This document shows, one piece after another, positions 1 through 64,000 of a stretch of 64,000 nucleotides of DNA. Below the pieces are notes generated by a model. It saw only the letters and a program-made list of their open reading frames with translations, was not told the origin of the DNA and ran no database searches. This DNA is from Segetibacter koreensis DSM 18137 (GTDB lineage Bacteria; Bacteroidota; Bacteroidia; Chitinophagales; Chitinophagaceae). The translations under genes were made by a program, and so were the position numbers. The stretch lies in NCBI RefSeq assembly GCF_000374045.1, contig NZ_KB893348.1, positions 186,001-250,000 of the forward strand. Direction: 5' to 3'. Numbering within the stretch: position 1 is the stretch's first letter; each line of letters starts with the position of its first letter.

Positions 1-1225
1 AATAATGCATGGTATTGCTGTTATTTTCATCAAATATTTCTTCGCTTTCTTTTTTTATATCTTCAGCAGTTATTTCCTGGTAACGGCTCAGTTCTGTATT
101 CATCATTTCTGCATCACCTAATAGTTCGTACGTAGCAAGGCTGTTAGCACGGTTCATCACGCTCATGTCTTCAAAAGCTATCATACTTTCTGTCTTGTTT
201 TTTACCTTTTGCAATTCTGCTTCATTTACAAGCTCGCTTTTCATTTTCTCCACTTCTTCCTTCACTGCCTGTTCTGCATCAGACATCTTTACTCCCTTTA
301 CAAGCTTGCCTTCAATTGTCAGTAATCCTGCATCTACGCTACCCATATGGCTACAATCTACCTGGCTAAATAACTGCTTTTCTTTTACCAATGCCTGGTA
401 TAATCTTGATGAGCCGCCGCCGCTTAAAATGTCACTTAAAAGGTCGGCAGCATAATAACGTTTGCTCAGCCTTGAGGCCATGTGCCAGGTTTTATAAAAA
501 GCATCTAAAGGAACATCTGCTTCCACCTCAAGCAGGCGCGCCTGCATTTGTTTTGACTCTTGCGGCAGGTTTCTTATATATTTTTCTCCCATTGGTATAG
601 GGCCAAACCATTTGTCTGATAGCCGTTTTACCTCATCCAGCGACACATGTCCGGCAACTACAAGAACAGCATTTACAGGACGATAATGTTTAAAAAAGAA
701 ACTTTTTACATCTGCTAGTTGTGCATTTTCAATATGACTCAATTCTTTACCAATTGTCATCCACCGGTACGGATGTTCTTTGTAAGAGAGTTCCCTTAGT
801 TTATGCCATACATCGCCATAGGGCTTATTTATATAATGCTCTTTAAACTCTTCGCATACAACCTTTCGTTGTACATCAAGACTTTTTTCGCTAAAAGCGA
901 GGCTTAGCATTCTGTCACTTTCAAGCCAAAAAGCTGTTTCAAGATTTTCAGACGGTAGTTGTATATAATAATTCGTAAGGTCATTTGTTGTATAAGCATT
1001 GTTTTCGCCTCCTGCCATTTGCAGGGGCTCATCGTAATCTTCAATATTAATGCTTCCACCAAACATTAAATGCTCAAACAAGTGAGCGAAGCCAGTTTTA
1101 TTTGGATTTTCGTCTCTTGCGCCTACGTCGTACATTACGTTTACTACCGCCATTGGCGTGCTATGGTCTTCATGCACTATCACCCGTAAACCATTGTCTA
1201 ACACAAATCGTTCGTATTGTATCAT
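1..1225 (-). CDS. M16 family zinc peptidase (3' end outside window)
   Basis: This gene starts at an ATG at 1225 and runs off the left edge, so only the first 408 codons are visible. The inverted zinc-binding motif HLFEH (His48, Glu51, His52) characteristic of M16 (insulinase/pitrilysin) peptidases is intact, followed by the usual GG(S)xNAxT-like segment and a conserved ESDRM stretch. The visible part covers the first catalytic half and the start of the second. No signal peptide is evident, so a cytoplasmic or unconventional location is possible. Bacteroidota often carry two M16 genes in tandem, but the neighbour here lies outside the window. The family call is secure; the substrate is unknown. 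Confidence 0.9.
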   Translation of the reverse strand, partial: MIQYERFVLDNGLRVIVHEDHSTPMAVVNVMYDVGARDENPNKTGFAHLFEHLMFGGSINIEDYDEPLQMAGGENNAYTTNDLTNYYIQLPSENLETAFWLESDRMLSLAFSEKSLDVQRKVVCEEFKEHYINKPYGDVWHKLRELSYKEHPYRWMTIGKELSHIENAQLADVKSFFFKHYRPVNAVLVVAGHVSLDEVKRLSDKWFGPIPMGEKYIRNLPQESKQMQARLLEVEADVPLDAFYKTWHMASRLSKRYYAADLLSDILSGGGSSRLYQALVKEKQLFSQVDCSHMGSVDAGLLTIEGKLVKGVKMSDAEQAVKEEVEKMKSELVNEAELQKVKNKTESMIAFEDMSVMNRANSLATYELLGDAEMMNTELSRYQEITAEDIKKESEEIFDENNSNTMHY

Positions 1226-1330
1226 ACTTTATAAAAAGGAGTGCAAATTATACCATTTACATAAAAGGATATTCTTAATTTTTTTGAAAGAAGGGTTGGC
1301 GAATATTTGCAACATGCACTGGTAGCTATA

Positions 1331-2554
1331 TCACAAAATACTTGCTACTTTGAGATGCTTAACAAGCAGTTCTCCATTTCTTACTACTAAAATTCTTACT
1401 CTTGCTCCCACATCTTGCAAAATATTTTTATAAGCTTGTATATTGCCACTGACATTGTTGTCAATACCCATAATAACATCGCCCGGAATTAATCCTGCTT
1501 TTTCTCCCGGTGAGTCTTTCAAAACGTCTTCGATTATAACCTGGTTATTTTCTACATAAATGCCAAGGCCCGTGTACGAATAATCAAAGGACTCTTTAAA
1601 ATGAGAATTAGGCTTCAGATGTATTTCTTTTTCGCTATAATTAAGTATCAGGTTAAAACGTCGCAGCAAATCATTTCCTATTAATCCTCCTAAAGATGGG
1701 TAAGCCGTTACGTTGTACTCATCTTTAAAAATATGGGCAGGAACTTTTTTAAATTTATATTTCCCTATTTTAATTTGCTTAACGGTCGTCAATTTCATCT
1801 GTGTTTTTCCACCAAGTCCTTCTGCCTGCGTTAATATAATTTTTTTTCCTTTCGACAAAATGCTGCTGTCCTGTTCAAAAGCTTCTGACATCAGTAAACA
1901 TAATCCTGCTCCTGTATCGAAATAAAAGCGGCTACTGATACTGGTGTTATCAATTACCGAAGCATCAAATACAGGAATGCCATTGATAATGGGGTTTAAA
2001 AGAATGCCCGATTTTGGATATTTTATTTTGCCCTGGTTCCATACCTCCACAACGTTATTATCGTAATCTATTTTTACAATATACCTGCTAAGAAAACTGT
2101 AGCCGATTATTCCGTCTATTCTTACGCCATACACACTTGTCAGTAGTTCGTAATCATTTATATGAATATCAAGGTGCTCTACATCAAGGTTAGGAAGATG
2201 TAAAGTACGGTTCATTACATAACTTATTTTCCTCATGCTGCCAATACCTCTCAGTCTTCTTTCTGACGGGGTGATGGGCAAACGAAAGTAACTGACGGTT
2301 GTAGAGTCTAAAGAAACACCTCCACTTCCGGTATCTAATATAAAATTAAGTGTATCAGGAAAGTCATCGAGCCGAAGCTGAATAATAATGATACCTCCTG
2401 AAAGTGTTGTAAAAGGAAAGCGGGTTATAAGCGTCGAAGAGGGCGCATTGTCATTTTGCCCACTGGCAACTTCGCTACCTGTGAAAAGAATTAAAACCAA
2501 TAAAAACTGGATGAGACATGCAATAGAATTTTTATTAGTCAATCGTTGTGTCAC
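1331..2554 (-). CDS. Retropepsin-like aspartyl protease with C-terminal PDZ domain
   Basis: The 407 aa protein has an N-terminal hydrophobic segment (about residues 10-32) that looks like a signal peptide. It has two Asp-Thr-Gly motifs, at Asp74 and Asp213, each in the hydrophobic-DTGxG context of pepsin/retropepsin folds. A PDZ-like domain follows at about 330-405. A single chain with two DTG half-sites plus PDZ is a common Bacteroidota arrangement for exported proteases of unknown substrate. The start used is GTG (2554-2552). It lies inside a dispersed intergenic motif and no ATG is available before the signal sequence, so a TTG four codons downstream is an alternative start. It is divergent from mqnC. 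Confidence 0.82.
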   Translation of the reverse strand: MTQRLTNKNSIACLIQFLLVLILFTGSEVASGQNDNAPSSTLITRFPFTTLSGGIIIIQLRLDDFPDTLNFILDTGSGGVSLDSTTVSYFRLPITPSERRLRGIGSMRKISYVMNRTLHLPNLDVEHLDIHINDYELLTSVYGVRIDGIIGYSFLSRYIVKIDYDNNVVEVWNQGKIKYPKSGILLNPIINGIPVFDASVIDNTSISSRFYFDTGAGLCLLMSEAFEQDSSILSKGKKIILTQAEGLGGKTQMKLTTVKQIKIGKYKFKKVPAHIFKDEYNVTAYPSLGGLIGNDLLRRFNLILNYSEKEIHLKPNSHFKESFDYSYTGLGIYVENNQVIIEDVLKDSPGEKAGLIPGDVIMGIDNNVSGNIQAYKNILQDVGARVRILVVRNGELLVKHLKVASIL

Positions 2555-2560
2555 TCACTT
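2544..2560 (-). repeat. Dispersed intergenic motif, copy A
   Basis: On the minus strand this reads AAGTGAGTGACACAACG. It is identical over 17 bases to 33285-33301 and closely related to sequences at 25547-25562 and 6583-6596. It overlaps the predicted GTG start of the aspartyl protease. Function is unknown. Confidence 0.5.
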
Positions 2561-2696
2561 CGGCTTTTAGTTCCTTTATCGGCTTGAAAATGAAATTACA
2601 AAACAAAATTTTATTATTTGTATTTTTTAAGAAAGTAATAAAGAACCTAAGAATAAAAAAGCATGTTGTAATTTCGCTATTTTATAAATTGTACAC

Positions 2697-3821
2697 ATGC
2701 AATTAGACGATCTCTATATAAAAGCATTGAATTTTGAATTTTTGAGTGTAGAAGAAGGAACTTTTTTGTTTAATAATGCTCCTACAGCAGAGTTGATGAA
2801 TATTGCCGATGAGTTAAGAAAGAAGCAAGTACCTCATGGAAAAGTAACCTGGATAATAGACCGCAATCTCAACACTACTAATGTTTGCATAGCAAATTGC
2901 AAATTCTGTAATTTTTATCGAATTCCCGGTCATCCTGACGCCTATGTAACTGATATAGAAACATATCGTACAAAGATTGAAGAAACATTTCGATATGGGG
3001 GTGAGCAATTGTTGCTGCAGGGCGGGCACCATCCTGGGCTGGGACTCCAGTATTATGTTGATTTATTTAAAAAGCTGAAGGAAATGTTTCCTACGCTTAA
3101 ACTTCACGCATTAGGGCCGCCAGAGGTGGCACACATAACAAAGCTGGAAAAGAGTACACATCGCGAAGTATTGGCAGCACTGAAAAACGCAGGAATGGAT
3201 AGCTTGCCGGGTCCCGGAGCGGAAATATTGGTTGACAGAGTTCGGCGACTAATTAGTAAAGGAAAGTGCGGCTCACAGGAATGGCTCGATATAATGACTG
3301 AAGCACACAAGTTGGATTTAACGACTAGTGCTACAATGATGTTTGGCCATGTTGAAACTGTAGAGGAAAGAATGGAACATCTTGTAAAAATAAGGGAAGT
3401 GCAAGCTAAAAAACCTGACTACGCAAAAGGTTTCATTGCTTTTATTCCGTGGACTTTCCAGGATGTTGATACATTGCTGGCACGTATAAGAGGGGTGCAT
3501 AACCTGACCACTGCCGATGAATACATTCGAATGATAGCCATCAGCCGTATTATGTTGCCTAACGTAAAAAACATACAGGCAAGCTGGCTGACCGTGGGTA
3601 AACAGGTTGCACAAATTTGTTTAAATGCAGGCGCCAACGATTTTGGAAGTATAATGATTGAAGAAAATGTAGTTAGTGCAGCCGGAGCGCCGCACAGGTT
3701 TACCAGTAAAGGCATTCAGCAGGCAATTCGCGAAGCAGGATTTGAACCCCAGTTGCGAAACCAGCAATATGAATTTAGAAAAATGCCCGAGATGATGGAA
3801 GAGCAGGTAATAACTTACTAA
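2697..3821 (+). CDS. mqnC: Cyclic dehypoxanthinyl futalosine synthase (radical SAM)
   Basis: MqnC converts dehypoxanthine futalosine to its cyclic form in the futalosine route to menaquinone, the respiratory quinone of most Bacteroidota. The 374 aa length fits the family. The radical SAM cluster motif CxxxCxxC is at Cys64, Cys68 and Cys71, followed by the NFYR context typical of MqnC/MqnE/CofG-like enzymes, and the GGHHPGL and GPGAEIL segments match MqnC. A good hairpin terminator follows at 3851. No other mqn genes are in the window. Confusion with MqnE is possible in principle, but the N-terminal and SAM-motif wording favours MqnC. Confidence 0.93.
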   Translation: MQLDDLYIKALNFEFLSVEEGTFLFNNAPTAELMNIADELRKKQVPHGKVTWIIDRNLNTTNVCIANCKFCNFYRIPGHPDAYVTDIETYRTKIEETFRYGGEQLLLQGGHHPGLGLQYYVDLFKKLKEMFPTLKLHALGPPEVAHITKLEKSTHREVLAALKNAGMDSLPGPGAEILVDRVRRLISKGKCGSQEWLDIMTEAHKLDLTTSATMMFGHVETVEERMEHLVKIREVQAKKPDYAKGFIAFIPWTFQDVDTLLARIRGVHNLTTADEYIRMIAISRIMLPNVKNIQASWLTVGKQVAQICLNAGANDFGSIMIEENVVSAAGAPHRFTSKGIQQAIREAGFEPQLRNQQYEFRKMPEMMEEQVITY

Positions 3822-3850
3822 AACTGTTATTGAAACTATTTTTTATGAAG

Positions 3851-3885
3851 AAGCCATCTCAAAAATTAGGGATGGCTTTCTTTTT
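3851..3885 (+). terminator. Rho-independent terminator after mqnC
   Basis: A 10 bp stem (3851-3860 with 3869-3878, one G:T pair) with an 8-base loop is followed by a T-rich run (TTTCTTTTT). It lies 30 bases after the mqnC stop. Confidence 0.75.
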
Positions 3886-3946
3886 ATCAAATAGAAAAAT
3901 TCTTTTTTAATAACGATGATTAAAGGATGATCCAATTCTTATGATT

Positions 3947-5266
3947 TCAATACTTATCAATAATTCCTTCTAAAAACATTTCAATCCGCTTTTTTATTGC
4001 AGAAGCAGATGCCGTATGATTATTTATAAGAATGGAAAATAATAATGTTTTGTTCTTTTTAGTTACGAGATAACCACTAAGTGCCAGGTTGTTGCTAAAT
4101 GATCCGGTTTTTGCATAAATATGATTCTCATAACCATTAAATAATCCTTTCAGTGTTCCTTCATTTGCTCCAGGTAACATCACTTTCAATCTTTCCAGGC
4201 TATATTCTTCTTTGAGTTTGTTTAGTATCCAGACAAGATCTTTTGGAGAAAACAAATTGTAACGGCTAAGTCCACTTCCATCAACCCATCTTGGTTTTTG
4301 GGGTAAATCTTTAAGATCAGTAGCTAAAAGCGTGTCAATTATTCTTACATCATTCATCTCGCCTAACTTTTCATTGCTGACCATTAGTAATGTTTGTTCG
4401 GCATATAAATTATCCGATCGATGAAGCATTATTTTAAAAAGCGAATCTTTTGATTGAGAATAAATAGGAATTCCTTCACCCGGTGCGAAAGGATTATATT
4501 CTCTTATCACTTCTTTATGTAACGTGTCGTCGAGATAACGGCTGGCAAAAAGTCCTTTATCCATAGCCAGCGTTGTTTTTTTATCATTACCAACAGTTCC
4601 TTTTGTTGTATCAATTGTATAAATATGTCCGCCAATTTCACGGTCAATTTCCCATACATGGTCTTTAGCTGGCGCTCCTATTACAAATGGTTTTAAAAGC
4701 GCTGGAATTGTTTGTAAACTATCTCCATTAAATGAAATTGTTGCAAGATTGCCATACATAGGAAAGGGATCTCTTTCGGCCATGTATTCCTCCTTAAAAT
4801 CGTCCCACGCCCACCCGCGACCAAAAGACTCAGAAGCGAACGGAGTGATCAGGCTTATTTTATCGATTTCTTTTTGCTGTAAGAAGTTTAATAGCGGCTG
4901 GTTTTTAAAATCCGGATGCAGAAAAGTAGGGTCTCCAGTGGCTTGGACCATTAAAGTTCCATCTTCCACTTTATATCTTGCCGCAACAAGACTATCTTCC
5001 AAATACTTCATTCCGGCATACAAGGTGAACAGCTTGGTATTACTGGCAGGTATAAAGTTTTTTTCTGCGTGGTAGTTGTATAAAAATTTGCGCGCAGTGG
5101 GGTTGAAGATGCTAATACCAATATTTGCCGAAGCTAAGTCTGAAGAACCTAATATTTCTTTTTTCGCTTTATTTGATATCTGTTTTTGCACAGAACAGGA
5201 GAACAATAAGGAAAATGCTGAAAGAAGAAAGAAAACATTGAAAGGTTTCTGCACAAATTTTTTCAT
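3947..5266 (-). CDS. dacB: D-alanyl-D-alanine carboxypeptidase/endopeptidase (PBP4 type, S13)
   Basis: This 439 aa protein carries all three penicillin-binding motifs of the S13 family: SxxK at Ser75-Lys78 (SNTK), SxN at Ser284-Asn286 (SDN) and KTG at 386-388, plus the DGSGLSR segment at about 329-335. A lipobox-like end to the signal sequence (LLFSC, Cys24) suggests a periplasm-facing lipoprotein. Such enzymes trim or cleave cross-linked peptidoglycan peptides. It lies 26 bases downstream of the arginase-like gene on the same strand and could be co-transcribed with it, though no functional link is apparent. Confidence 0.9.
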   Translation of the reverse strand: MKKFVQKPFNVFFLLSAFSLLFSCSVQKQISNKAKKEILGSSDLASANIGISIFNPTARKFLYNYHAEKNFIPASNTKLFTLYAGMKYLEDSLVAARYKVEDGTLMVQATGDPTFLHPDFKNQPLLNFLQQKEIDKISLITPFASESFGRGWAWDDFKEEYMAERDPFPMYGNLATISFNGDSLQTIPALLKPFVIGAPAKDHVWEIDREIGGHIYTIDTTKGTVGNDKKTTLAMDKGLFASRYLDDTLHKEVIREYNPFAPGEGIPIYSQSKDSLFKIMLHRSDNLYAEQTLLMVSNEKLGEMNDVRIIDTLLATDLKDLPQKPRWVDGSGLSRYNLFSPKDLVWILNKLKEEYSLERLKVMLPGANEGTLKGLFNGYENHIYAKTGSFSNNLALSGYLVTKKNKTLLFSILINNHTASASAIKKRIEMFLEGIIDKY

Positions 5267-5292
5267 TTGAATTTTTCCTGATTTCTTTTTAC

Positions 5293-6432
5293 TTAAAAAC
5301 TTCTTTCAGCAGCACGCATCCATCTTTCAGGAATGTGATTATCGGCAGCAACCATATAATCATAATGACTGCATGCGATCATTTTTCCATCCGGCGTTTC
5401 CATCCACCATCTCCCGGTTTTTTTACTTTGTAAAAAGGTGGTTTCAATTTCTGCAAAAGCAAGGCGGAATTCATTAAAACTATCCCTGTCTTCCAACTTT
5501 GCTTCGTGCTTACTTTTATTCATTCCATCCATCAGGTACCAAAGCATGTGGGCAATTTGTTTGGCTGTCAGTTCATGCTCATCCTGGTCTGGCAAATATC
5601 CATATATTCCAATTGTATTTACATTTGTGCTCATTCCTGCGTATTGCATTAGTGTACATGCCTCTTCGCCCGTGAAGCCATTGGGAGTAAGCCTGTTAGC
5701 AGGGGCGTGACAGTGTTGAATAGCCGAAATATCGAAACTAAATAGATCAGAGTTACGGATGACCGGTTCCATTTCTTCCAATCTCTCTTTTACCCGCCCA
5801 ACCCTATAGCAGTCAAACCGGAGTTTGTCAATCGTTTCCAACATCGTAGGATGAACGAAATAACTTTGAAAGCCAATATGGTTATAATGTCTTAAAAAAT
5901 TGGGTTCACCTGTTAGCATTTCCATCAAAAAAATGTCAGCGGGAGACACGCCATCTACATCCAAATCAATTTTTGCATCTACACAGGTTGCCTCTATTAT
6001 TTGTTCCATATCAGCATATGCCTTATATTGAGCCAGTGTGAGGTCGTGGCTTCCACCTAATATCACAACCCGTTTTTTGTGCTGGATAAGCTCATTAATA
6101 ACAGACCTTAAGGCGGCGTAGGAGTCATGAAGCGTTGCACCTGGTTTTACATTTCCTATATCCGCTATTTGCACTTCATTGTGCCAGTGAAACAGTGAGT
6201 AAAATTGTCTTCGTATTGCATCCGGTCCCTCATGTATCGTTTCAGAAGGCAGACATCCCCGGTTTTCTCCAAAACCTACAATTACAAAATCAGCATTTTC
6301 CAGATCAGGAAAATATTCTTCATTTACCGACACATGTTTACCTAACTGCGTGTCTTTAAAGCCTTCGTCGTTTGAAAGCTCGTCTAAATTAATAGGTTCA
6401 AGAAAATCAAAAATAGTTTCAAATGGACTCAT
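5293..6432 (-). CDS. Arginase/formimidoylglutamase-fold protein with altered metal site
   Basis: The 379 aa product has the ureohydrolase (arginase/agmatinase/formimidoylglutamase) landmarks: GGSHD at 126-130, VDAKID at 151-156 and SFDIS at 232-236. The usual DAHxD motif has Lys154 in place of His, and the usual SFDxD motif has Ser236 in place of the second Asp, so two of six manganese ligands appear to be lost. The ATG at 6432 is preferred over one at 6522 because the upstream 30 codons read as poor leader sequence while MSPFETIF begins the recognisable domain. It may be a non-catalytic or differently metallated member. No hut genes are nearby. Confidence 0.75.
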   Translation of the reverse strand: MSPFETIFDFLEPINLDELSNDEGFKDTQLGKHVSVNEEYFPDLENADFVIVGFGENRGCLPSETIHEGPDAIRRQFYSLFHWHNEVQIADIGNVKPGATLHDSYAALRSVINELIQHKKRVVILGGSHDLTLAQYKAYADMEQIIEATCVDAKIDLDVDGVSPADIFLMEMLTGEPNFLRHYNHIGFQSYFVHPTMLETIDKLRFDCYRVGRVKERLEEMEPVIRNSDLFSFDISAIQHCHAPANRLTPNGFTGEEACTLMQYAGMSTNVNTIGIYGYLPDQDEHELTAKQIAHMLWYLMDGMNKSKHEAKLEDRDSFNEFRLAFAEIETTFLQSKKTGRWWMETPDGKMIACSHYDYMVAADNHIPERWMRAAERSF

Positions 6433-6582
6433 TCCGCGTTTGCTTTTAAACAAACATAGCAAAAAAAAAATGTAAGACTGGTTATGGGAATAATCAGAAA
6501 AAGACATTTGTTTAATTAACAATAAACTGAATAATTTAAAAGAAAAGTATTTTTGTTACAACCTTTTGTTTTTCATAGCAAC

Positions 6583-6600
6583 ATCGTTGCGTCGCAGTAC
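6583..6600 (-). repeat. Dispersed intergenic motif, copy B (diverged)
   Basis: On the minus strand this contains TGCGACGCAAC, shared with the copy at 25552-25562. It lies between the divergent arginase-like and GNAT genes. Confidence 0.35.
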
Positions 6601-6721
6601 GTTTATCCGCAGTTCTTTTTTCGGCTTTTTCTTCCGCGGCAATAAAATATTATTTAAAAAACGAATCCTGTTATATTTATTCTCAAATCATTCCTTTTGC
6701 ATTACGAATGTTGCTCTATAA

Positions 6722-7228
6722 ATGAATAATCAAGTTGAAATAAGGCCATGGAAACCGGAAGATGCTGCGGCATTGGCATCGATATGTAATAATAAAAAAA
6801 TATGGCTAAACGTCCGTGACCGTTTTCCGCATCCCTACACGGTTTCCAATTCAATAGAATGGATTGCATTTACGCTTTTGCAGAAGCCAATACAGAATAT
6901 GGCAATCATATATAATGGCCAAATAGCCGGAAGCATAGGAGTTATGCCAAAAGATGATATTTACAGAAAAAGCATTGAAATTGGTTATTTTCTTGGTGAG
7001 CCATACTGGGGGAAGGGAATTGCAACAAGGGCTGTAGGTTTACTACTTGAATATATAAAAAGCCATTTTAATGTTATCCGCGTATATGCCGAGGTCTTTA
7101 GTCATAATGCAGCTTCCATGAAAGTGCTTGAAAAAAATGGTTTTCATCTTGAGGGCGTGCGGGAAAAAGCCGTAATAAAAAATAATGTTATATTGGATGA
7201 TTATGTGTGGGTGAAGTTTTTGGAATAG
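6722..7228 (+). CDS. GNAT family N-acetyltransferase (RimJ/RimL-like)
   Basis: The 168 aa length is typical of RimL-like GNAT enzymes. The acetyl-CoA binding motif A is visible as GYFLGEPYWGKGIA (residues 88-101), and the conserved NAASMKVLEKNGF segment at 129-141 is motif B. It would acetylate an amine, perhaps a protein N-terminus or small molecule, in the cytoplasm. The substrate cannot be told from sequence. It stands alone, divergent from the arginase-like gene and convergent with the DUF3857 pair. Confidence 0.88.
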   Translation: MNNQVEIRPWKPEDAAALASICNNKKIWLNVRDRFPHPYTVSNSIEWIAFTLLQKPIQNMAIIYNGQIAGSIGVMPKDDIYRKSIEIGYFLGEPYWGKGIATRAVGLLLEYIKSHFNVIRVYAEVFSHNAASMKVLEKNGFHLEGVREKAVIKNNVILDDYVWVKFLE

Positions 7229-7276
7229 AAACAGGACCAGGTTTTTTAGATTAATAAATAAAAATCAGAATAAAAA

Positions 7277-7318
7277 GAAGGCAGGAGAAAGACATAAAAG
7301 ACACTTTCTCCTGCCTTC
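7277..7318 (-). terminator. 15 bp perfect hairpin between convergent genes
   Basis: A perfect 15 bp inverted repeat (7277-7291 with 7304-7318, 12-base loop). In the minus direction it is followed by TTTTTATTC, so it fits a terminator for the DUF3857 genes. On the plus strand there is no T run, though the hairpin may still block read-through from the GNAT gene. Confidence 0.75.
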
Positions 7319-7369
7319 AATCATTCAACACCTTTCGTGATTTTAGAAGAAAGAGTGCGTAAACAATAG

Positions 7370-9286
7370 CTAATCTAGTCCCTTCAATACTAGTTTCGTG
7401 TTTTCTTCTTTTTCAATTTCATTAAATAATTCGCATACCTTATTGTACTGCTCGGGGGCAATTACATTTTTCATGAGAGACAAGGTAGACACTATTTTTA
7501 GTGTATTTAATGTTTCGTCAAAGGCTACTTCCCTTTTATATGATATATACTCATCTGCTAATTGTTTGTTTTCAGGAAGAGACTCAACTTTGAAATCAGC
7601 AGGCAAATGAAAAATTGTGGTATCGACTTTTTTATATGGAAAATGAAAAACGTACTCAATTTTCCTCGAATTAACTGCATTCAATCTTTCATCGCAAAGT
7701 TTGTTTATAGTTTTAGGAAAGAAGAATTTATTTCCCGCTTTAAAATCAAATAGTTTGGCATAAGTAAGCTTAAGGTTTAACTGGTGCTTCTCCGAAAATT
7801 CATCGTGCTGTGCCAAATGAAATTCATCAGGTTCTTTATAATTAAGATATTGTACAAATAATTCATTTTGTTTTCCTTCTTCCAATTGCCTTACCTGGTC
7901 CAGCAATTCAAAAAAGCTTCCTGAGGTTTCTAAGGTGCTCTTTACTTCTGCCCCGCCTTCTTCATTTATCGCAATATCGTTTATGGTTGTAAATACATTC
8001 TTGTTATAGTTGCTTTTTGGCGTAGAAACTATAACACCTCCATTTTCGGTTAACAATAACGCATTTTTATTTTCTGTAAAGCTTCCTAAAAAACCTGCTT
8101 CACTATTATTACTGGTACATTCCAGCCAAACTGAATCACGACCATCCGGCACACATAATATTACGTGGTTAAAAACATTTTGAGGAAATTCAGGAGCTAC
8201 CGGGGCTTTATTGTATCCTGCATTAATTAAGGCGGGATAAGATTTTATTCCAGCAACAGTAAGCAAATTTCTCATATAATTGGTCAACGCTTTACAGTCG
8301 CCATATTTTTTCTCATCCACAAAGCGAACAGGAAATGGCTTGTAACCACCAATGCCAAACTGAACACTAACATAGCGCATGTTCTTTTTCAAATAATCAT
8401 ACAGTACGGTTACTTTACTCCTTACATCAGCAATGCTATTAACCAATCTCTTAATTTCTGCAGTTCGTGATTCAGAGAAAGGGTCTTTTTCTTCATACAG
8501 TCCATAACACCATTTTCCAAAGTCGCTCCAGTTTTTAAATTCGCCTTTATGGCCATCATATTCAAATACGTTGGGACTTACTTCAATTTGTGGTAAATAT
8601 CGGCCACCTTCGTACCCTCCGGCATCGATCGTGTTTACTGCTATATTTTTAGTTTCCCACGTGTACACTTTTGCATTTCCGTTATCTTCTATAACAGGAG
8701 ATAAATTCATATTAAGGCTACGATATCTTATGCCTAAATCTGCCGGAACTTTTACTATATAGCGAAACTGCTCTACAGAACTGGTGGAATTATTCATATA
8801 CCAATTAGGTAAATCAATATAACCAGAAACGTCTATTGTATATGTTACATCAATTGTGCAAGGGTATTCGGGTGCAGAGAGAGACAAATGCATAATTTTG
8901 TCGTCTGTGGCTAATGAGATGCCGTCGTTGTAACTTTGGATACTGAAATCCTTCTTTTTATACTTCTGCGTTTCTCTTCCACTACTGTTAAGAACTGTGG
9001 CTTCAATATCAACAACTCTGTTAAACTTATCAAACCATAAGGATTGCTGTAAGTGTTCTGCGCCTTCCGGGCTTAAAATAGTTGTGATCTGGTGTACTTT
9101 TAAAATATATTTTGAAGGTGATAAGACTTCCAGGTAGGCCTCATCGAGCCTGTATACAGCTTTCGCATCTTTTTTTAGATCTTCCGCTATATTGTTTACT
9201 GCATATTTTAAAAAAACTGGTTCCTGTGCAAATGCAAAACTTATGATGTGTATGAAAAAGTATGTACCTATAATCTTAATTTTCAT
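7370..9286 (-). CDS. DUF3857/transglutaminase-like exported protein, catalytic residues mostly kept
   Basis: The 638 aa protein starts with a signal peptide (about 1-20, ending FAFAQ). A DUF3857-type domain (about 45-210) is followed by a transglutaminase-like core (about 275-400) and a C-terminal beta-rich region. The triad positions read Cys331 (YGDCKAL), His374 (FNHVI) and Glu389 (WLECT, where Asp is usual). Proteins of this type are common in Bacteroidota, periplasmic or surface-exposed, with unknown substrates. It lies three bases downstream of a second DUF3857 gene on the same strand, so the two form a tandem operon ending at the hairpin at 7277. Confidence 0.85.
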   Translation of the reverse strand: MKIKIIGTYFFIHIISFAFAQEPVFLKYAVNNIAEDLKKDAKAVYRLDEAYLEVLSPSKYILKVHQITTILSPEGAEHLQQSLWFDKFNRVVDIEATVLNSSGRETQKYKKKDFSIQSYNDGISLATDDKIMHLSLSAPEYPCTIDVTYTIDVSGYIDLPNWYMNNSTSSVEQFRYIVKVPADLGIRYRSLNMNLSPVIEDNGNAKVYTWETKNIAVNTIDAGGYEGGRYLPQIEVSPNVFEYDGHKGEFKNWSDFGKWCYGLYEEKDPFSESRTAEIKRLVNSIADVRSKVTVLYDYLKKNMRYVSVQFGIGGYKPFPVRFVDEKKYGDCKALTNYMRNLLTVAGIKSYPALINAGYNKAPVAPEFPQNVFNHVILCVPDGRDSVWLECTSNNSEAGFLGSFTENKNALLLTENGGVIVSTPKSNYNKNVFTTINDIAINEEGGAEVKSTLETSGSFFELLDQVRQLEEGKQNELFVQYLNYKEPDEFHLAQHDEFSEKHQLNLKLTYAKLFDFKAGNKFFFPKTINKLCDERLNAVNSRKIEYVFHFPYKKVDTTIFHLPADFKVESLPENKQLADEYISYKREVAFDETLNTLKIVSTLSLMKNVIAPEQYNKVCELFNEIEKEENTKLVLKGLD

Positions 9287-9289
9287 TTC

Positions 9290-11251
9290 TTATGATTTAG
9301 CTTTCAGAACCACTGGCTCATTTAATATTTCTATCATTTGTTTGTAAAAGCCTTGCACGATGGGGTAATCCTCTGCCTTGTATTCTGTTTTATAAAAGTC
9401 AATTTTAATTCCTACCTGTATCGTATTTTCAAATTGTTGTACTTGTCTGAATACTGTCATTGTCTTATCTGGTGTAACTAATCTTACGGTTTTGGGCAAT
9501 GTTTCCGTTGACAAGTTCTCTGGAAGAGTAAAAGTCTCATTTAACATATATGAATACTTGCAGCCGAAGTTGATGTCTGAAAACCGGTATGCTGTTATAA
9601 ATGGATTTTTATTGAGACCGGTAAATAAGTTATAGTTTAATAAAAAATAATCTGACGTTTTGCTTAAGGCCGAGCTGAATTTTACAAGATGTTGCAGGGG
9701 CAGTGAGTCTTGTTCTACACCGTTAACATCGAAAGAATCAATATCAGACAGAGCGTACGGCTCTAAAAAATCTTTTTCGTATTTTTTTTGGTCTTTTTTA
9801 TATTTCTCTTTTCGTTCGATTTTAGAATAAGCGTAGTTGTCTACTGCTGCTTCTACCTGCAGTAATCCCGCATTACTGATACTGCCTCTTACATTTACCA
9901 GGTTTAAATTTTTTGTTGCATCATCAACTATTTTTATAAGAGAAGGATTTTTCTTATCTACAGCAAACCCGATAGTATTTAATAAATTAAAGGGTATTAT
10001 AAATGAGGGAGTCTGACGATCAGTTGCATCTAAAATATAATGTTTTCCATCTATGGTTACGTAAGCAACCACTTTATCAAACTGGTCAATGAAAGGATAT
10101 GTAGTATCAATTTTTCCATAATCACGTTCACTTACTAGAAGGGGCTCAACTTCAAGACCTGTGGATTTTAATAAATTAATCATGAGCAGGTTTATGTCTC
10201 CACTTGTCCCTGTTTTCTTTTCCCACGTCTCTTTTAATCCCTCAACTGCATACTTTGAATAGATTTGGTTCCAGCTAAAATGAGATTTTACATAGTCATG
10301 TATCAACTTCATTTTTGTAAAGGAATCAGGTTGGTCCAACCGGATTTGTTGTATAATATCTGCAACAGGTAAGCTTTTATTGATTTGTGAGCCAAAGTTC
10401 GAGTTATCCAACAGCTCTTTTGCCAGTTCTTTCCATGTTGTTACATATCTCGTGGTTGTAGAAAAATGATTGCCATAGCCCATTTCTTCTGCTCTTTTGT
10501 AGCCGGCAAACTGAAAACTAACTCGTTGAAGATAATCACGTGCAGCGCCCATGTAGGCCTCTTCCCGTAATCCTGGTATATTACTCATTTTAAACGAAAT
10601 GCTGCCAGCATGAGAATCGGGCTTAACAACTATTGGCATGTCGGCGCTTTTATGAACGCTATATTGAAATTCAGTATTAGGTACAACGGTTAAGTCATAA
10701 GAACTTAATACAACAGGAATATCTGTTTGAAATATCCATTCTCTTAGTCCGCCATAATTTTTCATGCGGCTCTGGTACTTATACTCAATTATGCTTCCTA
10801 CCTTAATGTTGGGTAAAGCAAAACTTATCTCAGAATAATAATTATTACGTTTCTTTTTGAAAATGGACTTTTGCTCTAATCTGCCCCATACTTCGTTTTT
10901 CGCGTTATCGAAACTTAGAACAGCGGCATCAATACCTGAAATGGTTTCAAAACCAGCGTCACTATAATACGTGATATTAACATTTCCTCTCTCTATTCCT
11001 CTTTCTTTTAAAATTTTGAATCGTATTCTTCTTTCAGTGATCAGAGTGTAATTATCATCGTAGTATGATACTGCTTTATCTAAAAGCACTACTGCATCTG
11101 CATCTTTATCGAAGTCACATTGCTTGAGACTAATTTCTTCAGGAGTAAAATTTCCAAATTCAGTTATTTCTTCTTGTGCCCGGCAAATTTTGATGGAAAC
11201 TAAAAACACAGAAAAAAATAAAACAGCGAATTTTGATTTTTCAGTAAACAT
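9290..11251 (-). CDS. DUF3857/transglutaminase-like exported protein, catalytic Cys and His lost
   Basis: This 653 aa protein is similar in plan to its downstream neighbour: signal peptide (about 1-25), DUF3857-like domain, transglutaminase-like core at about 310-415, and a C-terminal region. Aligned by eye, the catalytic Cys is Ser350 (GTSGDIN), the His position is Lys393 (FDKVV) and only Asp408 (LDATD) is retained. It is therefore probably not a cysteine transglutaminase or protease and may act as a binding or partner protein. It is the first gene of the two-gene operon, with a 201 bp divergent gap to uvrB. Confidence 0.83.
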   Translation of the reverse strand: MFTEKSKFAVLFFSVFLVSIKICRAQEEITEFGNFTPEEISLKQCDFDKDADAVVLLDKAVSYYDDNYTLITERRIRFKILKERGIERGNVNITYYSDAGFETISGIDAAVLSFDNAKNEVWGRLEQKSIFKKKRNNYYSEISFALPNIKVGSIIEYKYQSRMKNYGGLREWIFQTDIPVVLSSYDLTVVPNTEFQYSVHKSADMPIVVKPDSHAGSISFKMSNIPGLREEAYMGAARDYLQRVSFQFAGYKRAEEMGYGNHFSTTTRYVTTWKELAKELLDNSNFGSQINKSLPVADIIQQIRLDQPDSFTKMKLIHDYVKSHFSWNQIYSKYAVEGLKETWEKKTGTSGDINLLMINLLKSTGLEVEPLLVSERDYGKIDTTYPFIDQFDKVVAYVTIDGKHYILDATDRQTPSFIIPFNLLNTIGFAVDKKNPSLIKIVDDATKNLNLVNVRGSISNAGLLQVEAAVDNYAYSKIERKEKYKKDQKKYEKDFLEPYALSDIDSFDVNGVEQDSLPLQHLVKFSSALSKTSDYFLLNYNLFTGLNKNPFITAYRFSDINFGCKYSYMLNETFTLPENLSTETLPKTVRLVTPDKTMTVFRQVQQFENTIQVGIKIDFYKTEYKAEDYPIVQGFYKQMIEILNEPVVLKAKS

Positions 11252-11452
11252 AAATGTTATTAAAGAGGGATGGTTTTAAATGTAAAGAATATTGAGTCGG
11301 AGTTTGTTTGAACAACGGCAATATTTTTTAGATATTTAAAACGAACTTCTTTTGAGGATAGTATGTTTTAATTCTATTTTAATACAAGCGTTAAAATTCT
11401 TTTGATAGAAACTTAAGTAATCGCTGCACCGCTACATTCAGTAATTTGCAAC

Positions 11453-13489
11453 ATGCCTTTTAATATTGTTTCTTCATATCAGCCTTCGGGTGACCAGCCT
11501 CAGGCAATTCAGCAACTTACCGATGGCATTTTGCAGGGTGAGAGATACCAGACTTTGTTAGGTGTTACAGGTAGTGGTAAAACTTTTACCATGGCAAATG
11601 TTATACAAAATGTACAAAGGCCGACGCTCGTTCTTACACATAATAAAACACTTGTCGCGCAATTATACGGAGAATTTAAGCAGTTTTTTCCTGACAATGC
11701 TGTTGGATATTTTGTTAGTTATTATGATTATTACCAGCCTGAGGCCTACATGCCTGTCAACGATACCTATATTGAAAAAGACCAAAGTATAAATGAGGAA
11801 CTGGATAAATTACGCCTTCAGGCTACCTCACAGCTATTGACAGGAAGACGTGACATAATTGTGGTTGCTTCGGTAAGTTGTATTTATGGTATTGGTAACC
11901 CTACTGAGTTTGAAAACGGAATTGTTCGTATTAAAGAAGGTCAGGTAGTTTCGAGACAAGGTTTTTTGCATTCGCTCGTTAATAGCTTGTACAGTCGCAG
12001 CCAGGGAGATTTTGGCAGGGGAACTTTCAGGGTAAAAGGTGATACAATAGATATTAATCTTCCATATACTGATTTTGGTTACCGCATTACTTTTTTCGGC
12101 GATGAAATTGAAAGCATTGAAACGCTGGAACTCTCATCAGGAAAACGGATAAGCCGGATACAGGATGCGGCAATTTTTCCGGCTAATTTGTACATAGCGC
12201 CAAAAGACATGATGCAACAGGTGCTGTACGAGATACAGGATGAAATGGCAGCTCAGGTAGAATATTTTAAAAACACCGGTAAATTTATAGAAGCTCAACG
12301 GCTAAGTGAAAGAGTAAACTACGACCTCGAGATGATAAGAGAGTTAGGTTATTGCAATGGGGTTGAAAATTATTCCCGCTTTTTTGATCGAAGAAAACCA
12401 GGAACGAGGCCATTCTGTTTGCTCGATTATTTTCCTAAAGATTTTTTATGTGTTATAGATGAAAGTCATCAAACCATTCCACAAGTTGCGGGGATGTACG
12501 GAGGCGACCGCAGTAGAAAACTCACACTTGTAGAATTTGGTTTTCGCTTGCCCAGTGCTTTAGATAACCGACCGCTTAATTTTAATGAATTTGAAGGATT
12601 ATTGAATCAAACCGTTTTTGTAAGCGCCACACCAGGAGATTATGAATTGGAAAAAACGGGGGGAGTTGTAGTAGAACAGGTAGTAAGGCCAACAGGTTTG
12701 CTGGATCCGCCAATTGAAATAAGACCAAGCGTAAACCAAATAGATGATTTGCTGGATGAAATAGACAAACGGGTGCAAAAAGGCGACCGCGTTTTGGTAA
12801 CCACACTTACCAAACGAATGGCCGAAGAAATGGATAAATACCTTGGAAGAATAAATATAAAAAGCAAATACATACACAGTGAAGTAGACACCTTGGAACG
12901 TGTTGAGATTTTAAGGCAACTGCGTCTTGGTGAAATTGATGTGTTGGTAGGCGTAAACCTTCTTCGCGAAGGTCTTGACCTTCCTGAGGTTTCGCTTGTT
13001 GCTATTTTAGATGCTGATAAAGAGGGTTTTCTGCGAAATGAAAAAAGCCTTACCCAAACTGCTGGACGGGCAGCACGTAATGTTGATGGCCTGGTTATTT
13101 TTTATGCGGATAAAGTTACTGAAAGCATGCAACGGACGATAGACGAGACCAGCCGCAGAAGGGAAAAGCAAATTGCTTATAATATAGAGCATGGAATTAC
13201 CCCACAAACCATACGGAAAAGTATTGAACAGATAATGAAACAAACGTCTGTACTTGATATTAAGGGTGAGCCGGTAAACCAATATGCAATAGATGATGAA
13301 GGTTCACTGATAACAAGAGCAGCAGAGTCGGAGACTGTTTATAAAACAATTCCTCAAATGGAGAAGTCTATCGCCCAAACAAAAAAACAGATGGAAAAAG
13401 CTGCACGAGACCTGGACTTTATTGAAGCCGCAAGATTAAGAGATGAAATGTTTAAAATGCAGAAAGAATTGGAAGGAATGAAGGCATGA
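11453..13489 (+). CDS. uvrB: Excinuclease ABC subunit B
   Basis: UvrB is the damage-verifying helicase-like subunit of nucleotide excision repair. The 678 aa length is standard. Walker A is GVTGSGKT at 37-44, the beta-hairpin segment YYDYYQPEAY follows at about 92-101, helicase motifs including DESH are present, and the C-terminal UVR domain (DFIEAARLRDEM) closes the protein. The ATG at 11453 begins the usual N-terminal PSGDQPxAI segment. It is monocistronic: the next gene is convergent 10 bases away. No uvrA or uvrC is in the window. Confidence 0.98.
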   Translation: MPFNIVSSYQPSGDQPQAIQQLTDGILQGERYQTLLGVTGSGKTFTMANVIQNVQRPTLVLTHNKTLVAQLYGEFKQFFPDNAVGYFVSYYDYYQPEAYMPVNDTYIEKDQSINEELDKLRLQATSQLLTGRRDIIVVASVSCIYGIGNPTEFENGIVRIKEGQVVSRQGFLHSLVNSLYSRSQGDFGRGTFRVKGDTIDINLPYTDFGYRITFFGDEIESIETLELSSGKRISRIQDAAIFPANLYIAPKDMMQQVLYEIQDEMAAQVEYFKNTGKFIEAQRLSERVNYDLEMIRELGYCNGVENYSRFFDRRKPGTRPFCLLDYFPKDFLCVIDESHQTIPQVAGMYGGDRSRKLTLVEFGFRLPSALDNRPLNFNEFEGLLNQTVFVSATPGDYELEKTGGVVVEQVVRPTGLLDPPIEIRPSVNQIDDLLDEIDKRVQKGDRVLVTTLTKRMAEEMDKYLGRINIKSKYIHSEVDTLERVEILRQLRLGEIDVLVGVNLLREGLDLPEVSLVAILDADKEGFLRNEKSLTQTAGRAARNVDGLVIFYADKVTESMQRTIDETSRRREKQIAYNIEHGITPQTIRKSIEQIMKQTSVLDIKGEPVNQYAIDDEGSLITRAAESETVYKTIPQMEKSIAQTKKQMEKAARDLDFIEAARLRDEMFKMQKELEGMKA

Positions 13490-13499
13490 TGAGTAAGGG

Positions 13500-13871
13500 T
13501 TACTTTCTTTCTCTTTCATCTTTCCATACCACCCGTAAAAGTTTTGCCTTGTCAGCGAAGTCTACACATTTTCGGTCTCCTTTTCCTGTAAAGCCGCCCG
13601 AAGGAGCGCAAACATAATTGCAATTTTCATCAACTGCTATACTATAAATATCGCAGCATCGTGCCGATATCAGATATACTTTTTTACCCACATAGAGGTA
13701 TTCATCAATTTCTGCCGGAGGGTTCCATACTGGCTGTTGCTTAATACTATCAATCTTTTTCAGAATGCAAGCAGGTACACCAGTGTCAGCGCCTGCGACT
13801 GCAGACACTGTTTTTCTATGACATGCGAATATTGCCATATAGACAAAACAGCTATAAATAAAGAATTTCAT
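13500..13871 (-). CDS. DUF6970-like small lipoprotein
   Basis: A short protein (123 aa from the ATG at 13871; an upstream ATG at 13892 adds seven residues). The N-terminus has a short hydrophobic stretch ending in a lipobox-like FAC, so it is probably a lipoprotein. The body contains a cysteine-bearing segment with RCCDIYS, DENCNYVCAP, GGFTGKGD and a late CVDF, which resembles the DUF6970 family seen in Bacteroidota. Five clustered cysteines suggest disulfides. Function is unknown. It ends 10 bases from uvrB on the opposite strand. Confidence 0.7.
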   Translation of the reverse strand: MKFFIYSCFVYMAIFACHRKTVSAVAGADTGVPACILKKIDSIKQQPVWNPPAEIDEYLYVGKKVYLISARCCDIYSIAVDENCNYVCAPSGGFTGKGDRKCVDFADKAKLLRVVWKDERERK

Positions 13872-14089
13872 GACTTTTATTCTAAAAAACAAATTTGGTT
13901 AGCTGTTGATAAAGTGTGATCAAAAGTAATGATACAATAAATAAACTATCTTCCACAGATAACATTTTAAAGGTCAGATAGAATTATAAAAGATGAACGT
14001 TATGCATTGAAACCCAAGCCAAATAGTTATTCTTTCGACTGGTCTTAAAAAGGTAAATATTTATATTTTTCAACCTAAAACCTTTCGTT

Positions 14090-15790
14090 TTAATCTTGCG
14101 AAAGCCGTACATCCTGCACCTTTAGTTGTAACATTTTTTGTCCATTCCATTCGTTTTCTTCAAGGGTAAAGACAACATCAAGAGGTTTTTTGCTTTCTAC
14201 AAGCGGAAATTTTTCTGCCATATTAAAGCCAATACCTTTGAAACTGTTGTTGTTTTGCCTCAGACAAAACTTAACATGCTGATCTTTTATAAGTTTAGAG
14301 TTTCCTGAATCCATAACATTTCTAACTACAAAAACTGGTCGCATGTTTTCGGGTCCATAGGGTTCCATTTGGTGAATGATCCTGTAAAAAGAATGAGTGA
14401 GATCATTAAACGATACTTCTGTATCTATAACTAATACAGGCGTCAGCGACTCGGGTTGAATGGTGTTACGGACAACCTCTTCAAACATATTTGTAAATGC
14501 TTCAACCTTTTCAGGGAGCAACGTCATTCCTGCCGCAGCAAAGTGACCTCCATAACCCAAAAGATGTTCCTTGCAAGCGTGAATGGCCTCATACAAATTA
14601 AAGCCCGCAACACTCCGTGCACTTCCGGCAGCTACTTCTCCGCTTCTCGTAAGTACAATAGTAGGCCGATAATAAGTTTCTATTAATCTTGAAGCAACAA
14701 TTCCCACAACACCCTTGTGCCAATGTTCCTGGTAAAGAACAGTTGTCATGCGAATGTCTGTCAACTCATTTTCTTCAATAAGAGCAAGTGCTTCTTCGGT
14801 TATTGCGGAGTCAGCTGTACGACGGTCTGTATTATCTATATGTAACAACTCTGCGAACTCCAAAGCCTTGTCACAATCCTTTTCTATAAAAAGCTGAACG
14901 GCTTTTTTGGCATCATCCATTCTTCCTGCAGCATTAACCCTTGGTGCTATTATAAACACAAGATTGGTAATAAACATTTCTTTCTGCACACCAGCTAATT
15001 GCATTAAAGCTTTTATACCATGGCACGGGTTATTGTTTACTCTTTGTAAACCATAATATGCCATTACGCGATTTTCTCCCGTCATAGGAACAATGTCGGC
15101 AGCAATGGCAGTAGCAAGAAGGTCTAAATAACATAAATAACTTTCATCAGGTAAGCCTAACTCTTCTGCAAGAGCAGTCATTAGTTTAAAACCTACCCCA
15201 CACCCACAAAGTTCTTTATAAGGATAACCGCAACCAGGTTGTTTAGGATTGAGGATGGCGACAGCGGCAGGTAACTGAGTATCGGGAAGATGATGATCGC
15301 AGATAATGAAATCGATGTTAAGTGTTTTTGCATAGGCAATTAAATCAATGGATTTAATACCGCAGTCGAGAGAGATAATGAGCGTAAAACCATTCTTCTT
15401 TGCGTAGTCAATTCCTTCTTTTGAAACGCCATACCCTTCTCTGTACCTGTGAGGAATATAAAACTCGATATTGTGGTAAAAGCTATTAATAAATTGGTAC
15501 ATAGTGGCAACAGCAGTAGTACCGTCTACGTCATAATCGCCGTATATTAAAATCTTTTCTTCATCTTTTATTGCTTTTAATATTCTTTTCACTGCTTTCT
15601 CCATATCCTTCATCAACCACGGATTATGAAGCATTGTCAATTGAGGCCTGAAAAATTCTTTTGCTTTTTCAAAAGTATCAAAGCCGCGCTGTACAAGTAT
15701 TTTACAAATGACCTCGTTAATCTTTAATTCCTTTTGTAAAGAATTTACCTTTTCCTGTTCTGCACTCAGTACTTTCCAACGTTTTTCCAT
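14090..15790 (-). CDS. recJ: Single-stranded-DNA-specific 5'-3' exonuclease RecJ
   Basis: RecJ degrades single-stranded DNA 5' to 3' in recombination and repair. The DHH-superfamily motifs are clear: DYDVDG at 85-90, LDCG at about 141-144, DHH at 165-167 and the DHHA1 motif GGHFAAAG at 414-421, with an OB-fold-like C-terminal region. The 566 aa length is normal. The start at 15790 lies two bases after the stop of the upstream polyprenyl synthase gene, so the two are almost certainly co-transcribed. Confidence 0.96.
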   Translation of the reverse strand: MEKRWKVLSAEQEKVNSLQKELKINEVICKILVQRGFDTFEKAKEFFRPQLTMLHNPWLMKDMEKAVKRILKAIKDEEKILIYGDYDVDGTTAVATMYQFINSFYHNIEFYIPHRYREGYGVSKEGIDYAKKNGFTLIISLDCGIKSIDLIAYAKTLNIDFIICDHHLPDTQLPAAVAILNPKQPGCGYPYKELCGCGVGFKLMTALAEELGLPDESYLCYLDLLATAIAADIVPMTGENRVMAYYGLQRVNNNPCHGIKALMQLAGVQKEMFITNLVFIIAPRVNAAGRMDDAKKAVQLFIEKDCDKALEFAELLHIDNTDRRTADSAITEEALALIEENELTDIRMTTVLYQEHWHKGVVGIVASRLIETYYRPTIVLTRSGEVAAGSARSVAGFNLYEAIHACKEHLLGYGGHFAAAGMTLLPEKVEAFTNMFEEVVRNTIQPESLTPVLVIDTEVSFNDLTHSFYRIIHQMEPYGPENMRPVFVVRNVMDSGNSKLIKDQHVKFCLRQNNNSFKGIGFNMAEKFPLVESKKPLDVVFTLEENEWNGQKMLQLKVQDVRLSQD

Positions 15791-15792
15791 TA

Positions 15793-16773
15793 TTAATAAT
15801 TACGGTCTGTAGTATATCTTACAAGTTCTTCTAATCCTTTTCTGACTTCACTATCGGGAAATTCGTAAAGCACGTCGAGAGCTTCATCGCGGTAAGCAAG
15901 CATTTTTTTTCTTGCATAATCAATTCCTCCCGCCTTTTGAACTTCGTCTATTACAAATTTTACTTTATCCTTTTTTGTATTTTCGTTTTTTACAATATAC
16001 ACTAATTGTCTTTTTAGTGAAGGACTAACAGTGTTTAAAGTATAAATGAGCGGTAATGTCAATTTCTTCTCTTTAATATCATTTCCCGTTGGCTTTCCTA
16101 TATCAGCATTTCCATAATCGAATAAGTCGTCTTTTATTTGAAATGCAATGCCTGCTTTTTCACCAAAGGTTCTCATCTTGTTAATGGCATCATCATCATC
16201 GAAAGTAGTTGATGCACCTGCAGCACAGGAAGATGCCACTAACGAAGCTGTCTTATTCTTTATTATTTGAAAATAAATGTCTTCCTTTAAATTTAGGTTC
16301 CTTGATTTTTCTATTTGCAGCAATTCTCCCTCGCTCATTAGTTTAACAGCTTCAGACAATAATTGTAGTATTTTAAAATCATTATTGTCAAGAGATAAAA
16401 GCAAGCCTTTTGATAAAAGATAATCTCCTACTAAAACTGCTATTTTATTTTTCCAGAGAGCATTAATCGAAAAAAAACCTCTTCTTTCCAATGACTCATC
16501 CACAACATCATCGTGCACTAAAGTAGCTGTATGAAGCAATTCAACAAGCGAGGCAGCCCTGTAAGTCTTTTCATTTATTTCACCTCCCAGTTTTGCGCTT
16601 AATAAAACAAACATGGGTCGAAGTTGCTTTCCTTTTCGCTTAACGATGAACTGCATTATTTTATCGAGCAAAGAAACGTTGCTTTTAACGGCCTGTCTGA
16701 AATGACTTTCAAACTCCTTTAACTCCTTTGCCAATATACGTTGCGCTATTTCCATATTCTTTGTTGAACGCAA
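15793..16773 (-). CDS. Polyprenyl (octaprenyl-type) diphosphate synthase
   Basis: This 326 aa trans-isoprenyl diphosphate synthase makes the long isoprenoid tail, probably for menaquinone. The first aspartate-rich motif is DDVVD at 88-92, the second is DDLFD at 215-219, and GKQLRP at 48-53 binds the substrate diphosphate. No bulky residues directly before the first motif suggest a short product. An ATG at 16755 is an equally possible start. It is co-directional with recJ and separated by two bases. Together with MqnC it points to quinone synthesis, though the genes are far apart. Confidence 0.9.
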   Translation of the reverse strand: MRSTKNMEIAQRILAKELKEFESHFRQAVKSNVSLLDKIMQFIVKRKGKQLRPMFVLLSAKLGGEINEKTYRAASLVELLHTATLVHDDVVDESLERRGFFSINALWKNKIAVLVGDYLLSKGLLLSLDNNDFKILQLLSEAVKLMSEGELLQIEKSRNLNLKEDIYFQIIKNKTASLVASSCAAGASTTFDDDDAINKMRTFGEKAGIAFQIKDDLFDYGNADIGKPTGNDIKEKKLTLPLIYTLNTVSPSLKRQLVYIVKNENTKKDKVKFVIDEVQKAGGIDYARKKMLAYRDEALDVLYEFPDSEVRKGLEELVRYTTDRNY

Positions 16774-17192
16774 GATAATTGTATTAATAGAATTACAATT
16801 AAGGACGTTTGATAGAGTTAGTATTAGACGTACAAATAAAGATTCAATTTCCTCCTTAATTTAATTTTTTAAAATAAAATGTCGATTAAGAAGAACAGTT
16901 ATAAAAATAAAATAATAATAATATGATAAAAATGAGATAATGAAATAAATACTGTTTTGAAGTCTTAAAGCCATGTTATATATTATTATTTTGATCATGA
17001 CTGCTTTGGGAAAAAAAATCTACATCAGCCATGCAGCTAATATCAATAACTCTTGTCTAATTTATTCATTGTAAGCATGGTATAGTTTTTTTAACAAAAT
17101 AAACAGTAAATATTTGGTTATTCATTCTCATAGCATACTTTTGCACGGGAATCCTAACAATATATTCTATTACAAAAAATACAAACACTTCT
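16774..17192. other. 419 bp intergenic region before the OmpA-type gene
   Basis: A very AT-rich divergent spacer. It holds a small 8 bp inverted repeat at 16776-16801 and a good Bacteroidota-type promoter at its right end. I see no gene or structured RNA in the remainder. Confidence 0.6.
17114..17143 (+). promoter_or_regulatory. Bacteroidota-type sigma-A promoter for the OmpA-like gene
   Basis: TTG at 17114-17116 (within TTTG), a 19-base spacer, then TACTTTTG at 17136-17143, which matches the -33 TTTG and -7 TAnnTTTG consensus known for Bacteroidota. Transcription would start about 40 bases upstream of the ATG at 17193. Confidence 0.65.
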
Positions 17193-18914
17193 ATGGCTAG
17201 TAAAAATTACGTATTAATGTTAGGCTTAATAAGCCTGTTATCCTCTGCCTCATATGCGCAGACGGATACAGCCGGTAATGCAACGAAAACCGATACAACA
17301 CAGAATGCAGGAGCAGCAACAGGCACTGATACAACAGGTGCAGGTGCTGGTGTTGGAACTGGAACCGGAACCGGCACAGGTGTTGGAACAAGCGCAGGTG
17401 TTGGTGCTGCAGCAGGTGCAGAAACTTATACTCCTACGACCGGAGATGCAGGATATGATTGGAGAGATTCTTCAAAAATTCCAACAAGAAGACTTCCTCA
17501 ACAGAGTGAGTTTGTAAATAACCAATACCCTTACCCAGCAAAGCCGAGAAGCATGTGGGAATTGGGTTTCAGCGCTGGAAACAGTATGATTTTCGGTGAT
17601 ATTAAATCAAAGGCCGATGTTGGTGGTGGTATAACATTACGTCATGCTATATCACATACCTTTTCTTACAGAATTGGTTACTTTGGATCTTACAATCAGG
17701 GTTATGGTAGCGGATACCAGCTGTTGACTGGTAAAAGACCTTATCAAAACTGGACACATATGGGCGGTCTTGATTTGATAGCTTCTCTTAATCCAAATAG
17801 CCACTACAGAGGAAATCCTAAGACTAATATATATGTATTAGCCGGTTATAGTTTAGTTGCTGCGAAAGTTTTCCAAAGAGGAACAGGCACAACTCAAATC
17901 GATGGCGCTTATGGTACTTATTATGGTGCCGGACAACCAAATAACAGGTCAGGACTTTTCCCGGGAATTAATACTTTCGGCGGTAAAAAGGTCGGTGAAA
18001 GGAAAGGTTGGTCTTTACTGAATGCAGCCAGCGTTGGTGCAGGTGTTGCAGTAAAGCTTAGCAAGAAAATTAATATTGGAATTGAACAAAGATTCACTGG
18101 TGGATCTTATGATGCACTTGACGGATATATAGGTGGAAAGTCTAATGATATTTATAGCTTTACCAGTGCTAGACTTAATATTAATTTAGGTAGTTCTTCC
18201 AAAAGAGTTGAACCATTATGGTGGCTTAACGGAAATAACTTCATCTATAATGAGTTAAACCGTCCACAACACATGAAAATACCAACACCGGTATTACCTG
18301 ATGCAGACGGTGACGGTGTAACTGATCAATTCGATATGGAACCAAATACACCTGCAGGAGCTCCTGTTGATGTACGTGGTGTAGCTAAAGATTCTGATGG
18401 TGATGGCGTTCCTGATTATAAAGATAAAGAGCTTCTTACTCCACAGAAATGTTTCCCTGTTGATGCTGATGGCGTTGGTAATTGCCCTGAGCCAGCGTGC
18501 TGCACAGAGCTAAGAACCAGAATGGATAGTCTATCAGCTGCTACTAGCTGTACCCTAACCAATTTACCAAGTGTACAATTCAGGTCTGGAAGAGCAACAC
18601 TAAGTAAAGATGCTATGGGATTATTGCAAAGTGCTGCTGAACAAATCAAAGGCAGTCCTAATTGCAGAATTAAAGTAATCGGGCACTTAGGTACAGGTCA
18701 GAGCAGCAAGCGTGCTCAGCAATTAAGTTGGGATAGAGTAAATACGGTAATACGCTATCTTGTAGAGAAACAAGGTATCAGTGAGGACAGATTAATCTTC
18801 TCTTACCAGGAAGAAGGTGAAGGTGATCCAAACACTGTTGATTTACAGGGTACTACTGAGACTGGACCTAGCACAGTTCCTGCTCCTCACCCGAACTTAC
18901 AGAAAAGAAAATAG
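17193..18914 (+). CDS. OmpA family outer-membrane protein with Gly/Thr-rich linker and TSP3-like repeats
   Basis: A 573 aa exported protein with a signal peptide at about 1-22. A low-complexity Gly/Thr/Ala/Val stretch follows at about 26-75. A beta-barrel-like domain (about 110-335) is next, then Asp-rich calcium-binding thrombospondin type 3-like repeats (DADGDGVTDQ and DSDGDGVPDY, about 368-410), and a C-terminal OmpA peptidoglycan-binding domain (about 455-555). It probably links the outer membrane to peptidoglycan. The strong promoter and terminator suggest an abundant monocistronic transcript. The low-complexity run is encoded by near-repeats around 17330-17420. Confidence 0.88.
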   Translation: MASKNYVLMLGLISLLSSASYAQTDTAGNATKTDTTQNAGAATGTDTTGAGAGVGTGTGTGTGVGTSAGVGAAAGAETYTPTTGDAGYDWRDSSKIPTRRLPQQSEFVNNQYPYPAKPRSMWELGFSAGNSMIFGDIKSKADVGGGITLRHAISHTFSYRIGYFGSYNQGYGSGYQLLTGKRPYQNWTHMGGLDLIASLNPNSHYRGNPKTNIYVLAGYSLVAAKVFQRGTGTTQIDGAYGTYYGAGQPNNRSGLFPGINTFGGKKVGERKGWSLLNAASVGAGVAVKLSKKINIGIEQRFTGGSYDALDGYIGGKSNDIYSFTSARLNINLGSSSKRVEPLWWLNGNNFIYNELNRPQHMKIPTPVLPDADGDGVTDQFDMEPNTPAGAPVDVRGVAKDSDGDGVPDYKDKELLTPQKCFPVDADGVGNCPEPACCTELRTRMDSLSAATSCTLTNLPSVQFRSGRATLSKDAMGLLQSAAEQIKGSPNCRIKVIGHLGTGQSSKRAQQLSWDRVNTVIRYLVEKQGISEDRLIFSYQEEGEGDPNTVDLQGTTETGPSTVPAPHPNLQKRK

Positions 18915-18940
18915 TAGAATTAGATAGGAATTATTTTGAA

Positions 18941-18970
18941 AGCCCTTCGTTTTTTCGAAGGGCTTTTTTA
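18941..18970 (+). terminator. Rho-independent terminator after the OmpA-like gene
   Basis: A 9 bp stem (AGCCCTTCG at 18941-18949 with CGAAGGGCT at 18956-18964) with a T-rich loop and a following T run. Confidence 0.88.
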
Positions 18971-19098
18971 ACATGATAGTGAATTTTTTAGAAACTACGT
19001 TTAATGTTTTATAGATTGTAAGTCGATCTATCGATGATGGTAGGGTCACCTGAAAATTTGTTAAGTTCTTTCTGTTTGACAACAATTAACTAAACTTG

Positions 19099-19129
19099 TT
19101 GTTTTTTTTAGCTATAAGGTTATAATTTG
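19099..19129 (+). promoter_or_regulatory. Candidate promoter for bamD
   Basis: TTG at 19099-19101, a 19-base spacer and TATAATTTG at 19121-19129. The -7 element is one base longer than the TAnnTTTG consensus. The start codon follows within eight bases, so the leader would be very short. Confidence 0.35.
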
Positions 19130-19136
19130 CCATCAA

Positions 19137-19973
19137 ATGGCTATGACAAAGAATTTTATGAATAGGTTTTTTTCATTTCTGGTTTTTTTGGTTCTATTTT
19201 CTTCATGTGCCAGTAAGCTTGGCAAAACCCTTAAAAGCACTGATAGTGATTATAAACTAAAGGTCGCTGAGAATTACTTCGCACAAAAGAAGTATAATAA
19301 CGCTCAGGTCTTATTTGAGGACTTGTTTCCTGTGTTTAAAGGAACTGCGAAGTTTGAAGATCTGTATTACAAGTATGCTTATACTTCTTATTATTTGAAT
19401 GATTATGCTAATGCTGAAAATCTCTTCAAGACTTTTGTTGAGACCTTTCCCACGAGTAGTAAAGCTGAAGAGGCGGATTATATGAGGGCCTACTGTTTTT
19501 ATAAACAATCTCCCAAGCCCGAATTGGACCAGACTAATACAACGAAGGCTATGGGGCAATTGCAGGCATTTATAAACAATCATCCTCAGTCGCCGAAAGT
19601 TGCTGAAGCTACTGCCATTATTGATCAAATGAGGGCCAAACTGCAAATTAAAGATTTTAAAAGCGCAGAGTTATACTATAATCTCGGCTATTATAAAGCT
19701 GCTGGTATAGCCTTTAATGGATTAATTGAAAACTACCCTGATAGTAACCAGGGTGATGAATATAAACTGATGGTGATTAAATCTTATTACCTTTATGCAA
19801 ATAATAGTGTAGAAGAAAAACAGCCGGAAAGATTTGATAAGGTTGTTACCGAGTGTACAGATTTCCGGGATAGATTTCCTGACAGTAAGCTATTGGAGAC
19901 TGTTGAGTATTATAAAACAGAATCATTAAATAAAATAAAATCGAAAAATGAGCAAACTAAGAAGGCAGCTTAG
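19137..19973 (+). CDS. bamD: Outer membrane protein assembly factor BamD
   Basis: BamD is the essential lipoprotein partner of BamA in inserting beta-barrel proteins into the outer membrane. The 278 aa protein has a lipoprotein signal (FSSCASK, Cys near residue 23) followed by helical TPR repeats containing the KxAENYFAQKKYNNAQxLFED and YYLNDYANAENLFKTFVETFP patterns typical of BamD/YfiO. The gene overlaps the following rpoZ-like gene by 26 bases, indicating translational coupling. It heads a five-gene run on the plus strand. Confidence 0.9.
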   Translation: MAMTKNFMNRFFSFLVFLVLFSSCASKLGKTLKSTDSDYKLKVAENYFAQKKYNNAQVLFEDLFPVFKGTAKFEDLYYKYAYTSYYLNDYANAENLFKTFVETFPTSSKAEEADYMRAYCFYKQSPKPELDQTNTTKAMGQLQAFINNHPQSPKVAEATAIIDQMRAKLQIKDFKSAELYYNLGYYKAAGIAFNGLIENYPDSNQGDEYKLMVIKSYYLYANNSVEEKQPERFDKVVTECTDFRDRFPDSKLLETVEYYKTESLNKIKSKNEQTKKAA

Positions 19974-20289
19974 TGCAAATACTGCAAGTGTGGTAGAGAC
20001 AAAAAGCCTTATTGACATTAAAGGTAAAACCGGTAATTTATATGAGTCTATTGCTATTGTGGCGAAAAGGGCAAATCAGATTAATATTGTTTTAAAGGAA
20101 GAATTGCATAACAAATTGGAAGAATTCGCAACCCATACGGACAGCCTGGAGGAGATTCACGAGAATAAAGAGCAGATTGAGATTTCAAAAGCATATGAAA
20201 AGATGCCTAATCCTGCTATTCTGGCAACCCAGGAATTTATGGATGATAAGATATATTTCCGCAAAAATGACACTGACCTGTTCAGCTAA
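19948..20289 (+). CDS. RNA polymerase omega-like (Rpb6 family) subunit
   Basis: The 113 aa product matches the small RpoZ-type protein that follows bamD in many Bacteroidota. The NLYESIAIVAKRANQI segment (about 30-45) is the conserved omega/Rpb6 helix motif, and a C-terminal acidic and helical part extends beyond a classic omega. It would help assemble RNA polymerase. The start lies 26 bases inside bamD in another frame. A strong terminator follows at 20313, so coaBC beyond it may need its own promoter. Confidence 0.82.
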   Translation: MSKLRRQLSANTASVVETKSLIDIKGKTGNLYESIAIVAKRANQINIVLKEELHNKLEEFATHTDSLEEIHENKEQIEISKAYEKMPNPAILATQEFMDDKIYFRKNDTDLFS

Positions 20290-20312
20290 GAAAAATATTT
20301 ATTATTAACAGT

Positions 20313-20342
20313 AACGACAGTTTTTAAGACTGTCGTTTTTTG
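20313..20342 (+). terminator. Rho-independent terminator after the rpoZ-like gene
   Basis: A 9 bp stem (AACGACAGT at 20313-20321 with ACTGTCGTT at 20329-20337), 7-base loop, then a T run to 20341. The coaBC start codon is only 14 bases further on. Confidence 0.88.
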
Positions 20343-20355
20343 TTACTTTACGTTT

Positions 20356-21558
20356 ATGTTACGTGGCAGGAAAATTCTTTTAGGGATATCAGGAAGCATT
20401 GCTGCTTATAAATCTGTTTTTCTTGTCCGTTTGTTAGTGATTGCGGGCGCGGAAGTTAAAGTAATAATGAGCCCCTCGGCCAAAGACTTTGTCTCACCTT
20501 TTACGTTGGCTACTTTAAGTAAAAATAAAGTTCTTTCTGCCCTTGCTGATGAAGATACCTGGGCCAACCATGTTATGTTGGGGCGCTGGGCCGATGTTAT
20601 GGTTATTGCTCCTTTAAGTTGTAATACTTTGGCAAAGATGGCAAATGGGCTATGCGATAATCTTTTGCTGGCAGCTTACTTATCTGCCACTTGCCCCGTC
20701 GTAGCGGTTCCTGCCATGGATGAGGACATGTGGCTTCATTCATCAACAGTAAAAAACATTAAAACGATTGAGGGTTTTGGAAATTCTGTAATTTCTGTCA
20801 GGAAAGGTGAGTTGGCAAGTGGACTTTATGGTGAAGGAAGAATGGCAGAGCCTCACGATATTGTTACTTTTGTTGAAGAAAGGTTTTTTAGGTCAGAAGT
20901 TTTAAAAGGTAAACATGCGTTGGTAACGGCTGGTCCAACTTACGAAGCCATAGACCCTGTGAGATTTATTGGTAATCACTCAAGTGGTAAAATGGGAATT
21001 GCAATAGCAGAGGCTCTTTATTCATTAGGTGCAAACGTCCGTTTGGTTTGTGGTCCTGTTAATAAATTGCCTCGATTTAAAGATATTGGAGTTACAAGTG
21101 TGACTTCTGCTGAAGAAATGTATAATGCGTGTTTGTCTCATTTTGTTGATGCTGATATTGCTGTCATGGCTGCAGCTGTTGCAGACTATACACCCGTACA
21201 TGTTTCTCCTGGTAAAATAAAGAAGAATAATGATAGCATTCAACTTGAGTTGACTAAAACCAAAGATATTTTACGAAGCCTTGGAGAAATAAAAAATGAA
21301 AGACAATTTTTAGTAGGTTTTGCTTTGGAAACCGAAAATGAAAATGAAAATGCAATAAAAAAACTGTCAGAAAAAAATGCTGATTTGATTGTGCTAAACA
21401 GTCTTAAAGATGAAGCCGCAGGATTTGGAAAGGATACAAATAAAGTAACCATTTTTGATAGGGACAGAAATGCTTATTCTTTTGAAGCTAAAAGCAAAAC
21501 ACTTGTTGCAACAGATATTGTTGATCTGATAATAAAAAAGTTAAATGAAAAAAGGTAA
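20356..21558 (+). CDS. coaBC: Bifunctional phosphopantothenoylcysteine decarboxylase/phosphopantothenate-cysteine ligase
   Basis: CoaBC carries out two successive steps of coenzyme A synthesis. The N-terminal flavin-binding CoaC domain (about 1-175) has GSIAAYKS and a PAMDEDMW segment where PxMNxxMW is classical; the Asn-to-Asp difference is, as I recall, common in Bacteroidota. The CoaB domain (about 185-398) has NHSSGKMG, the AAVADYTP segment and KIKK. The 400 aa length is standard. It overlaps the following porD-like gene by 14 bases. CoaX, an earlier step, lies at 60327. Confidence 0.95.
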   Translation: MLRGRKILLGISGSIAAYKSVFLVRLLVIAGAEVKVIMSPSAKDFVSPFTLATLSKNKVLSALADEDTWANHVMLGRWADVMVIAPLSCNTLAKMANGLCDNLLLAAYLSATCPVVAVPAMDEDMWLHSSTVKNIKTIEGFGNSVISVRKGELASGLYGEGRMAEPHDIVTFVEERFFRSEVLKGKHALVTAGPTYEAIDPVRFIGNHSSGKMGIAIAEALYSLGANVRLVCGPVNKLPRFKDIGVTSVTSAEEMYNACLSHFVDADIAVMAAAVADYTPVHVSPGKIKKNNDSIQLELTKTKDILRSLGEIKNERQFLVGFALETENENENAIKKLSEKNADLIVLNSLKDEAAGFGKDTNKVTIFDRDRNAYSFEAKSKTLVATDIVDLIIKKLNEKR

Positions 21559-22468
21559 TATTTTCCTGCTATTATTCATATTTGTGTCTACTAGTTTTAC
21601 TTACAGTCAGGAACTGCAATCAAAGGTAACTATAATGGCATCGCGCGTGCCAAGTACAGTCAATAAAAAGATTTTTCAGACACTGCAGACGCAGCTTACT
21701 AATTTTATAAATAATCGCAAATGGACTCCTGATGTTTTTCAGCCGCAGGAAAGAATTGAATGCAGTTTTCTATTGAATATAGAAAGTGTTGTAGAGCCAG
21801 ATGTGTATAAAGCAAGCTTAACAGTTCAGGCCGCACGTCCTGTTTACAATTCTTCATATTCTACTGCTCTGATAAACTTCCAGGATGCAGATCTTACATT
21901 TCGTTATGTTGAATACCAGCCCGTAGAATTCAATGAGAACCGTGTGCAGGGCTCTGACGCATTGGCAAGCAACCTGACTGCAACTTTTGCATATTATGTA
22001 AATATGATATTAGGTTTAGATTACGATTCTTTTGCTGCAAAAGGGGGAGACGCATATTTTCAAAAATGCCAGAACATTGTAAATAATGCTCCGGAAAATA
22101 AAAATATAACTGGCTGGAAAGCCTTTGATGGTACGAGAAACAGGTATTGGCTTGCAGAAAATTTTATGAATACTCGTTTTAACCTGGTTCACGATGTTAT
22201 TTATACTTATTACAGGCAAGGGTTGGATAATATGTATGAGAAAGAAGCAGATGCAAGAGGTAAAATATTAAATGCATTATTGCAATTACAAACCCTTAAC
22301 CAGGATAATCCTAACTCGATGGTCGTAGCCTTTTTTATGGCGGGTAAATACCAGGAACTATCTCGTTTATTTAAAAAAGCAACACCACCTGAGAAAGCCC
22401 GTGTTTTAGAAACCTTGCAAAAATTAGACGTAGCTAATATCGCGAAGTATCAACAGGACCTCAAATGA
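21545..22468 (+). CDS. DUF4835 / PorD-like exported protein
   Basis: A 307 aa protein with a signal peptide (about 1-21, ending TYSQ). The text from ELQSKVTIMAS through FINNRKWTPDVFQPQERIEC matches the DUF4835 family, to which the type IX secretion protein PorD is assigned as I recall. It is probably periplasmic. Its place directly after coaBC, with a 14-base overlap, is a conserved Bacteroidota arrangement. It overlaps the next gene by four bases. A direct role in secretion here is inferred from family membership only. Confidence 0.78.
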   Translation: MKKGNIFLLLFIFVSTSFTYSQELQSKVTIMASRVPSTVNKKIFQTLQTQLTNFINNRKWTPDVFQPQERIECSFLLNIESVVEPDVYKASLTVQAARPVYNSSYSTALINFQDADLTFRYVEYQPVEFNENRVQGSDALASNLTATFAYYVNMILGLDYDSFAAKGGDAYFQKCQNIVNNAPENKNITGWKAFDGTRNRYWLAENFMNTRFNLVHDVIYTYYRQGLDNMYEKEADARGKILNALLQLQTLNQDNPNSMVVAFFMAGKYQELSRLFKKATPPEKARVLETLQKLDVANIAKYQQDLK

Positions 22469-22830
22469 AAAATTGCATTTATATCTGTTTGACTCTTATT
22501 TTTATTGGCTGTTCGCATCGTCCTGTTCCTAAAGAGATTCTTCCGCCTGATAGTATGGAGAAAATCGTATATGATCTTCTTAAGGTAGATGAATACATAA
22601 ACAATTACGTTTCAAAAGATACAACTGCTAATATAAAAATGAAGCGCAGTATTTTTTACGAACAAATTTTTAAATTGCACAGTACCACCAGAAAAGAATT
22701 TTATACCAGCTATAGATACTATCAACAACATCCTGACATTCAAAAAACATTATTTGATTCGGTATCAGCAAAGGCCGCCAGAGGAAGTTCGGTAGTTCCA
22801 CATGTTTTACCAGTAAAGCCTGCAAAGTAA
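22465..22830 (+). CDS. DUF4296 lipoprotein
   Basis: The 121 aa product begins with a lipoprotein signal (LIFIGCSH, Cys16). The body is helical, with the LPPDSMEKIVYDLLKVDEYIN segment and the later FYTSYRYYQQHPD segment that mark the DUF4296 family of Bacteroidota. It overlaps the porD-like gene by four bases (ATGA) and ends the coaBC cluster. Function is unknown; an envelope role is inferred from the lipid anchor and its neighbours. Confidence 0.75.
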   Translation: MKNCIYICLTLIFIGCSHRPVPKEILPPDSMEKIVYDLLKVDEYINNYVSKDTTANIKMKRSIFYEQIFKLHSTTRKEFYTSYRYYQQHPDIQKTLFDSVSAKAARGSSVVPHVLPVKPAK

Positions 22831-22975
22831 AAGCTATAGCCCTGCTTTTTTAGCAATATTTTTTGCGAATGCTTTTGAATATAATATCGATGCTAAGTCT
22901 GTTTATTGGTATTTTCGCAACCTTTATCAGTGCTTCTATTAGCTTGTCAGAACGTTCTTAACAGAGACATCCTTT

Positions 22976-23713
22976 ATGTTTATTTCTTCCTCCTATCTAG
23001 AGATCAATTATGGAGTAAATGATGAAATCGCAAAGTTTTTTGTTGATCGCGAACCTCCTGCAAACAACTTGTATTGGAAAGATAAATTGCTGTACCTGAG
23101 ACCAGCTGCAGGATATCTATTTATTCCCTTAATTGTTGATTTACTTTATCGCCTCGGCATAGACAAGCAGCAACTTATATCTGAAGAATTTGTTACAACA
23201 ATGGAACAAGTCGGCCATATAAGTGCTTTGGAAGAAACAAAACAAATAACTAAAGATGATGCAATAAGCAAAAGCGTTGAGCTGGTGAAAGAGATATGTA
23301 AGGATATCGACTGGTATAACAATGTTATTAATTACCTCGCTAATAACAACAATAATTTTTTCACCAACCTATCTGTGCCTTTTAAAGCGTTGCAGAGAGG
23401 AGATTTGTTTTTATTTTCAGTATGTGCATTGTCATTTGCACCCGTATTAAACGAAAGAATTGCAGAACAATGGTTTGCTCTCATTAGCACTTTATTACTT
23501 TTAGACGATGCAGAAGACATAGAAGCAGATAAAGAAACCGGGGATGAAAATGCATTTATAGAAAGTGGACTAGATGCTTCGGGCCTTAAAAAAGTAGAAG
23601 AATTGGTAGAAACCAGTATAAAAAAAATTAGTGGTCTTAACCGGGCAATGGGAATTCAATTAATGAATCAATACCAGCAATATGTTGGGAAATTAAAACA
23701 TCTGCTAGTCTGA
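22976..23713 (+). CDS. Unrecognised mainly helical protein with an acidic DDxxD-type motif
   Basis: I do not recognise this 245 aa protein. It has no signal peptide. It reads as alpha-helical, with hydrophobic helices at about 45-60, 143-158 and 165-177. The last runs into an acidic cluster, LLLDDAEDIEADKETGDEN (about 174-192), which recalls diphosphate-binding motifs of helical isoprenoid enzymes, although a second such motif is not obvious. A run of five Asn is at 123-127. It stands between the coaBC cluster and a SET-domain gene on the same strand, with a 145 bp gap upstream and 219 bp downstream. Confidence 0.6.
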   Translation: MFISSSYLEINYGVNDEIAKFFVDREPPANNLYWKDKLLYLRPAAGYLFIPLIVDLLYRLGIDKQQLISEEFVTTMEQVGHISALEETKQITKDDAISKSVELVKEICKDIDWYNNVINYLANNNNNFFTNLSVPFKALQRGDLFLFSVCALSFAPVLNERIAEQWFALISTLLLLDDAEDIEADKETGDENAFIESGLDASGLKKVEELVETSIKKISGLNRAMGIQLMNQYQQYVGKLKHLLV

Positions 23714-23932
23714 TACGTTCTGATGATTATGGTATAGTCACTAGAGAGGTTGTACTTTCTGCATTTTAACCCGACTTAAGTTTTCCTTTACTATCTCCCT
23801 AATCTTTATTTTTTATAATATTATAACCATACAATTTCAGATGCTTTTTATTAAAATAATATATTTATTTATTTAAAATGTTTTGTAGTTTTAGAATAAT
23901 AATTAAGTATAAAAATTTCTGTTTTTGCCTAT

Positions 23933-24571
23933 ATGATCCATCCCAAGACTGAGTTAAGATTCATTAATGATAAAGTGGGCTACGGTGTTGTAGCTACGGA
24001 GTTTATTCCTAAAGGCACCATTACATGGGCATATGACCAACTCGACCGGTCTTTTACTCCTGCAGATATCGAATCTCTGGACAGAGTGTACAAAGATATT
24101 TTGCATAAATATTGTTACCGGGATAGTAAGGGCAATTACGTATTATGCTGGGACAATTCACGATTTGTAAACCATAGCTTTAACTCAAATTGTATTTCAA
24201 CTGCTTACAATTTTGAACTTGCTGTACGTGATATTCACCCTGGTGAAGAACTTACAGATGATTACGGGTATCTCAATTGTTTAGAGCCTTTTGTCTGTCT
24301 ACCGGAACAGGATACAAGCCGAACGTGTGTAATGCCCGATGATTTGTTGCATTTTTACAAAGAGTGGGATAATAAGCTTCAGGCTGCTTTTACTTATTTT
24401 AATAGCGTAGATCAACCATTGGCCTTTCTAATTGAACCCTCATACAGGTATAAAGTAGATGCGATTGCCTTAGGTATAGAATCAATGGATTCTATCTTAA
24501 ATTGTTTTTATAATGACGATGAAAATTTGATGATAGTGAAGGAAGGGATGTTACATAGCTTCGCGTCATAA
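23933..24571 (+). CDS. SET domain-containing protein (putative lysine methyltransferase)
   Basis: This 212 aa protein has the core SET signatures: GYGVVATEFIPKGTI near the N-terminus, RFVNHSFNSNC (about 81-91, the NHS pseudoknot motif) and the GEELTDDYGY motif (about 104-113) that supplies the catalytic tyrosine. Later cysteines could mimic a post-SET zinc site. The domain transfers methyl groups from S-adenosylmethionine to lysine; the bacterial substrate is unknown. No signal peptide is present. It overlaps the end of the convergent aminotransferase gene by six bases. Confidence 0.85.
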   Translation: MIHPKTELRFINDKVGYGVVATEFIPKGTITWAYDQLDRSFTPADIESLDRVYKDILHKYCYRDSKGNYVLCWDNSRFVNHSFNSNCISTAYNFELAVRDIHPGEELTDDYGYLNCLEPFVCLPEQDTSRTCVMPDDLLHFYKEWDNKLQAAFTYFNSVDQPLAFLIEPSYRYKVDAIALGIESMDSILNCFYNDDENLMIVKEGMLHSFAS

Positions 24572-25417
24572 GGCATATTTTTCTGCTGTAGCAGCAATTA
24601 AATTTGCCTCCATTTTCAAAAATGCCTCAAGCAAAAAAGCGGTTATCTCACCTGGCTTTCCATCACCAATTTCTGTATTGTCAATTGAAAGAACCGGGAT
24701 AATTCGTTTTGTTGTACTGGTTAAAAAAACTTCGGCAGCATTTTTAAGTTCATCGATAGTTACCGCTCTTTCCTCAACGGTGTACTTTTGTCGGGCAAGT
24801 TCGAGAACTTTCTTCCGTGTTATACCTTTCAAAACATTTTCGGCAGGTGTCACAACTTTTCCGTCTTTTGTAACCACAAACACATTTGATCTGGGAAACT
24901 CCAATACACATCCGTCTTTATGATATAACACATCGTCTGCTTCTTTCTGCTTTACTTTTTCCTGCAAGTATACTCCCATAAGATAATTTATTGATTTCGC
25001 AGTTGGAAGATCACGCATATACTCGTGCAGAATAATTTTAATTCCCTTAATAAATTTTTCGTTTCCTGGTAATTGTACAGCTTGTTGAATGATGATAAAA
25101 TTAGGTGAGGCAGGCTGATAGCTATCATCGGAGTATCCGCCCGTTAAAATCAACCTGAAACTTGCATCAGCAATGTTATTTTGTCGTATCATCTCGCCTA
25201 TGATCTTCTTTAATTCTTTTTTGGAATGCATAGGTTGTAAACGAAGTGTAGCCGCAGATGTAAAAAACCTGTCAAGATAATCATCAAGAAAAAGCGGAGT
25301 GAAATTACTTGTACGAAAAAAATCAAAAACGCCATAACCTCTCTGAATGGACAGATCTGAAATTCCAAGAGTGGCTTTACTTTCTTCTATAAATTGGTTA
25401 TTTACAAATGCGATCAT
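24566..25417 (-). CDS. Class IV PLP-dependent aminotransferase (BCAT/PabC/DAAT family)
   Basis: This 283 aa protein has the fold-type IV features: FVNNQFIEESKATLGISDLSIQRGYGVFDFF at the N-terminus, the PLP lysine in AKSINYLMGV (Lys141) and Glu173 in CVLEFPRSNVF, the position that contacts the cofactor pyridine nitrogen. It could be a branched-chain aminotransferase, a D-amino acid aminotransferase or an aminodeoxychorismate lyase; I cannot choose. The ATG at 25417 is preferred over 25462 because homology begins at MIAFVNNQ. It ends over the SET gene stop, tail to tail. Confidence 0.85.
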   Translation of the reverse strand: MIAFVNNQFIEESKATLGISDLSIQRGYGVFDFFRTSNFTPLFLDDYLDRFFTSAATLRLQPMHSKKELKKIIGEMIRQNNIADASFRLILTGGYSDDSYQPASPNFIIIQQAVQLPGNEKFIKGIKIILHEYMRDLPTAKSINYLMGVYLQEKVKQKEADDVLYHKDGCVLEFPRSNVFVVTKDGKVVTPAENVLKGITRKKVLELARQKYTVEERAVTIDELKNAAEVFLTSTTKRIIPVLSIDNTEIGDGKPGEITAFLLEAFLKMEANLIAATAEKYAL

Positions 25418-25546
25418 GGTACTATAAGCTACTGAGATGTTTAAGAGAAAATAAACAAGCACTTTTCTTTAGAAATTGGACTTTTTCTGTTTCAAACAAA
25501 ACCTAACCGGCTGCTAACATATTGTTGAATGAAAGACTAAAACCTG

Positions 25547-25562
25547 AAGTGTGCGACGCAAC
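25547..25562 (+). repeat. Dispersed intergenic motif, copy C
   Basis: AAGTGTGCGACGCAAC, 13 of 16 bases identical to copies A and D. It lies between the ispG stop and the aminotransferase start. Confidence 0.45.
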
Positions 25563-25601
25563 CGGTGCTGATACTTTTACAACACACGACCTCATAACGG
25601 T

Positions 25602-27680
25602 CTACTCAACCGCTGCTGGTTCTACCCACGCGTCACTTTCTTTTAACAGCCTAATCAATTCAGACACTGCGATATCGCTGTTTACATTTCGCTTTACCAC
25701 TTCCTTGCCCATGTATAAAGTAATTTTGCCAACACCACTACCAACATAGCCAAAATCGGCATCAGCCATTTCTCCCGGGCCGTTGACAATGCAGCCCATA
25801 ATCGCTATTTTAACCCCTTTGAGGTGATTGGTAACAGCACGTATTTTAGCAGTCGTTTCCTGCAAATCAAAAAGAGTTCGACCGCACGAAGGACAGGAAA
25901 TATATTCCGTTTTTGAGATTCGTGTGCGGGTAGCCTGCAGAATAGAAAAAGCAGTTGAATTTATAAATTGTTCAACCGTTAAATTGTTGAAGTAGTTTCT
26001 GCCGGAAGCATTTGTAACAGATGCATTTTCATAGGCCTTACTCGTCATGCCAAGGCAAATGCCATCGCCAAATCCATCTAAAAGTAACGCCCCACACTCA
26101 GTAGCATAATGAATGAGGTGTTCATCTGCAGTTTTCCAATAGCTATCGCACATAATAACAGCAGGATTAAGAATATTTCTTTGTATAAGTTCCATAAACA
26201 TTCTACGAACAGCCGGCATCGGACGGGGATTGGTGCTGCTAAGGCAAAGAACAACGGTCTTATCATTGGAAATTGCATCTAAATAAGTAAAGTCATTAAT
26301 GGCTGTTACATCATTAAAGCAGTCAATCATTACGAAATTCAGGTGCTTGTTTTTGACTTCGGATTGTACGAAACCACTATCTTGAAAAATAGGAAAATAG
26401 GTATTTTCTCTTTCACTGGCTTCAAACGCTTCCGAACTGAGTGCTTGCTGCCATGCAGAAGGATAAACTATTACTTTTAAAGTACCAGGTAAAGCAAAAG
26501 GCAAAATTTGGTGGCCGGTAAAAATGTAATCTGCAGCAGCATCGCTGATTGTCCATTTATCTGTTGCCATGTTATAAGCGTAGCCGACGCTTTGCAAATC
26601 TTCCCTTGTAATATTTTCGATTTTACTTAAATCAGCAATTACAACAGGCACATGCTTTTCACCAATATTGTCTACTGCAAAAGTTGATCTTCTTTGATAA
26701 ATAAATGGATCATAAGGCACTTTAATAATTGGAGGGATAAACCCGGAAATATTTGAATTATCTGTCACCTGTTCATCATAGGGTAGCGTTTCAGTCCTCT
26801 TCTCGTATCTTTTGACGAGATCACGGCAAACCGGTATTTCGAATTCCGGGTCTTCGGTAAGGCTAACACGAATGGTATCGCCGATACCATCTTCTAGTAA
26901 GGTTCCTATGCCGGCTGCGCTTTTTACCCGCCCATCTTCGCCATCTCCTGCTTCCGTAACCCCTAAATGCAATGGGTAACATTCATTAAACTCCTGCATC
27001 ATTTGCTGTATCAGTAACCTGTAGGCCTGCACCATTACCTGTGGATTGCTGCTTTTCATGCTAAGGATAATGTTGTGATAACTTTCCGCCCTCGCAATTC
27101 TTAAAAACTCCATCGCGCTTTCCACCATTCCCATTGGAGTGTCACCGTAACGACTCATAATACGATCGCTAAGGCTTCCGTGGTTAGTACCAATACGCAT
27201 GGCTGTCCCAAATTCCCGACATATTTTTACGAGTGGCGTAAATCTTTCTCGAATCCTTTCTATCTCATCGTTGTATTCAACATCAGTATATTCTATAAAT
27301 TCAAACTTCTTTTTATCAACATAATTACCTGGATTTACACGAACCTTTTCGACAATCCGCGCCGCTATCTCCGCTGCATTTGGAGTAAAATGTATATCTG
27401 CAATTAAGGGAATTGTATAACCTCGTTTCCTTAATTCATCTTTTATATTTCGTAGGTTTTCCGCTTCTTTTTTACTGGGGGCAGTTATTCGAACTAACTC
27501 TGCGCCCGCTTCAATGCACCTGATGGTTTGTTCTACAGTTGCCATCGTATCCATAGTATCGGTAGTGGTCATCGTCTGCACACGTATTGGATGATTATTT
27601 CCAATCAACAAATCTCCAACCTTTACCTCACGGGTTTGCAGTCTTCTATATTCAGGAAGTGAATTGCAGTATAATTGCAT
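25602..27680 (-). CDS. ispG: 4-hydroxy-3-methylbut-2-enyl diphosphate synthase (large form)
   Basis: IspG (GcpE) reduces methylerythritol cyclodiphosphate in the MEP isoprenoid pathway using a 4Fe-4S cluster. The 692 aa length marks the large three-domain form known from plants, Chlamydia and Bacteroidota, with an extra central domain (about 290-560) between the TIM barrel and the reductase-like domain. The cluster ligands are seen in SCPSCGR and MGCIVNGPGE near the C-terminus. The N-terminus with TREVKVGDLLIG is canonical. It probably feeds the polyprenyl synthase and quinone pathway. Confidence 0.96.
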   Translation of the reverse strand: MQLYCNSLPEYRRLQTREVKVGDLLIGNNHPIRVQTMTTTDTMDTMATVEQTIRCIEAGAELVRITAPSKKEAENLRNIKDELRKRGYTIPLIADIHFTPNAAEIAARIVEKVRVNPGNYVDKKKFEFIEYTDVEYNDEIERIRERFTPLVKICREFGTAMRIGTNHGSLSDRIMSRYGDTPMGMVESAMEFLRIARAESYHNIILSMKSSNPQVMVQAYRLLIQQMMQEFNECYPLHLGVTEAGDGEDGRVKSAAGIGTLLEDGIGDTIRVSLTEDPEFEIPVCRDLVKRYEKRTETLPYDEQVTDNSNISGFIPPIIKVPYDPFIYQRRSTFAVDNIGEKHVPVVIADLSKIENITREDLQSVGYAYNMATDKWTISDAAADYIFTGHQILPFALPGTLKVIVYPSAWQQALSSEAFEASERENTYFPIFQDSGFVQSEVKNKHLNFVMIDCFNDVTAINDFTYLDAISNDKTVVLCLSSTNPRPMPAVRRMFMELIQRNILNPAVIMCDSYWKTADEHLIHYATECGALLLDGFGDGICLGMTSKAYENASVTNASGRNYFNNLTVEQFINSTAFSILQATRTRISKTEYISCPSCGRTLFDLQETTAKIRAVTNHLKGVKIAIMGCIVNGPGEMADADFGYVGSGVGKITLYMGKEVVKRNVNSDIAVSELIRLLKESDAWVEPAAVE

Positions 27681-27789
27681 GATCTTTAAAATGGTCTAAT
27701 TCGTTACAAGATAACGAAACACAAAAATAGTAAACTATTGCCGGAAAGGGTTTGTAGTTGTCGTGAAAGAAGCCTTAGGGCTTTCTATA

Positions 27790-28434
27790 TTACCAGTCCT
27801 TACTATTTGATCTGCCGGTATTATTTTTCTTTTGCAGGTCTTGTTGCAGCTTTTTTTCGTCTTTCCGTAAGGCACTCAACATTTGCTCTACCTGTTTTTC
27901 ATTTAGCTTGCTATTGTTTTTTTGTTGCTCAGGCTGTTTTTGGTTTTGCTGTTTATCCTGTTTTTTGTTTTCTTGTTTTTGCTGGTTTTGCTGAGATTGC
28001 TTTTTTAATTCATTCAGCGCTTTTTGAAGATTTTCTCTTGCTTCTTGATCGGTGGAATTTAGTAGAAGCGATTCCTTATAAGCTTCTATGCTTTCCAATA
28101 ATTTCTTTTGATTGCTTAATGTAACGCCTCTATTGTATAATGCTTTAGATTTTGCTACTTCATCTTTCGTATTAGCAGCAGCCTCGCCAAAAGCCTTTTC
28201 AGCAGCTTCTGATTTTTTTGATTTGTATAAAGCATCTCCAAGGTTATATTGTGCTTTTGCATTTTTAGCATTCAGGTCTGCAGCTTTTTGATACTCCTCT
28301 GCGGCTTTCTCAAACTGCTGTTTTTTATATAGCTCATTGCCCTTAGCCACGAGCGATTGGTCATCCTGGCCTTTAGCAATTAGAGTTACCGGCAGTAACA
28401 TTATTATAAAAACTATTTTTCCCATGAGAACCAT
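27790..28434 (-). CDS. batC: BatC-like TPR protein
   Basis: A 214 aa exported protein: signal peptide at about 1-22, then three or four TPR units (about 25-135) including AKAQYNLGDALYKSKKSEAAEKAF and SKALYNRGVTLSNQKK, then a Gln/Lys/Asn-rich tail (about 140-180) and a charged end. This layout matches BatC of the Bat (Bacteroides aerotolerance) cluster. It overlaps batB by 22 bases, so the two are co-translated. An ATG at 28425 is an alternative start. The Bat system is linked to stress tolerance in some species, with unclear biochemistry. Confidence 0.82.
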   Translation of the reverse strand: MVLMGKIVFIIMLLPVTLIAKGQDDQSLVAKGNELYKKQQFEKAAEEYQKAADLNAKNAKAQYNLGDALYKSKKSEAAEKAFGEAAANTKDEVAKSKALYNRGVTLSNQKKLLESIEAYKESLLLNSTDQEARENLQKALNELKKQSQQNQQKQENKKQDKQQNQKQPEQQKNNSKLNEKQVEQMLSALRKDEKKLQQDLQKKNNTGRSNSKDW

Positions 28435-29423
28435 TTCATTTTTCTTTCAGGAATAATTGTTTCAAGCAGCAGAAGGATAAAAGCAATCAACAAAAACCAC
28501 TGAAAATAAGAACTGTATACTCTTATGCCGGTACCACCGATCTGTTTCTTTTCCATTTGATCAATTGAAGCAGCTAGCTGGGTGGCTACATCATCAGCAC
28601 TGGTAAATAAAAGATATTGACCACCTGTTTGTGTTGCAATTTTTTGAAGATCTTTTTCATTCAGTTTAGAAACTACTGTATTTCCATTTTCATCTTTTTT
28701 ATAATCATTAAGAGCGGGATCAAAAATGGGCGCGCCTTGCGGAGACCCTATCCCAATTGTATAAACGACTACTCCGTTATCCTCAAGCTCCTTCAATGCG
28801 GCATCTGCTTTTTCATCATGGTCTTCACCATCTGAGATCAGTATAACTGCCTTGTATTTTTTTTCTTTTGTATCTAAAGCAGTATTACACAATCTTAATG
28901 CATCGCCAATAACCGTTCCTTGCGTGGGCACAGCATCGGGACCTGCATTAGAAACATACAACCTGGCCGCAGCAAGATCCGAGGTCATTGGCATTTGCAA
29001 AAAAGCCTGGCCGGCAAATACAACCATACCCATACGGTTGTTACCCATTTTATCAATAATGCGGCTAATGACCTGTTTAGCCCTTTCAAGCCTGTTTGGT
29101 TTTATATCCTGCGCAAGCATGCTATTGCTCACATCCAACGCAATCATTACATCTATGCCCGCACGATTACCAGTATTACCTTTTGCAGGTTTTCTTATGT
29201 TTGCTGCTCCTACTATACACAATGCAATTGCTGCAATTATGAGCAAGAATTTGTAATTATAGTTTTTTGCAGAATAGTCAGAAGTGAGAGCATTAACCAA
29301 TTCCTCATCACCTATTTGGTTTTTTACTTTTTTCTTCCATCTTAGTAAAAAAATAAATAAGGTGCAAAGCGGTACAAGGACAAGCAGGCCCGGCAGAAAC
29401 TCAATATGTTGAAACGATAACAT
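28413..29423 (-). CDS. batB: BatB-like von Willebrand factor A membrane protein
   Basis: The 336 aa protein has two N-terminal membrane helices (about 10-27 and 58-75), a VWA domain (about 90-280) with a complete MIDAS metal site (Asp97, Ser99, Ser101 in DVSNS; a later DGEDHDE), and a C-terminal helix (about 308-325). This is the BatA/BatB plan. A separate batA is not present, nor are moxR or DUF58 genes within reach, while batD is found 8 kb away at 37071. BatB is expected in the inner membrane with its VWA domain in the periplasm. Confidence 0.85.
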   Translation of the reverse strand: MLSFQHIEFLPGLLVLVPLCTLFIFLLRWKKKVKNQIGDEELVNALTSDYSAKNYNYKFLLIIAAIALCIVGAANIRKPAKGNTGNRAGIDVMIALDVSNSMLAQDIKPNRLERAKQVISRIIDKMGNNRMGMVVFAGQAFLQMPMTSDLAAARLYVSNAGPDAVPTQGTVIGDALRLCNTALDTKEKKYKAVILISDGEDHDEKADAALKELEDNGVVVYTIGIGSPQGAPIFDPALNDYKKDENGNTVVSKLNEKDLQKIATQTGGQYLLFTSADDVATQLAASIDQMEKKQIGGTGIRVYSSYFQWFLLIAFILLLLETIIPERKMKWFSWEK

Positions 29424-29490
29424 TAATAAAAAGAAAGCATTTGGTGCAAGCTACTGTTATGTTTACTAATGAAAACAAAAAATGAACCAA

Positions 29491-30324
29491 TTACATTTTT
29501 CCCTGCAGGTAACCTAATTGTTTTAAGACACCTTTTAAAATATTCATTCTTATTAGAGGCATATTCATACTACGAGTGCCTTCAATATTAAGAGCGAAAA
29601 AATAAGGATGCTGATTTTCTAGAACCCAGCCAATTACCCACCCAACCGCATTACCGTTTTCACGAACCCCCATGCCCGTTTTATAAGCCAGTGTATAATT
29701 TGAATTTTTTTCCATCTCCATAATTTCCTTTACCAGCCTCATACTTCTTTTTTGAAAAGGTAACTGGTCAAAAAAGAGTTTTTTTACAAGTCCGAGTTGT
29801 TCATCTGCCGTTATTTTAATGGAGTTGTCGAGCCAGAAAGTGTCAATCTTATTTATTATAGCTTTTTTGTATCTCGATGCATACCCTAGTGTATCTAGCC
29901 AAAACTGCATAGTGTCTTTACCTATGCGCCGGGCAACTTCCTGAAAGTACGGTATTGCTGATGCTTTGAAAGCTTGAGCCATAGTAAGGTCTTTATTCCA
30001 TTCAGTTGCAGTATCACGATCGGAATTCATTCGATTAATACCATCCCACTTAATCACCATTTTTTCATCGTTGATTTTGCCTGTCTCAAGACCAATGAGA
30101 GAATTTACAATTTCAAAAGTGGAAGCAGGCAGGTAAGCGCTGTCTTTAAAGCGAGGTAAATTATATATTGTAAATTGACCTGAACCGTTATTGTATAAAC
30201 CAAATGTACCCTGTACATGGTTTTCATCAAAATACTTTTTGAGACTGTTATCAATTGTAACATTGTTTTGGTTACAAGCAGCGAAGCCAACAGCAAAGAG
30301 CAGAAAAACATACCAAGTCTTCAT
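29491..30324 (-). CDS. Class D beta-lactamase homologue with Lys-to-Glu change in SxxK
   Basis: The 277 aa lipoprotein-like product (Cys17) aligns with OXA-type class D enzymes across its length: PASTFEIVNSLIGLETG (66-82), the WDGINR and WNKDLTMAQAFKASAIPYFQEVARRIG blocks, FWLDNSIKI and KTG at 215-217. The nucleophile Ser68 is present, but the carboxylated lysine of STFK is Glu71 (codon GAA), and the second motif is SAI rather than SxV. Without that lysine, deacylation should fail, so it may be a penicillin-binding or sensing protein instead of a hydrolase. The ATG at 30324 is chosen over 30423 because it starts a clean lipoprotein signal. Confidence 0.82.
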   Translation of the reverse strand: MKTWYVFLLFAVGFAACNQNNVTIDNSLKKYFDENHVQGTFGLYNNGSGQFTIYNLPRFKDSAYLPASTFEIVNSLIGLETGKINDEKMVIKWDGINRMNSDRDTATEWNKDLTMAQAFKASAIPYFQEVARRIGKDTMQFWLDTLGYASRYKKAIINKIDTFWLDNSIKITADEQLGLVKKLFFDQLPFQKRSMRLVKEIMEMEKNSNYTLAYKTGMGVRENGNAVGWVIGWVLENQHPYFFALNIEGTRSMNMPLIRMNILKGVLKQLGYLQGKM

Positions 30325-30682
30325 TAAAAAAATTTGTGCAAAGCTATTTAAATAATGACAACAAGTCCCAGAACCTAAACCAGGTAGAATAATTAAAAAA
30401 GTTAGTCGCTGATGTGGAAACAATGGTTGTTCGATAAAAAATAGTTCATCTTACCGAACTCCTGTTGATGCACTTTTTGCCTGATAAAATTTTTGAACTG
30501 AAGCTTCTATACACCTGCGCGTAGTTTTTTAGGATAAAAGGTATTTTAAGGCTAAAATATTAGTAGTATTAAAAATTGTTATAAATACCTTTTTTAAAAC
30601 AATATCCTTTTTAGAAATTTTTGTAACTTTTTGTTTATGAAATCGTATCACAATTATAACTACCAGAAGCCTACTGCTGTTT
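30325..30682. other. 358 bp divergent intergenic region before the ECF sigma gene
   Basis: It contains nested inverted repeats: an 11 bp arm pair at 30536-30546 and 30583-30593, and an outer 6 bp pair at 30531-30536 and 30603-30608. A T run follows the inner arm. No convincing open reading frame or RNA gene is seen. It presumably holds both promoters. Confidence 0.5.
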
Positions 30683-31171
30683 ATGACGGAGCAACAATAT
30701 AATGAGTGTGTTAACATGTATGCAGACAATGTGTACCGATTTATAGTGAAAAACCTTCGCCATGAAGAGGATGCACGTGATATAGTACAAACTGCGTTTG
30801 AGAAGATGTGGCGAAACAAAGATGCAGTGGACAATGAAAAAAGCAAATCGTACCTTTTTACTGTAGCCTATAACCAGATGATCGATCACGTAAGAAAAGT
30901 AAAACGGGTGCACTTGACAGAAGATTTTTCGGAAACGAGCCAAGGAGTTCAATACCAGGTTAACAAAAACGTGCAAAAAACGTTGCAGGAAGCATTGAAC
31001 CGTTTGAATGAAACACAGCGAAGCCTGGTTATGCTTAAGGACTATGAAGGGTACAATTATGAAGAAATAGGCCGGATAACAGGACTGAACGAAAGTCAGG
31101 TGAAAGTGTACCTGCACAGAGCGAGGATAACATTGCGAAATTATTTAGTGAGCCAGGAGAATGTGATATAA
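30683..31171 (+). CDS. ECF-type RNA polymerase sigma factor
   Basis: A 162 aa sigma-70 family protein. Region 2 (about 5-75) includes the RHEEDARDIVQTAFEKMWRN segment that contacts the -10 element and core polymerase. Region 4 (about 100-155) has the helix-turn-helix with NYEEIGRITGLNESQVKVYLHRAR. There is no region 3, as expected for the extracytoplasmic function class. The next gene encodes an anti-sigma-like membrane protein and the third an outer-membrane barrel, so it probably controls an envelope response. Confidence 0.92.
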   Translation: MTEQQYNECVNMYADNVYRFIVKNLRHEEDARDIVQTAFEKMWRNKDAVDNEKSKSYLFTVAYNQMIDHVRKVKRVHLTEDFSETSQGVQYQVNKNVQKTLQEALNRLNETQRSLVMLKDYEGYNYEEIGRITGLNESQVKVYLHRARITLRNYLVSQENVI

Positions 31172-31217
31172 GTTAATGAGGAGATGGTTGAGCTGAAAAA
31201 CATTAAATACGAAAACA

Positions 31218-32315
31218 GTGATGATTAACAGACATAATTATGAAGAGTTTTTTCTGTTGTATGTAGACAAAGAACTTGATGCGGAGGGGTTTGCAGCAGT
31301 TGAAAGTTTCGTTAGCCAAAATCCTGACCTTGCTAAAGAACTGGATATTTTGCAACGGGCAACCCTTGAAGACAATACAGTTTTATTTACCCAAAAAGAA
31401 CTTTTATATAAAAAAGAGGACAGTATATCCATCCATAATTATGAAGAATATTTTTTGCTAGGTGCAGATAATGAATTGAATGAACAACAGGCTGCAGAAG
31501 TTGAAAATTTCGTTTTAAAACATCCGGAGCTGCAAAATGAATTTACAATACTGCAAAAAACAAGATTACATCCTGAGGTAGTTGCATTTGCAGGCAAGGA
31601 GAAATTGTATCGGAGAGAGAAAAGCGTAAGAAGAATTGTACCATTGGTTTGGGTGAGAATGGGGGTGGCCGCCGCTATTGTTGGCATTGCTTATATTTCT
31701 TTTATAAACATCACCGATACCAACAGCAGTGCTAAGAATCGGATGATAAATTCTAAAAGAACAACTGCAAAAATTGTTGTAGAAAAAAATAAGGCAGATA
31801 AAGCTCAAAAACTTGTAACAGAAAATCCACTGGCATCGTTAAACACTACAAAGGAAAGAACTGATAAGGTAAAAAAGTTACCAGCAAATAAAGCCGCGTT
31901 TCAAAAAGTTCGTAATCAAAAGGTTGAAATAATTGAAAACAAGCAAGAATCGGTTGCTACTAATGTAAAAAAACCTGAAAATAAGATTGAGCAACAACCG
32001 GTAGTAAATATAGGAACAGTTAAAAAGGAGCCAGAACTTGCTGAGGTACCTATAGAAAAGAACCATTTTAGCGATAACAATAATACTTCTGGTTTAGTTA
32101 ATCCCAGCGAAAAAAACGCTGTAATGATAAATGAACCAATTGTTAAAGAAGAGAAGCCGCTGGCAACTCACGCTGTATACCTGGAAACTGACAATGTGGA
32201 GGAAGAAAGAAATGTATATATAGGGTCGGCCGAAATAAATAAGAACAAACTAAAAGGGCTTTTAAAAAAAGCATCCGTTTTTTTAGATAAGAAGATCCGC
32301 AGAAACGACGAATAA
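31218..32315 (+). CDS. Anti-sigma-like membrane protein with duplicated N-terminal module
   Basis: The 365 aa protein begins with two copies of a helical module of about 60 residues, one at about 4-66 and one at about 74-134, each starting HNYEE(F/Y)FLL and containing D(K/N)EL and FVxxxPxL. A membrane helix follows at about 143-164, then a Lys/Glu/Asn-rich periplasmic tail. Single copies of such modules occur in Bacteroidota proteins encoded after ECF sigma genes. No HxxxCxxC zinc motif is present. Position and layout suggest it sequesters the sigma factor; direct evidence is lacking. Confidence 0.7.
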   Translation: MMINRHNYEEFFLLYVDKELDAEGFAAVESFVSQNPDLAKELDILQRATLEDNTVLFTQKELLYKKEDSISIHNYEEYFLLGADNELNEQQAAEVENFVLKHPELQNEFTILQKTRLHPEVVAFAGKEKLYRREKSVRRIVPLVWVRMGVAAAIVGIAYISFINITDTNSSAKNRMINSKRTTAKIVVEKNKADKAQKLVTENPLASLNTTKERTDKVKKLPANKAAFQKVRNQKVEIIENKQESVATNVKKPENKIEQQPVVNIGTVKKEPELAEVPIEKNHFSDNNNTSGLVNPSEKNAVMINEPIVKEEKPLATHAVYLETDNVEEERNVYIGSAEINKNKLKGLLKKASVFLDKKIRRNDE

Positions 32316-32379
32316 TAAAATTGATAGCATCAACACCAAAGAAAAGAACTCTACACTACAACCAAATTATCAAAAAGCA

Positions 32380-33225
32380 ATGAAAAAGATTTACATGATT
32401 CTCGCAACCTTGCTGGTTGCCCTGGCAGGATTTGCACAAACCGACACTACTAAAAGCATTACGGATACAACGCAAAACAGAGGTGACACTCTTGTAGTTG
32501 GAAATTTTATTATCATTAAAAAGAACAGGGATAATAGAACAAATAAAATTTCTATAGAAAAGAGACCATATACACCTTCGAAGCTAAAAACCAATTGGTG
32601 GATTTTCGATCTTGGTTTTGCCAATATCAATGATAAAACAAATTATGCAAGTGCTGATGCACAAAGCTTTCTACATACGATAAGGCCTGGAGATAAGCCA
32701 ATAACTAAAGATGACCTGAAACTGAGAGCTGGTAAAAGCTCAAACGTAAACATATGGGTTGTTATGCAGCGGCTTAACCTTGAAAAAGGCTATGTAAACC
32801 TTAAATATGGGTTAGGGGTCGAAATGTTTAATTTCCGGTACGAAAGCAATATAAGTTATAATAAAAATCCTGTCTATATTTTCAGGGATACCGTCAATTT
32901 TTCTAAAAACAAATTATATGCAGCTTATGCGTCCGTTCCTTTCATGTTAAATATAAACACAAATCCGGGTCACAACGGACTAACCTTTAGTGCGGGAGTA
33001 AGCGCAGGTTACCTGATTGGAAGCCATAATAAACAAATAAGCGGCGAAAGGGGTAAAGTAAAAACCAAAGGAGACCTTGGCCTGGAAAAATTTCGCCTTG
33101 CCTATATTGGTGAGCTTGGCATCGGCCCAATTCATCTTTATGGAACTTACAGCATCCATAAATTGCACGAAAATGGTCTAGAGCAGTACCCCTACAGCAT
33201 TGGGATAAGATTTAGCAACTTTTGA
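32380..33225 (+). CDS. Outer-membrane beta-barrel protein (PorT-like)
   Basis: A 281 aa protein with a signal peptide (about 1-19, ending GFAQ) and a Thr/Asp-rich start. The rest alternates short amphipathic strands with Tyr/Phe/Gly and ends in an aromatic residue (IGIRFSNF), as is usual for an outer-membrane barrel of the OMP_b-brl_2 kind. It is the third gene after the sigma and anti-sigma-like genes, with a 64 bp gap, so it may be part of that operon or its target. Specific function is unknown. Confidence 0.7.
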   Translation: MKKIYMILATLLVALAGFAQTDTTKSITDTTQNRGDTLVVGNFIIIKKNRDNRTNKISIEKRPYTPSKLKTNWWIFDLGFANINDKTNYASADAQSFLHTIRPGDKPITKDDLKLRAGKSSNVNIWVVMQRLNLEKGYVNLKYGLGVEMFNFRYESNISYNKNPVYIFRDTVNFSKNKLYAAYASVPFMLNINTNPGHNGLTFSAGVSAGYLIGSHNKQISGERGKVKTKGDLGLEKFRLAYIGELGIGPIHLYGTYSIHKLHENGLEQYPYSIGIRFSNF

Positions 33226-33284
33226 TCGGTAAAACTTTAAAAAAACAGAGAGCTGCCTTGCGCTGCTATGAAATTATGAGGTAC

Positions 33285-33301
33285 AAGTGAGTGACACAAC
33301 G
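33285..33301 (+). repeat. Dispersed intergenic motif, copy D
   Basis: AAGTGAGTGACACAACG, identical over 17 bases to copy A on the minus strand at 2544-2560. It lies 60 bases after the PorT-like gene in the gap before the L,D-transpeptidase. Confidence 0.5.
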
Positions 33302-33509
33302 GAAGTCGATAATTGAACTAATGCTGTGTCCAAAAAAGATACTATTTTTCTTGGAGTTAATAACTTTGCAGGTGATTTTTAATTATCAACATGCTTCGCC
33401 CAATGCGGCAGCACAGGGCTAAATGCTTCGTAAACTTTTGTGAAATGTAGAAACGATTTAAATGTTCTTGGTAATTTTCCATCAAAATAAAATTATTACA
33501 AGGAACAGT

Positions 33510-34031
33510 ATGATGCGGCTTCGTTTCATTTTAATTCTTGCTGTTGTTTTGGTTGTAAACACTTCGTTTTATACTGGAAATAACAGCAAGAGTGCTTATT
33601 ATATAGTTATTGACAAAAGTGATTACGAATTAAATGTGTATGACGCGCAGGGGTGGCTGGTAGCTTTTCCCGTTGTTTTTGGAAACGATGACCAGGGAGA
33701 TAAATTAGTAGCGGGCGACCGAAAAACGCCTGAAGGTTCATTTACAATTGTAAGCAAAAGAATACATAACAAGTGGTGCCGTTACATGGGCCTCGACTTT
33801 CCTACTGCCGCTGATATTAATAAATTTAATTTGAGAAAGCAGCAGGGATTGGTACCGCCATATGCAAAGGAGGGTGGAGGTATAGGCATACACGGAACAT
33901 GGCCACACGAAGAAAATGCCGTGGACCAATATCAAAACTGGACAGAAGGCTGCATTAGTATGAAAAACGAGCATGTAAAGCAGTTATACAACATGATACC
34001 AATCGGAACAAGGGTTATTATTCAAAAATAG
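33510..34031 (+). CDS. L,D-transpeptidase catalytic domain (YkuD) protein
   Basis: The 173 aa product (from the ATG at 33510; an upstream ATG at 33462 adds a poor 16-residue leader) has an N-terminal signal anchor and then a YkuD domain. The GIHGTWP segment supplies the conserved histidine and TEGCISM the nucleophilic cysteine; the common SHGCIRL is altered so that Arg is replaced by Ser. Such enzymes form 3-3 peptidoglycan cross-links or anchor proteins to the wall. A related ErfK-like role is possible. It ends three bases from the convergent hydrolase gene. Confidence 0.85.
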   Translation: MMRLRFILILAVVLVVNTSFYTGNNSKSAYYIVIDKSDYELNVYDAQGWLVAFPVVFGNDDQGDKLVAGDRKTPEGSFTIVSKRIHNKWCRYMGLDFPTAADINKFNLRKQQGLVPPYAKEGGGIGIHGTWPHEENAVDQYQNWTEGCISMKNEHVKQLYNMIPIGTRVIIQK

Positions 34032-34033
34032 TT

Positions 34034-34987
34034 TTAACTGTTTTTATTTAAAAAAGATTTTATCGACTTCAGCCATTTTTCAGGCTCATTTTGCAGCAAG
34101 CTTTCGTGGCCACTGCGATTATAGATAACAAGATGTTTTTGTGTAGTTGCAATGTTTTTATAAACACTATCTATTTCGGGCTCAGTTACGCGTACATCTT
34201 TTTTTCCCCATTGTAAAAGTACTGGTACGTGTATGTTTTTAACATACTGTGTCGGTGCAAGATGATAAGTCCAAAACCCCTGCTCCACTCCCCCCCAAAA
34301 AATAAGTAAGTCTGTCAAGGGTTGAGACGGTAAATGCATTATCCGCAGTTTCCCTTTTACAGCATCTTTTAAAGATCCAAATGGCATTTCTAAAATTACT
34401 TTAGAAGGATGAATGTCTGGATAATCTGTCATTGCTTTAGTGATAGTTGCGGCTCCTAAAGAGATACCATAAAGAATAATATTTTTTTCTCCTTTGGAAA
34501 CAACGTAATCATAGGTCGCCTTTACATCCGCCGTTTCATGAAAACCTATAGTGCAGGTGTTACCTTCGCTTTTACCATGCGCTCTAAAATCGGTCATGCA
34601 AACATTATAACCAAAATTGTGGAAAGCATTTGCTTCAGTTACTATATTGCTTCTACTTCCTCCATGGCCATGAAATAAAATTACGGTACCCCTTGCGCTG
34701 TCTTTTGGGATATACCATCCCTCCAGCAAAAAGCCATCACTTGTTTTGATATGAAAGGTTTGATAAGCATAACCGGGTTTGCTATTGATTTTAGCCTTAT
34801 AATAATCAACTCCAAACAAAAGAGCTTTTGCCTCATCCCAGCCTGACATTAACTCATATTTTTTATTTGCCCCCGTTTTATTATCGTAAAAATGGGTGAA
34901 TTTGTAAGCATGAAAGGCGACAATAACATTTAAAGAAAGCACAAGTGTCACTACAGTGGCTCCTATTCCCTTAAATAATTTCTTCAT
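34034..34987 (-). CDS. Alpha/beta hydrolase with N-terminal membrane anchor
   Basis: A 317 aa protein with an N-terminal hydrophobic segment (about 8-26) that could anchor it in the inner membrane facing the periplasm. The hydrolase fold is shown by LFHGHGG (105-110, oxyanion region), the nucleophile elbow GISLG (Ser176), a late Asp in KKDVRV and the histidine in SGHESLL. It resembles the BAAT/YqkD-like serine aminopeptidase group. The substrate is unknown. It is monocistronic, between the convergent L,D-transpeptidase and serS. Confidence 0.85.
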   Translation of the reverse strand: MKKLFKGIGATVVTLVLSLNVIVAFHAYKFTHFYDNKTGANKKYELMSGWDEAKALLFGVDYYKAKINSKPGYAYQTFHIKTSDGFLLEGWYIPKDSARGTVILFHGHGGSRSNIVTEANAFHNFGYNVCMTDFRAHGKSEGNTCTIGFHETADVKATYDYVVSKGEKNIILYGISLGAATITKAMTDYPDIHPSKVILEMPFGSLKDAVKGKLRIMHLPSQPLTDLLIFWGGVEQGFWTYHLAPTQYVKNIHVPVLLQWGKKDVRVTEPEIDSVYKNIATTQKHLVIYNRSGHESLLQNEPEKWLKSIKSFLNKNS

Positions 34988-35076
34988 AAAATGAGATTTT
35001 TGAAATTATTAATAATGTTTAAAAGATAATGGGCGGAGTTTGGAGAAAGTCCAGCATTTCCCAATATAATAGACAA

Positions 35077-35106
35077 CAAAGGCATACAGTACGTTGTATG
35101 CCTTTG
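35077..35106 (-). terminator. Hairpin downstream of serS
   Basis: A perfect 12 bp inverted repeat (35077-35088 with 35095-35106) with a 6-base loop, 25 bases after the serS stop. The following T stretch on the minus strand is short, so it is a weak terminator by that measure. Confidence 0.55.
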
Positions 35107-35131
35107 CTATAAAATTTATTTAAAATATGAA

Positions 35132-36403
35132 TTACATAATCCACTCTGCACCGAAGTATTGATGCAATGCTGGTGGTAACATAATTCCGTTTGCCTGTTG
35201 ATTATTTTCAAGGAGGGAAGCAACAATTCTTGGTAAAGCAAGAGAGCTTCCATTTAAACTATGGGTAAGTTGTGTTTTACCGGCCCCATCTTTAAACCTG
35301 CACTTCAGGCGATTAGTTTGAAAGTCCTGGAAATTACTCACACTGCTAACTTCAAGCCAACGGCCTTGTGCTGCGCTATATACTTCAAAATCGTATGTGA
35401 TAGCACTGGTAAATCCCATATCTCCACCGCATAAAAGCAATATCCGATAGGGCAGATCAAGACTTTTTAATAGTTTTTCTACATGATTTACCATTTCTTC
35501 AAGAACTTCATCACTTTTGTCAGGGTGAACAATTTGTATAATCTCGACCTTCTCAAACTGGTGTAAACGATTTAGTCCTCTCACATCTTTGCCATAACTG
35601 CCAGCCTCTCTTCTGAAGCAGGGTGAATACGCAGTCATTTTTACTGGTAAATCAGCTTCTTTTAAAATAGTATCTCTGTATACATTTGTTACCGGAACTT
35701 CGGCTGTAGGTATAAGGTAAAAATTATCAGCAGCTGCATAATACATTTGGCCTTCTTTATCGGGCAACTGCCCGGTACCGTAGGCGCTTTCTTCATTTAC
35801 CATAAAAGGAGGAAGATATTCGACATAGCCGGCAGAGGTATTAAAATCTAAAAAATATTGTACAAGCGCTCTTTGAAGCTTTGCACCTTTTCCTGTATAT
35901 ACGGGAAAACCGCTACCCGTTATTTTAGTACCTAATTCAAAATCTATGAGTTTGTATTTAGTTGTAAGTTCCCAGTGGGGTAACGCAGCCTCCTCAAGTG
36001 TGGGTTTTACGCCTCCTTCCCGCACTACAATGTTGTTCTCAGGAGTTTTACCTTGTGGTACCTTGTCTGATGGAAGGTTTGGAAGTAAAAGTAGTTTTTC
36101 GGTTAATCGCTTTTCTACATTGGTCATTTCTGTTTTCAGGGGATCAATATTAGTTTTTAAAGTTGCTACTTCAGCTTTTAAGGCTTCCGCCTCGTGTTTT
36201 TGCCCCAATCGCATAAATTGACCAATCTCTTTAGATGCGCTGTTTACTCTTGCCTGCGTATTATCAAATGCAGCCTGCACTTTTTTTCTTTCATCATCTA
36301 AAGCAATTATTTCATCCACCAGTCCTGTTTGTGTAAAATTTTTTATAGCTAGCCTTTCAATCACTTTATCCCGGTTTTGCCTTATATAATTAACCTGTAG
36401 CAT
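35132..36403 (-). CDS. serS: Seryl-tRNA synthetase
   Basis: SerS charges tRNA-Ser and tRNA-Sec. The 423 aa length is standard. The N-terminal coiled-coil arm (about 25-105) is followed by the class II catalytic core, with TAEVPVTN, the motif 2 region FRREAGSYGKDVRGLNRLHQF and motif 3 near GSSLALPR. The ATG at 36403 (MLQVNYIRQNRDKV) matches the conserved family start better than 36424. It is divergent from batD across a long non-coding gap. Confidence 0.97.
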   Translation of the reverse strand: MLQVNYIRQNRDKVIERLAIKNFTQTGLVDEIIALDDERKKVQAAFDNTQARVNSASKEIGQFMRLGQKHEAEALKAEVATLKTNIDPLKTEMTNVEKRLTEKLLLLPNLPSDKVPQGKTPENNIVVREGGVKPTLEEAALPHWELTTKYKLIDFELGTKITGSGFPVYTGKGAKLQRALVQYFLDFNTSAGYVEYLPPFMVNEESAYGTGQLPDKEGQMYYAAADNFYLIPTAEVPVTNVYRDTILKEADLPVKMTAYSPCFRREAGSYGKDVRGLNRLHQFEKVEIIQIVHPDKSDEVLEEMVNHVEKLLKSLDLPYRILLLCGGDMGFTSAITYDFEVYSAAQGRWLEVSSVSNFQDFQTNRLKCRFKDGAGKTQLTHSLNGSSLALPRIVASLLENNQQANGIMLPPALHQYFGAEWIM

Positions 36404-36540
36404 AAATTGTAAAATTTGCCGCAAAGATAACAGTTGAAGAAGTGCGGAGGTAGGAAATAGACGAATAAAGAATTGTGCAATTCATCGCCTACAGTCAAGT
36501 GGTTTTAAATTTTTAAAGCGAAAAAAATTTAAAATAAAAT

Positions 36541-36560
36541 GAACTAACGTTTGTTAGTTC
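36541..36560. promoter_or_regulatory. Operator-like palindrome
   Basis: Perfect 8 bp arms, GAACTAAC and GTTAGTTC, around a 4-base centre GTTT. The size and symmetry fit a dimeric TetR-type repressor site. It overlaps the TTTG (36550-36553) of a promoter-like element TTTG-N20-TTTATTTG (36574-36581). Confidence 0.55.
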
Positions 36561-36587
36561 AAAAATTATATTGTTTATTTGTGTCCG

Positions 36588-36820
36588 AATTATCACAGTT
36601 CAAGCGCCTCTAACGAAAAATTGCTTTATATAAGATTGTTTGCTGTATGATATAAATTTTCTGCGATTGTATTTTGCTTTTTTGAAATTTAAAGATTTTA
36701 ACAGTTTACGCCTTTAACGATTGTTACTAATGCTGTATGAAAATTTTCCTTTTGTAATTGCTATATGATAAGGGAAGGATTTTGAAAAAAGCATGCTGCT
36801 TTATGCGTCATGCTTTTTTT
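36588..36820 (+). ncRNA. Candidate small RNA with operator-controlled promoter
   Basis: The proposed transcript begins just after a promoter-like element (36550-36581) and ends at a Rho-independent terminator made of AAAAAAGCATG at 36785-36795, a 13-base loop and CATGCTTTTTT at 36809-36819. Only tiny reading frames lie within. It is on the strand of batD but is terminated 250 bases before it. This is inference from sequence signals only. Confidence 0.3.
36785..36820 (+). terminator. Rho-independent terminator in the serS-batD gap
   Basis: An 11 bp stem of which six pairs are A:T, with a 13-base loop and a nine-T run. The A run on the left makes it usable in both directions. Confidence 0.7.
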
Positions 36821-37070
36821 TTGTTCATAAAACTTTTGATTGTATCCTTTTTAGACAGTAAAAAACCCGTCTTCTTTATTAAGCTCTTCATATCTGCCGC
36901 TCTACTGTTTCTATAATTTTTTAATTGATCCATAAAGTACAATGGGTTAAAATTTTCTGCGAATAACCGCGTTTAATTCTCTTCTGTTTTATATTCATTT
37001 TTTTAACTGTGACTTAACCGCTATTCATCTGTTAGGCTATTAGTAAATACTACATTTGCTATAATCCGTT

Positions 37071-38873
37071 ATGAAACTATTGAATAGATATATATTTTTA
37101 ATCGTTCTGCTGTTTTCTAAAGTGTCTTTTGCGCAATCTTTCATTACAAAGGTTTCTGCTACCACTATTGGTAAAAATGATGTTTTACAAATAGAATATG
37201 AAGCAAATGATGTAACAATGGAGCAATTTGTTCTACCTCACTTTAATAAGTGGACAGTTGTATCGGGGCCAAATTTGAGCAGCAGTACAATGAAGGCAGG
37301 AAAAGTTATAAAACAGCAAATCGTGTACTCAGTTATAGTAAAACCAAATGCTGTAGGGTCACTTATGGTGGCCGGAGCAACAGCACTAATTAATAATAAA
37401 CCTCAAAGAAGTAATCCGGTGGCTATACAGGTAAAAAGCGTAGCCCATATAACAGGAAGCCAACTGCCTGCGCAGGCTCGGTCACGCTCTCTTTTTGACC
37501 CGTTTACATTGGAAGATGAAGTTCCTGCCACTCAATATTTAAAGAAAGGCGAAAAGGCTATTGATAAAATAAAAAATAATATTGTAATAAGGCTTGAGGT
37601 AAATAAGCGTAGTTGCTATGTAGGCGAACCGATATTGGCTACTTATAAGTTATGTACAAGATTAAGATCTAAATCAAAGGTAATTAAGCAACCTCAGTTT
37701 AACGGCTGTACCGTAGTGGAACTGACGGGTGAAGACCAGGACCAGCATGTTGAAAAAATAAATGGAGTTCCCTACAACGTCTTTGTTATAAGAAAAGTAC
37801 AGCTAATGCCTCTTGAGGCGGGTAAGCTCGTTCTACCCCAGACAAGTGTGGAAAACAGGGTGTCTTTTTATAATGCTGACAAAATAAGCTATAGAGACTT
37901 GTATTATGAACCACCCCAAGTACCGGTGGAAGAACAATTAGTAACATTGCAAAATAAACCGGAAACAATTGAAGTGAAAAGTCTGCCTGCAATTCCGTCT
38001 GTTAGTAATACTGACTTTAGCGGCGCTATCGGCAACTTTGATGCGGCAATTGCAATTAAAGAAAATAACATAACAACAAATACTACAAATCATCTGCTTT
38101 TTGTAATAGAAGGTGAAGGTAATATACAGCAGGTAAAAGCACCGGTAATAAAATGGCCTAATGGCATTGAGGTTTTTGAAACAACTGAACAAACCGATGA
38201 AGATAAGTCAGGCTTTCCGGCCAAATTCAAAAAAACGTTTTCATTTCCTTTTATTGCAAATAACAAAGGAACTTACACATTTCCTCCTGTACAATTTACC
38301 TATTTTGATCCTAATGCCAATCGGTACGTTACGAAGGCTACCCGTGCATTTACACTTCCTGTTAAATGGGGAAAAAAGACGTTTTTTCAGTCTTCCAACG
38401 CTTCAAACGACACTTGGGGCTTCAAGGAGCGGTTATATATATTATTAGGTGGAGGCCTCGTGGCTGTGCTGATAGGTCTTATATGGTTTAATGGAAAACA
38501 AAAACCCCGTACCCAAGCTGCGCCTCCGCCTATTATTACGCAAGAAGAAAAGCGGGAAGAAAATGTAAAACATGATTCTTCTGAATTTTTATTTGCCATA
38601 AGGGCATTGCAGCCTGATAATGACAGTTCTTTCTTTTATAAACAATTAAGCAAAAACTTGTGCTCTTATATCAATAGCAAGTTCGGTATTGAGATTGAGC
38701 AGTTGCCACTCTATATAGAACAGCATCCGGAACTTGCGGCCCCTCTGCAACAAATGCAGGAATTAAGTGACGATTGTAGTTTGGGTATGTATACTCCCGT
38801 CTTTACAATTGAACAGGCAATGCAACACCGGTTAGAGGCAATAGAGGTTTTGAACAAGCTTGAAAACCTGTAA
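37071..38873 (+). CDS. batD: BatD family membrane protein
   Basis: A 600 aa protein with a signal peptide (about 1-21, ending SFAQ), a large beta-rich periplasmic region with several Ig-like units, a membrane helix at about 465-483 and a cytoplasmic C-terminal helical domain. The opening FITKVSATTIGKNDVLQIEYEAND and the SNPVAIQVK segment match BatD. In many Bacteroidota batD lies with batA, batB, batC and moxR; here it is 7.6 kb from batB/batC with unrelated genes between. It is expected to act with them in the inner membrane. Confidence 0.87.
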   Translation: MKLLNRYIFLIVLLFSKVSFAQSFITKVSATTIGKNDVLQIEYEANDVTMEQFVLPHFNKWTVVSGPNLSSSTMKAGKVIKQQIVYSVIVKPNAVGSLMVAGATALINNKPQRSNPVAIQVKSVAHITGSQLPAQARSRSLFDPFTLEDEVPATQYLKKGEKAIDKIKNNIVIRLEVNKRSCYVGEPILATYKLCTRLRSKSKVIKQPQFNGCTVVELTGEDQDQHVEKINGVPYNVFVIRKVQLMPLEAGKLVLPQTSVENRVSFYNADKISYRDLYYEPPQVPVEEQLVTLQNKPETIEVKSLPAIPSVSNTDFSGAIGNFDAAIAIKENNITTNTTNHLLFVIEGEGNIQQVKAPVIKWPNGIEVFETTEQTDEDKSGFPAKFKKTFSFPFIANNKGTYTFPPVQFTYFDPNANRYVTKATRAFTLPVKWGKKTFFQSSNASNDTWGFKERLYILLGGGLVAVLIGLIWFNGKQKPRTQAAPPPIITQEEKREENVKHDSSEFLFAIRALQPDNDSSFFYKQLSKNLCSYINSKFGIEIEQLPLYIEQHPELAAPLQQMQELSDDCSLGMYTPVFTIEQAMQHRLEAIEVLNKLENL

Positions 38874-38945
38874 GAAGCATAAAGAAGGGTGACTTTGGAT
38901 CAGGAGGAGAATCGATGCGAAACGAAACATTTGAAACCTTTGCAA

Positions 38946-39656
38946 TTACTCGGTATATTTATAACCAACTCCTCTAACCGAATGAAAAAATACAGGATTG
39001 CGGCTGTCTTTCTCGAAGTACTTTCTAAAGTTTAGAATAAAATTGTCAATAGTGCGTGTAGTAGGAAATACATTATATCCCCATACTGATTGTAATATTT
39101 TTTCACGGGTCACCACATCATTCCTGTTTTCTATCAACAGTTTCAGCAGCATTGCTTCTTTTTTGCTTAATTCAATCGTTTTGTTATTCCACGTAGTGGC
39201 GACTTGCGCTTTAAAATCAACCTTATTATTTCCAAACTCATAGGTGTCACCTATTGTTTCCTTATCATTTAGCTTCTTATTCTTTAAAATTAGTTTGTCA
39301 ACCCGCAATAAAAGCTCTTCTAAATTAAAAGGCTTCACCATGTAGTCATCCGCGCCCTTTTTTAGGCCCAGCACCCGGTCTGCGCTCGAGTTTTTAGCAC
39401 TTAGTATAAGAATAGGTACTTCGTTGTTTTGTATGCGTATCGTTTCTGTTACAGCCACACCATCCATCTGAGGCAACATAACGTCCATTATTATCAAATC
39501 AAAATATTCATCTTTTACAGCCTTTAAAGCTTCATTACCATCGTAGGCAGAGGTAATTTCATAACCCTCCAATTCCAGGTTCAGTTTCAATGCATCATGC
39601 AGGTTTTCTTCATCTTCAACCAACAAAATGTTGGCTTTGCTTTGCTCCCTTATCAT
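38946..39656 (-). CDS. OmpR/PhoB family response regulator
   Basis: A 236 aa transcription factor with an N-terminal receiver domain (acidic pocket EDE at about 14-16, phospho-acceptor Asp58 in MDVMLPQMDG, Lys108 in MVKPF) and a C-terminal winged-helix DNA-binding domain (ending VRGVGYKY). It starts eight bases after the kinase gene stop, so the pair is co-transcribed. It resembles the RprY type of Bacteroidota regulators. The regulon cannot be told. Confidence 0.95.
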   Translation of the reverse strand: MIREQSKANILLVEDEENLHDALKLNLELEGYEITSAYDGNEALKAVKDEYFDLIIMDVMLPQMDGVAVTETIRIQNNEVPILILSAKNSSADRVLGLKKGADDYMVKPFNLEELLLRVDKLILKNKKLNDKETIGDTYEFGNNKVDFKAQVATTWNNKTIELSKKEAMLLKLLIENRNDVVTREKILQSVWGYNVFPTTRTIDNFILNFRKYFEKDSRNPVFFHSVRGVGYKYTE

Positions 39657-39664
39657 ACTATTTG

Positions 39665-40633
39665 TTATACATTAAAGGTAACGGTAAATACAGAACCGTT
39701 ACTATCATTATTTTCGACAGTTATTTCAGCATTATGATCTTTTGCAATCTGCTTACACAAATATAAACCAAGTCCTGTTCCTTTTGCTGTTCGTGTAGCC
39801 TCATTGCCAACCCGATAAAATTTGTCGAAAATTTTACTTCTTTCTTCTTCTGCAATTCCGGGCCCTTCATCTTTTACCCTGAAATGTATTCCTCTTTTAT
39901 CTTTATGTAAACTGATAGCAACGGCAGCATTTTTGGGAGAATATTTAAGCGCATTTTCTATGAGATTACTCATCATCATTTCTAAAAGCAGCTCTTCTCC
40001 TGCAACGAATAAATTTTCATCGAACGTTGCTGAAATATTCCGCGCGGAATTTCTGACACTAAAATCTGTATAAACCCTTTTTGCCAGTTCACTTATATTC
40101 ACCTCATTTTTAGAAATTTTATACTCACCTGCATCAAGCTGTGAAGCAAGTAAAATATTATTGCACAAAGAGTTTAACCGGTTAACCTCCTGCAGGGTTA
40201 TACCGATTAACTTTTGCTGCTGTTGTTCTTCAAACCTTCTTTTTTGCAAGGTTTCAAGATTTAGGCGTGCAACTGCAATAGGAGTTTTTAATTCGTGAGT
40301 AACCGCCATCATGAAATTTTGCTGCTGATGCGATAAAGTTAGCTGTCGACGGGTGGCCCGGTACACAAAAACTGCTCCTAGTAATATCAGGGCTAAAAAA
40401 GTGATTCCTTCTCCAACATATTGAGAAGTTTTTCTTTTTTTCTCATCAAGGATAGCGGTTGCTTTATTATAATAATTTCTTTCATCGTGCCTCAACTCAC
40501 TCAGCAGGAGATCGGACATTTTAGTATTTTGCTGTTGTAGGGAAATAAACCACCAAACCAACGCTGCAACAATATACGTTAGCAGAAACCAGTAAACAAC
40601 AATGATAAGTTTAATTCTTTTTGTTTTTAACAT
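39665..40633 (-). CDS. Sensor histidine kinase
   Basis: The 322 aa kinase has two membrane helices (about 9-30 and 75-92) around a short periplasmic loop, then HisKA with His113 in THELKTP, and an HATPase domain with N, G1 (DEGPGIA) and G2 (GTGLGLYL) boxes. It resembles the RprX type. The small sensory loop suggests detection within the membrane or through a partner. It is followed by its response regulator and preceded, 69 bases upstream, by gldH on the same strand. Confidence 0.95.
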   Translation of the reverse strand: MLKTKRIKLIIVVYWFLLTYIVAALVWWFISLQQQNTKMSDLLLSELRHDERNYYNKATAILDEKKRKTSQYVGEGITFLALILLGAVFVYRATRRQLTLSHQQQNFMMAVTHELKTPIAVARLNLETLQKRRFEEQQQQKLIGITLQEVNRLNSLCNNILLASQLDAGEYKISKNEVNISELAKRVYTDFSVRNSARNISATFDENLFVAGEELLLEMMMSNLIENALKYSPKNAAVAISLHKDKRGIHFRVKDEGPGIAEEERSKIFDKFYRVGNEATRTAKGTGLGLYLCKQIAKDHNAEITVENNDSNGSVFTVTFNV

Positions 40634-40702
40634 ACAAGCTCACAAGTGGAAGTTACGATCGTGTTTCGAAAAAGGTTCATACTATCATATTTGTGAAGTT
40701 AT

Positions 40703-41161
40703 CTATTTTACCTTTTCGACCCTTATACCAACATTCATTATATGTTCCAAAGGATCTTCCCGCATATCCTGCTGTAGTATGAATGTGTATTTACCTCTCT
40801 TTAAAGGAGCAGGCTTGTCATTGAAAGGAATCCGATGTTCAAAAACATCATCCATTCCGCTGCCCAGCCACCCTTGTTTATTATTGCCTAAAATAAATTC
40901 ACGCCTTATAGTATCCACAGTTGCGGGACCTTTTACAACTAGCTTAACCCAGATGTTATTATAATTGTATGCGTCTTCATGCCTTAATACCAGTAAAATT
41001 TTATATAGTGAAGTAGTGTCTTGTATTTCGAAAGTAAAAGAAGGTCTCTCCGCACTTTTCCAATTATGAGTTTTAAAAGCAGTTGTTTTTTCAAAGATAT
41101 CAATTGTCTGGCACGACGCTAAACCGACTATCAGTAGTAATACAAATAAGTACTTGTTCAA
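40703..41161 (-). CDS. gldH: Gliding motility lipoprotein GldH
   Basis: A 152 aa lipoprotein (signal ending GLASC, Cys17). The body has the GldH pattern: YKILLVLRHEDAYNYNNIWVKL, a GKGWLGSGM-like NNKQGWLGSGMDD segment, and the RGKYTFILQQDMREDPLEHIMNVGIRVEK end. GldH is needed for gliding in Flavobacterium and is widespread in Bacteroidota. It may be transcribed with the downstream two-component pair. Whether this organism glides cannot be told from the window. Confidence 0.9.
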   Translation of the reverse strand: MNKYLFVLLLIVGLASCQTIDIFEKTTAFKTHNWKSAERPSFTFEIQDTTSLYKILLVLRHEDAYNYNNIWVKLVVKGPATVDTIRREFILGNNKQGWLGSGMDDVFEHRIPFNDKPAPLKRGKYTFILQQDMREDPLEHIMNVGIRVEKVK

Positions 41162-41348
41162 ATATTTATTTTTTACAAAGATAAAAGGCCAATCGGTATA
41201 CCAAGATAGAAGTTTTTGTGGTTAAAAGAACCAAAACTCCCTTATTCGTATATTGTTATTTCTAATATTTATACACCAATTCTCTTTTTCTCAATTCGCT
41301 TTAACAAAGCTTAGCCGAATAATTATACGTTTTTTGGCTTGATACTTG

Positions 41349-41356
41349 TACTTTTG
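41349..41356 (+). promoter_or_regulatory. Candidate -7 element for the desaturase gene
   Basis: TACTTTTG, 30 bases upstream of the ATG, matches the Bacteroidota TAnnTTTG consensus and is the same octamer as in the OmpA-like promoter. No well-placed TTG -33 element is present, so the support is partial. Confidence 0.35.
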
Positions 41357-41385
41357 CAACTTAAATTATTTTTAAATTAGTTGTA

Positions 41386-42132
41386 ATGTTTGCTATTCTT
41401 ATTTTCTTCTTTGCTCACTGGTTTTTGTCATTGTTTTTTCACACGTTTTTTCTTCACCGGTATGCCTCTCATCAAATGTATACTACAAGCAAGACGTGGG
41501 AAAAAGTTTTTTATTTCCTAACCTGGTTTACGCAAGGTTCTTCATTTCTTGTACCCCGCGCTTATGGTGTAATGCACAGAATGCATCATGAGTATAGCGA
41601 CACAGAAAAAGATCCTCACTCTCCTCATTTTTTCAATGATGTGGTGCAGATGATGTTGCATACAGCAAAAATTTACCAGGCATTTCTGACTAAGGAGAGA
41701 TTGCCTGAAGAACAGTTTACAAGGGAATATTTGCCTATATGGGATAAATTGGACAGGATTGGATATAGCTGGATTACAAGATTAATTTTTGCAGCTGGTT
41801 ACATAGCTTTTTATGTAGCTTTTGCTCCTTCATATTGGTGGTTTTTGTTGCTTCCGTTCCACTTTTTAATGGGCCCTATTCAAGGCGCTATTGTAAACTG
41901 GTTTGGTCATAAACTGGGTTACCAGAATTTTAATAATGGTGATCACTCCAGAAACTCAACTCCATGGGGTATTTTTCTTATGGGGGAATTGTTTCAAAAC
42001 AATCACCACTATGCCAAAGACAGTGCAAATTTTGCTAAGAAGTGGTTTGAGTTCGATGTTACTTATGTAATAATGAGAGGCATGCATGCACTACGTATCA
42101 TCAGGTTAAAGCCTGTTGCCATTAGAAGATAA
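41386..42132 (+). CDS. Membrane fatty acid desaturase (acyl-CoA desaturase family)
   Basis: A 248 aa membrane protein with the three histidine boxes of the stearoyl-CoA desaturase family: HRYASH (24-29), HRMHH (64-68, followed by EYSDTEKDPHSP) and NNHHYAKDSANF near the C-terminus. Hydrophobic segments at the N-terminus and at about 125-160 would form the membrane hairpins. It is shorter than animal enzymes (about 330 aa and more), mainly at both ends, but has every box. It probably introduces a cis double bond into membrane lipid acyl chains. Confidence 0.9.
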   Translation: MFAILIFFFAHWFLSLFFHTFFLHRYASHQMYTTSKTWEKVFYFLTWFTQGSSFLVPRAYGVMHRMHHEYSDTEKDPHSPHFFNDVVQMMLHTAKIYQAFLTKERLPEEQFTREYLPIWDKLDRIGYSWITRLIFAAGYIAFYVAFAPSYWWFLLLPFHFLMGPIQGAIVNWFGHKLGYQNFNNGDHSRNSTPWGIFLMGELFQNNHHYAKDSANFAKKWFEFDVTYVIMRGMHALRIIRLKPVAIRR

Positions 42133-42438
42133 TTTCTTCAATAAATACTATTTTATTTCCTGTTTTCAATTAACTTAACTGTAACTTGAAAACAGGATTT
42201 TTTTTATAATCAACGTTTGAAAGACAGTAATTCTTACGAATATTTATCAGTTTTGTAATAAAAGTTAGACGTTGGCACTAGGTGCGATGAAAGTTCTGAT
42301 AGGCCTATGAAACAACATTAAAATAAAATTAGTATACCACGTTCGCGGAGAATAATACAAGCTGTTAAACAATCATGTTTATAAAAAGTTTTTATTAATC
42401 GACGTAAACAAAATTTGGTTACTATCTTCATTTTCTGA
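42133..42438. other. 306 bp intergenic region after the desaturase
   Basis: It starts with a strong terminator at 42158-42205. The rest is AT-rich spacer before the SDR gene, with no reading frame or clear RNA. Confidence 0.55.
42158..42205 (+). terminator. Rho-independent terminator after the desaturase
   Basis: A perfect 12 bp stem (TCCTGTTTTCAA at 42158-42169 with TTGAAAACAGGA at 42186-42197), 16-base loop, then eight or more T. Confidence 0.85.
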
Positions 42439-43500
42439 ATGAGTGAAAGTGAAAAATATCAATATAAAAATCCTGGCTCCTCTAATACTCCCGGTGTTAA
42501 AGACAGTGGATGCGTTTTCGTAACAGGGGCAACAGGATTGGTAGGCTCTCATCTTATTGATGAATTAACGACAAAAGGCAAATCTGTAAAAGCTTTATAC
42601 AGAAGTCAAATGCCAGGTATAAGAAATAAAGACACGGTTGAATGGATAAAAGGTGACATTCTTGATATTGTTTTTCTCGAAGAAGCATTACAAAATGTTC
42701 ATCAGGTATATCATTGTGCTGGTATTGTTTCATATGATCCGCGGCAGAAACCCCAGATGTTTGCAACAAACGTAGAAGGTACTGCTAATGTTGTTAATGC
42801 ATCCATTTATGCAGGGGTAAAAAAATTATGTTTTGTTAGTTCAGTGGCAGCTTTGGGGCAAAAAAGAAAAGGTGAGGAAATAGATGAAACTATGGGTTGG
42901 AGCGAAGAAACGCATAACAGCAATTACGGCAGAAGTAAATACCTAGCAGAGATGGAGGTTTGGCGGGGCATTGGTGAAGGGCTAAATGCAGTAATTGTAA
43001 ATCCTGCAATTATATTAGGTGCAGGAGATTGGAATGAAGGATCTACAAAAATATTTAAAACGGCATTTGAAGAATTTCCATGGTATTCACAGGGCAAAAC
43101 AGGCTTTGTAGATGTAAATGATGTTGTACGAATAATGGTACAATTAATGGAAAGCAATATAGGTGCTGAGCGCTTTATTATAAGTGCTGAAAACAGGAAA
43201 TACAGAGATATTTTTACTGCCATTGCAAATGCTTTTGGCAAGGCACCTCCTTATAAAAAAGTTACTCCTTTTATTGCATCCTTGATATGGCGCCTTGAAG
43301 TGTTGAAATCAATGTTTACAAATGAAGGTAGTTTATTAACAAAGGAAACTGCGCAGTCAGCACAAGCTGTAGTAAGCTATAATAACAACAAACTAAGAAA
43401 TAACCTTCCCTTTTTTGAGTACACACCTTTAGAGGAAACAATTAAACGTGTTTGCAAAGAGTTGCAGGAAAAAAATTTTCCTCAAACGGTTTCTGGCTAA
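42439..43500 (+). CDS. NAD-dependent epimerase/dehydratase (extended SDR)
   Basis: A 353 aa protein with the Rossmann glycine motif TGATGLVGSHL (29-39) and the extended-SDR catalytic set Ser134/135 (FVSSVAA), Tyr163 and Lys167 (NYGRSK). A 24-residue N-terminal extension precedes the Rossmann fold. It most resembles the 3-beta-hydroxysteroid dehydrogenase/dihydroflavonol reductase-like group rather than nucleotide-sugar epimerases, but the substrate is not determined. It is convergent with lpxD. Confidence 0.87.
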   Translation: MSESEKYQYKNPGSSNTPGVKDSGCVFVTGATGLVGSHLIDELTTKGKSVKALYRSQMPGIRNKDTVEWIKGDILDIVFLEEALQNVHQVYHCAGIVSYDPRQKPQMFATNVEGTANVVNASIYAGVKKLCFVSSVAALGQKRKGEEIDETMGWSEETHNSNYGRSKYLAEMEVWRGIGEGLNAVIVNPAIILGAGDWNEGSTKIFKTAFEEFPWYSQGKTGFVDVNDVVRIMVQLMESNIGAERFIISAENRKYRDIFTAIANAFGKAPPYKKVTPFIASLIWRLEVLKSMFTNEGSLLTKETAQSAQAVVSYNNNKLRNNLPFFEYTPLEETIKRVCKELQEKNFPQTVSG

Positions 43501-43596
43501 CCTGCTTTTTACGACAAATGATTGAGATTAAGGATAAGGAGGCGATAAAAATAATGCAGGTTTTTTAGGAACATTTTTAAATAACTTCTCTCATAT

Positions 43597-44547
43597 TTAT
43601 TTTGTCTCCATCACTTTCTTCCATAACTCCGGTATACGTTTTATCCATATAAGTTCCTTCTTTTTGGTAAGAGCATCTTCAGAAGGAGAGCCCCAATAAA
43701 CTTTACCTTCTTCCAGGTCTTTGCCAACACCGCTCTGAGCAAGAACGGTAACATTATTTGCTATAGTTAATGTTTTACTAACTCCAACCTGTCCCCATAA
43801 TGTGACCCCATCTTTCAATGTTGTTCCACCGGCAATAGCAACCTGGGCAGCAAACAAACAGTTTTTGCCAATTACCACATCATGACCGATATGAACCATA
43901 TTATCCATTTTTGTCCCTGCGCCTATTCTTGTTTCGGCAGTTACTCCACGATCTATAGTGCAACCTGCTCCTATCTCCACAAAATCCTCTATTATAACAT
44001 TTCCGCAACTTTGCATTCTCTTATACCAGGTGCCACGACTCTTTTTTGTGTTATAATAAAAGGCATCACTACCTACAACAGTTCCGGCTTGTATAACAAC
44101 ATTATTACCTATAGTTGTATAATCAAGCACAGTAACATTTGGATGTATTATGCAGTCTTTTCCTATAGTAACATGGTTACCTATAAATGCATTTGGCATA
44201 ATGACAGAACCTTCTCCTATAGTTGCAGAATCACTTATACACATGCGGGAGGGAGTGAAGGGTCGGAAGTGGTTTACAATTTTTAAATATGCTTCAAAAG
44301 GTTCATTTACAATTAGTAGTGCCTTGCCTTCAGGTATAGCAACTTTTGTTGTATTAATAATAATAAATGTAGCTGCACTATTTAAACATTTATCATAGTA
44401 TTTTGGATGGTCAACAAAGCAAAGGTCTCCACTTTCAACACGATGTATCTCATTAATTCCGGTAGCTGATGCTGCAGTATTTCCCAGTACTTGAGCACCT
44501 ATTAATTCAGCCATCCACACTATAGAAACAGGAGAAGGAAATTTCAT
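43597..44547 (-). CDS. lpxD: LpxD-type UDP-3-O-acylglucosamine N-acyltransferase
   Basis: The 316 aa protein has an N-terminal LpxD-like domain (about 1-100) and then a left-handed beta-helix of hexapeptide repeats (about 105-285) with IGEGSVIMPNAFIGNHVTIG and MVHIGHDVVIGKNCLFAAQVAIAGG, the latter carrying the catalytic His equivalent. It would add the N-linked acyl chain in lipid A synthesis. It is a little shorter than typical LpxD (about 340). Bacteroidota can carry two LpxD-like genes, so this could be the paralogue. No other lpx gene is nearby. Confidence 0.85.
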   Translation of the reverse strand: MKFPSPVSIVWMAELIGAQVLGNTAASATGINEIHRVESGDLCFVDHPKYYDKCLNSAATFIIINTTKVAIPEGKALLIVNEPFEAYLKIVNHFRPFTPSRMCISDSATIGEGSVIMPNAFIGNHVTIGKDCIIHPNVTVLDYTTIGNNVVIQAGTVVGSDAFYYNTKKSRGTWYKRMQSCGNVIIEDFVEIGAGCTIDRGVTAETRIGAGTKMDNMVHIGHDVVIGKNCLFAAQVAIAGGTTLKDGVTLWGQVGVSKTLTIANNVTVLAQSGVGKDLEEGKVYWGSPSEDALTKKKELIWIKRIPELWKKVMETK

Positions 44548-44867
44548 ATTTAAATGATTTTGGTAAAGATAATATTGATGCGTTGCTAATCTTTTTTAAT
44601 AAATGCAATTATCACAGAGCCATCTCTATTAATAACAAAGTTCATAAAGAAACATTTTTATTATGAACAATAAAAAGATTACAAACAAGCAGAAATAAGA
44701 AGGATGAGAAATGGAAATAATAGCCGGAGCATATTATTTTATATGGTGCTTATGATTTTATTGTGATTGATGTCTTCAATGCAAATCAAGCTCTTTCATA
44801 TCATATAGATTTAGTAGTCTTATTAACAGAAAAATTAAAAATGTGTATAAAATTTTTAAAGAAATTT

Positions 44868-44898
44868 TTTGCATTAGGCAAAACAATTTTTAATATTG
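44868..44898 (+). promoter_or_regulatory. Candidate promoter for the leader of the pseudouridine synthase
   Basis: TTTG at 44868-44871, a 19-base spacer and TAATATTG at 44891-44898 (one mismatch to TAnnTTTG). The dyad AAGGAAAT-TT-ATTTCCTT at 44902-44919 lies at the expected transcription start. Confidence 0.45.
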
Positions 44899-44946
44899 TG
44901 TAAGGAAATTTATTTCCTTGTACTTACTAACCCATTCATATAGCAA

Positions 44947-44973
44947 AGCCTGGTTTTTAACCGGGCTTTTTTT
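44947..44973 (+). terminator. Terminator abutting the start codon of the pseudouridine synthase
   Basis: A 9 bp stem (AGCCTGGTT at 44947-44955 with AACCGGGCT at 44959-44967, one G:T pair), a 3-base loop, and seven T at 44967-44973. The T run ends directly at the ATG at 44974. Confidence 0.75.
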
Positions 44974-45564
44974 ATGTTTATGCACCGCTACTTTATCATT
45001 TATAAACCTTACCATGTTCTTACACAGTTCTCGTCAGAGGATCGTAAAACTACATTGAAAGAGCACTTTAATGTTCCCAAAGATGTGTACCCTGTTGGCC
45101 GGTTAGATTATGACAGTGAGGGCTTGCTGATACTTACTAATGATGCCTCACTTAATCATCGATTACTAAATCCACAATACAAGCATGAGCGTGAATATTG
45201 GGTGCAGGTTGAGGGATCTATAACTAAACAAGCGATTGATGATTTGAGAAAAGGTGTAGTCATTTCAATAGATGGAAAACAACATAAAACGTTGCCCTGC
45301 AAAGCCTATTCATTTACTGAGCCTCCAACTGTTTTTGAAAGACATCCACCTATACGCTTTAGGAAAAATATACCTGTAAGTTGGATTAGTCTTACACTTA
45401 TCGAAGGTAAGAACAGGCAGGTAAGAAGGATGACGGCTAAAGTTGGATTTCCTACATTGAGATTAATAAGATACAGGATACAAAAACTGACATTGGCGGA
45501 TATGCGACCAGGTGAAATGAAAGAACTGACTAAAGAGGAAATTTACGAGGCATTGTTTACATAA
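44974..45564 (+). CDS. rluE: 23S rRNA pseudouridine synthase (RluE-like)
   Basis: A 196 aa RsuA/RluB/RluE family enzyme that makes pseudouridine in rRNA. The catalytic Asp is in GRLDYDSEGLLILTND (about 43-58), the opening IIYKPYHVLTQFS matches the family, and the GKNRQVRRM segment near 145 is a signature. The short length without an S4 domain fits RluE rather than RluB. The start is ATG 44974 or 44980. Both lie immediately after a terminator, leaving no room for a ribosome site outside the hairpin. Confidence 0.9.
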   Translation: MFMHRYFIIYKPYHVLTQFSSEDRKTTLKEHFNVPKDVYPVGRLDYDSEGLLILTNDASLNHRLLNPQYKHEREYWVQVEGSITKQAIDDLRKGVVISIDGKQHKTLPCKAYSFTEPPTVFERHPPIRFRKNIPVSWISLTLIEGKNRQVRRMTAKVGFPTLRLIRYRIQKLTLADMRPGEMKELTKEEIYEALFT

Positions 45565-45675
45565 TTCATCTTTATGGAGTAATAAATTCAGTAATGAATA
45601 TTATAAGAATATTGCAACATTAAGAAGAAAGTTTTAGGACAAAACTTACAAAAAAACTAAAGGGGTTATCTTTCT

Positions 45676-46758
45676 TTATACCCTTCCTCTTACATTCAAT
45701 GCATCGCGTAATCCATTGCCTAACATATTAAAAGCAAGCACTAAAATCATAATAGCAATACCGGGAGCTAATGCAAGCGCAGGGTTGTGAGTGATGATGA
45801 AATTATAATTTTCTTTAATCATCAAACCCCAACTTGGCTGTGGCGGCTGAACACCTACTCCCAAAAAACTTAAGCCTGCTTCAATAACAATTGCCGAAGC
45901 GAAATTGCTTGCAGCAATAACCATAACAGGGCCAAGAATATTAGGAAGAATATGAAAAAAAATTGTACGCGTATTAGAATATCCTAATGCTCTTGTTGCT
46001 TCTATATACTCAAGCTCTCTTACGGCCATCACCTGTCCACGAACAAGCCTTGCTACATTTACCCACATTGTTAAACCTACAGCTATAAAAACCTGCAAAA
46101 ATCCTTTCCCCAATAATAAGGTTAACGCAAACACCAATAATAAAGTCGGTATACTCCAGATAACATTTATAAACCACATAATTATATCATCTGTCCAACC
46201 ATTAAAATAGCCGGCTAAAGAACCAAGCATAATACCTAATAATAAGGATATAGTAACTGCAATTAAACCCACACTGAGGCTTACTCTAATACCCACTATT
46301 AGCCTGCTTAATATATCTCGTCCAAACTTGTCTGAACCTAATAAAAACGTTCTTGTAGTTATATAACTATCCTCCAGTTGGCCTACATGAAATGATTGTC
46401 TTTCTTCTAATCCTTCATCTATATATTTCTCAACAATTATACTATCTTTTATTCTTTTATAACCGGTTATAGGAAGTAAATCATACTGCTCTTCTTTGCC
46501 ATTTAAAAGCCTCTGAAGAAAAGAGGTTTTCTCAACTTGAGCATTTCTTACTTTTAAAAATTGCATTGTAAAGCCTGGTTTTTTTCCACCAATTTCAACT
46601 GTCATTTGGTTTGCATTAGGAGTATGGTCAGGGGCAATGAAATAGGCAAAAAAAGCAATAACAAATGAGAGCGATATAACGACCAATCCAAACATTGCTC
46701 CTTTATTTGTTAAAAGACGTTTTACAAAAGTTTTAGTATATGAATCAGTGAAAGACAT
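45676..46758 (-). CDS. ABC transporter permease, OppC/DppC type
   Basis: A 360 aa inner-membrane protein. An N-terminal OppC_N helix (about 20-43) is followed by an extended soluble insertion (about 45-130), then the DppC-type transmembrane domain (about 155-350) with the EAA loop (EYIEATRALGYSNTRTIFFHILPN). It is the inner-membrane channel half of a peptide or nickel importer. The usual OppB, OppA and ATPase genes are not in the window, so it is an orphan locus. It may pair with subunits elsewhere. Confidence 0.88.
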   Translation of the reverse strand: MSFTDSYTKTFVKRLLTNKGAMFGLVVISLSFVIAFFAYFIAPDHTPNANQMTVEIGGKKPGFTMQFLKVRNAQVEKTSFLQRLLNGKEEQYDLLPITGYKRIKDSIIVEKYIDEGLEERQSFHVGQLEDSYITTRTFLLGSDKFGRDILSRLIVGIRVSLSVGLIAVTISLLLGIMLGSLAGYFNGWTDDIIMWFINVIWSIPTLLLVFALTLLLGKGFLQVFIAVGLTMWVNVARLVRGQVMAVRELEYIEATRALGYSNTRTIFFHILPNILGPVMVIAASNFASAIVIEAGLSFLGVGVQPPQPSWGLMIKENYNFIITHNPALALAPGIAIMILVLAFNMLGNGLRDALNVRGRV

Positions 46759-46927
46759 GTTTTCAAAAATACAAGAAAGAAGATTGAAAGTAAAGAGAAA
46801 GATAATAGTTGACAGATAAGGTTTTATAGAGAAGATGACGCGGCAAGTACATTATAATGGTTGGTGTTAAGCGCAACCAAGGTATTCAAAAACAGGGAAG
46901 CAGTTTTTGAAATAAGCTCGAATAGCT

Positions 46928-48073
46928 TTATCTAACAACTCTTCCCTTCCAGGTATATTTACCAAACTTGCCTAACCAGCCCGCAACAATGGTATATAAG
47001 ATATGAAATGGTTGCATTAAAGGAAACCATAATAATAATTTTTGTTCTCCGAAAAACTTTGCAACAGGAACCATAAATCTTAACTCTATGATTGTCTTCG
47101 CCGCAATCATTGCTAACCAATACCACCAAACATTTCTATACCAGATAGAGGCAAAGGGTAACAGAATAAATGAAAGATTAAACAGGTAAATGAAAATAAG
47201 TACAAAGAATATTCTTTTATCGTCAAACTTATCTGCTTTGCTTGCCCACCGTATTCTTTGATTAAAAAATTTTTCCCATGTTTCCATTGGCTCCGTTGCT
47301 ACAATTGATTTGGAGGAAAACAAGAAATGAACCTTTGTTTTATACCTAACGTAGATCTTATGCATTAACAGCATATCATCCCCGCTTGCTATATTGTCAA
47401 TGCCTTTAAAACCACCCACTTCATAAAAAACCTTTTTGTTATAAGCGAGATTTGCACCGTTACACATACTATGAAAACCATGATGCACCGAAGCTGCTGT
47501 AATGCCCTGCAGACTCATAAAATCAAGACATTGAAAAATGGATACAAATGAACCTGTGTTAGTAAACGTTACAGGCGCAGCTACAAAAACCGATTTGTTT
47601 TTTTGTATAAAATTATCAAAATTCATAAGCCATTCTTTGGTAACAGTACAATCAGCATCTGTTGTTACAATCCACTCACCTTTTGCTTGTTCTATGGCGA
47701 GTTCAATAGCTTTTTTCTTATAACTGTTCAACTGTTTTTGATGTAATAACTTTTCAAGTTGTATAAGATGAAGATTTGAAAATTGCTGTTGAATTGTTTG
47801 TATTATACCTGCTGTATTGTCTGTTGAATAATCATCTGCCACGATTACTTCAAATAAATGTGGAGGATAGTTTTGCGTAAGAACCATTTCAAGACATGCA
47901 CCAATATGTTCTTCTTCATTGCGTGCGGGAATGATTACAGAAAAAAAAGTGGAAGGTCGCGTGTCAGGCGAAGGAGTGAATGGCTTTATTTTTAAAAACC
48001 ACCGGCGGTAGTTTTCTATAAGTAAAGCATGACCTAGCAGCAGCACTATAATGAATATCAGGATAAAAGCCAT
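46928..48073 (-). CDS. Membrane glycosyltransferase family 2
   Basis: A 381 aa GT2 protein with an N-terminal membrane helix (about 1-20), the GT-A domain (about 43-270) with VIIPARNEEEHI, the nucleotide-sugar site VADDYSTD and DxD motif TTDADCT, and the acceptor-side QRIRWASK. Two or three C-terminal helices (about 290-365) follow. It resembles chitin synthase/cellulose synthase-like or ceramide-type transferases. The product is unknown. It ends 20 bases after the start of the hydrolase gene region and is co-directional with it. Confidence 0.87.
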   Translation of the reverse strand: MAFILIFIIVLLLGHALLIENYRRWFLKIKPFTPSPDTRPSTFFSVIIPARNEEEHIGACLEMVLTQNYPPHLFEVIVADDYSTDNTAGIIQTIQQQFSNLHLIQLEKLLHQKQLNSYKKKAIELAIEQAKGEWIVTTDADCTVTKEWLMNFDNFIQKNKSVFVAAPVTFTNTGSFVSIFQCLDFMSLQGITAASVHHGFHSMCNGANLAYNKKVFYEVGGFKGIDNIASGDDMLLMHKIYVRYKTKVHFLFSSKSIVATEPMETWEKFFNQRIRWASKADKFDDKRIFFVLIFIYLFNLSFILLPFASIWYRNVWWYWLAMIAAKTIIELRFMVPVAKFFGEQKLLLWFPLMQPFHILYTIVAGWLGKFGKYTWKGRVVR

Positions 48074-48093
48074 TTAAGCAAAGAAAACAAGAT

Positions 48094-48909
48094 TTAGCCA
48101 TTTATCAATTTTGCTATTTCATCAGCATGCACTTCACTAAGTAGATGATGTCCTGAATCAACGATTTTTACCGAGACAAACTTTTCAATTCCTGCTTTAA
48201 ATTTTTCACCATCCGTATAAGGAATAATATTATCATATTTGCCAAACAGCATTTTTACCGTGATGCTATATTTTTTTATTAATCGTTTTAGTTTGTTAAG
48301 AGAAGGTTTAAACTTTTGCATTGAAATATACCTGTGGTAAAAGTTTATTCTGTGCTCTTCGTTGTGAAGATAATAACCAAGAAAATCAGCAAGGCTTCGA
48401 TGAATGATATGTAAATCTTCAGCTTTGCGAAGAATATAAGAAACCCAGGCAGCATTATGAATGGTATAATTAATAAGTTTATTGCCGACCCAAGTTTCAC
48501 TTGCCATCCACCGCCAGAAATTAAAACTTAAACCGTCAGGCGCCAACAGTATCAGACGTTCCACTTCTTGCGGCATAAGTTGGGCCAGGTGCAAAGCAAT
48601 GCGACCTCCCATGCTAAAACCGAGTAGACTGTATTTAATGTTTTCTTTATCTAAATCACTTCTGATCTGCCTGATGAATTGCTGTAAATACTTCGGCTTT
48701 AAAACAATCTCATCTTTCCATTCGGTGCGACCGTGAAAAGGAACATCAATTGCTATGATAGTAAAGGCGCTTCCTAATCTTTTTTCTAAAATATAAAATG
48801 TATCGCTTTCTCTTCCATAGCCATGAAAGCAAAACAACAATTTAGCTCCACTACCAAATTGACGGTAATGAACGTTTGAGTTTTTAAAGGTTATATAATG
48901 ACTTTTCAT
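48094..48909 (-). CDS. Alpha/beta hydrolase
   Basis: A 271 aa enzyme with the FCFHGYGRES oxyanion-hole strand (27-36), nucleophile elbow GFSMGG (Ser99), an acid at LFGKYDNI and a late SGHHLL histidine. No signal peptide is present when started at the ATG at 48909, which precedes MKSHYITFKNSNVHY; an upstream ATG at 49035 adds 42 poor residues. It is 20 bases upstream of the GT2 gene in the same direction, so they probably share a transcript. The substrate is unknown. Confidence 0.83.
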   Translation of the reverse strand: MKSHYITFKNSNVHYRQFGSGAKLLFCFHGYGRESDTFYILEKRLGSAFTIIAIDVPFHGRTEWKDEIVLKPKYLQQFIRQIRSDLDKENIKYSLLGFSMGGRIALHLAQLMPQEVERLILLAPDGLSFNFWRWMASETWVGNKLINYTIHNAAWVSYILRKAEDLHIIHRSLADFLGYYLHNEEHRINFYHRYISMQKFKPSLNKLKRLIKKYSITVKMLFGKYDNIIPYTDGEKFKAGIEKFVSVKIVDSGHHLLSEVHADEIAKLING

Positions 48910-49211
48910 GACCTTGATACAGAGGTTTGGTAAATTATGCAAAAACGGTGCTAATACTTCAGGCACAAAAGTGTTTAAGAAAGGTAAAAAATAAATATCG
49001 CTGATTTTTTGTTGCCGCAAAAAGGTGCGACCCAAGGAAGCTCAATAAGAATTTAACTGGTGGAAACAAAGAAATTACTATGTAAATAAGTAGGAATGCC
49101 GATAAAGATTTTAAAAGTTTTTGGTAAAAAATTATGAAAATAATTAATTGAAAAAATGCCGAGAGGGAAAGAAAATTGTTTAACTTCGGAATTAGTTGCA
49201 TAACTAACTAT
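48910..49211. other. 302 bp divergent region between hydrolase and MarR genes
   Basis: Mostly AT-rich, with an operator-like palindrome near the MarR start. A reading frame of 80 codons on the minus strand shows no family features and was not called. Confidence 0.5.
49192..49207. promoter_or_regulatory. MarR-type operator next to the MarR start
   Basis: TTAGTT-GCAT-AACTAA, with perfect 6 bp arms, five bases upstream of the ATG at 49212. The size fits MarR-family autoregulatory sites. Confidence 0.5.
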
Positions 49212-49661
49212 ATGCCTTATAACGAGTTTAAAAGAGGGGAGCTATACAGTTTTATAACAGGTATGGCGTCTACTGCGGTAGCAAGAAGATTACAAAAAAA
49301 TTTTAAGCAAGCAGGCATTGAAATAACGATAGAGCAATGGAGCGTTTTGTACCATTTGTGGAAAGAGGATGGTCTTAGTCAGCAGGAATTGTGTAGCCGA
49401 AGCTTCAGAGATAAACCAAGTATTACAAGGCTTGTCGATAACCTTGAAAAACTGAAGCTTGTAAAAAGGGTGCCTTCAAAAGAGGACCGGCGTATAAATC
49501 TTGTTTATTTAACAGAAGCCGCCCGAAAGCTACAGGAAGAAACGCTAAATATGGCCAATCAAACACTCAATGAGGCGTTGGAAGGTGTACGTAATGACGA
49601 TATAGAAGTGTGCAAGGCAGTATTGCAAAAGGTGTATGATAATTTAACCCCCATTCCCTAG
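49212..49661 (+). CDS. MarR family transcriptional regulator
   Basis: A 149 aa winged-helix repressor from the ATG at 49212. It has the MarR DNA-binding core with ITIEQWSVLYHLWKEDGLSQQELCSRSFRDKPSITRLVDNLEKLKLVKRV and the DDRR-like wing KEDRRINLVYLT. Helices at both ends form the dimer. The ATG at 49176 is rejected because it lies upstream of the operator-like palindrome and adds an unrelated leader. It lies 58 bases ahead of an acyl-CoA dehydrogenase gene, suggesting fatty-acid or aromatic-acyl control. It is probably autoregulated. Confidence 0.88.
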   Translation: MPYNEFKRGELYSFITGMASTAVARRLQKNFKQAGIEITIEQWSVLYHLWKEDGLSQQELCSRSFRDKPSITRLVDNLEKLKLVKRVPSKEDRRINLVYLTEAARKLQEETLNMANQTLNEALEGVRNDDIEVCKAVLQKVYDNLTPIP

Positions 49662-49719
49662 CGGGGTTCCCTTTAATAAATTTAAAACCATCCCTTCAAA
49701 TGGGGCAAAACTTTATAGT

Positions 49720-51507
49720 ATGGAAACATCGCAAACAACTGTTTTAAAAGGTGGGGAATGGCTTATCAAAGAAAGTTCTCCTTTTGAAACTTTTATACCT
49801 GAAGAATATACAGAAGAACAGCAAATGGTAAAAGACACGTGCTGCGATTTTTTGGATAATGAGATCATGCCCATTGCTGATAGAATTGACAAAATGGAGC
49901 AAGGCCTTATGCCGTCACTTCTGACTAAAGCAGGCGAACTGGGACTGTTGGGGGTATCGTTACCTGAGGAGTTTGGAGGGCTCGGGAAAGATTTTGTAAC
50001 ATCAACATTGGTAAGTGAAGCATTGGGTGGCGGCTTTAGTTTCTCGGTTGCTGCGTCTGCGCATACTGGTATTGGCACATTGCCCATACTATATTTTGGT
50101 ACTGAAGAGCAAAAACAAAAATATGTTCCCAGGTTGGCATCGGGCGAATGGAAAGGTTCGTATGGATTAACTGAGCCAAATAGCGGCAGTGATGCATTGG
50201 GAGCTAAAACAACCGCCAGATTAAGCGAAGATGGAAAGCATTATTTATTGAACGGGCAGAAAATATGGATTACAAACGGAGGTTTTGCGGATGTATATAC
50301 AGTATTCGCAAAAGTTGATGGAGATAAATTTACGGCCTTTATTATAGAAAGAGGTTTTGAAGGTTTTACCCGCGGGCAGGAGGAACATAAGATGGGTATT
50401 AAAGGTTCGTCTACAGTGCAATTGTATTTCCAGGATTGTAAAGTGCCTGTGGCAAACGTATTGGGCGAAATTGGTAAAGGACATATAATTGCTTTTAACA
50501 TTCTAAACATTGGACGTTTAAAGCTCTGCGCCGCTACTGTTGGCGGTGCAAAAAGAGCGTTAGACATGTCACTAAAATACGCAATCACCCGCGAGCAGTT
50601 TAAACAACCAATAAGTAATTTCGGCGCAATAAAACATAAACTTGCAGAGGTGGCCTTGCGAGCATGGGCAGCAGAAAGCGCACTGTATCGCGTAGCTAAG
50701 TGGATTGATAACAAAGAAACAGAACTGGTAAACAACGGTAAACCTTTTAATGAAGCAGTGTTGGGCGCCGCAGAAGAATTTGCAATTGAGTGTGCAATAC
50801 TAAAAGTACTGGGCAGCGAATTACTGGATTTTGCAGTAGATGAAGGCGTGCAAATTCATGGGGGAAATGGATATAGCGATGAATACATGATTTCAAGAGC
50901 GTACCGTGATAGCAGGATTAACAGGATATATGAAGGAACCAATGAAATTAATCGTTTGCTTATTGTGGACATGATGTTAAAACGTTCTATGAAAGGTCGT
51001 CTTAACTTAATGGGGCCCGCGATGAGCATTCAAAAAGAACTAATGAGTATTCCTGATTTTGGTGTTGAAGATGAGGAACTATTTTCAAAGGAGCTGAAGG
51101 CAATTGCCAACTTTAAGAAGGCAATATTAATGACAGCAGGTGCTGCCGTACAAAAGTTTATGGCGAAGCTGGAAAGCGAACAGGAAATAATCATTAACAT
51201 TTCTAATATGGCTATTGAAACATTTACTGCAGAAAGTGCTTTAATGCGGGTAATAAAGCTGGCTTCAATTAAGGGTGAAGCAGCCATTCAATATGAAACT
51301 GATATGATGAGGACTTATTTGACAGATGCGGCAGACAAAATAAATAAATATGGAAAAGATGCTGTGAATGCATTTGCAGAAGGTGATGAACAAAAAATGA
51401 TGCTTTTAGGAATTAAACGATTCACAAAAACAGAACCTTATAATACCAAAGCTGCAAGAAGAAGAATAGCTGAAAGACTGATATCAGAGGGAAGGTACGC
51501 GCTGTAA
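49720..51507 (+). CDS. Acyl-CoA dehydrogenase
   Basis: A 595 aa flavoenzyme of the acyl-CoA dehydrogenase family. The N-terminal helical domain (about 25-135), the middle beta domain with GLTEPNSGSDALGAKT and the C-terminal helical domain with QIHGGNGYSDEYMISRAYRDSRINRIYEGTNEINR are all clear. The Glu of IYEGTNE is the usual catalytic base. A further C-terminal domain (about 430-595) makes it the very-long-chain type. It catalyses the first step of beta-oxidation. Its gene follows the MarR regulator at 58 bases. Confidence 0.93.
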   Translation: METSQTTVLKGGEWLIKESSPFETFIPEEYTEEQQMVKDTCCDFLDNEIMPIADRIDKMEQGLMPSLLTKAGELGLLGVSLPEEFGGLGKDFVTSTLVSEALGGGFSFSVAASAHTGIGTLPILYFGTEEQKQKYVPRLASGEWKGSYGLTEPNSGSDALGAKTTARLSEDGKHYLLNGQKIWITNGGFADVYTVFAKVDGDKFTAFIIERGFEGFTRGQEEHKMGIKGSSTVQLYFQDCKVPVANVLGEIGKGHIIAFNILNIGRLKLCAATVGGAKRALDMSLKYAITREQFKQPISNFGAIKHKLAEVALRAWAAESALYRVAKWIDNKETELVNNGKPFNEAVLGAAEEFAIECAILKVLGSELLDFAVDEGVQIHGGNGYSDEYMISRAYRDSRINRIYEGTNEINRLLIVDMMLKRSMKGRLNLMGPAMSIQKELMSIPDFGVEDEELFSKELKAIANFKKAILMTAGAAVQKFMAKLESEQEIIINISNMAIETFTAESALMRVIKLASIKGEAAIQYETDMMRTYLTDAADKINKYGKDAVNAFAEGDEQKMMLLGIKRFTKTEPYNTKAARRRIAERLISEGRYAL

Positions 51508-51690
51508 AAAGACACGTAAATCGTCTTATGACATGTTGGATACCCCATAATCGTTTTTTACAATATTTATTTATTTTATAATGCAATAATTCAAGAATAT
51601 ATCAGTTTTAATAGGTATAACGTTTTGGCATATTTCGCCCTAAAACTTATAAAAGTTTAGACCTATTTTTAATATCAACAGAAATTTTTA

Positions 51691-53772
51691 ATGATTTTTC
51701 ATAAGAAACCATCTTTTTTAATTCGAAAAAGATGGCCTCCTATTTCAATCAATTGTATTGCTGTCATCCTTCTATTTGCAGCCTGTTCAAATGTTCAGAG
51801 TATTCGTTTTGACAATGAAGATGAAAAATATATTAATCAGTTGCTGGAAAAAGCTTCTCAAAAATCAGATACAGGTAAAATAGATGCAGGTTTACACTAT
51901 TTAGACTCTGCAATTGCTGAAAGAAAATTGAATGTGAGGGAGAAGTTTAAAGTACTGAGTTTTAAATGCGGCTACTATTACCGGTTAAAAGATTCAGAGA
52001 ATGCAATGTTGTATGCGGATAGCATGATGTGCCTCGTTGCAAAGAATGATCCGGAAAAATTCCAAAAAGAATATTCTTTAGCCAATTATTCAAAAGGAGA
52101 TATTTTGTTGTTGATGAATAAATCAACCGAAGCGTATACGCATTATTACAAGGCTCGCTTTATTGGAAGAAATTCATTGGACTCGTGTACCCTGGGCGAA
52201 TACAGTTATAGGATTGCCATGTTACTATTTCAGCAGAAAAGATTTACTGAAGCTGCAGAAAATTTTAAGCAGGCATACATTGAAACAAATAAATGCGACG
52301 ATGATTTCGTAAACTATTTTAGACGGCAGGAATTATTGAATAATACAGGCTTAAGCTTTCAAAAAGCAGGCATGGATGACAGCGCGCTTGTCTATTTTAA
52401 TAAAGCTCTTACATACATAACTAAACATGATGGCAAATTCGTCAATAAACTTTTTTTTAATGATATAGCAAAGGGTGTTGTATATCATGGCCAGGGTGAG
52501 ACTTTTGTACATAAAGGCTATTATAAGCAGGCCGAAAATGTTTTGAAAAAAAGTATTGAAATAAATTCTAAAAAGGGTTACGATGATGGTGATGCGCAGT
52601 TGACAATGCTTGTGCTGGCTAACTTGTACTATAAAACGAATAATATTGATGGCTTAAACTTCTGGCTAAAACAAGCAAGGCAAAGTATGGACTCCATTAA
52701 AAACGTGGCAGCGGAGATGGAGTGGAACAGGTTGATGTGGAAGTATTATGAAACCACCAGCTTCGTAAATAAATCCTACCAGTATTTAAAAGCTTTTACC
52801 CAACTGCAGGACTCAGTTCAAAAAAGTGGTTCTCTCAATTCTTCAAACGTAAGCGAGCAAATAAAGATTATAGACAGTGAGAATGAGATAAAAAATTTGC
52901 AAAACGAAAATCAGGTTAAAAATCTTTATATCCTTCTTTTCATTGTAGTAACTACTCTTGCTGCAGTTATAATTTTGTTTTCTTTATTTATTCTCAGGAA
53001 TACCAGAAAAAATATTAAGCAACTTGAGGGACTCAATAAGCAGATAGAACAACAAAAGTCTACTCTTGAAAAAACACTTTCGCAACTGGAAGAAAAGAAC
53101 AAGGAAAAGGATAAAATTTTAAAAGTAGTTGCTCACGACCTTAGATCACCCCTTGCTTCTGTCTCTATGGTTACAGAAATGATTCTTGACGAAAAGTGTG
53201 AAGGCAGCCGGGAAGAGATGATCAAACTAATAAAGGTATCTGCAGATAATTCACTTAACCTTATTAATGAAATATTGGAAGCTGCGGGCATGGAAAACAA
53301 CACAAAATCGTCAAAGGGGAAAACAAACGTTAATAACCTTTTGAAAAATTCGGTGGAATTACTTCGTTTTAAAGCAGCCGAAAAACAACAAAAACTTATA
53401 TTATTTCCGTCAGAAACTAATAAAGATATCCTAATAAATAAAGAAAAAATAGCAAGGGTACTAAATAATCTTATTACAAATGCAATTAAATTCAGTGGTA
53501 TTGGTTCTTCTATCGAAGTGAAAGCTATTCAAAAAGATACCTCATTGCAAATTGTAGTGCAAGACTATGGAATTGGTATACCCGAAAATTTAAAAAATAA
53601 AGTATTTAATATGTTTACCGAGGCAAAGCGAATGGGAACATCGGGTGAAAGACCTTTTGGATTAGGCTTATCAATATGTAAACAAATAGTAGAAGCACAT
53701 GAAGGTAGTATTTGGTTTGAAAGTGAACCTGGCAAAGGAACAGCTTTTTTTGTCGAACTAAAGGGCGTATGA
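51691..53772 (+). CDS. TPR-containing sensor histidine kinase, possible lipoprotein
   Basis: A 693 aa protein. A lipobox-like LFAACS (Cys32) follows an N-terminal hydrophobic segment, then TPR-like helical repeats (about 45-375), a membrane helix (about 411-435), a coiled coil (about 440-478), HisKA with His482 in AHDLRSP, and an HATPase domain with N and G boxes ending in GLGLSICKQI. Periplasmic TPR sensors linked to kinases are common in Bacteroidota, often with separate regulators. No regulator is adjacent. If the Cys is lipidated, the chain would be attached at both ends. Confidence 0.9.
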   Translation: MIFHKKPSFLIRKRWPPISINCIAVILLFAACSNVQSIRFDNEDEKYINQLLEKASQKSDTGKIDAGLHYLDSAIAERKLNVREKFKVLSFKCGYYYRLKDSENAMLYADSMMCLVAKNDPEKFQKEYSLANYSKGDILLLMNKSTEAYTHYYKARFIGRNSLDSCTLGEYSYRIAMLLFQQKRFTEAAENFKQAYIETNKCDDDFVNYFRRQELLNNTGLSFQKAGMDDSALVYFNKALTYITKHDGKFVNKLFFNDIAKGVVYHGQGETFVHKGYYKQAENVLKKSIEINSKKGYDDGDAQLTMLVLANLYYKTNNIDGLNFWLKQARQSMDSIKNVAAEMEWNRLMWKYYETTSFVNKSYQYLKAFTQLQDSVQKSGSLNSSNVSEQIKIIDSENEIKNLQNENQVKNLYILLFIVVTTLAAVIILFSLFILRNTRKNIKQLEGLNKQIEQQKSTLEKTLSQLEEKNKEKDKILKVVAHDLRSPLASVSMVTEMILDEKCEGSREEMIKLIKVSADNSLNLINEILEAAGMENNTKSSKGKTNVNNLLKNSVELLRFKAAEKQQKLILFPSETNKDILINKEKIARVLNNLITNAIKFSGIGSSIEVKAIQKDTSLQIVVQDYGIGIPENLKNKVFNMFTEAKRMGTSGERPFGLGLSICKQIVEAHEGSIWFESEPGKGTAFFVELKGV

Positions 53773-53850
53773 CTTATTAATACTATAACCGGATTATGGT
53801 CAAAACCTGTAGAGCTTTCAATTATCTCTTTAATTATTTATCTTCATTGT

Positions 53851-55017
53851 ATGAGAATGATGGCTATTATTTTTTTGCTGACTACTTTTACCACAGCTGC
53901 ACAAAAGCAAAATGATAGCTTTCTTCTTGCCAGAACTTCAGCCAGGCTTGCTATGCTTGCTTATAGCCTTGGTGAAGACCGTTTTGGCAGTGCTAAACTT
54001 GGTTATCTTGATACTTCTGTACTTCTTAAAATTACAGATTCATCCAAACAATTGTATCATGTGCAATTGTCAAAGTCACATAAGGCTTACATTAATAAGA
54101 GTGACATCAGAATCGATACTTCAACCACAGATCGTCCATTTTATCTAACAAGCTCTTTCAGTGTAAAAGGCGATGAACTATACGATTATGTAAATATTTC
54201 GCTCGACGAGAAGTTGCCTTATAAAAGTTGGATGGAAGTTAATCCTGCAAAAATATTCCTTGAAGTATATGGCGTTCAAAGCAACACGAACTGGATAACA
54301 CAATTAAGGAGTGTAAAAGAAATAAAAGAAGTCTACTTTAACCAGACCGAAGATGATGTTGTAAAAGTAACAATAGAATTGAAGCACAAACAACATTGGG
54401 GATACTCAGTTTATTACAACAAAAACAAGCTGTGTGTACGAATACGCCGCCGCCCTTCAACTTTAAAAGTAAACAAACTTCTAATTGCCGTTGATGCGGG
54501 CCACGGTGGCAGCAATGACGGCGCTGTGGGTGTTACGGGCAAAGGGCTTGAAAAAACCTATACACTACGTTTTGCCAACGAACTGGAAAAGTATCTTAAG
54601 AAAAAAGGAGCTGCCGTTTTTATGACCCGGACGTCTGATACTACCATCGATAACATTGATCGTGTTTTAATGTTACAGGATGCCATGCCCGATGTATTAA
54701 TTAGCCTGCACTTCAACTCATCAACAAATGCAGATGTAAAGGGGGCAAGTACTTATTATAAACATATTGGTTTCAGGTCTCTTTCAACTGCAATTCTAAA
54801 TCGTTTATTACAGCTTGACGTGAGTGAGTTTGGAAATATTGGCAGTTATAATTACACATTAAATGCACCCACTGATTTTCCAAATACGCTAGTAGAAGCT
54901 GCTTTTTTAAGCGATGCCGAAGATGAGAAAAAAATTGTTAACCCAAGGTTTCAAAAGGCCGTTGCTAAAAAAATATATAAAGGGATAAAAGACTGGCTAA
55001 AGAGTGTTAAGGAATAA
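53851..55017 (+). CDS. N-acetylmuramoyl-L-alanine amidase (Amidase_3)
   Basis: A 388 aa exported protein with a signal peptide (about 1-17). The N-terminal half (about 20-200) is beta-rich and AMIN-like. The catalytic domain (about 208-385) has the zinc set His218 (DAGHGG), Glu234 (GLEKTY), His287 (SLHFN) and Glu349 (LVEAAFLS). It cleaves the bond between muramic acid and the stem peptide, typically for daughter-cell separation. It overlaps the convergent pgl gene by 11 bases. Confidence 0.93.
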   Translation: MRMMAIIFLLTTFTTAAQKQNDSFLLARTSARLAMLAYSLGEDRFGSAKLGYLDTSVLLKITDSSKQLYHVQLSKSHKAYINKSDIRIDTSTTDRPFYLTSSFSVKGDELYDYVNISLDEKLPYKSWMEVNPAKIFLEVYGVQSNTNWITQLRSVKEIKEVYFNQTEDDVVKVTIELKHKQHWGYSVYYNKNKLCVRIRRRPSTLKVNKLLIAVDAGHGGSNDGAVGVTGKGLEKTYTLRFANELEKYLKKKGAAVFMTRTSDTTIDNIDRVLMLQDAMPDVLISLHFNSSTNADVKGASTYYKHIGFRSLSTAILNRLLQLDVSEFGNIGSYNYTLNAPTDFPNTLVEAAFLSDAEDEKKIVNPRFQKAVAKKIYKGIKDWLKSVKE

Positions 55018-55741
55018 GACGAATGAGTTTTCCTGCAGCTCCTTCATCTAAAAACCAATGCACTGGTTTATCTGCTGTTTGAATTAATTGGGCTGGATAT
55101 TTTTCCGGGTCGTATTTGCCTTTTAGTGCGTGCTGTACGGCATCCTGCTTACTTTTTCCTGTCACAAGAAAGGCAGTTTCCTTAGAGGCGTTTATTACAG
55201 GGCTGGTGAGAGTAATTCTGTATAGATCTTCCTCTTTATTATAAACTGGTATTACCCATGCCGTCTTTTCATTATTTTCATTATTACCGGGAAATAATGA
55301 GAGTGTATTTCCGTTTTTTCCCATTCCTAAAATAGCAAGATCAAATGTTGTTGTCTCGTTGTCAAAGTAGGTGTGCAGCAAGTCCTCATATTGCCTTGCC
55401 GATTTATCAGGAGAAATATCTGTTCTTATAATGTGTATATGCTCTTTTGAAATTGGCACTTGTTGAAATAATGTTTTCTCCGTCATTTCAGCATTGCTGG
55501 TTTCATTTGACGAAGAAACGAGCTTTTCATCTCCCCAAAAGACATGTATTTTGTTCCAGTCTATTTTGTCTTTAAAATCAGAAGCGAGTATCTTATAAAA
55601 AAGTTTAGGTGTATCGCCTCCTGAAAAAGCTACCGTAAACCTTTCCCTCGACTTCAGTGTATCGATTACCTGTTCTGCGAACCACGCTGCAAAAGCTTGG
55701 CAGGTCTCCTTTTCATTTTTATATATATGAAGCTTCGGCAT
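55007..55741 (-). CDS. 6-phosphogluconolactonase family protein with altered catalytic motif
   Basis: The 244 aa protein aligns with Pgl of the pentose phosphate pathway: FSGGDTPKLFY (39-49), HVFWGDEKLV (66-75) and LGMGKNGNTLSLFPG (138-152). In the last motif the family normally reads GMGxDGHTASLFPG, so the conserved Asp and His are Asn143 and Asn145. The family His is thought to be catalytic. The call as Pgl is therefore structural and activity is doubtful. No zwf or gnd is in the window. It overlaps the convergent amidase gene. Confidence 0.78.
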   Translation of the reverse strand: MPKLHIYKNEKETCQAFAAWFAEQVIDTLKSRERFTVAFSGGDTPKLFYKILASDFKDKIDWNKIHVFWGDEKLVSSSNETSNAEMTEKTLFQQVPISKEHIHIIRTDISPDKSARQYEDLLHTYFDNETTTFDLAILGMGKNGNTLSLFPGNNENNEKTAWVIPVYNKEEDLYRITLTSPVINASKETAFLVTGKSKQDAVQHALKGKYDPEKYPAQLIQTADKPVHWFLDEGAAGKLIRLIP

Positions 55742-55915
55742 CTCCTACCGTTAAAATTCCTATTAATTTTAATCTAATATATAACAATCAAAAAACACGC
55801 CGAGGTGTTTTTGTATAATTACCGGAAATTAATCGATTGTAAACGGAAAAAGTCGGTATAAATTTGAATGTATCTATTGAGTAATAAGTGTGTAAAATAC
55901 CAGGATGACCTACTA

Positions 55916-56860
55916 ATGAAAAATGAAATGAATGAGCATAGGAAAATATCGGTTGTTATGTGCACCTACAATGGAAGTAAATTTATAGATGAGCAAATAA
56001 CTTCTATTTTAAACCAGGAATATGAGAATTTTGAATTAGTTATCGTAGATGATCATTCTATTGATGACACATGGAAAAAATTGCAGGCGTGGCAAGAAAA
56101 AAGCAATCTAATTACAATATATAAAAATCAAAGTAATCTGGGTTATAATAAAAATTTTGAAAAAGCCATCCTGCTTGCTTCCGGCGATTTTATAGCTATA
56201 TCTGACCAGGATGATATCTGGCTGCCGCAGAAGCTGACCAAACTTTTGCAACCTTTTAATGACGAAAAGATTGTTCTTGCTCATAACCGGTCAGTAAGAT
56301 TGGAAAATGGGCGGCTAAGGTTTAAAAGCGCGCAGTTGCACTATCATTTCGAAGGCAACGATACCCGCAAACTGTTCATGTTTAACCAGGTAAACGGACA
56401 TGATATGATGTTTAGACAAGAACTAGTGAATAAATTTGTTCCTATACCCAAAGGGATGATGTACGATTGGTGGATTGCTGTAACAGCTACTTGCTATGGC
56501 AAAATAGCATCAGTAAATGAATTTCTTGTTTATCATAGAATACATAGTGAAAATAGCTTTTTCAGTAAGAATGCAGCTTCGAAGAAAAAAGAATTGGATT
56601 TGGAAGATTCTCTAAAGTTATTCTCCACAATAAAAGAACTTAAAGAGGAAAGCAAAACTTACCTTACTGCATTTTTAGAGCTGGTGACAAGACATAACAA
56701 ACAAGAAAAAGGATTTGATTTTAAATTATTTCAATTTTTATATAGAGACAGGAAAATTGTTTTTGGTCATAAAAAACGAATGTTTCCTGATGTCTCTTAT
56801 TTAAAATATGCAATCAAATATGCAAAGATGAATTTTAAAAACAAAGGAGTTTCTTTTTAG
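55916..56860 (+). CDS. Glycosyltransferase family 2
   Basis: A 314 aa GT2 protein from the ATG at 55916 (an upstream ATG at 55868 adds an unlikely 16-residue leader). It has VVMCTYNGSKFIDEQITSIL, VIVDDHSIDDT and the DxD motif SDQDDIW. The GYDWW-like MYDWWIA segment and a helical C-terminal region follow. It resembles rhamnosyl- or galactosyl-transferases of LPS and capsule synthesis. It stands alone on the plus strand. Confidence 0.88.
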   Translation: MKNEMNEHRKISVVMCTYNGSKFIDEQITSILNQEYENFELVIVDDHSIDDTWKKLQAWQEKSNLITIYKNQSNLGYNKNFEKAILLASGDFIAISDQDDIWLPQKLTKLLQPFNDEKIVLAHNRSVRLENGRLRFKSAQLHYHFEGNDTRKLFMFNQVNGHDMMFRQELVNKFVPIPKGMMYDWWIAVTATCYGKIASVNEFLVYHRIHSENSFFSKNAASKKKELDLEDSLKLFSTIKELKEESKTYLTAFLELVTRHNKQEKGFDFKLFQFLYRDRKIVFGHKKRMFPDVSYLKYAIKYAKMNFKNKGVSF

Positions 56861-56879
56861 AAAGCATTTAGCTGTTATA

Positions 56880-57767
56880 CTACTTCTTATTACTTAAAAA
56901 GGCATAAAGATTTGTTACTGCATTTCGCTTTATCTCGTCAAAAAGCTGTTGTTTATTTACATCTTTCATTCTTCTCTTTTGTATAAGATAATATGCCTTT
57001 TCAGCGAGAAGAAAATACTTCTTATCCGAAATATGTACCTGGTGTATTTTCTTTCTTACTGATGCAAACAGTTCGGCAATACCCTTTTTTTCTGTTGCAA
57101 CTGTTTTTAAAATATCTATTGCCTCATGACTTTTAAAAGCAGGAGCCCACATCATGCGGAGGTTTTTGATAAAGGTATCAGCATTAGGTCTGTCTGCTTT
57201 ATTCACTACAAATATGTCTGCTATTTCCATGAGGCCGGCCTTCATGGTTTGTATTTCGTCGCCTGCCTCGGGTACTACCACAACAATAGTTGCATCGGCT
57301 AATCCTGCAATTTCTACTTCGCTTTGGCCGACACCTACCGTTTCAACAATAATATAGTCAAAGTTCGCAGCCTTCATTAAATCGGTTATCTCAATTATCA
57401 TTGGGTGTAACCCTCCGAGGCTGCCTCTTGTTGCCAACGAACGAATAAAAACTGAAGGATGCGTGTACCATTGACTCATTCGAATTCTATCGCCTAATAA
57501 AGCGCCATAGTTAAAAGGAGAAGATGGATCAACACAAAGCACACCCACCGTCTTTCCTGCTTCTGTTATTTCCTGTATTAATGCATCTGTAATGGTGCTT
57601 TTGCCTGCGCCCGGTGGTCCCGTAATGCCTATTACAGGCACGGGAGGTAAGGGCAATTCAGACAGCAATTGCTCATATCCTTCTACTTCATTTTCAACCA
57701 GGGAAATCACTCTTGCCAGTGCTTTATAATTTCCCTTTTTTAATAATGCAATTTGCTGTTGTAGCAT
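56880..57767 (-). CDS. meaB: Methylmalonyl-CoA mutase-associated GTPase MeaB (ArgK type)
   Basis: A 295 aa G3E-family P-loop GTPase. GPPGAGKST (50-58) is the Walker A, DPSSP in VDPSSPFNYGALLGDRIRM and ETVGVGQSE are the switch regions, and NKAD is the guanine-specificity motif. It chaperones adenosylcobalamin into methylmalonyl-CoA mutase. The ATG at 57767 is preferred over 57818. The mutase genes are not in the window. It is divergent from the GT2 gene at 57845, with a 77 bp gap. Confidence 0.92.
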   Translation of the reverse strand: MLQQQIALLKKGNYKALARVISLVENEVEGYEQLLSELPLPPVPVIGITGPPGAGKSTITDALIQEITEAGKTVGVLCVDPSSPFNYGALLGDRIRMSQWYTHPSVFIRSLATRGSLGGLHPMIIEITDLMKAANFDYIIVETVGVGQSEVEIAGLADATIVVVVPEAGDEIQTMKAGLMEIADIFVVNKADRPNADTFIKNLRMMWAPAFKSHEAIDILKTVATEKKGIAELFASVRKKIHQVHISDKKYFLLAEKAYYLIQKRRMKDVNKQQLFDEIKRNAVTNLYAFLSNKK

Positions 57768-57844
57768 AATACGCAAACCTAAAGAGAAATAATAAAGGAA
57801 TATAAAAGGTAATGGCAATTCAAAGTTTAATTTTGCATCTTCCC

Positions 57845-58609
57845 ATGCGTAAAAATGAAATTTCAGTAGTAATAATTTGTAAAAACGCGGTTTCTACAAT
57901 AGAAAAAGCAATACGATCGTCGCTAATGTTAGCAGACGATGTGGTAGTTGTAGATAGCGGAAGTACAGACGGAACACTGGAAAAAATATCAGCCGATAAA
58001 GCCAGGCTTATACAAATACAATGGAAAGGGTATGGCAACGCAAAAAATATTGGTAATGAAGGAGCTTTAAACGATTGGATACTAAGCCTGGATGCAGATG
58101 AATACATCGATGATACATTAATAAAAGCTATCCGACAATTTGAGCCGCAGCATAAAAACATGGTTGGTATTATAAAAAGACTGAACTACCTGGGCCAACA
58201 GCCAATGCAGTTTGGCGAATGGAGCAATGATATGGTAATAAGACTATTTAATAAAAATTTTGCTCATTGGGATATATCCGAGGTACATGAGAGATTGATC
58301 ATCGATGCACCTGTCAACAAATTTAAGTTGAAGGGGCGAATCCATCATTATACATCACCCGACATTAGAACGTATCAAGTAAAACTGGAAAAATATGCCC
58401 TGCTTGCAGCAGAAAAATACCTTAAAAGCGGAAAGAAAGCTCCCTTGTACAAAATATATTTTTCACCTGTTTTCAGCTTTGTTCAAAACTATTTTTTAAA
58501 AATGGGTTTTTTAGATGGTAAAAAGGGTTTGCAAATAGCGCTGGCTCACTTTAACTATAATTATAAAAAATATAAGTTTTTAAAAGAGATCAGCAATCAG
58601 TCTTTTTGA
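57845..58609 (+). CDS. Glycosyltransferase family 2 (WaaE/KdtX-like)
   Basis: A 254 aa GT2 protein from the ATG at 57845 (57812 adds 11 residues). It has SVVIICKNAVSTI, VVVDSGSTDGT and the DxD-bearing LSLDADEYID, and a C-terminal helical part with YALLAAEKY. This arrangement is typical of LPS-core glucosyltransferases of the WaaE/KdtX group. It may act with the adjacent convergent GT2 at 58613, although the two are on opposite strands. Confidence 0.88.
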   Translation: MRKNEISVVIICKNAVSTIEKAIRSSLMLADDVVVVDSGSTDGTLEKISADKARLIQIQWKGYGNAKNIGNEGALNDWILSLDADEYIDDTLIKAIRQFEPQHKNMVGIIKRLNYLGQQPMQFGEWSNDMVIRLFNKNFAHWDISEVHERLIIDAPVNKFKLKGRIHHYTSPDIRTYQVKLEKYALLAAEKYLKSGKKAPLYKIYFSPVFSFVQNYFLKMGFLDGKKGLQIALAHFNYNYKKYKFLKEISNQSF

Positions 58610-58612
58610 AGG

Positions 58613-59485
58613 CTACCTCAGTATTTTGTAATTGGTAAAGGTAAATAATCGGACTCCCGTTAGTTTTTCAAAAAAATATAAAAGACGATTTTTAAAAGAC
58701 ATGTTTTTTTTCTTTGTATCCAGTTCAATATTCCAGTTCATATCTCCAATTCTTTTTTTCATTACTGAAGGGTGAGTGCCTGAAAATTTTTCTATTGAGT
58801 CAAATTCTTCAAAGTCAAACACATCTTCGGTTTTAATAAAAGACTCCCATTCTTCCTGGTCCATCCAATATCTGGAGGCATCTTTCATTTTTCTTTTCAT
58901 TTGTACAGGGCTTTTTACCCAGCCATAATGATAAATGTATGCATCCACCGGTTTTACCCGCAGTTTCGTGTTTCCTTTTCTAAAACCCTGCGCGTCTTTA
59001 TAAGCCTGAATACTTTTGTCGTTTCTGATTATTCTTATTTCGCGGTTATACCATTTTCTGCTGTCTCCCACATAATCATATGTACCATAAAAATGCAAGT
59101 ATTTGAATAAAAGGCCCTCTACACGTACATCATCTTTGTATTTTGAGCAAGCTTCAAGTATCGACGGTAAATATTTTTCATGCACCACTTCATCTGCCTG
59201 AATGTAAAAAGCCCACGTGCTTTCTTTATCGACCAACTGAAAAGCTTTATTGGTTTCCACCGCAAGAACAGTTCCGCCTTTACGCAAAGACTTGTCCCAT
59301 ACGCTGTCAAATATCTTAATCTTTTCACTATTAATACTTTGCACCAATTCTTTGGTATTATCGCTGCTATCACCAACCAATACTATCATTTCATCTACAA
59401 CCGGCAAAATAGAGGTAATAGCTTCCACTATAGGGTAATCGTTAATGATGGCATTTTTGATAATTGTGAAGCCGGAAATTTTCAT
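58613..59485 (-). CDS. Glycosyltransferase family 2
   Basis: A 290 aa GT2 protein with GFTIIKNAIINDYPIVEAI, MIVLVGDSSDNT and the acidic YIQADEVVH motif in the DxD position, followed by a helical, Lys-rich tail. It is convergent with the WaaE-like gene, three bases apart. It belongs to the same envelope-glycan theme; the substrate is unknown. Confidence 0.84.
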   Translation of the reverse strand: MKISGFTIIKNAIINDYPIVEAITSILPVVDEMIVLVGDSSDNTKELVQSINSEKIKIFDSVWDKSLRKGGTVLAVETNKAFQLVDKESTWAFYIQADEVVHEKYLPSILEACSKYKDDVRVEGLLFKYLHFYGTYDYVGDSRKWYNREIRIIRNDKSIQAYKDAQGFRKGNTKLRVKPVDAYIYHYGWVKSPVQMKRKMKDASRYWMDQEEWESFIKTEDVFDFEEFDSIEKFSGTHPSVMKKRIGDMNWNIELDTKKKNMSFKNRLLYFFEKLTGVRLFTFTNYKILR

Positions 59486-59587
59486 TAACTTTTTTTATAT
59501 TGTCAAAGAACGATTTTTTTTCTAACTCTGTAAATTTTTTGGCATTTGTGTTGATTAAAACCTATAGAAAAAATTATTAGAATCGAT

Positions 59588-60226
59588 ATGACCAATTTTA
59601 TCCCGATATTTCCTTTAGGTATAGTTGTATTTCCCGGCGAAGACCTAAACCTGCATATATTTGAGCCCAGGTACAAGCAACTGATAACAGACTGTTTTGC
59701 TGAAGCAAAACCTTTTGGCATTCCCACTGTTTTAAAAAACGGGTTAAGTGAAAGAGGAACACTTGTAGAGGTAAAAGAGATAGTAGAAGTGTACGAAGAT
59801 GGAAAGCTTGATATTAAAACCAAAGGTATTTCTGTTTTTAGAATTTTAGAAGTGGTAAAAAGCATTCCTGAAAAGTTGTATAGCGGGGCTATAGTAAATT
59901 ACCCCATTAATGAGGAGCGGCAATTTACTCCCCTTTTAAGAAAAGTTGTAAAAAGTATCAGGGACTTGCATGATATTCTCAAATTGAATAAAAGATTTAA
60001 TAAGCCGGATGACGAATTGTTGGCTTATGATATCGCGCATCATATTGGGTTGTCATTAGATGAAGAATACGAGTTACTGGGGCTGCTTCGCGAAGATCAA
60101 CGCCTCGAATATATAAAACGGCATTTGAATAAGGTGTTGCCGGTGGTAAATGAAATGGAGGCCCTGAAGGAGCGGATAAAATTAAATGGCCATTTTAAAA
60201 ATCTTTCAGGCAATTTTGATTTATAA
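59588..60226 (+). CDS. LON peptidase substrate-binding domain protein
   Basis: A 212 aa protein with the LON N-terminal substrate-binding domain only: IPIFPLGIVVFPGEDLNLHIFEPRYKQLI (5-34), GTLVEV and a helical second half (about 120-212). It lacks AAA and protease domains, as do many free-standing LON-SBD proteins of unknown role. It is cytoplasmic. A 100 bp gap with a hairpin separates it from coaX. Confidence 0.87.
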   Translation: MTNFIPIFPLGIVVFPGEDLNLHIFEPRYKQLITDCFAEAKPFGIPTVLKNGLSERGTLVEVKEIVEVYEDGKLDIKTKGISVFRILEVVKSIPEKLYSGAIVNYPINEERQFTPLLRKVVKSIRDLHDILKLNKRFNKPDDELLAYDIAHHIGLSLDEEYELLGLLREDQRLEYIKRHLNKVLPVVNEMEALKERIKLNGHFKNLSGNFDL

Positions 60227-60240
60227 TGTTACTAAGTGTT

Positions 60241-60267
60241 TTACCGGATCACTTTTTAATCCGGTAA
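60241..60267 (+). terminator. Hairpin after the LON-domain gene
   Basis: TTACCGGAT at 60241-60249 pairs with ATCCGGTAA at 60259-60267 around a 9-base loop. The following T stretch is weak. Confidence 0.55.
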
Positions 60268-60326
60268 GTATTGTTTTATAATTTATTGCCTTTAAAACCC
60301 TCTATTTCTTTAATCGTAGTTCTGTT

Positions 60327-61061
60327 ATGACAACTCTTTGTTTCGACTTTGGAAATACCCGTCTTAAATGTGCTGTTTTTATTAATAAAGATTTTGCCGA
60401 AGAATTGATATTGCCTGATGATTCTGCTGCAGAAATGAAAAAGCTTTTAGAAAAGTATCAGCCTCATCGCTCTATTCTTTCCTCAGTAATTGATCATAAT
60501 CCTGCAGTTGAAGAAATTCTGAAGGAAAAAACGACTTTTCATAAACTTTCTTACGATAGTAAATTGCCTGTTACATCACCTGTCGGCAAACCTCATACCA
60601 TTGGAGCAGACAGGATAGCGATGGTTGTAGCTGCAGTAAACCTTTACCCTGATCAGCATAACCTGGTAATAGGGCTTGGCTCCTGCATCACCTACAATTT
60701 TGTCAACAAGTATCACCAGTTTATAGGGGGAAGTATTTCTCCGGGTATGGAAATGCGTTTTAAGTCGCTCGAATACTACACGGCAAAACTACCACTTGTA
60801 GAGGCTGACTGGAATTTTCCTCTTTTGGGCTATGATACCAAAACCAATATTCAAAGTGGGGTAATTGCCGGAATGGCAAAAGAAATAGATGGAATTATAG
60901 ATTTATATAAGGAAAAGTACGAGAACTTTAACGTGCATTTAACCGGTGGGGATATATCCTGGTTTGCTTCCCTGCTTAAAAATAAGATATTTGCAGACCC
61001 TTCTTTAATATACAAAGGGCTTTATGCCATCAGTGACTACAATCATGAATCCAAAACTTAG
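60327..61061 (+). CDS. coaX: Type III pantothenate kinase with altered catalytic position
   Basis: CoaX phosphorylates pantothenate in the first step of coenzyme A synthesis. The 244 aa length, the N-terminal CFDFGNTRLKCAVF and GADRIA (93-98) mark the ASKHA-fold type III family. In the second phosphate-binding motif, usually (V/I)DxGTxxT with a catalytic Asp, this protein has IGLGSCIT, so the Asp is Gly116 and the Thr is Ser119. The SPG(M) segment follows normally. The gene overlaps the next gene by 17 bases (from the ATG at 61045). Confidence 0.85.
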   Translation: MTTLCFDFGNTRLKCAVFINKDFAEELILPDDSAAEMKKLLEKYQPHRSILSSVIDHNPAVEEILKEKTTFHKLSYDSKLPVTSPVGKPHTIGADRIAMVVAAVNLYPDQHNLVIGLGSCITYNFVNKYHQFIGGSISPGMEMRFKSLEYYTAKLPLVEADWNFPLLGYDTKTNIQSGVIAGMAKEIDGIIDLYKEKYENFNVHLTGGDISWFASLLKNKIFADPSLIYKGLYAISDYNHESKT

Positions 61062-62352
61062 CTTTATTGTTTTTCTTATACTAACTTTTTATACTGCAAA
61101 CGCACAGGAAAACTCGCCTTTTTCGAGATATGGATTGGGAGATGTCTATCCTTCTCAAAATGTTATCAACCGTGCAATGGGTAATATCTCAAGCACTTAT
61201 GCAAATGGTCAGAGCGTCAATCTAGGCAATCCTGCTGCTTATAGCGAATTAAAGATTGTAACATACGATATTGGTGTAGCACTTGATACCCGCTCGTTAA
61301 AAAGCGCTAATCCTGTATTGAAATACAACTCTGTTAATCTGACTCCCTCTTATGTAGCCTTGGGTATGCCGTTGAGCAAAAAGCACAATTTAGGGCTTGC
61401 TTTCGGGCTAAAGCCATTGTCTCGGGTTAGCTATTCTATTCAAGACAATAAGAGAATTTATGGGGATAGCATTAATTATTTGTATGAAGGAGACGGCGGT
61501 CTTTACCAGGCTTTTGTAGGTATCGGCAAGCGCTGGGGCGGACTGCGAATTGGCATAAATACAGGATATATGTTTGGCACTAAACAAAATAGTACAATAA
61601 CCACTCCTGTAGACAGTGTTTCTACCTACACATCTAATTCACAAACGCTTACTACTTTCAACAAGATATTTTTCAATGCAGGCCTTCAATATGATGCGAT
61701 GTTAAGTAAGACAACGACCTTGCGATTTGGCTTTTCTGGCAATCTGAAACAAAAGTTGAATGCGCAGCAACAAATAAACAGGGAAACAATTACTTACGAC
61801 GCAAATGGCTCTATGCAGAAAGTGGACAGTATTTACCAACCACAGGAGAAAGCAGGAAAAATTGAATTTCCCCTTTCATATGCTGCAGGCATAAGTCTCA
61901 ATTCAAGTGTTATAGATCATTTAGGTAACAAATTTGAAAAAAGCATACTGGCAGTTGAATATGAAACAACCAAATGGGCAGATTACCGTTTCTTTGATCA
62001 GCCTGATAAACTTATTAATAGTTGGCAGTTTAAAGTTGGCGGACAGTTAACACCTAATCCCTTAAGCATTAAAAGTTATTGGGACAGAGTTAATTACCGC
62101 GCCGGATTTTACTATGGTAAAGAAGCTTTAAATGTAGAGGGGAATGAATTGCCGGTGTATGCGCTAACATTAGGAGCAGGCTTGCCTATTCGTAAATGGA
62201 GATCTTTTGACAACCAATATACTATTATTAATACTGCAATAGAAATTGGAAAAAGAGGAAATAAGAACAATAATATAACAGAAAGCTTTTTCCGGCTCTC
62301 CTTCGGACTTAACTTAAGTGATATTTGGTTTATAAAAAGAAAATATGAATAA
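61045..62352 (+). CDS. Outer-membrane beta-barrel protein of unknown function
   Basis: A 435 aa exported protein with signal peptide (about 1-19, ending ANAQ) and the opening ENSPFSRYGLGD, followed by alternating amphipathic strands. It ends SFGLNLSDIWFIKRKYE. It resembles the FadL-like or PorV-like barrels in Bacteroidota. It lies between coaX and lptC with overlaps at both ends (17 and 8 bases), a conserved grouping that hints at an envelope role. The ATG at 61045 is preferred over 61024. Confidence 0.75.
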   Translation: MNPKLSFIVFLILTFYTANAQENSPFSRYGLGDVYPSQNVINRAMGNISSTYANGQSVNLGNPAAYSELKIVTYDIGVALDTRSLKSANPVLKYNSVNLTPSYVALGMPLSKKHNLGLAFGLKPLSRVSYSIQDNKRIYGDSINYLYEGDGGLYQAFVGIGKRWGGLRIGINTGYMFGTKQNSTITTPVDSVSTYTSNSQTLTTFNKIFFNAGLQYDAMLSKTTTLRFGFSGNLKQKLNAQQQINRETITYDANGSMQKVDSIYQPQEKAGKIEFPLSYAAGISLNSSVIDHLGNKFEKSILAVEYETTKWADYRFFDQPDKLINSWQFKVGGQLTPNPLSIKSYWDRVNYRAGFYYGKEALNVEGNELPVYALTLGAGLPIRKWRSFDNQYTIINTAIEIGKRGNKNNNITESFFRLSFGLNLSDIWFIKRKYE

Positions 62353-62920
62353 TGGAACTTTAAGGATATTCAAAATAGCAGCAGCCTTTTTTCTCGGCTG
62401 CTTTTTTGTTTGTTCCTGCGAGAATGACATTCGTGAAGTGCAAAATTTAAATCAGAAAACGCTTGGAATTGAGGAAGCAAAAGGGATCGAAAGCTATCTT
62501 AGCCAGGATGGAAAAGTAAAAGCTAAGCTAACCGCACCACTAATGCTTCGATACCAGTTAGATACGCCCAAAGTGGAATTTCCTAATTCTCTTAGAGTTG
62601 ATTTTTTTGATGACAGTACAAAAGTAGAAAGTAAACTTTTTTCAAAATATGGCCGATACCTCGAAAATGAAAACAAGGTTTTTTTAAGGGACAGCGTGGT
62701 TGTTTTTAATATGTCGGGCGATACGCTTTTTTGTAAAGAATTGTATTGGGATCAGAATAAAGCAATTTTTTATACTGATAAAAATGTCATCATACACAAG
62801 CCTGACCAAAAGGTATTTGGAAATGGCTTAATTGCTGATCAGAGCTTCAAATGGTTTACTATTAAACATCCTCACGACAGTTATCTTAATATTCCTGACA
62901 GTTCTTTTTTAGGAGATTAA
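62345..62920 (+). CDS. lptC: LPS export ABC transporter periplasmic protein LptC
   Basis: A 191 aa protein with a lipoprotein-like signal (FVCSCEND, Cys near 25) and the LptC beta-jellyroll: GIESYLSQDGKVKAKLTAPLM, VEFPNSLRVDFFDD and KVFGNGLIAD. LptC bridges the inner-membrane LptBFG complex to the periplasmic LptA. It overlaps the outer-membrane protein gene by eight bases. A hairpin at 62931 ends the transcript. Confidence 0.87.
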   Translation: MNNGTLRIFKIAAAFFLGCFFVCSCENDIREVQNLNQKTLGIEEAKGIESYLSQDGKVKAKLTAPLMLRYQLDTPKVEFPNSLRVDFFDDSTKVESKLFSKYGRYLENENKVFLRDSVVVFNMSGDTLFCKELYWDQNKAIFYTDKNVIIHKPDQKVFGNGLIADQSFKWFTIKHPHDSYLNIPDSSFLGD

Positions 62921-62930
62921 ATAACACCTG

Positions 62931-62956
62931 TGTAAGCCCCTTTTCAGAGGCTTACA
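62931..62956. terminator. Hairpin between lptC and the pseudo-receiver gene
   Basis: TGTAAGCC at 62931-62938 pairs with GGCTTACA at 62949-62956, between convergent genes. There is little T run on either side. Confidence 0.5.
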
Positions 62957-63013
62957 TAATCAAGTGTTGGGGGATTATAACGATTTGTTATTTATTTTAT
63001 TACTATAGTTTCA

Positions 63014-63451
63014 TCAAAACAATGGGTCCCTGGTAAACTTATAAGTACTGTGTTCAGGGTAATTAAAAAAAGACGATATAGTAGATCTAGTCACTGAAAG
63101 TTGATGAATAATCCTCGGTAAATCTTTTATTTCCTGCGGTTTAATTAAAACAACACCAGTTGGAATTTCAATATCATTATTCTTAAACTCCTCATAAATG
63201 AATTTGGACACAATCATTAACGAAAAGCAATTTTTCTCTTTATAAATCTTTAAGGAAGAAGCGATTTCTGCGTTAAATTCAAGTCCCCAAACTATAACAT
63301 CTGTTTGTTTTGAAATTAAAGAAAATGCTTTTTCTGCCGTTGATGCTGCTGAAATTGTAGCTATGTTGTTCAGTTCAATTACTTGTTCCAATAATGTTTT
63401 ATCAACAGCTATACTACCTTCAACAATTAAAACATTCAATCTTCTTTCCAT
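63014..63451 (-). CDS. Degenerate receiver-like (pseudo-receiver) protein
   Basis: A 145 aa protein from the ATG at 63451 (63487 is an alternative) that fits the receiver fold: VLIVEGS in place of VLIVDDS, then DVIVWGLEFN where the phospho-acceptor Asp is expected but Gly stands, a Ser near MIVSK, and a retained Lys in LIKP. It therefore should not be phosphorylated at the usual place. The adjacent gene upstream encodes an intact receiver. It may act as a decoy, dimer partner or phosphorylation-independent signal protein. Confidence 0.72.
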   Translation of the reverse strand: MERRLNVLIVEGSIAVDKTLLEQVIELNNIATISAASTAEKAFSLISKQTDVIVWGLEFNAEIASSLKIYKEKNCFSLMIVSKFIYEEFKNNDIEIPTGVVLIKPQEIKDLPRIIHQLSVTRSTISSFFNYPEHSTYKFTRDPLF

Positions 63452-63649
63452 TCTCTTTTTGTGTTTGCAAAGAAAGTCTAAGTGCATTTACTGGCAAATA
63501 GAGCAAAATTTTAATCTTCTGTAGAATATAATAAGTAAATCCTGTAGTATATGTTCGACAAACGATGATTAGGTTAAACATCACTGATAAATAAAGGAAG
63601 GAAGTAACAGATGTAAGATGTGTAATATTTGCAATAAAAAAATCGATAA

Positions 63650-64000
63650 TTAATGAAAAAGGGAAGCAATAAGTAGTGGTAGCTTTTCGAATTCTTTTGA
63701 TTTATCAATAAAAAAATCTGCGCCTAGTTTTTTTGACCACGCCTTATAATAGTCATCACTTTGATTTGTACACATAATTATTGTGGTAGCAAACTTGTTA
63801 TCTTTTAGATACCTTACCAAATCAATTCCACTCTTGTCAGGCAAATCGATATCTAATATTGCTAAATCAGGTTTTAAATCTTCCAGTATAGCAACAGCAT
63901 GAGCATAGGTTCCGCAGGTTGTTAAATGAGTAATTTCCTTAAATTCTTTAAGAAGTTCTTCAAATTTTTTAACGATTAAAGGAGAATCATCAACGATCAG
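63650..64000 (-). CDS. Single-domain response regulator receiver (5' end outside window)
   Basis: 117 codons of a CheY-like receiver are visible, running off the right edge, where only a few N-terminal residues appear to be missing. It keeps LIVDDS, the phospho-acceptor in AILDIDLPDKSG, the Thr of MCTNQ and the Lys of FIDKSKEF. It has no output domain before the stop at 63650. It is 198 bases upstream of the pseudo-receiver gene on the same strand and may be an intermediate in a phosphorelay. Confidence 0.88.
   Translation of the reverse strand: MIVDDSPLIVKKFEELLKEFKEITHLTTCGTYAHAVAILEDLKPDLAILDIDLPDKSGIDLVRYLKDNKFATTIIMCTNQSDDYYKAWSKKLGADFFIDKSKEFEKLPLLIASLFH

Follow-up and report, generated by a model that had tools for sequence, protein, structure and literature searches.

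A class D beta-lactamase-like core lipoprotein of Segetibacter koreensis with glutamate in place of the carbamylated lysine

The carboxylated lysine of class D beta-lactamases is the general base in both acylation and deacylation (PMC9293634). The K84D variant of OXA-24/40 is deacylation-deficient, and its crystals trap carbapenem acyl-enzymes; ertapenem is bound by this variant intact and unproductively (PMC9293634). The PDB holds complexes of OXA-48 K73A with imipenem and of OXA-163 K73A with meropenem, and for OXA-1 K70 the term "deacylation-deficient" stands in a title cited by two further papers (PMC4790369 and PMC4463611). Among the class D motifs, the valine of SxV is the most variable position and is often another hydrophobic residue (PMC9045261). 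Natural homologues with impaired motifs, including "pseudo-DBL" with a demonstrated low activity or different function, are already recognised, e.g., the SxxH cluster 14 and the Ser-less cluster 12 (PMC9045261). The closest relative of solved structure of the protein analyzed here is Cpin_0907, a class D enzyme of Chitinophaga pinensis (PMC9455217; PDB 7K3M and 8EP6).

The gene lies on the minus strand of the window, i.e., the whole stretch of 64,000 nucleotides of S. koreensis DNA that was analyzed (Table 1). From its ATG start, which agrees with orthologues aligning from the first Met, it encodes 277 amino acids, and residues 1-17 (MKTWYVFLLFAVGFAAC) are predicted to be a lipoprotein signal peptide. 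A profile search of the protein found a single domain, Pfam Transpeptidase (E = 5.1e-26), and the NCBIfam class D model matched with E = 4.9e-66 and 222 bits, just below the 250-bit cut-off of that model. The best solved relatives in a PDB search were 7k3m (E = 8.7e-84) and 8ep6, and an AlphaFold2 model of the protein, built with 36 orthologues (pLDDT 91), superimposed on 7k3m with a TM of 0.97 by target length and an rmsd of 1.2 A. Therefore, the similarity of fold and sequence, with the serine of SxxK in place (Ser68), assigns the protein to the class D structural family. We confirmed the original prediction of a class D homologue that keeps the OXA-type motifs (PASTF, WNKDLTMAQAFKASAIPYFQE, KTG and GWVIGW are all present) and has Glu at the position of the carboxylated lysine, codon 71 being GAA in the context TCC ACT TTT GAA ATT. 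Of the features expected in a functional class D enzyme, KT/SG (as KTG), WxxG (as WVIG), the omega-loop Trp (Trp164) and SxV or SxI/L (as SAI) are found, whereas the Lys of SxxK, the carbamylated general base, is replaced by Glu71. Thus, the protein is a structural member of class D but lacks one of the features that define a functional class D enzyme. The Val to Ile replacement that turns SxV into SAI is the second active-site change in the protein.

Table 1. Features of the class D-like gene and its surroundings; positions refer to the window except for the last row, where they refer to the respective loci of other genomes
Feature	Position	Strand	Basis
Class D beta-lactamase-like lipoprotein gene, STFE	29491..30324, stop codon included (29494-30324 without stop)	-	ORF; profile and structure matches
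Lipobox cysteine Cys17	30274..30276	-	invariant in the orthologues compared, motif-less clade included
Nucleophile Ser68 codon	30121..30123	-	translation and alignments
Codon 71, GAA (Glu)	30112..30114	-	71 of the 76 further orthologues carry Lys
SxV motif, reads SAI, residues 122-124	29953..29961	-	alignments
Omega-loop Trp164, kept (carbamate-stabilising Trp in active enzymes)	29833..29835	-	alignments
KTG motif, residues 215-217, kept	29674..29682	-	alignments
GWVIGW including WxxG, kept	29626..29643	-	translation and alignment
BatA/B-type vWA protein with an Aerotolerance-regulator N-terminus, first gene downstream	28413..29423	-	conserved neighbour
TPR protein (BatC type)	27790..28434	-	conserved neighbour
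ispG/gcpE	25602..27680	-	conserved neighbour, next to the motif-less genes as well
Motif-less gene	~6001-6732; L062, 5732-6436; L066, 2946-3653		next to ispG

The S. koreensis protein is a probable orthologue of Cpin_0907, with which it shares the family, the fold and 52% identity in the structural alignment; the difference lies in STFE and SAI, compared to STFK and SAV in Cpin_0907. Plasmid-borne class D enzymes (35-40% identity) have the same fold, the serine, an SxV-type motif, the omega-loop Trp, KTG and WxxG; the S. koreensis protein differs from them in having no general-base Lys and in its chromosomal core lipoprotein locus. A single A-to-G difference would suffice to produce the observed codon from that of an ordinary STFK gene by a base-call or assembly error. 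However, the assembly is near-complete with low contamination (99.97% and 0.28%, respectively), the protein carries another, conservative active-site change (SAI), and the same kind of loss occurs in five other lineages (see below); we consider an error highly improbable.

The pocket is intact (Ser68, Ser122, Trp164, Lys215-Thr-Gly and WxxG), so that beta-lactams would be expected still to bind and to acylate Ser68, slowly at best. The side chain of Glu is shorter, and its carboxylate would not reach the site from which the lysine carbamate activates the water for deacylation. With no carboxylate at this site, the acyl-enzyme would persist, with essentially no turnover, and the protein would act as a weak penicillin-binding pseudoenzyme. 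The SAI motif could also change acylation. The original prediction that the protein can perhaps be acylated and cannot turn over penicillins is thus probable by analogy with OXA-24/40 K84D, OXA-48 and OXA-163 K73A, and OXA-1 K70, the Lys mutants in the sources used for this analogy being Asp or Ala. For Glu, the OXA-1 study of Schneider (2009) reportedly included K70E and observed Bocillin acylation without recoverable deacylation. The laboratory mutants (OXA-24/40 K84D, OXA-48 K73A and the OXA-1 K70 series) have lost the same position and some of them accumulate acyl-enzyme; they are man-made, whereas the change in S. koreensis occurs in nature and has become fixed in a genome.

It is possible, in principle, that the glutamate (or the aspartate found elsewhere) is an encoded carboxylate that serves as the general base instead of the lysine carbamate, yielding a working CO2-independent enzyme, perhaps with a non-drug substrate. 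As the original prediction proposed, we tabulated residue 71 in a non-redundant set of 77 orthologues: 71 carry Lys, 4 carry Asp and 1 carries Asn, and Glu is present in S. koreensis only. Of nine matches within the genus, eight are clear orthologues with STFK throughout; the ninth, in genome G003 (L079, 1525-2232), is an STFK homologue that is 35% identical, perhaps a paralogue, with the true orthologue missing from the assembly. In DNA-pattern censuses of the same Chitinophagaceae genome sample, PASTF followed by a non-Lys codon was found in class D genes of S. koreensis (Glu), G091, G140 and G383 (Asp) and G343 (Asn) only; the remaining matches that were inspected proved to be unrelated sequence. 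It should be noted that cases may be missed in these censuses, both because the search for codons outside Asp/Glu/Asn also demanded a following I-[IMVLF] and because some pattern matches lacking a locus were discarded on the basis of their coordinates or of a non-Ser third residue.

In all bootstrap trees of an 81-row data set, the non-Lys state arises by six changes: (i) Segetibacter (Glu); (ii) the pair L039 and L054 (Asp); (iii) L107 (Asp), the placement of which is unsure because of its long branch; (iv) L111 (Asp); (v) L050, Chitinophaga arvensicola (Asn); and (vi) L199 (Asn). By event, the replacements found are Glu once, Asp three times and Asn twice, and never Arg, Gln, Thr, Ile, Met or Ser. 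If the one-step neighbours were equally acceptable, the probability that six of six fall in the Glu/Asn set would be ~0.006-0.01, with the reservation that the numbers are small and that Asp needs two steps. There is thus a hint that short polar or acidic residues are preferred at position 71, which counts in favor of an encoded carboxylate. Conversely, Asp at the same position leaves OXA-24/40 deacylation-deficient, two of the six events lead to Asn, which has no carboxylate, and the side chains of both Glu and Asp are shorter than carbamyl-lysine.

Other motifs also point to loss. In the 77-row set, the SxV valine is lost in 5 of 6 non-Lys orthologues vs. 5 of 71 Lys orthologues (Fisher 7e-5), and KT/SG is lost in 3 of 6 vs. 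0 of 71 (Fisher 2.7e-4); these tests ignore relatedness, and L039 and L054 are sisters. The L199 protein, added after these tests, follows the same pattern, with SAA and QTG. The loss of KT/SG together with Lys speaks against an encoded carboxylate, which we regard as improbable. Residue 117 of OXA-10, i.e., the SxV valine, affects the water exposure of the nucleophile and of the carboxylated lysine (PMC7459404), and so the co-variation of Lys and SxV would make structural sense. Among the non-Lys members, the serine, S-A-hydrophobic and KTG are all kept in S. koreensis and L107 only, and the S. koreensis copy is the mildest case of Lys loss. L107 (1280-2086) is an independent STFD orthologue with SAV and KTG intact and a very long branch (1.28), and thus another carboxylate form that occurs in nature. 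L111 (979-1713, minus strand of its locus) has STFD, a deletion of ~33 residues before SxV, which now reads QAI, and KIG for KTG; its ORF is open and its branch is 0.9. A separate observation concerns L038 (6001-6783), a YTFK orthologue that has no nucleophile Ser and in which Lys, SSV and KTG are present. Taken together, these comparisons suggest that catalysis has been lost repeatedly in a core lipoprotein gene, in many cases along with other active-site features, and do not suggest a purpose-built receptor.

Class D gene matches were present in 376 of 396 genomes of a sample drawn evenly from Chitinophagaceae. Where the locus is long enough for a judgement, the gene is in most cases just upstream, on the same strand, of the vWA, TPR and ispG genes. 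The GC3 of the class D gene equals that of its neighbours, and there were no plasmid matches at or above 60% identity, all of those found being below this value. The conserved place, the GC3 and the weak plasmid matches rule out a mobile or acquired resistance gene and identify this gene, as judged from sequence and position, as a vertically inherited chromosomal orthologue of a near-universal Chitinophagaceae core lipoprotein gene.

The sensor domains of BlaR1 and MecR1 have the same fold, are recovered in profile and structure matches, and use long-lived acylation for sensing. However, BlaR1 retains its lysine, and both BlaR1 and MecR1 have a fused N-terminal membrane metalloprotease; the S. 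koreensis protein has neither, being a 277-aa lipoprotein with one Transpeptidase domain and no transmembrane, protease or signalling domain. A repressor of the blaI/mecI type and a blaR1-like gene are absent among the immediate neighbours (ispG, TPR, vWA, an ECF sigma factor and one further protein), the conserved place is the same as that of the Lys-bearing orthologues, and a decoy would require high abundance. Therefore, a dedicated beta-lactam sensor, PBP or decoy, as also offered by the original prediction, is quite improbable, and this part of the prediction was not supported. Divergent from the class D gene, positions 30683-34031 of the window encode an ECF sigma factor, a further protein, an outer-membrane barrel-like protein and an L,D-transpeptidase (YkuD); this block is also upstream in several other genera. 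The sole match to the Bacteroidota promoter consensus near the class D gene is inside the gene, and the window as a whole has fewer matches than expected by chance.

Only one class D homologue was found in the 6.1 Mb genome, so redundancy with another class D gene was rejected. The same genome has a class A-like ORF (L202, 1354-2307, minus strand) with SMIK, SDN and KHG replacing KTG, which scores 78 bits compared to a cut-off of 200 bits, and no class B beta-lactamase match above the cut-off. The literature searched contained nothing useful on the phenotype of Segetibacter.

The remaining alternative is early pseudogenisation: K71E would be neutral or slightly deleterious, catalysis being unneeded, and the gene would have no function in S. 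koreensis and further decay ahead of it. The loss of other active-site residues along with Lys elsewhere in the family, the long branches of L107 and L111 and the deletion in the latter are consistent with this scenario, as are SAI and the 5 departures at 95 conserved columns in the S. koreensis copy, compared to 0-3 in most sisters. Conversely, its ORF is intact, its terminal branch (0.28) is within the range of the four nearest sisters (0.13-0.29), and its pN to those sisters is 0.14-0.15, compared to 0.09-0.16 between Lys-bearing sisters. Accelerated evolution of the S. koreensis copy is thus not seen, and the ordinary end branch and pN indicate that there is no general decay. Because dS is saturated against every available relative, a branch-specific dN/dS is not obtainable, and the age of K71E and any later constraint are beyond measurement. 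These comparisons indicate either continued constraint on the entire protein or a recent origin of K71E.

Constraint is also detected where the active site is gone. A group of motif-less relatives (L061-L067, L069 and L070), from Chitinophagaceae and relatives including a Sediminibacterium MAG, occupies the orthologous place directly upstream of ispG. In these proteins, SxxK has become NTFF or similar, the SxV segment is deleted or unrecognisable, and KTG is replaced by ITG, IIG or LSS; an N-terminal C-x-P-N-N and an ENQHPYFF strand are strongly kept. The best match of the predicted fold is 7k3m and the second is the BlaR sensor domain. The dN/dS of close motif-less pairs is 0.06-0.12, compared to 0.02-0.05 for Lys-bearing pairs; with all motifs lost, such values suggest that the protein has a use independent of catalysis. 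A non-catalytic function appears well supported in the motif-less clade and is plausible, by analogy, in S. koreensis, which is in a different clade, the support for this role coming from the motif-less genes. The persistence of constraint in these relatives is a further argument against pseudogenisation, which we consider somewhat unlikely.

On balance, we favor, with moderate confidence, the reading that the S. koreensis gene is an orthologue of a core class D-fold lipoprotein in which the general base Lys has been replaced by Glu, that the product is a weak penicillin-binding pseudoenzyme, and that the gene is kept for a function independent of turnover. The last point is probable because the motif-less clade beside ispG is under purifying selection. 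More tentatively, and as a possibility rather than an expectation, the core class D lipoprotein of Chitinophagaceae may have a cell-envelope function that is tied to the Bat/ispG locus and independent of beta-lactam turnover; catalysis would be dispensable, having been abolished via the carbamylated Lys on at least six occasions and completely in one clade, with the protein still selected, and the S. koreensis form would be a minimal natural separation-of-function.

As far as our search reaches, the following appear to be new: a natural Glu variant whose active site is otherwise intact, the independent loss of the carbamylated Lys on several occasions among the syntenic orthologues of a single family, and a motif-less clade that is under constraint. 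Like the pseudo-DBL and other motif-impaired clusters (PMC9045261), these are class D homologues from nature in which catalytic motifs are altered and activity is undemonstrated; the case of S. koreensis differs in being a single-residue Lys loss in an otherwise active-looking orthologous family, where such loss has occurred several independent times. The S. koreensis protein is a natural counterpart of the laboratory deacylation-deficient mutants. Class D enzymes get counted as resistance genes by homology. Here, a gene that is carried at a fixed chromosomal place by most genomes of a large family of soil and freshwater bacteria has some members that cannot be ordinary beta-lactamases. Together with the conserved clade in which the active site is gone, this points to a function distinct from drug resistance and is a warning against annotating such genes as resistance genes from homology alone.
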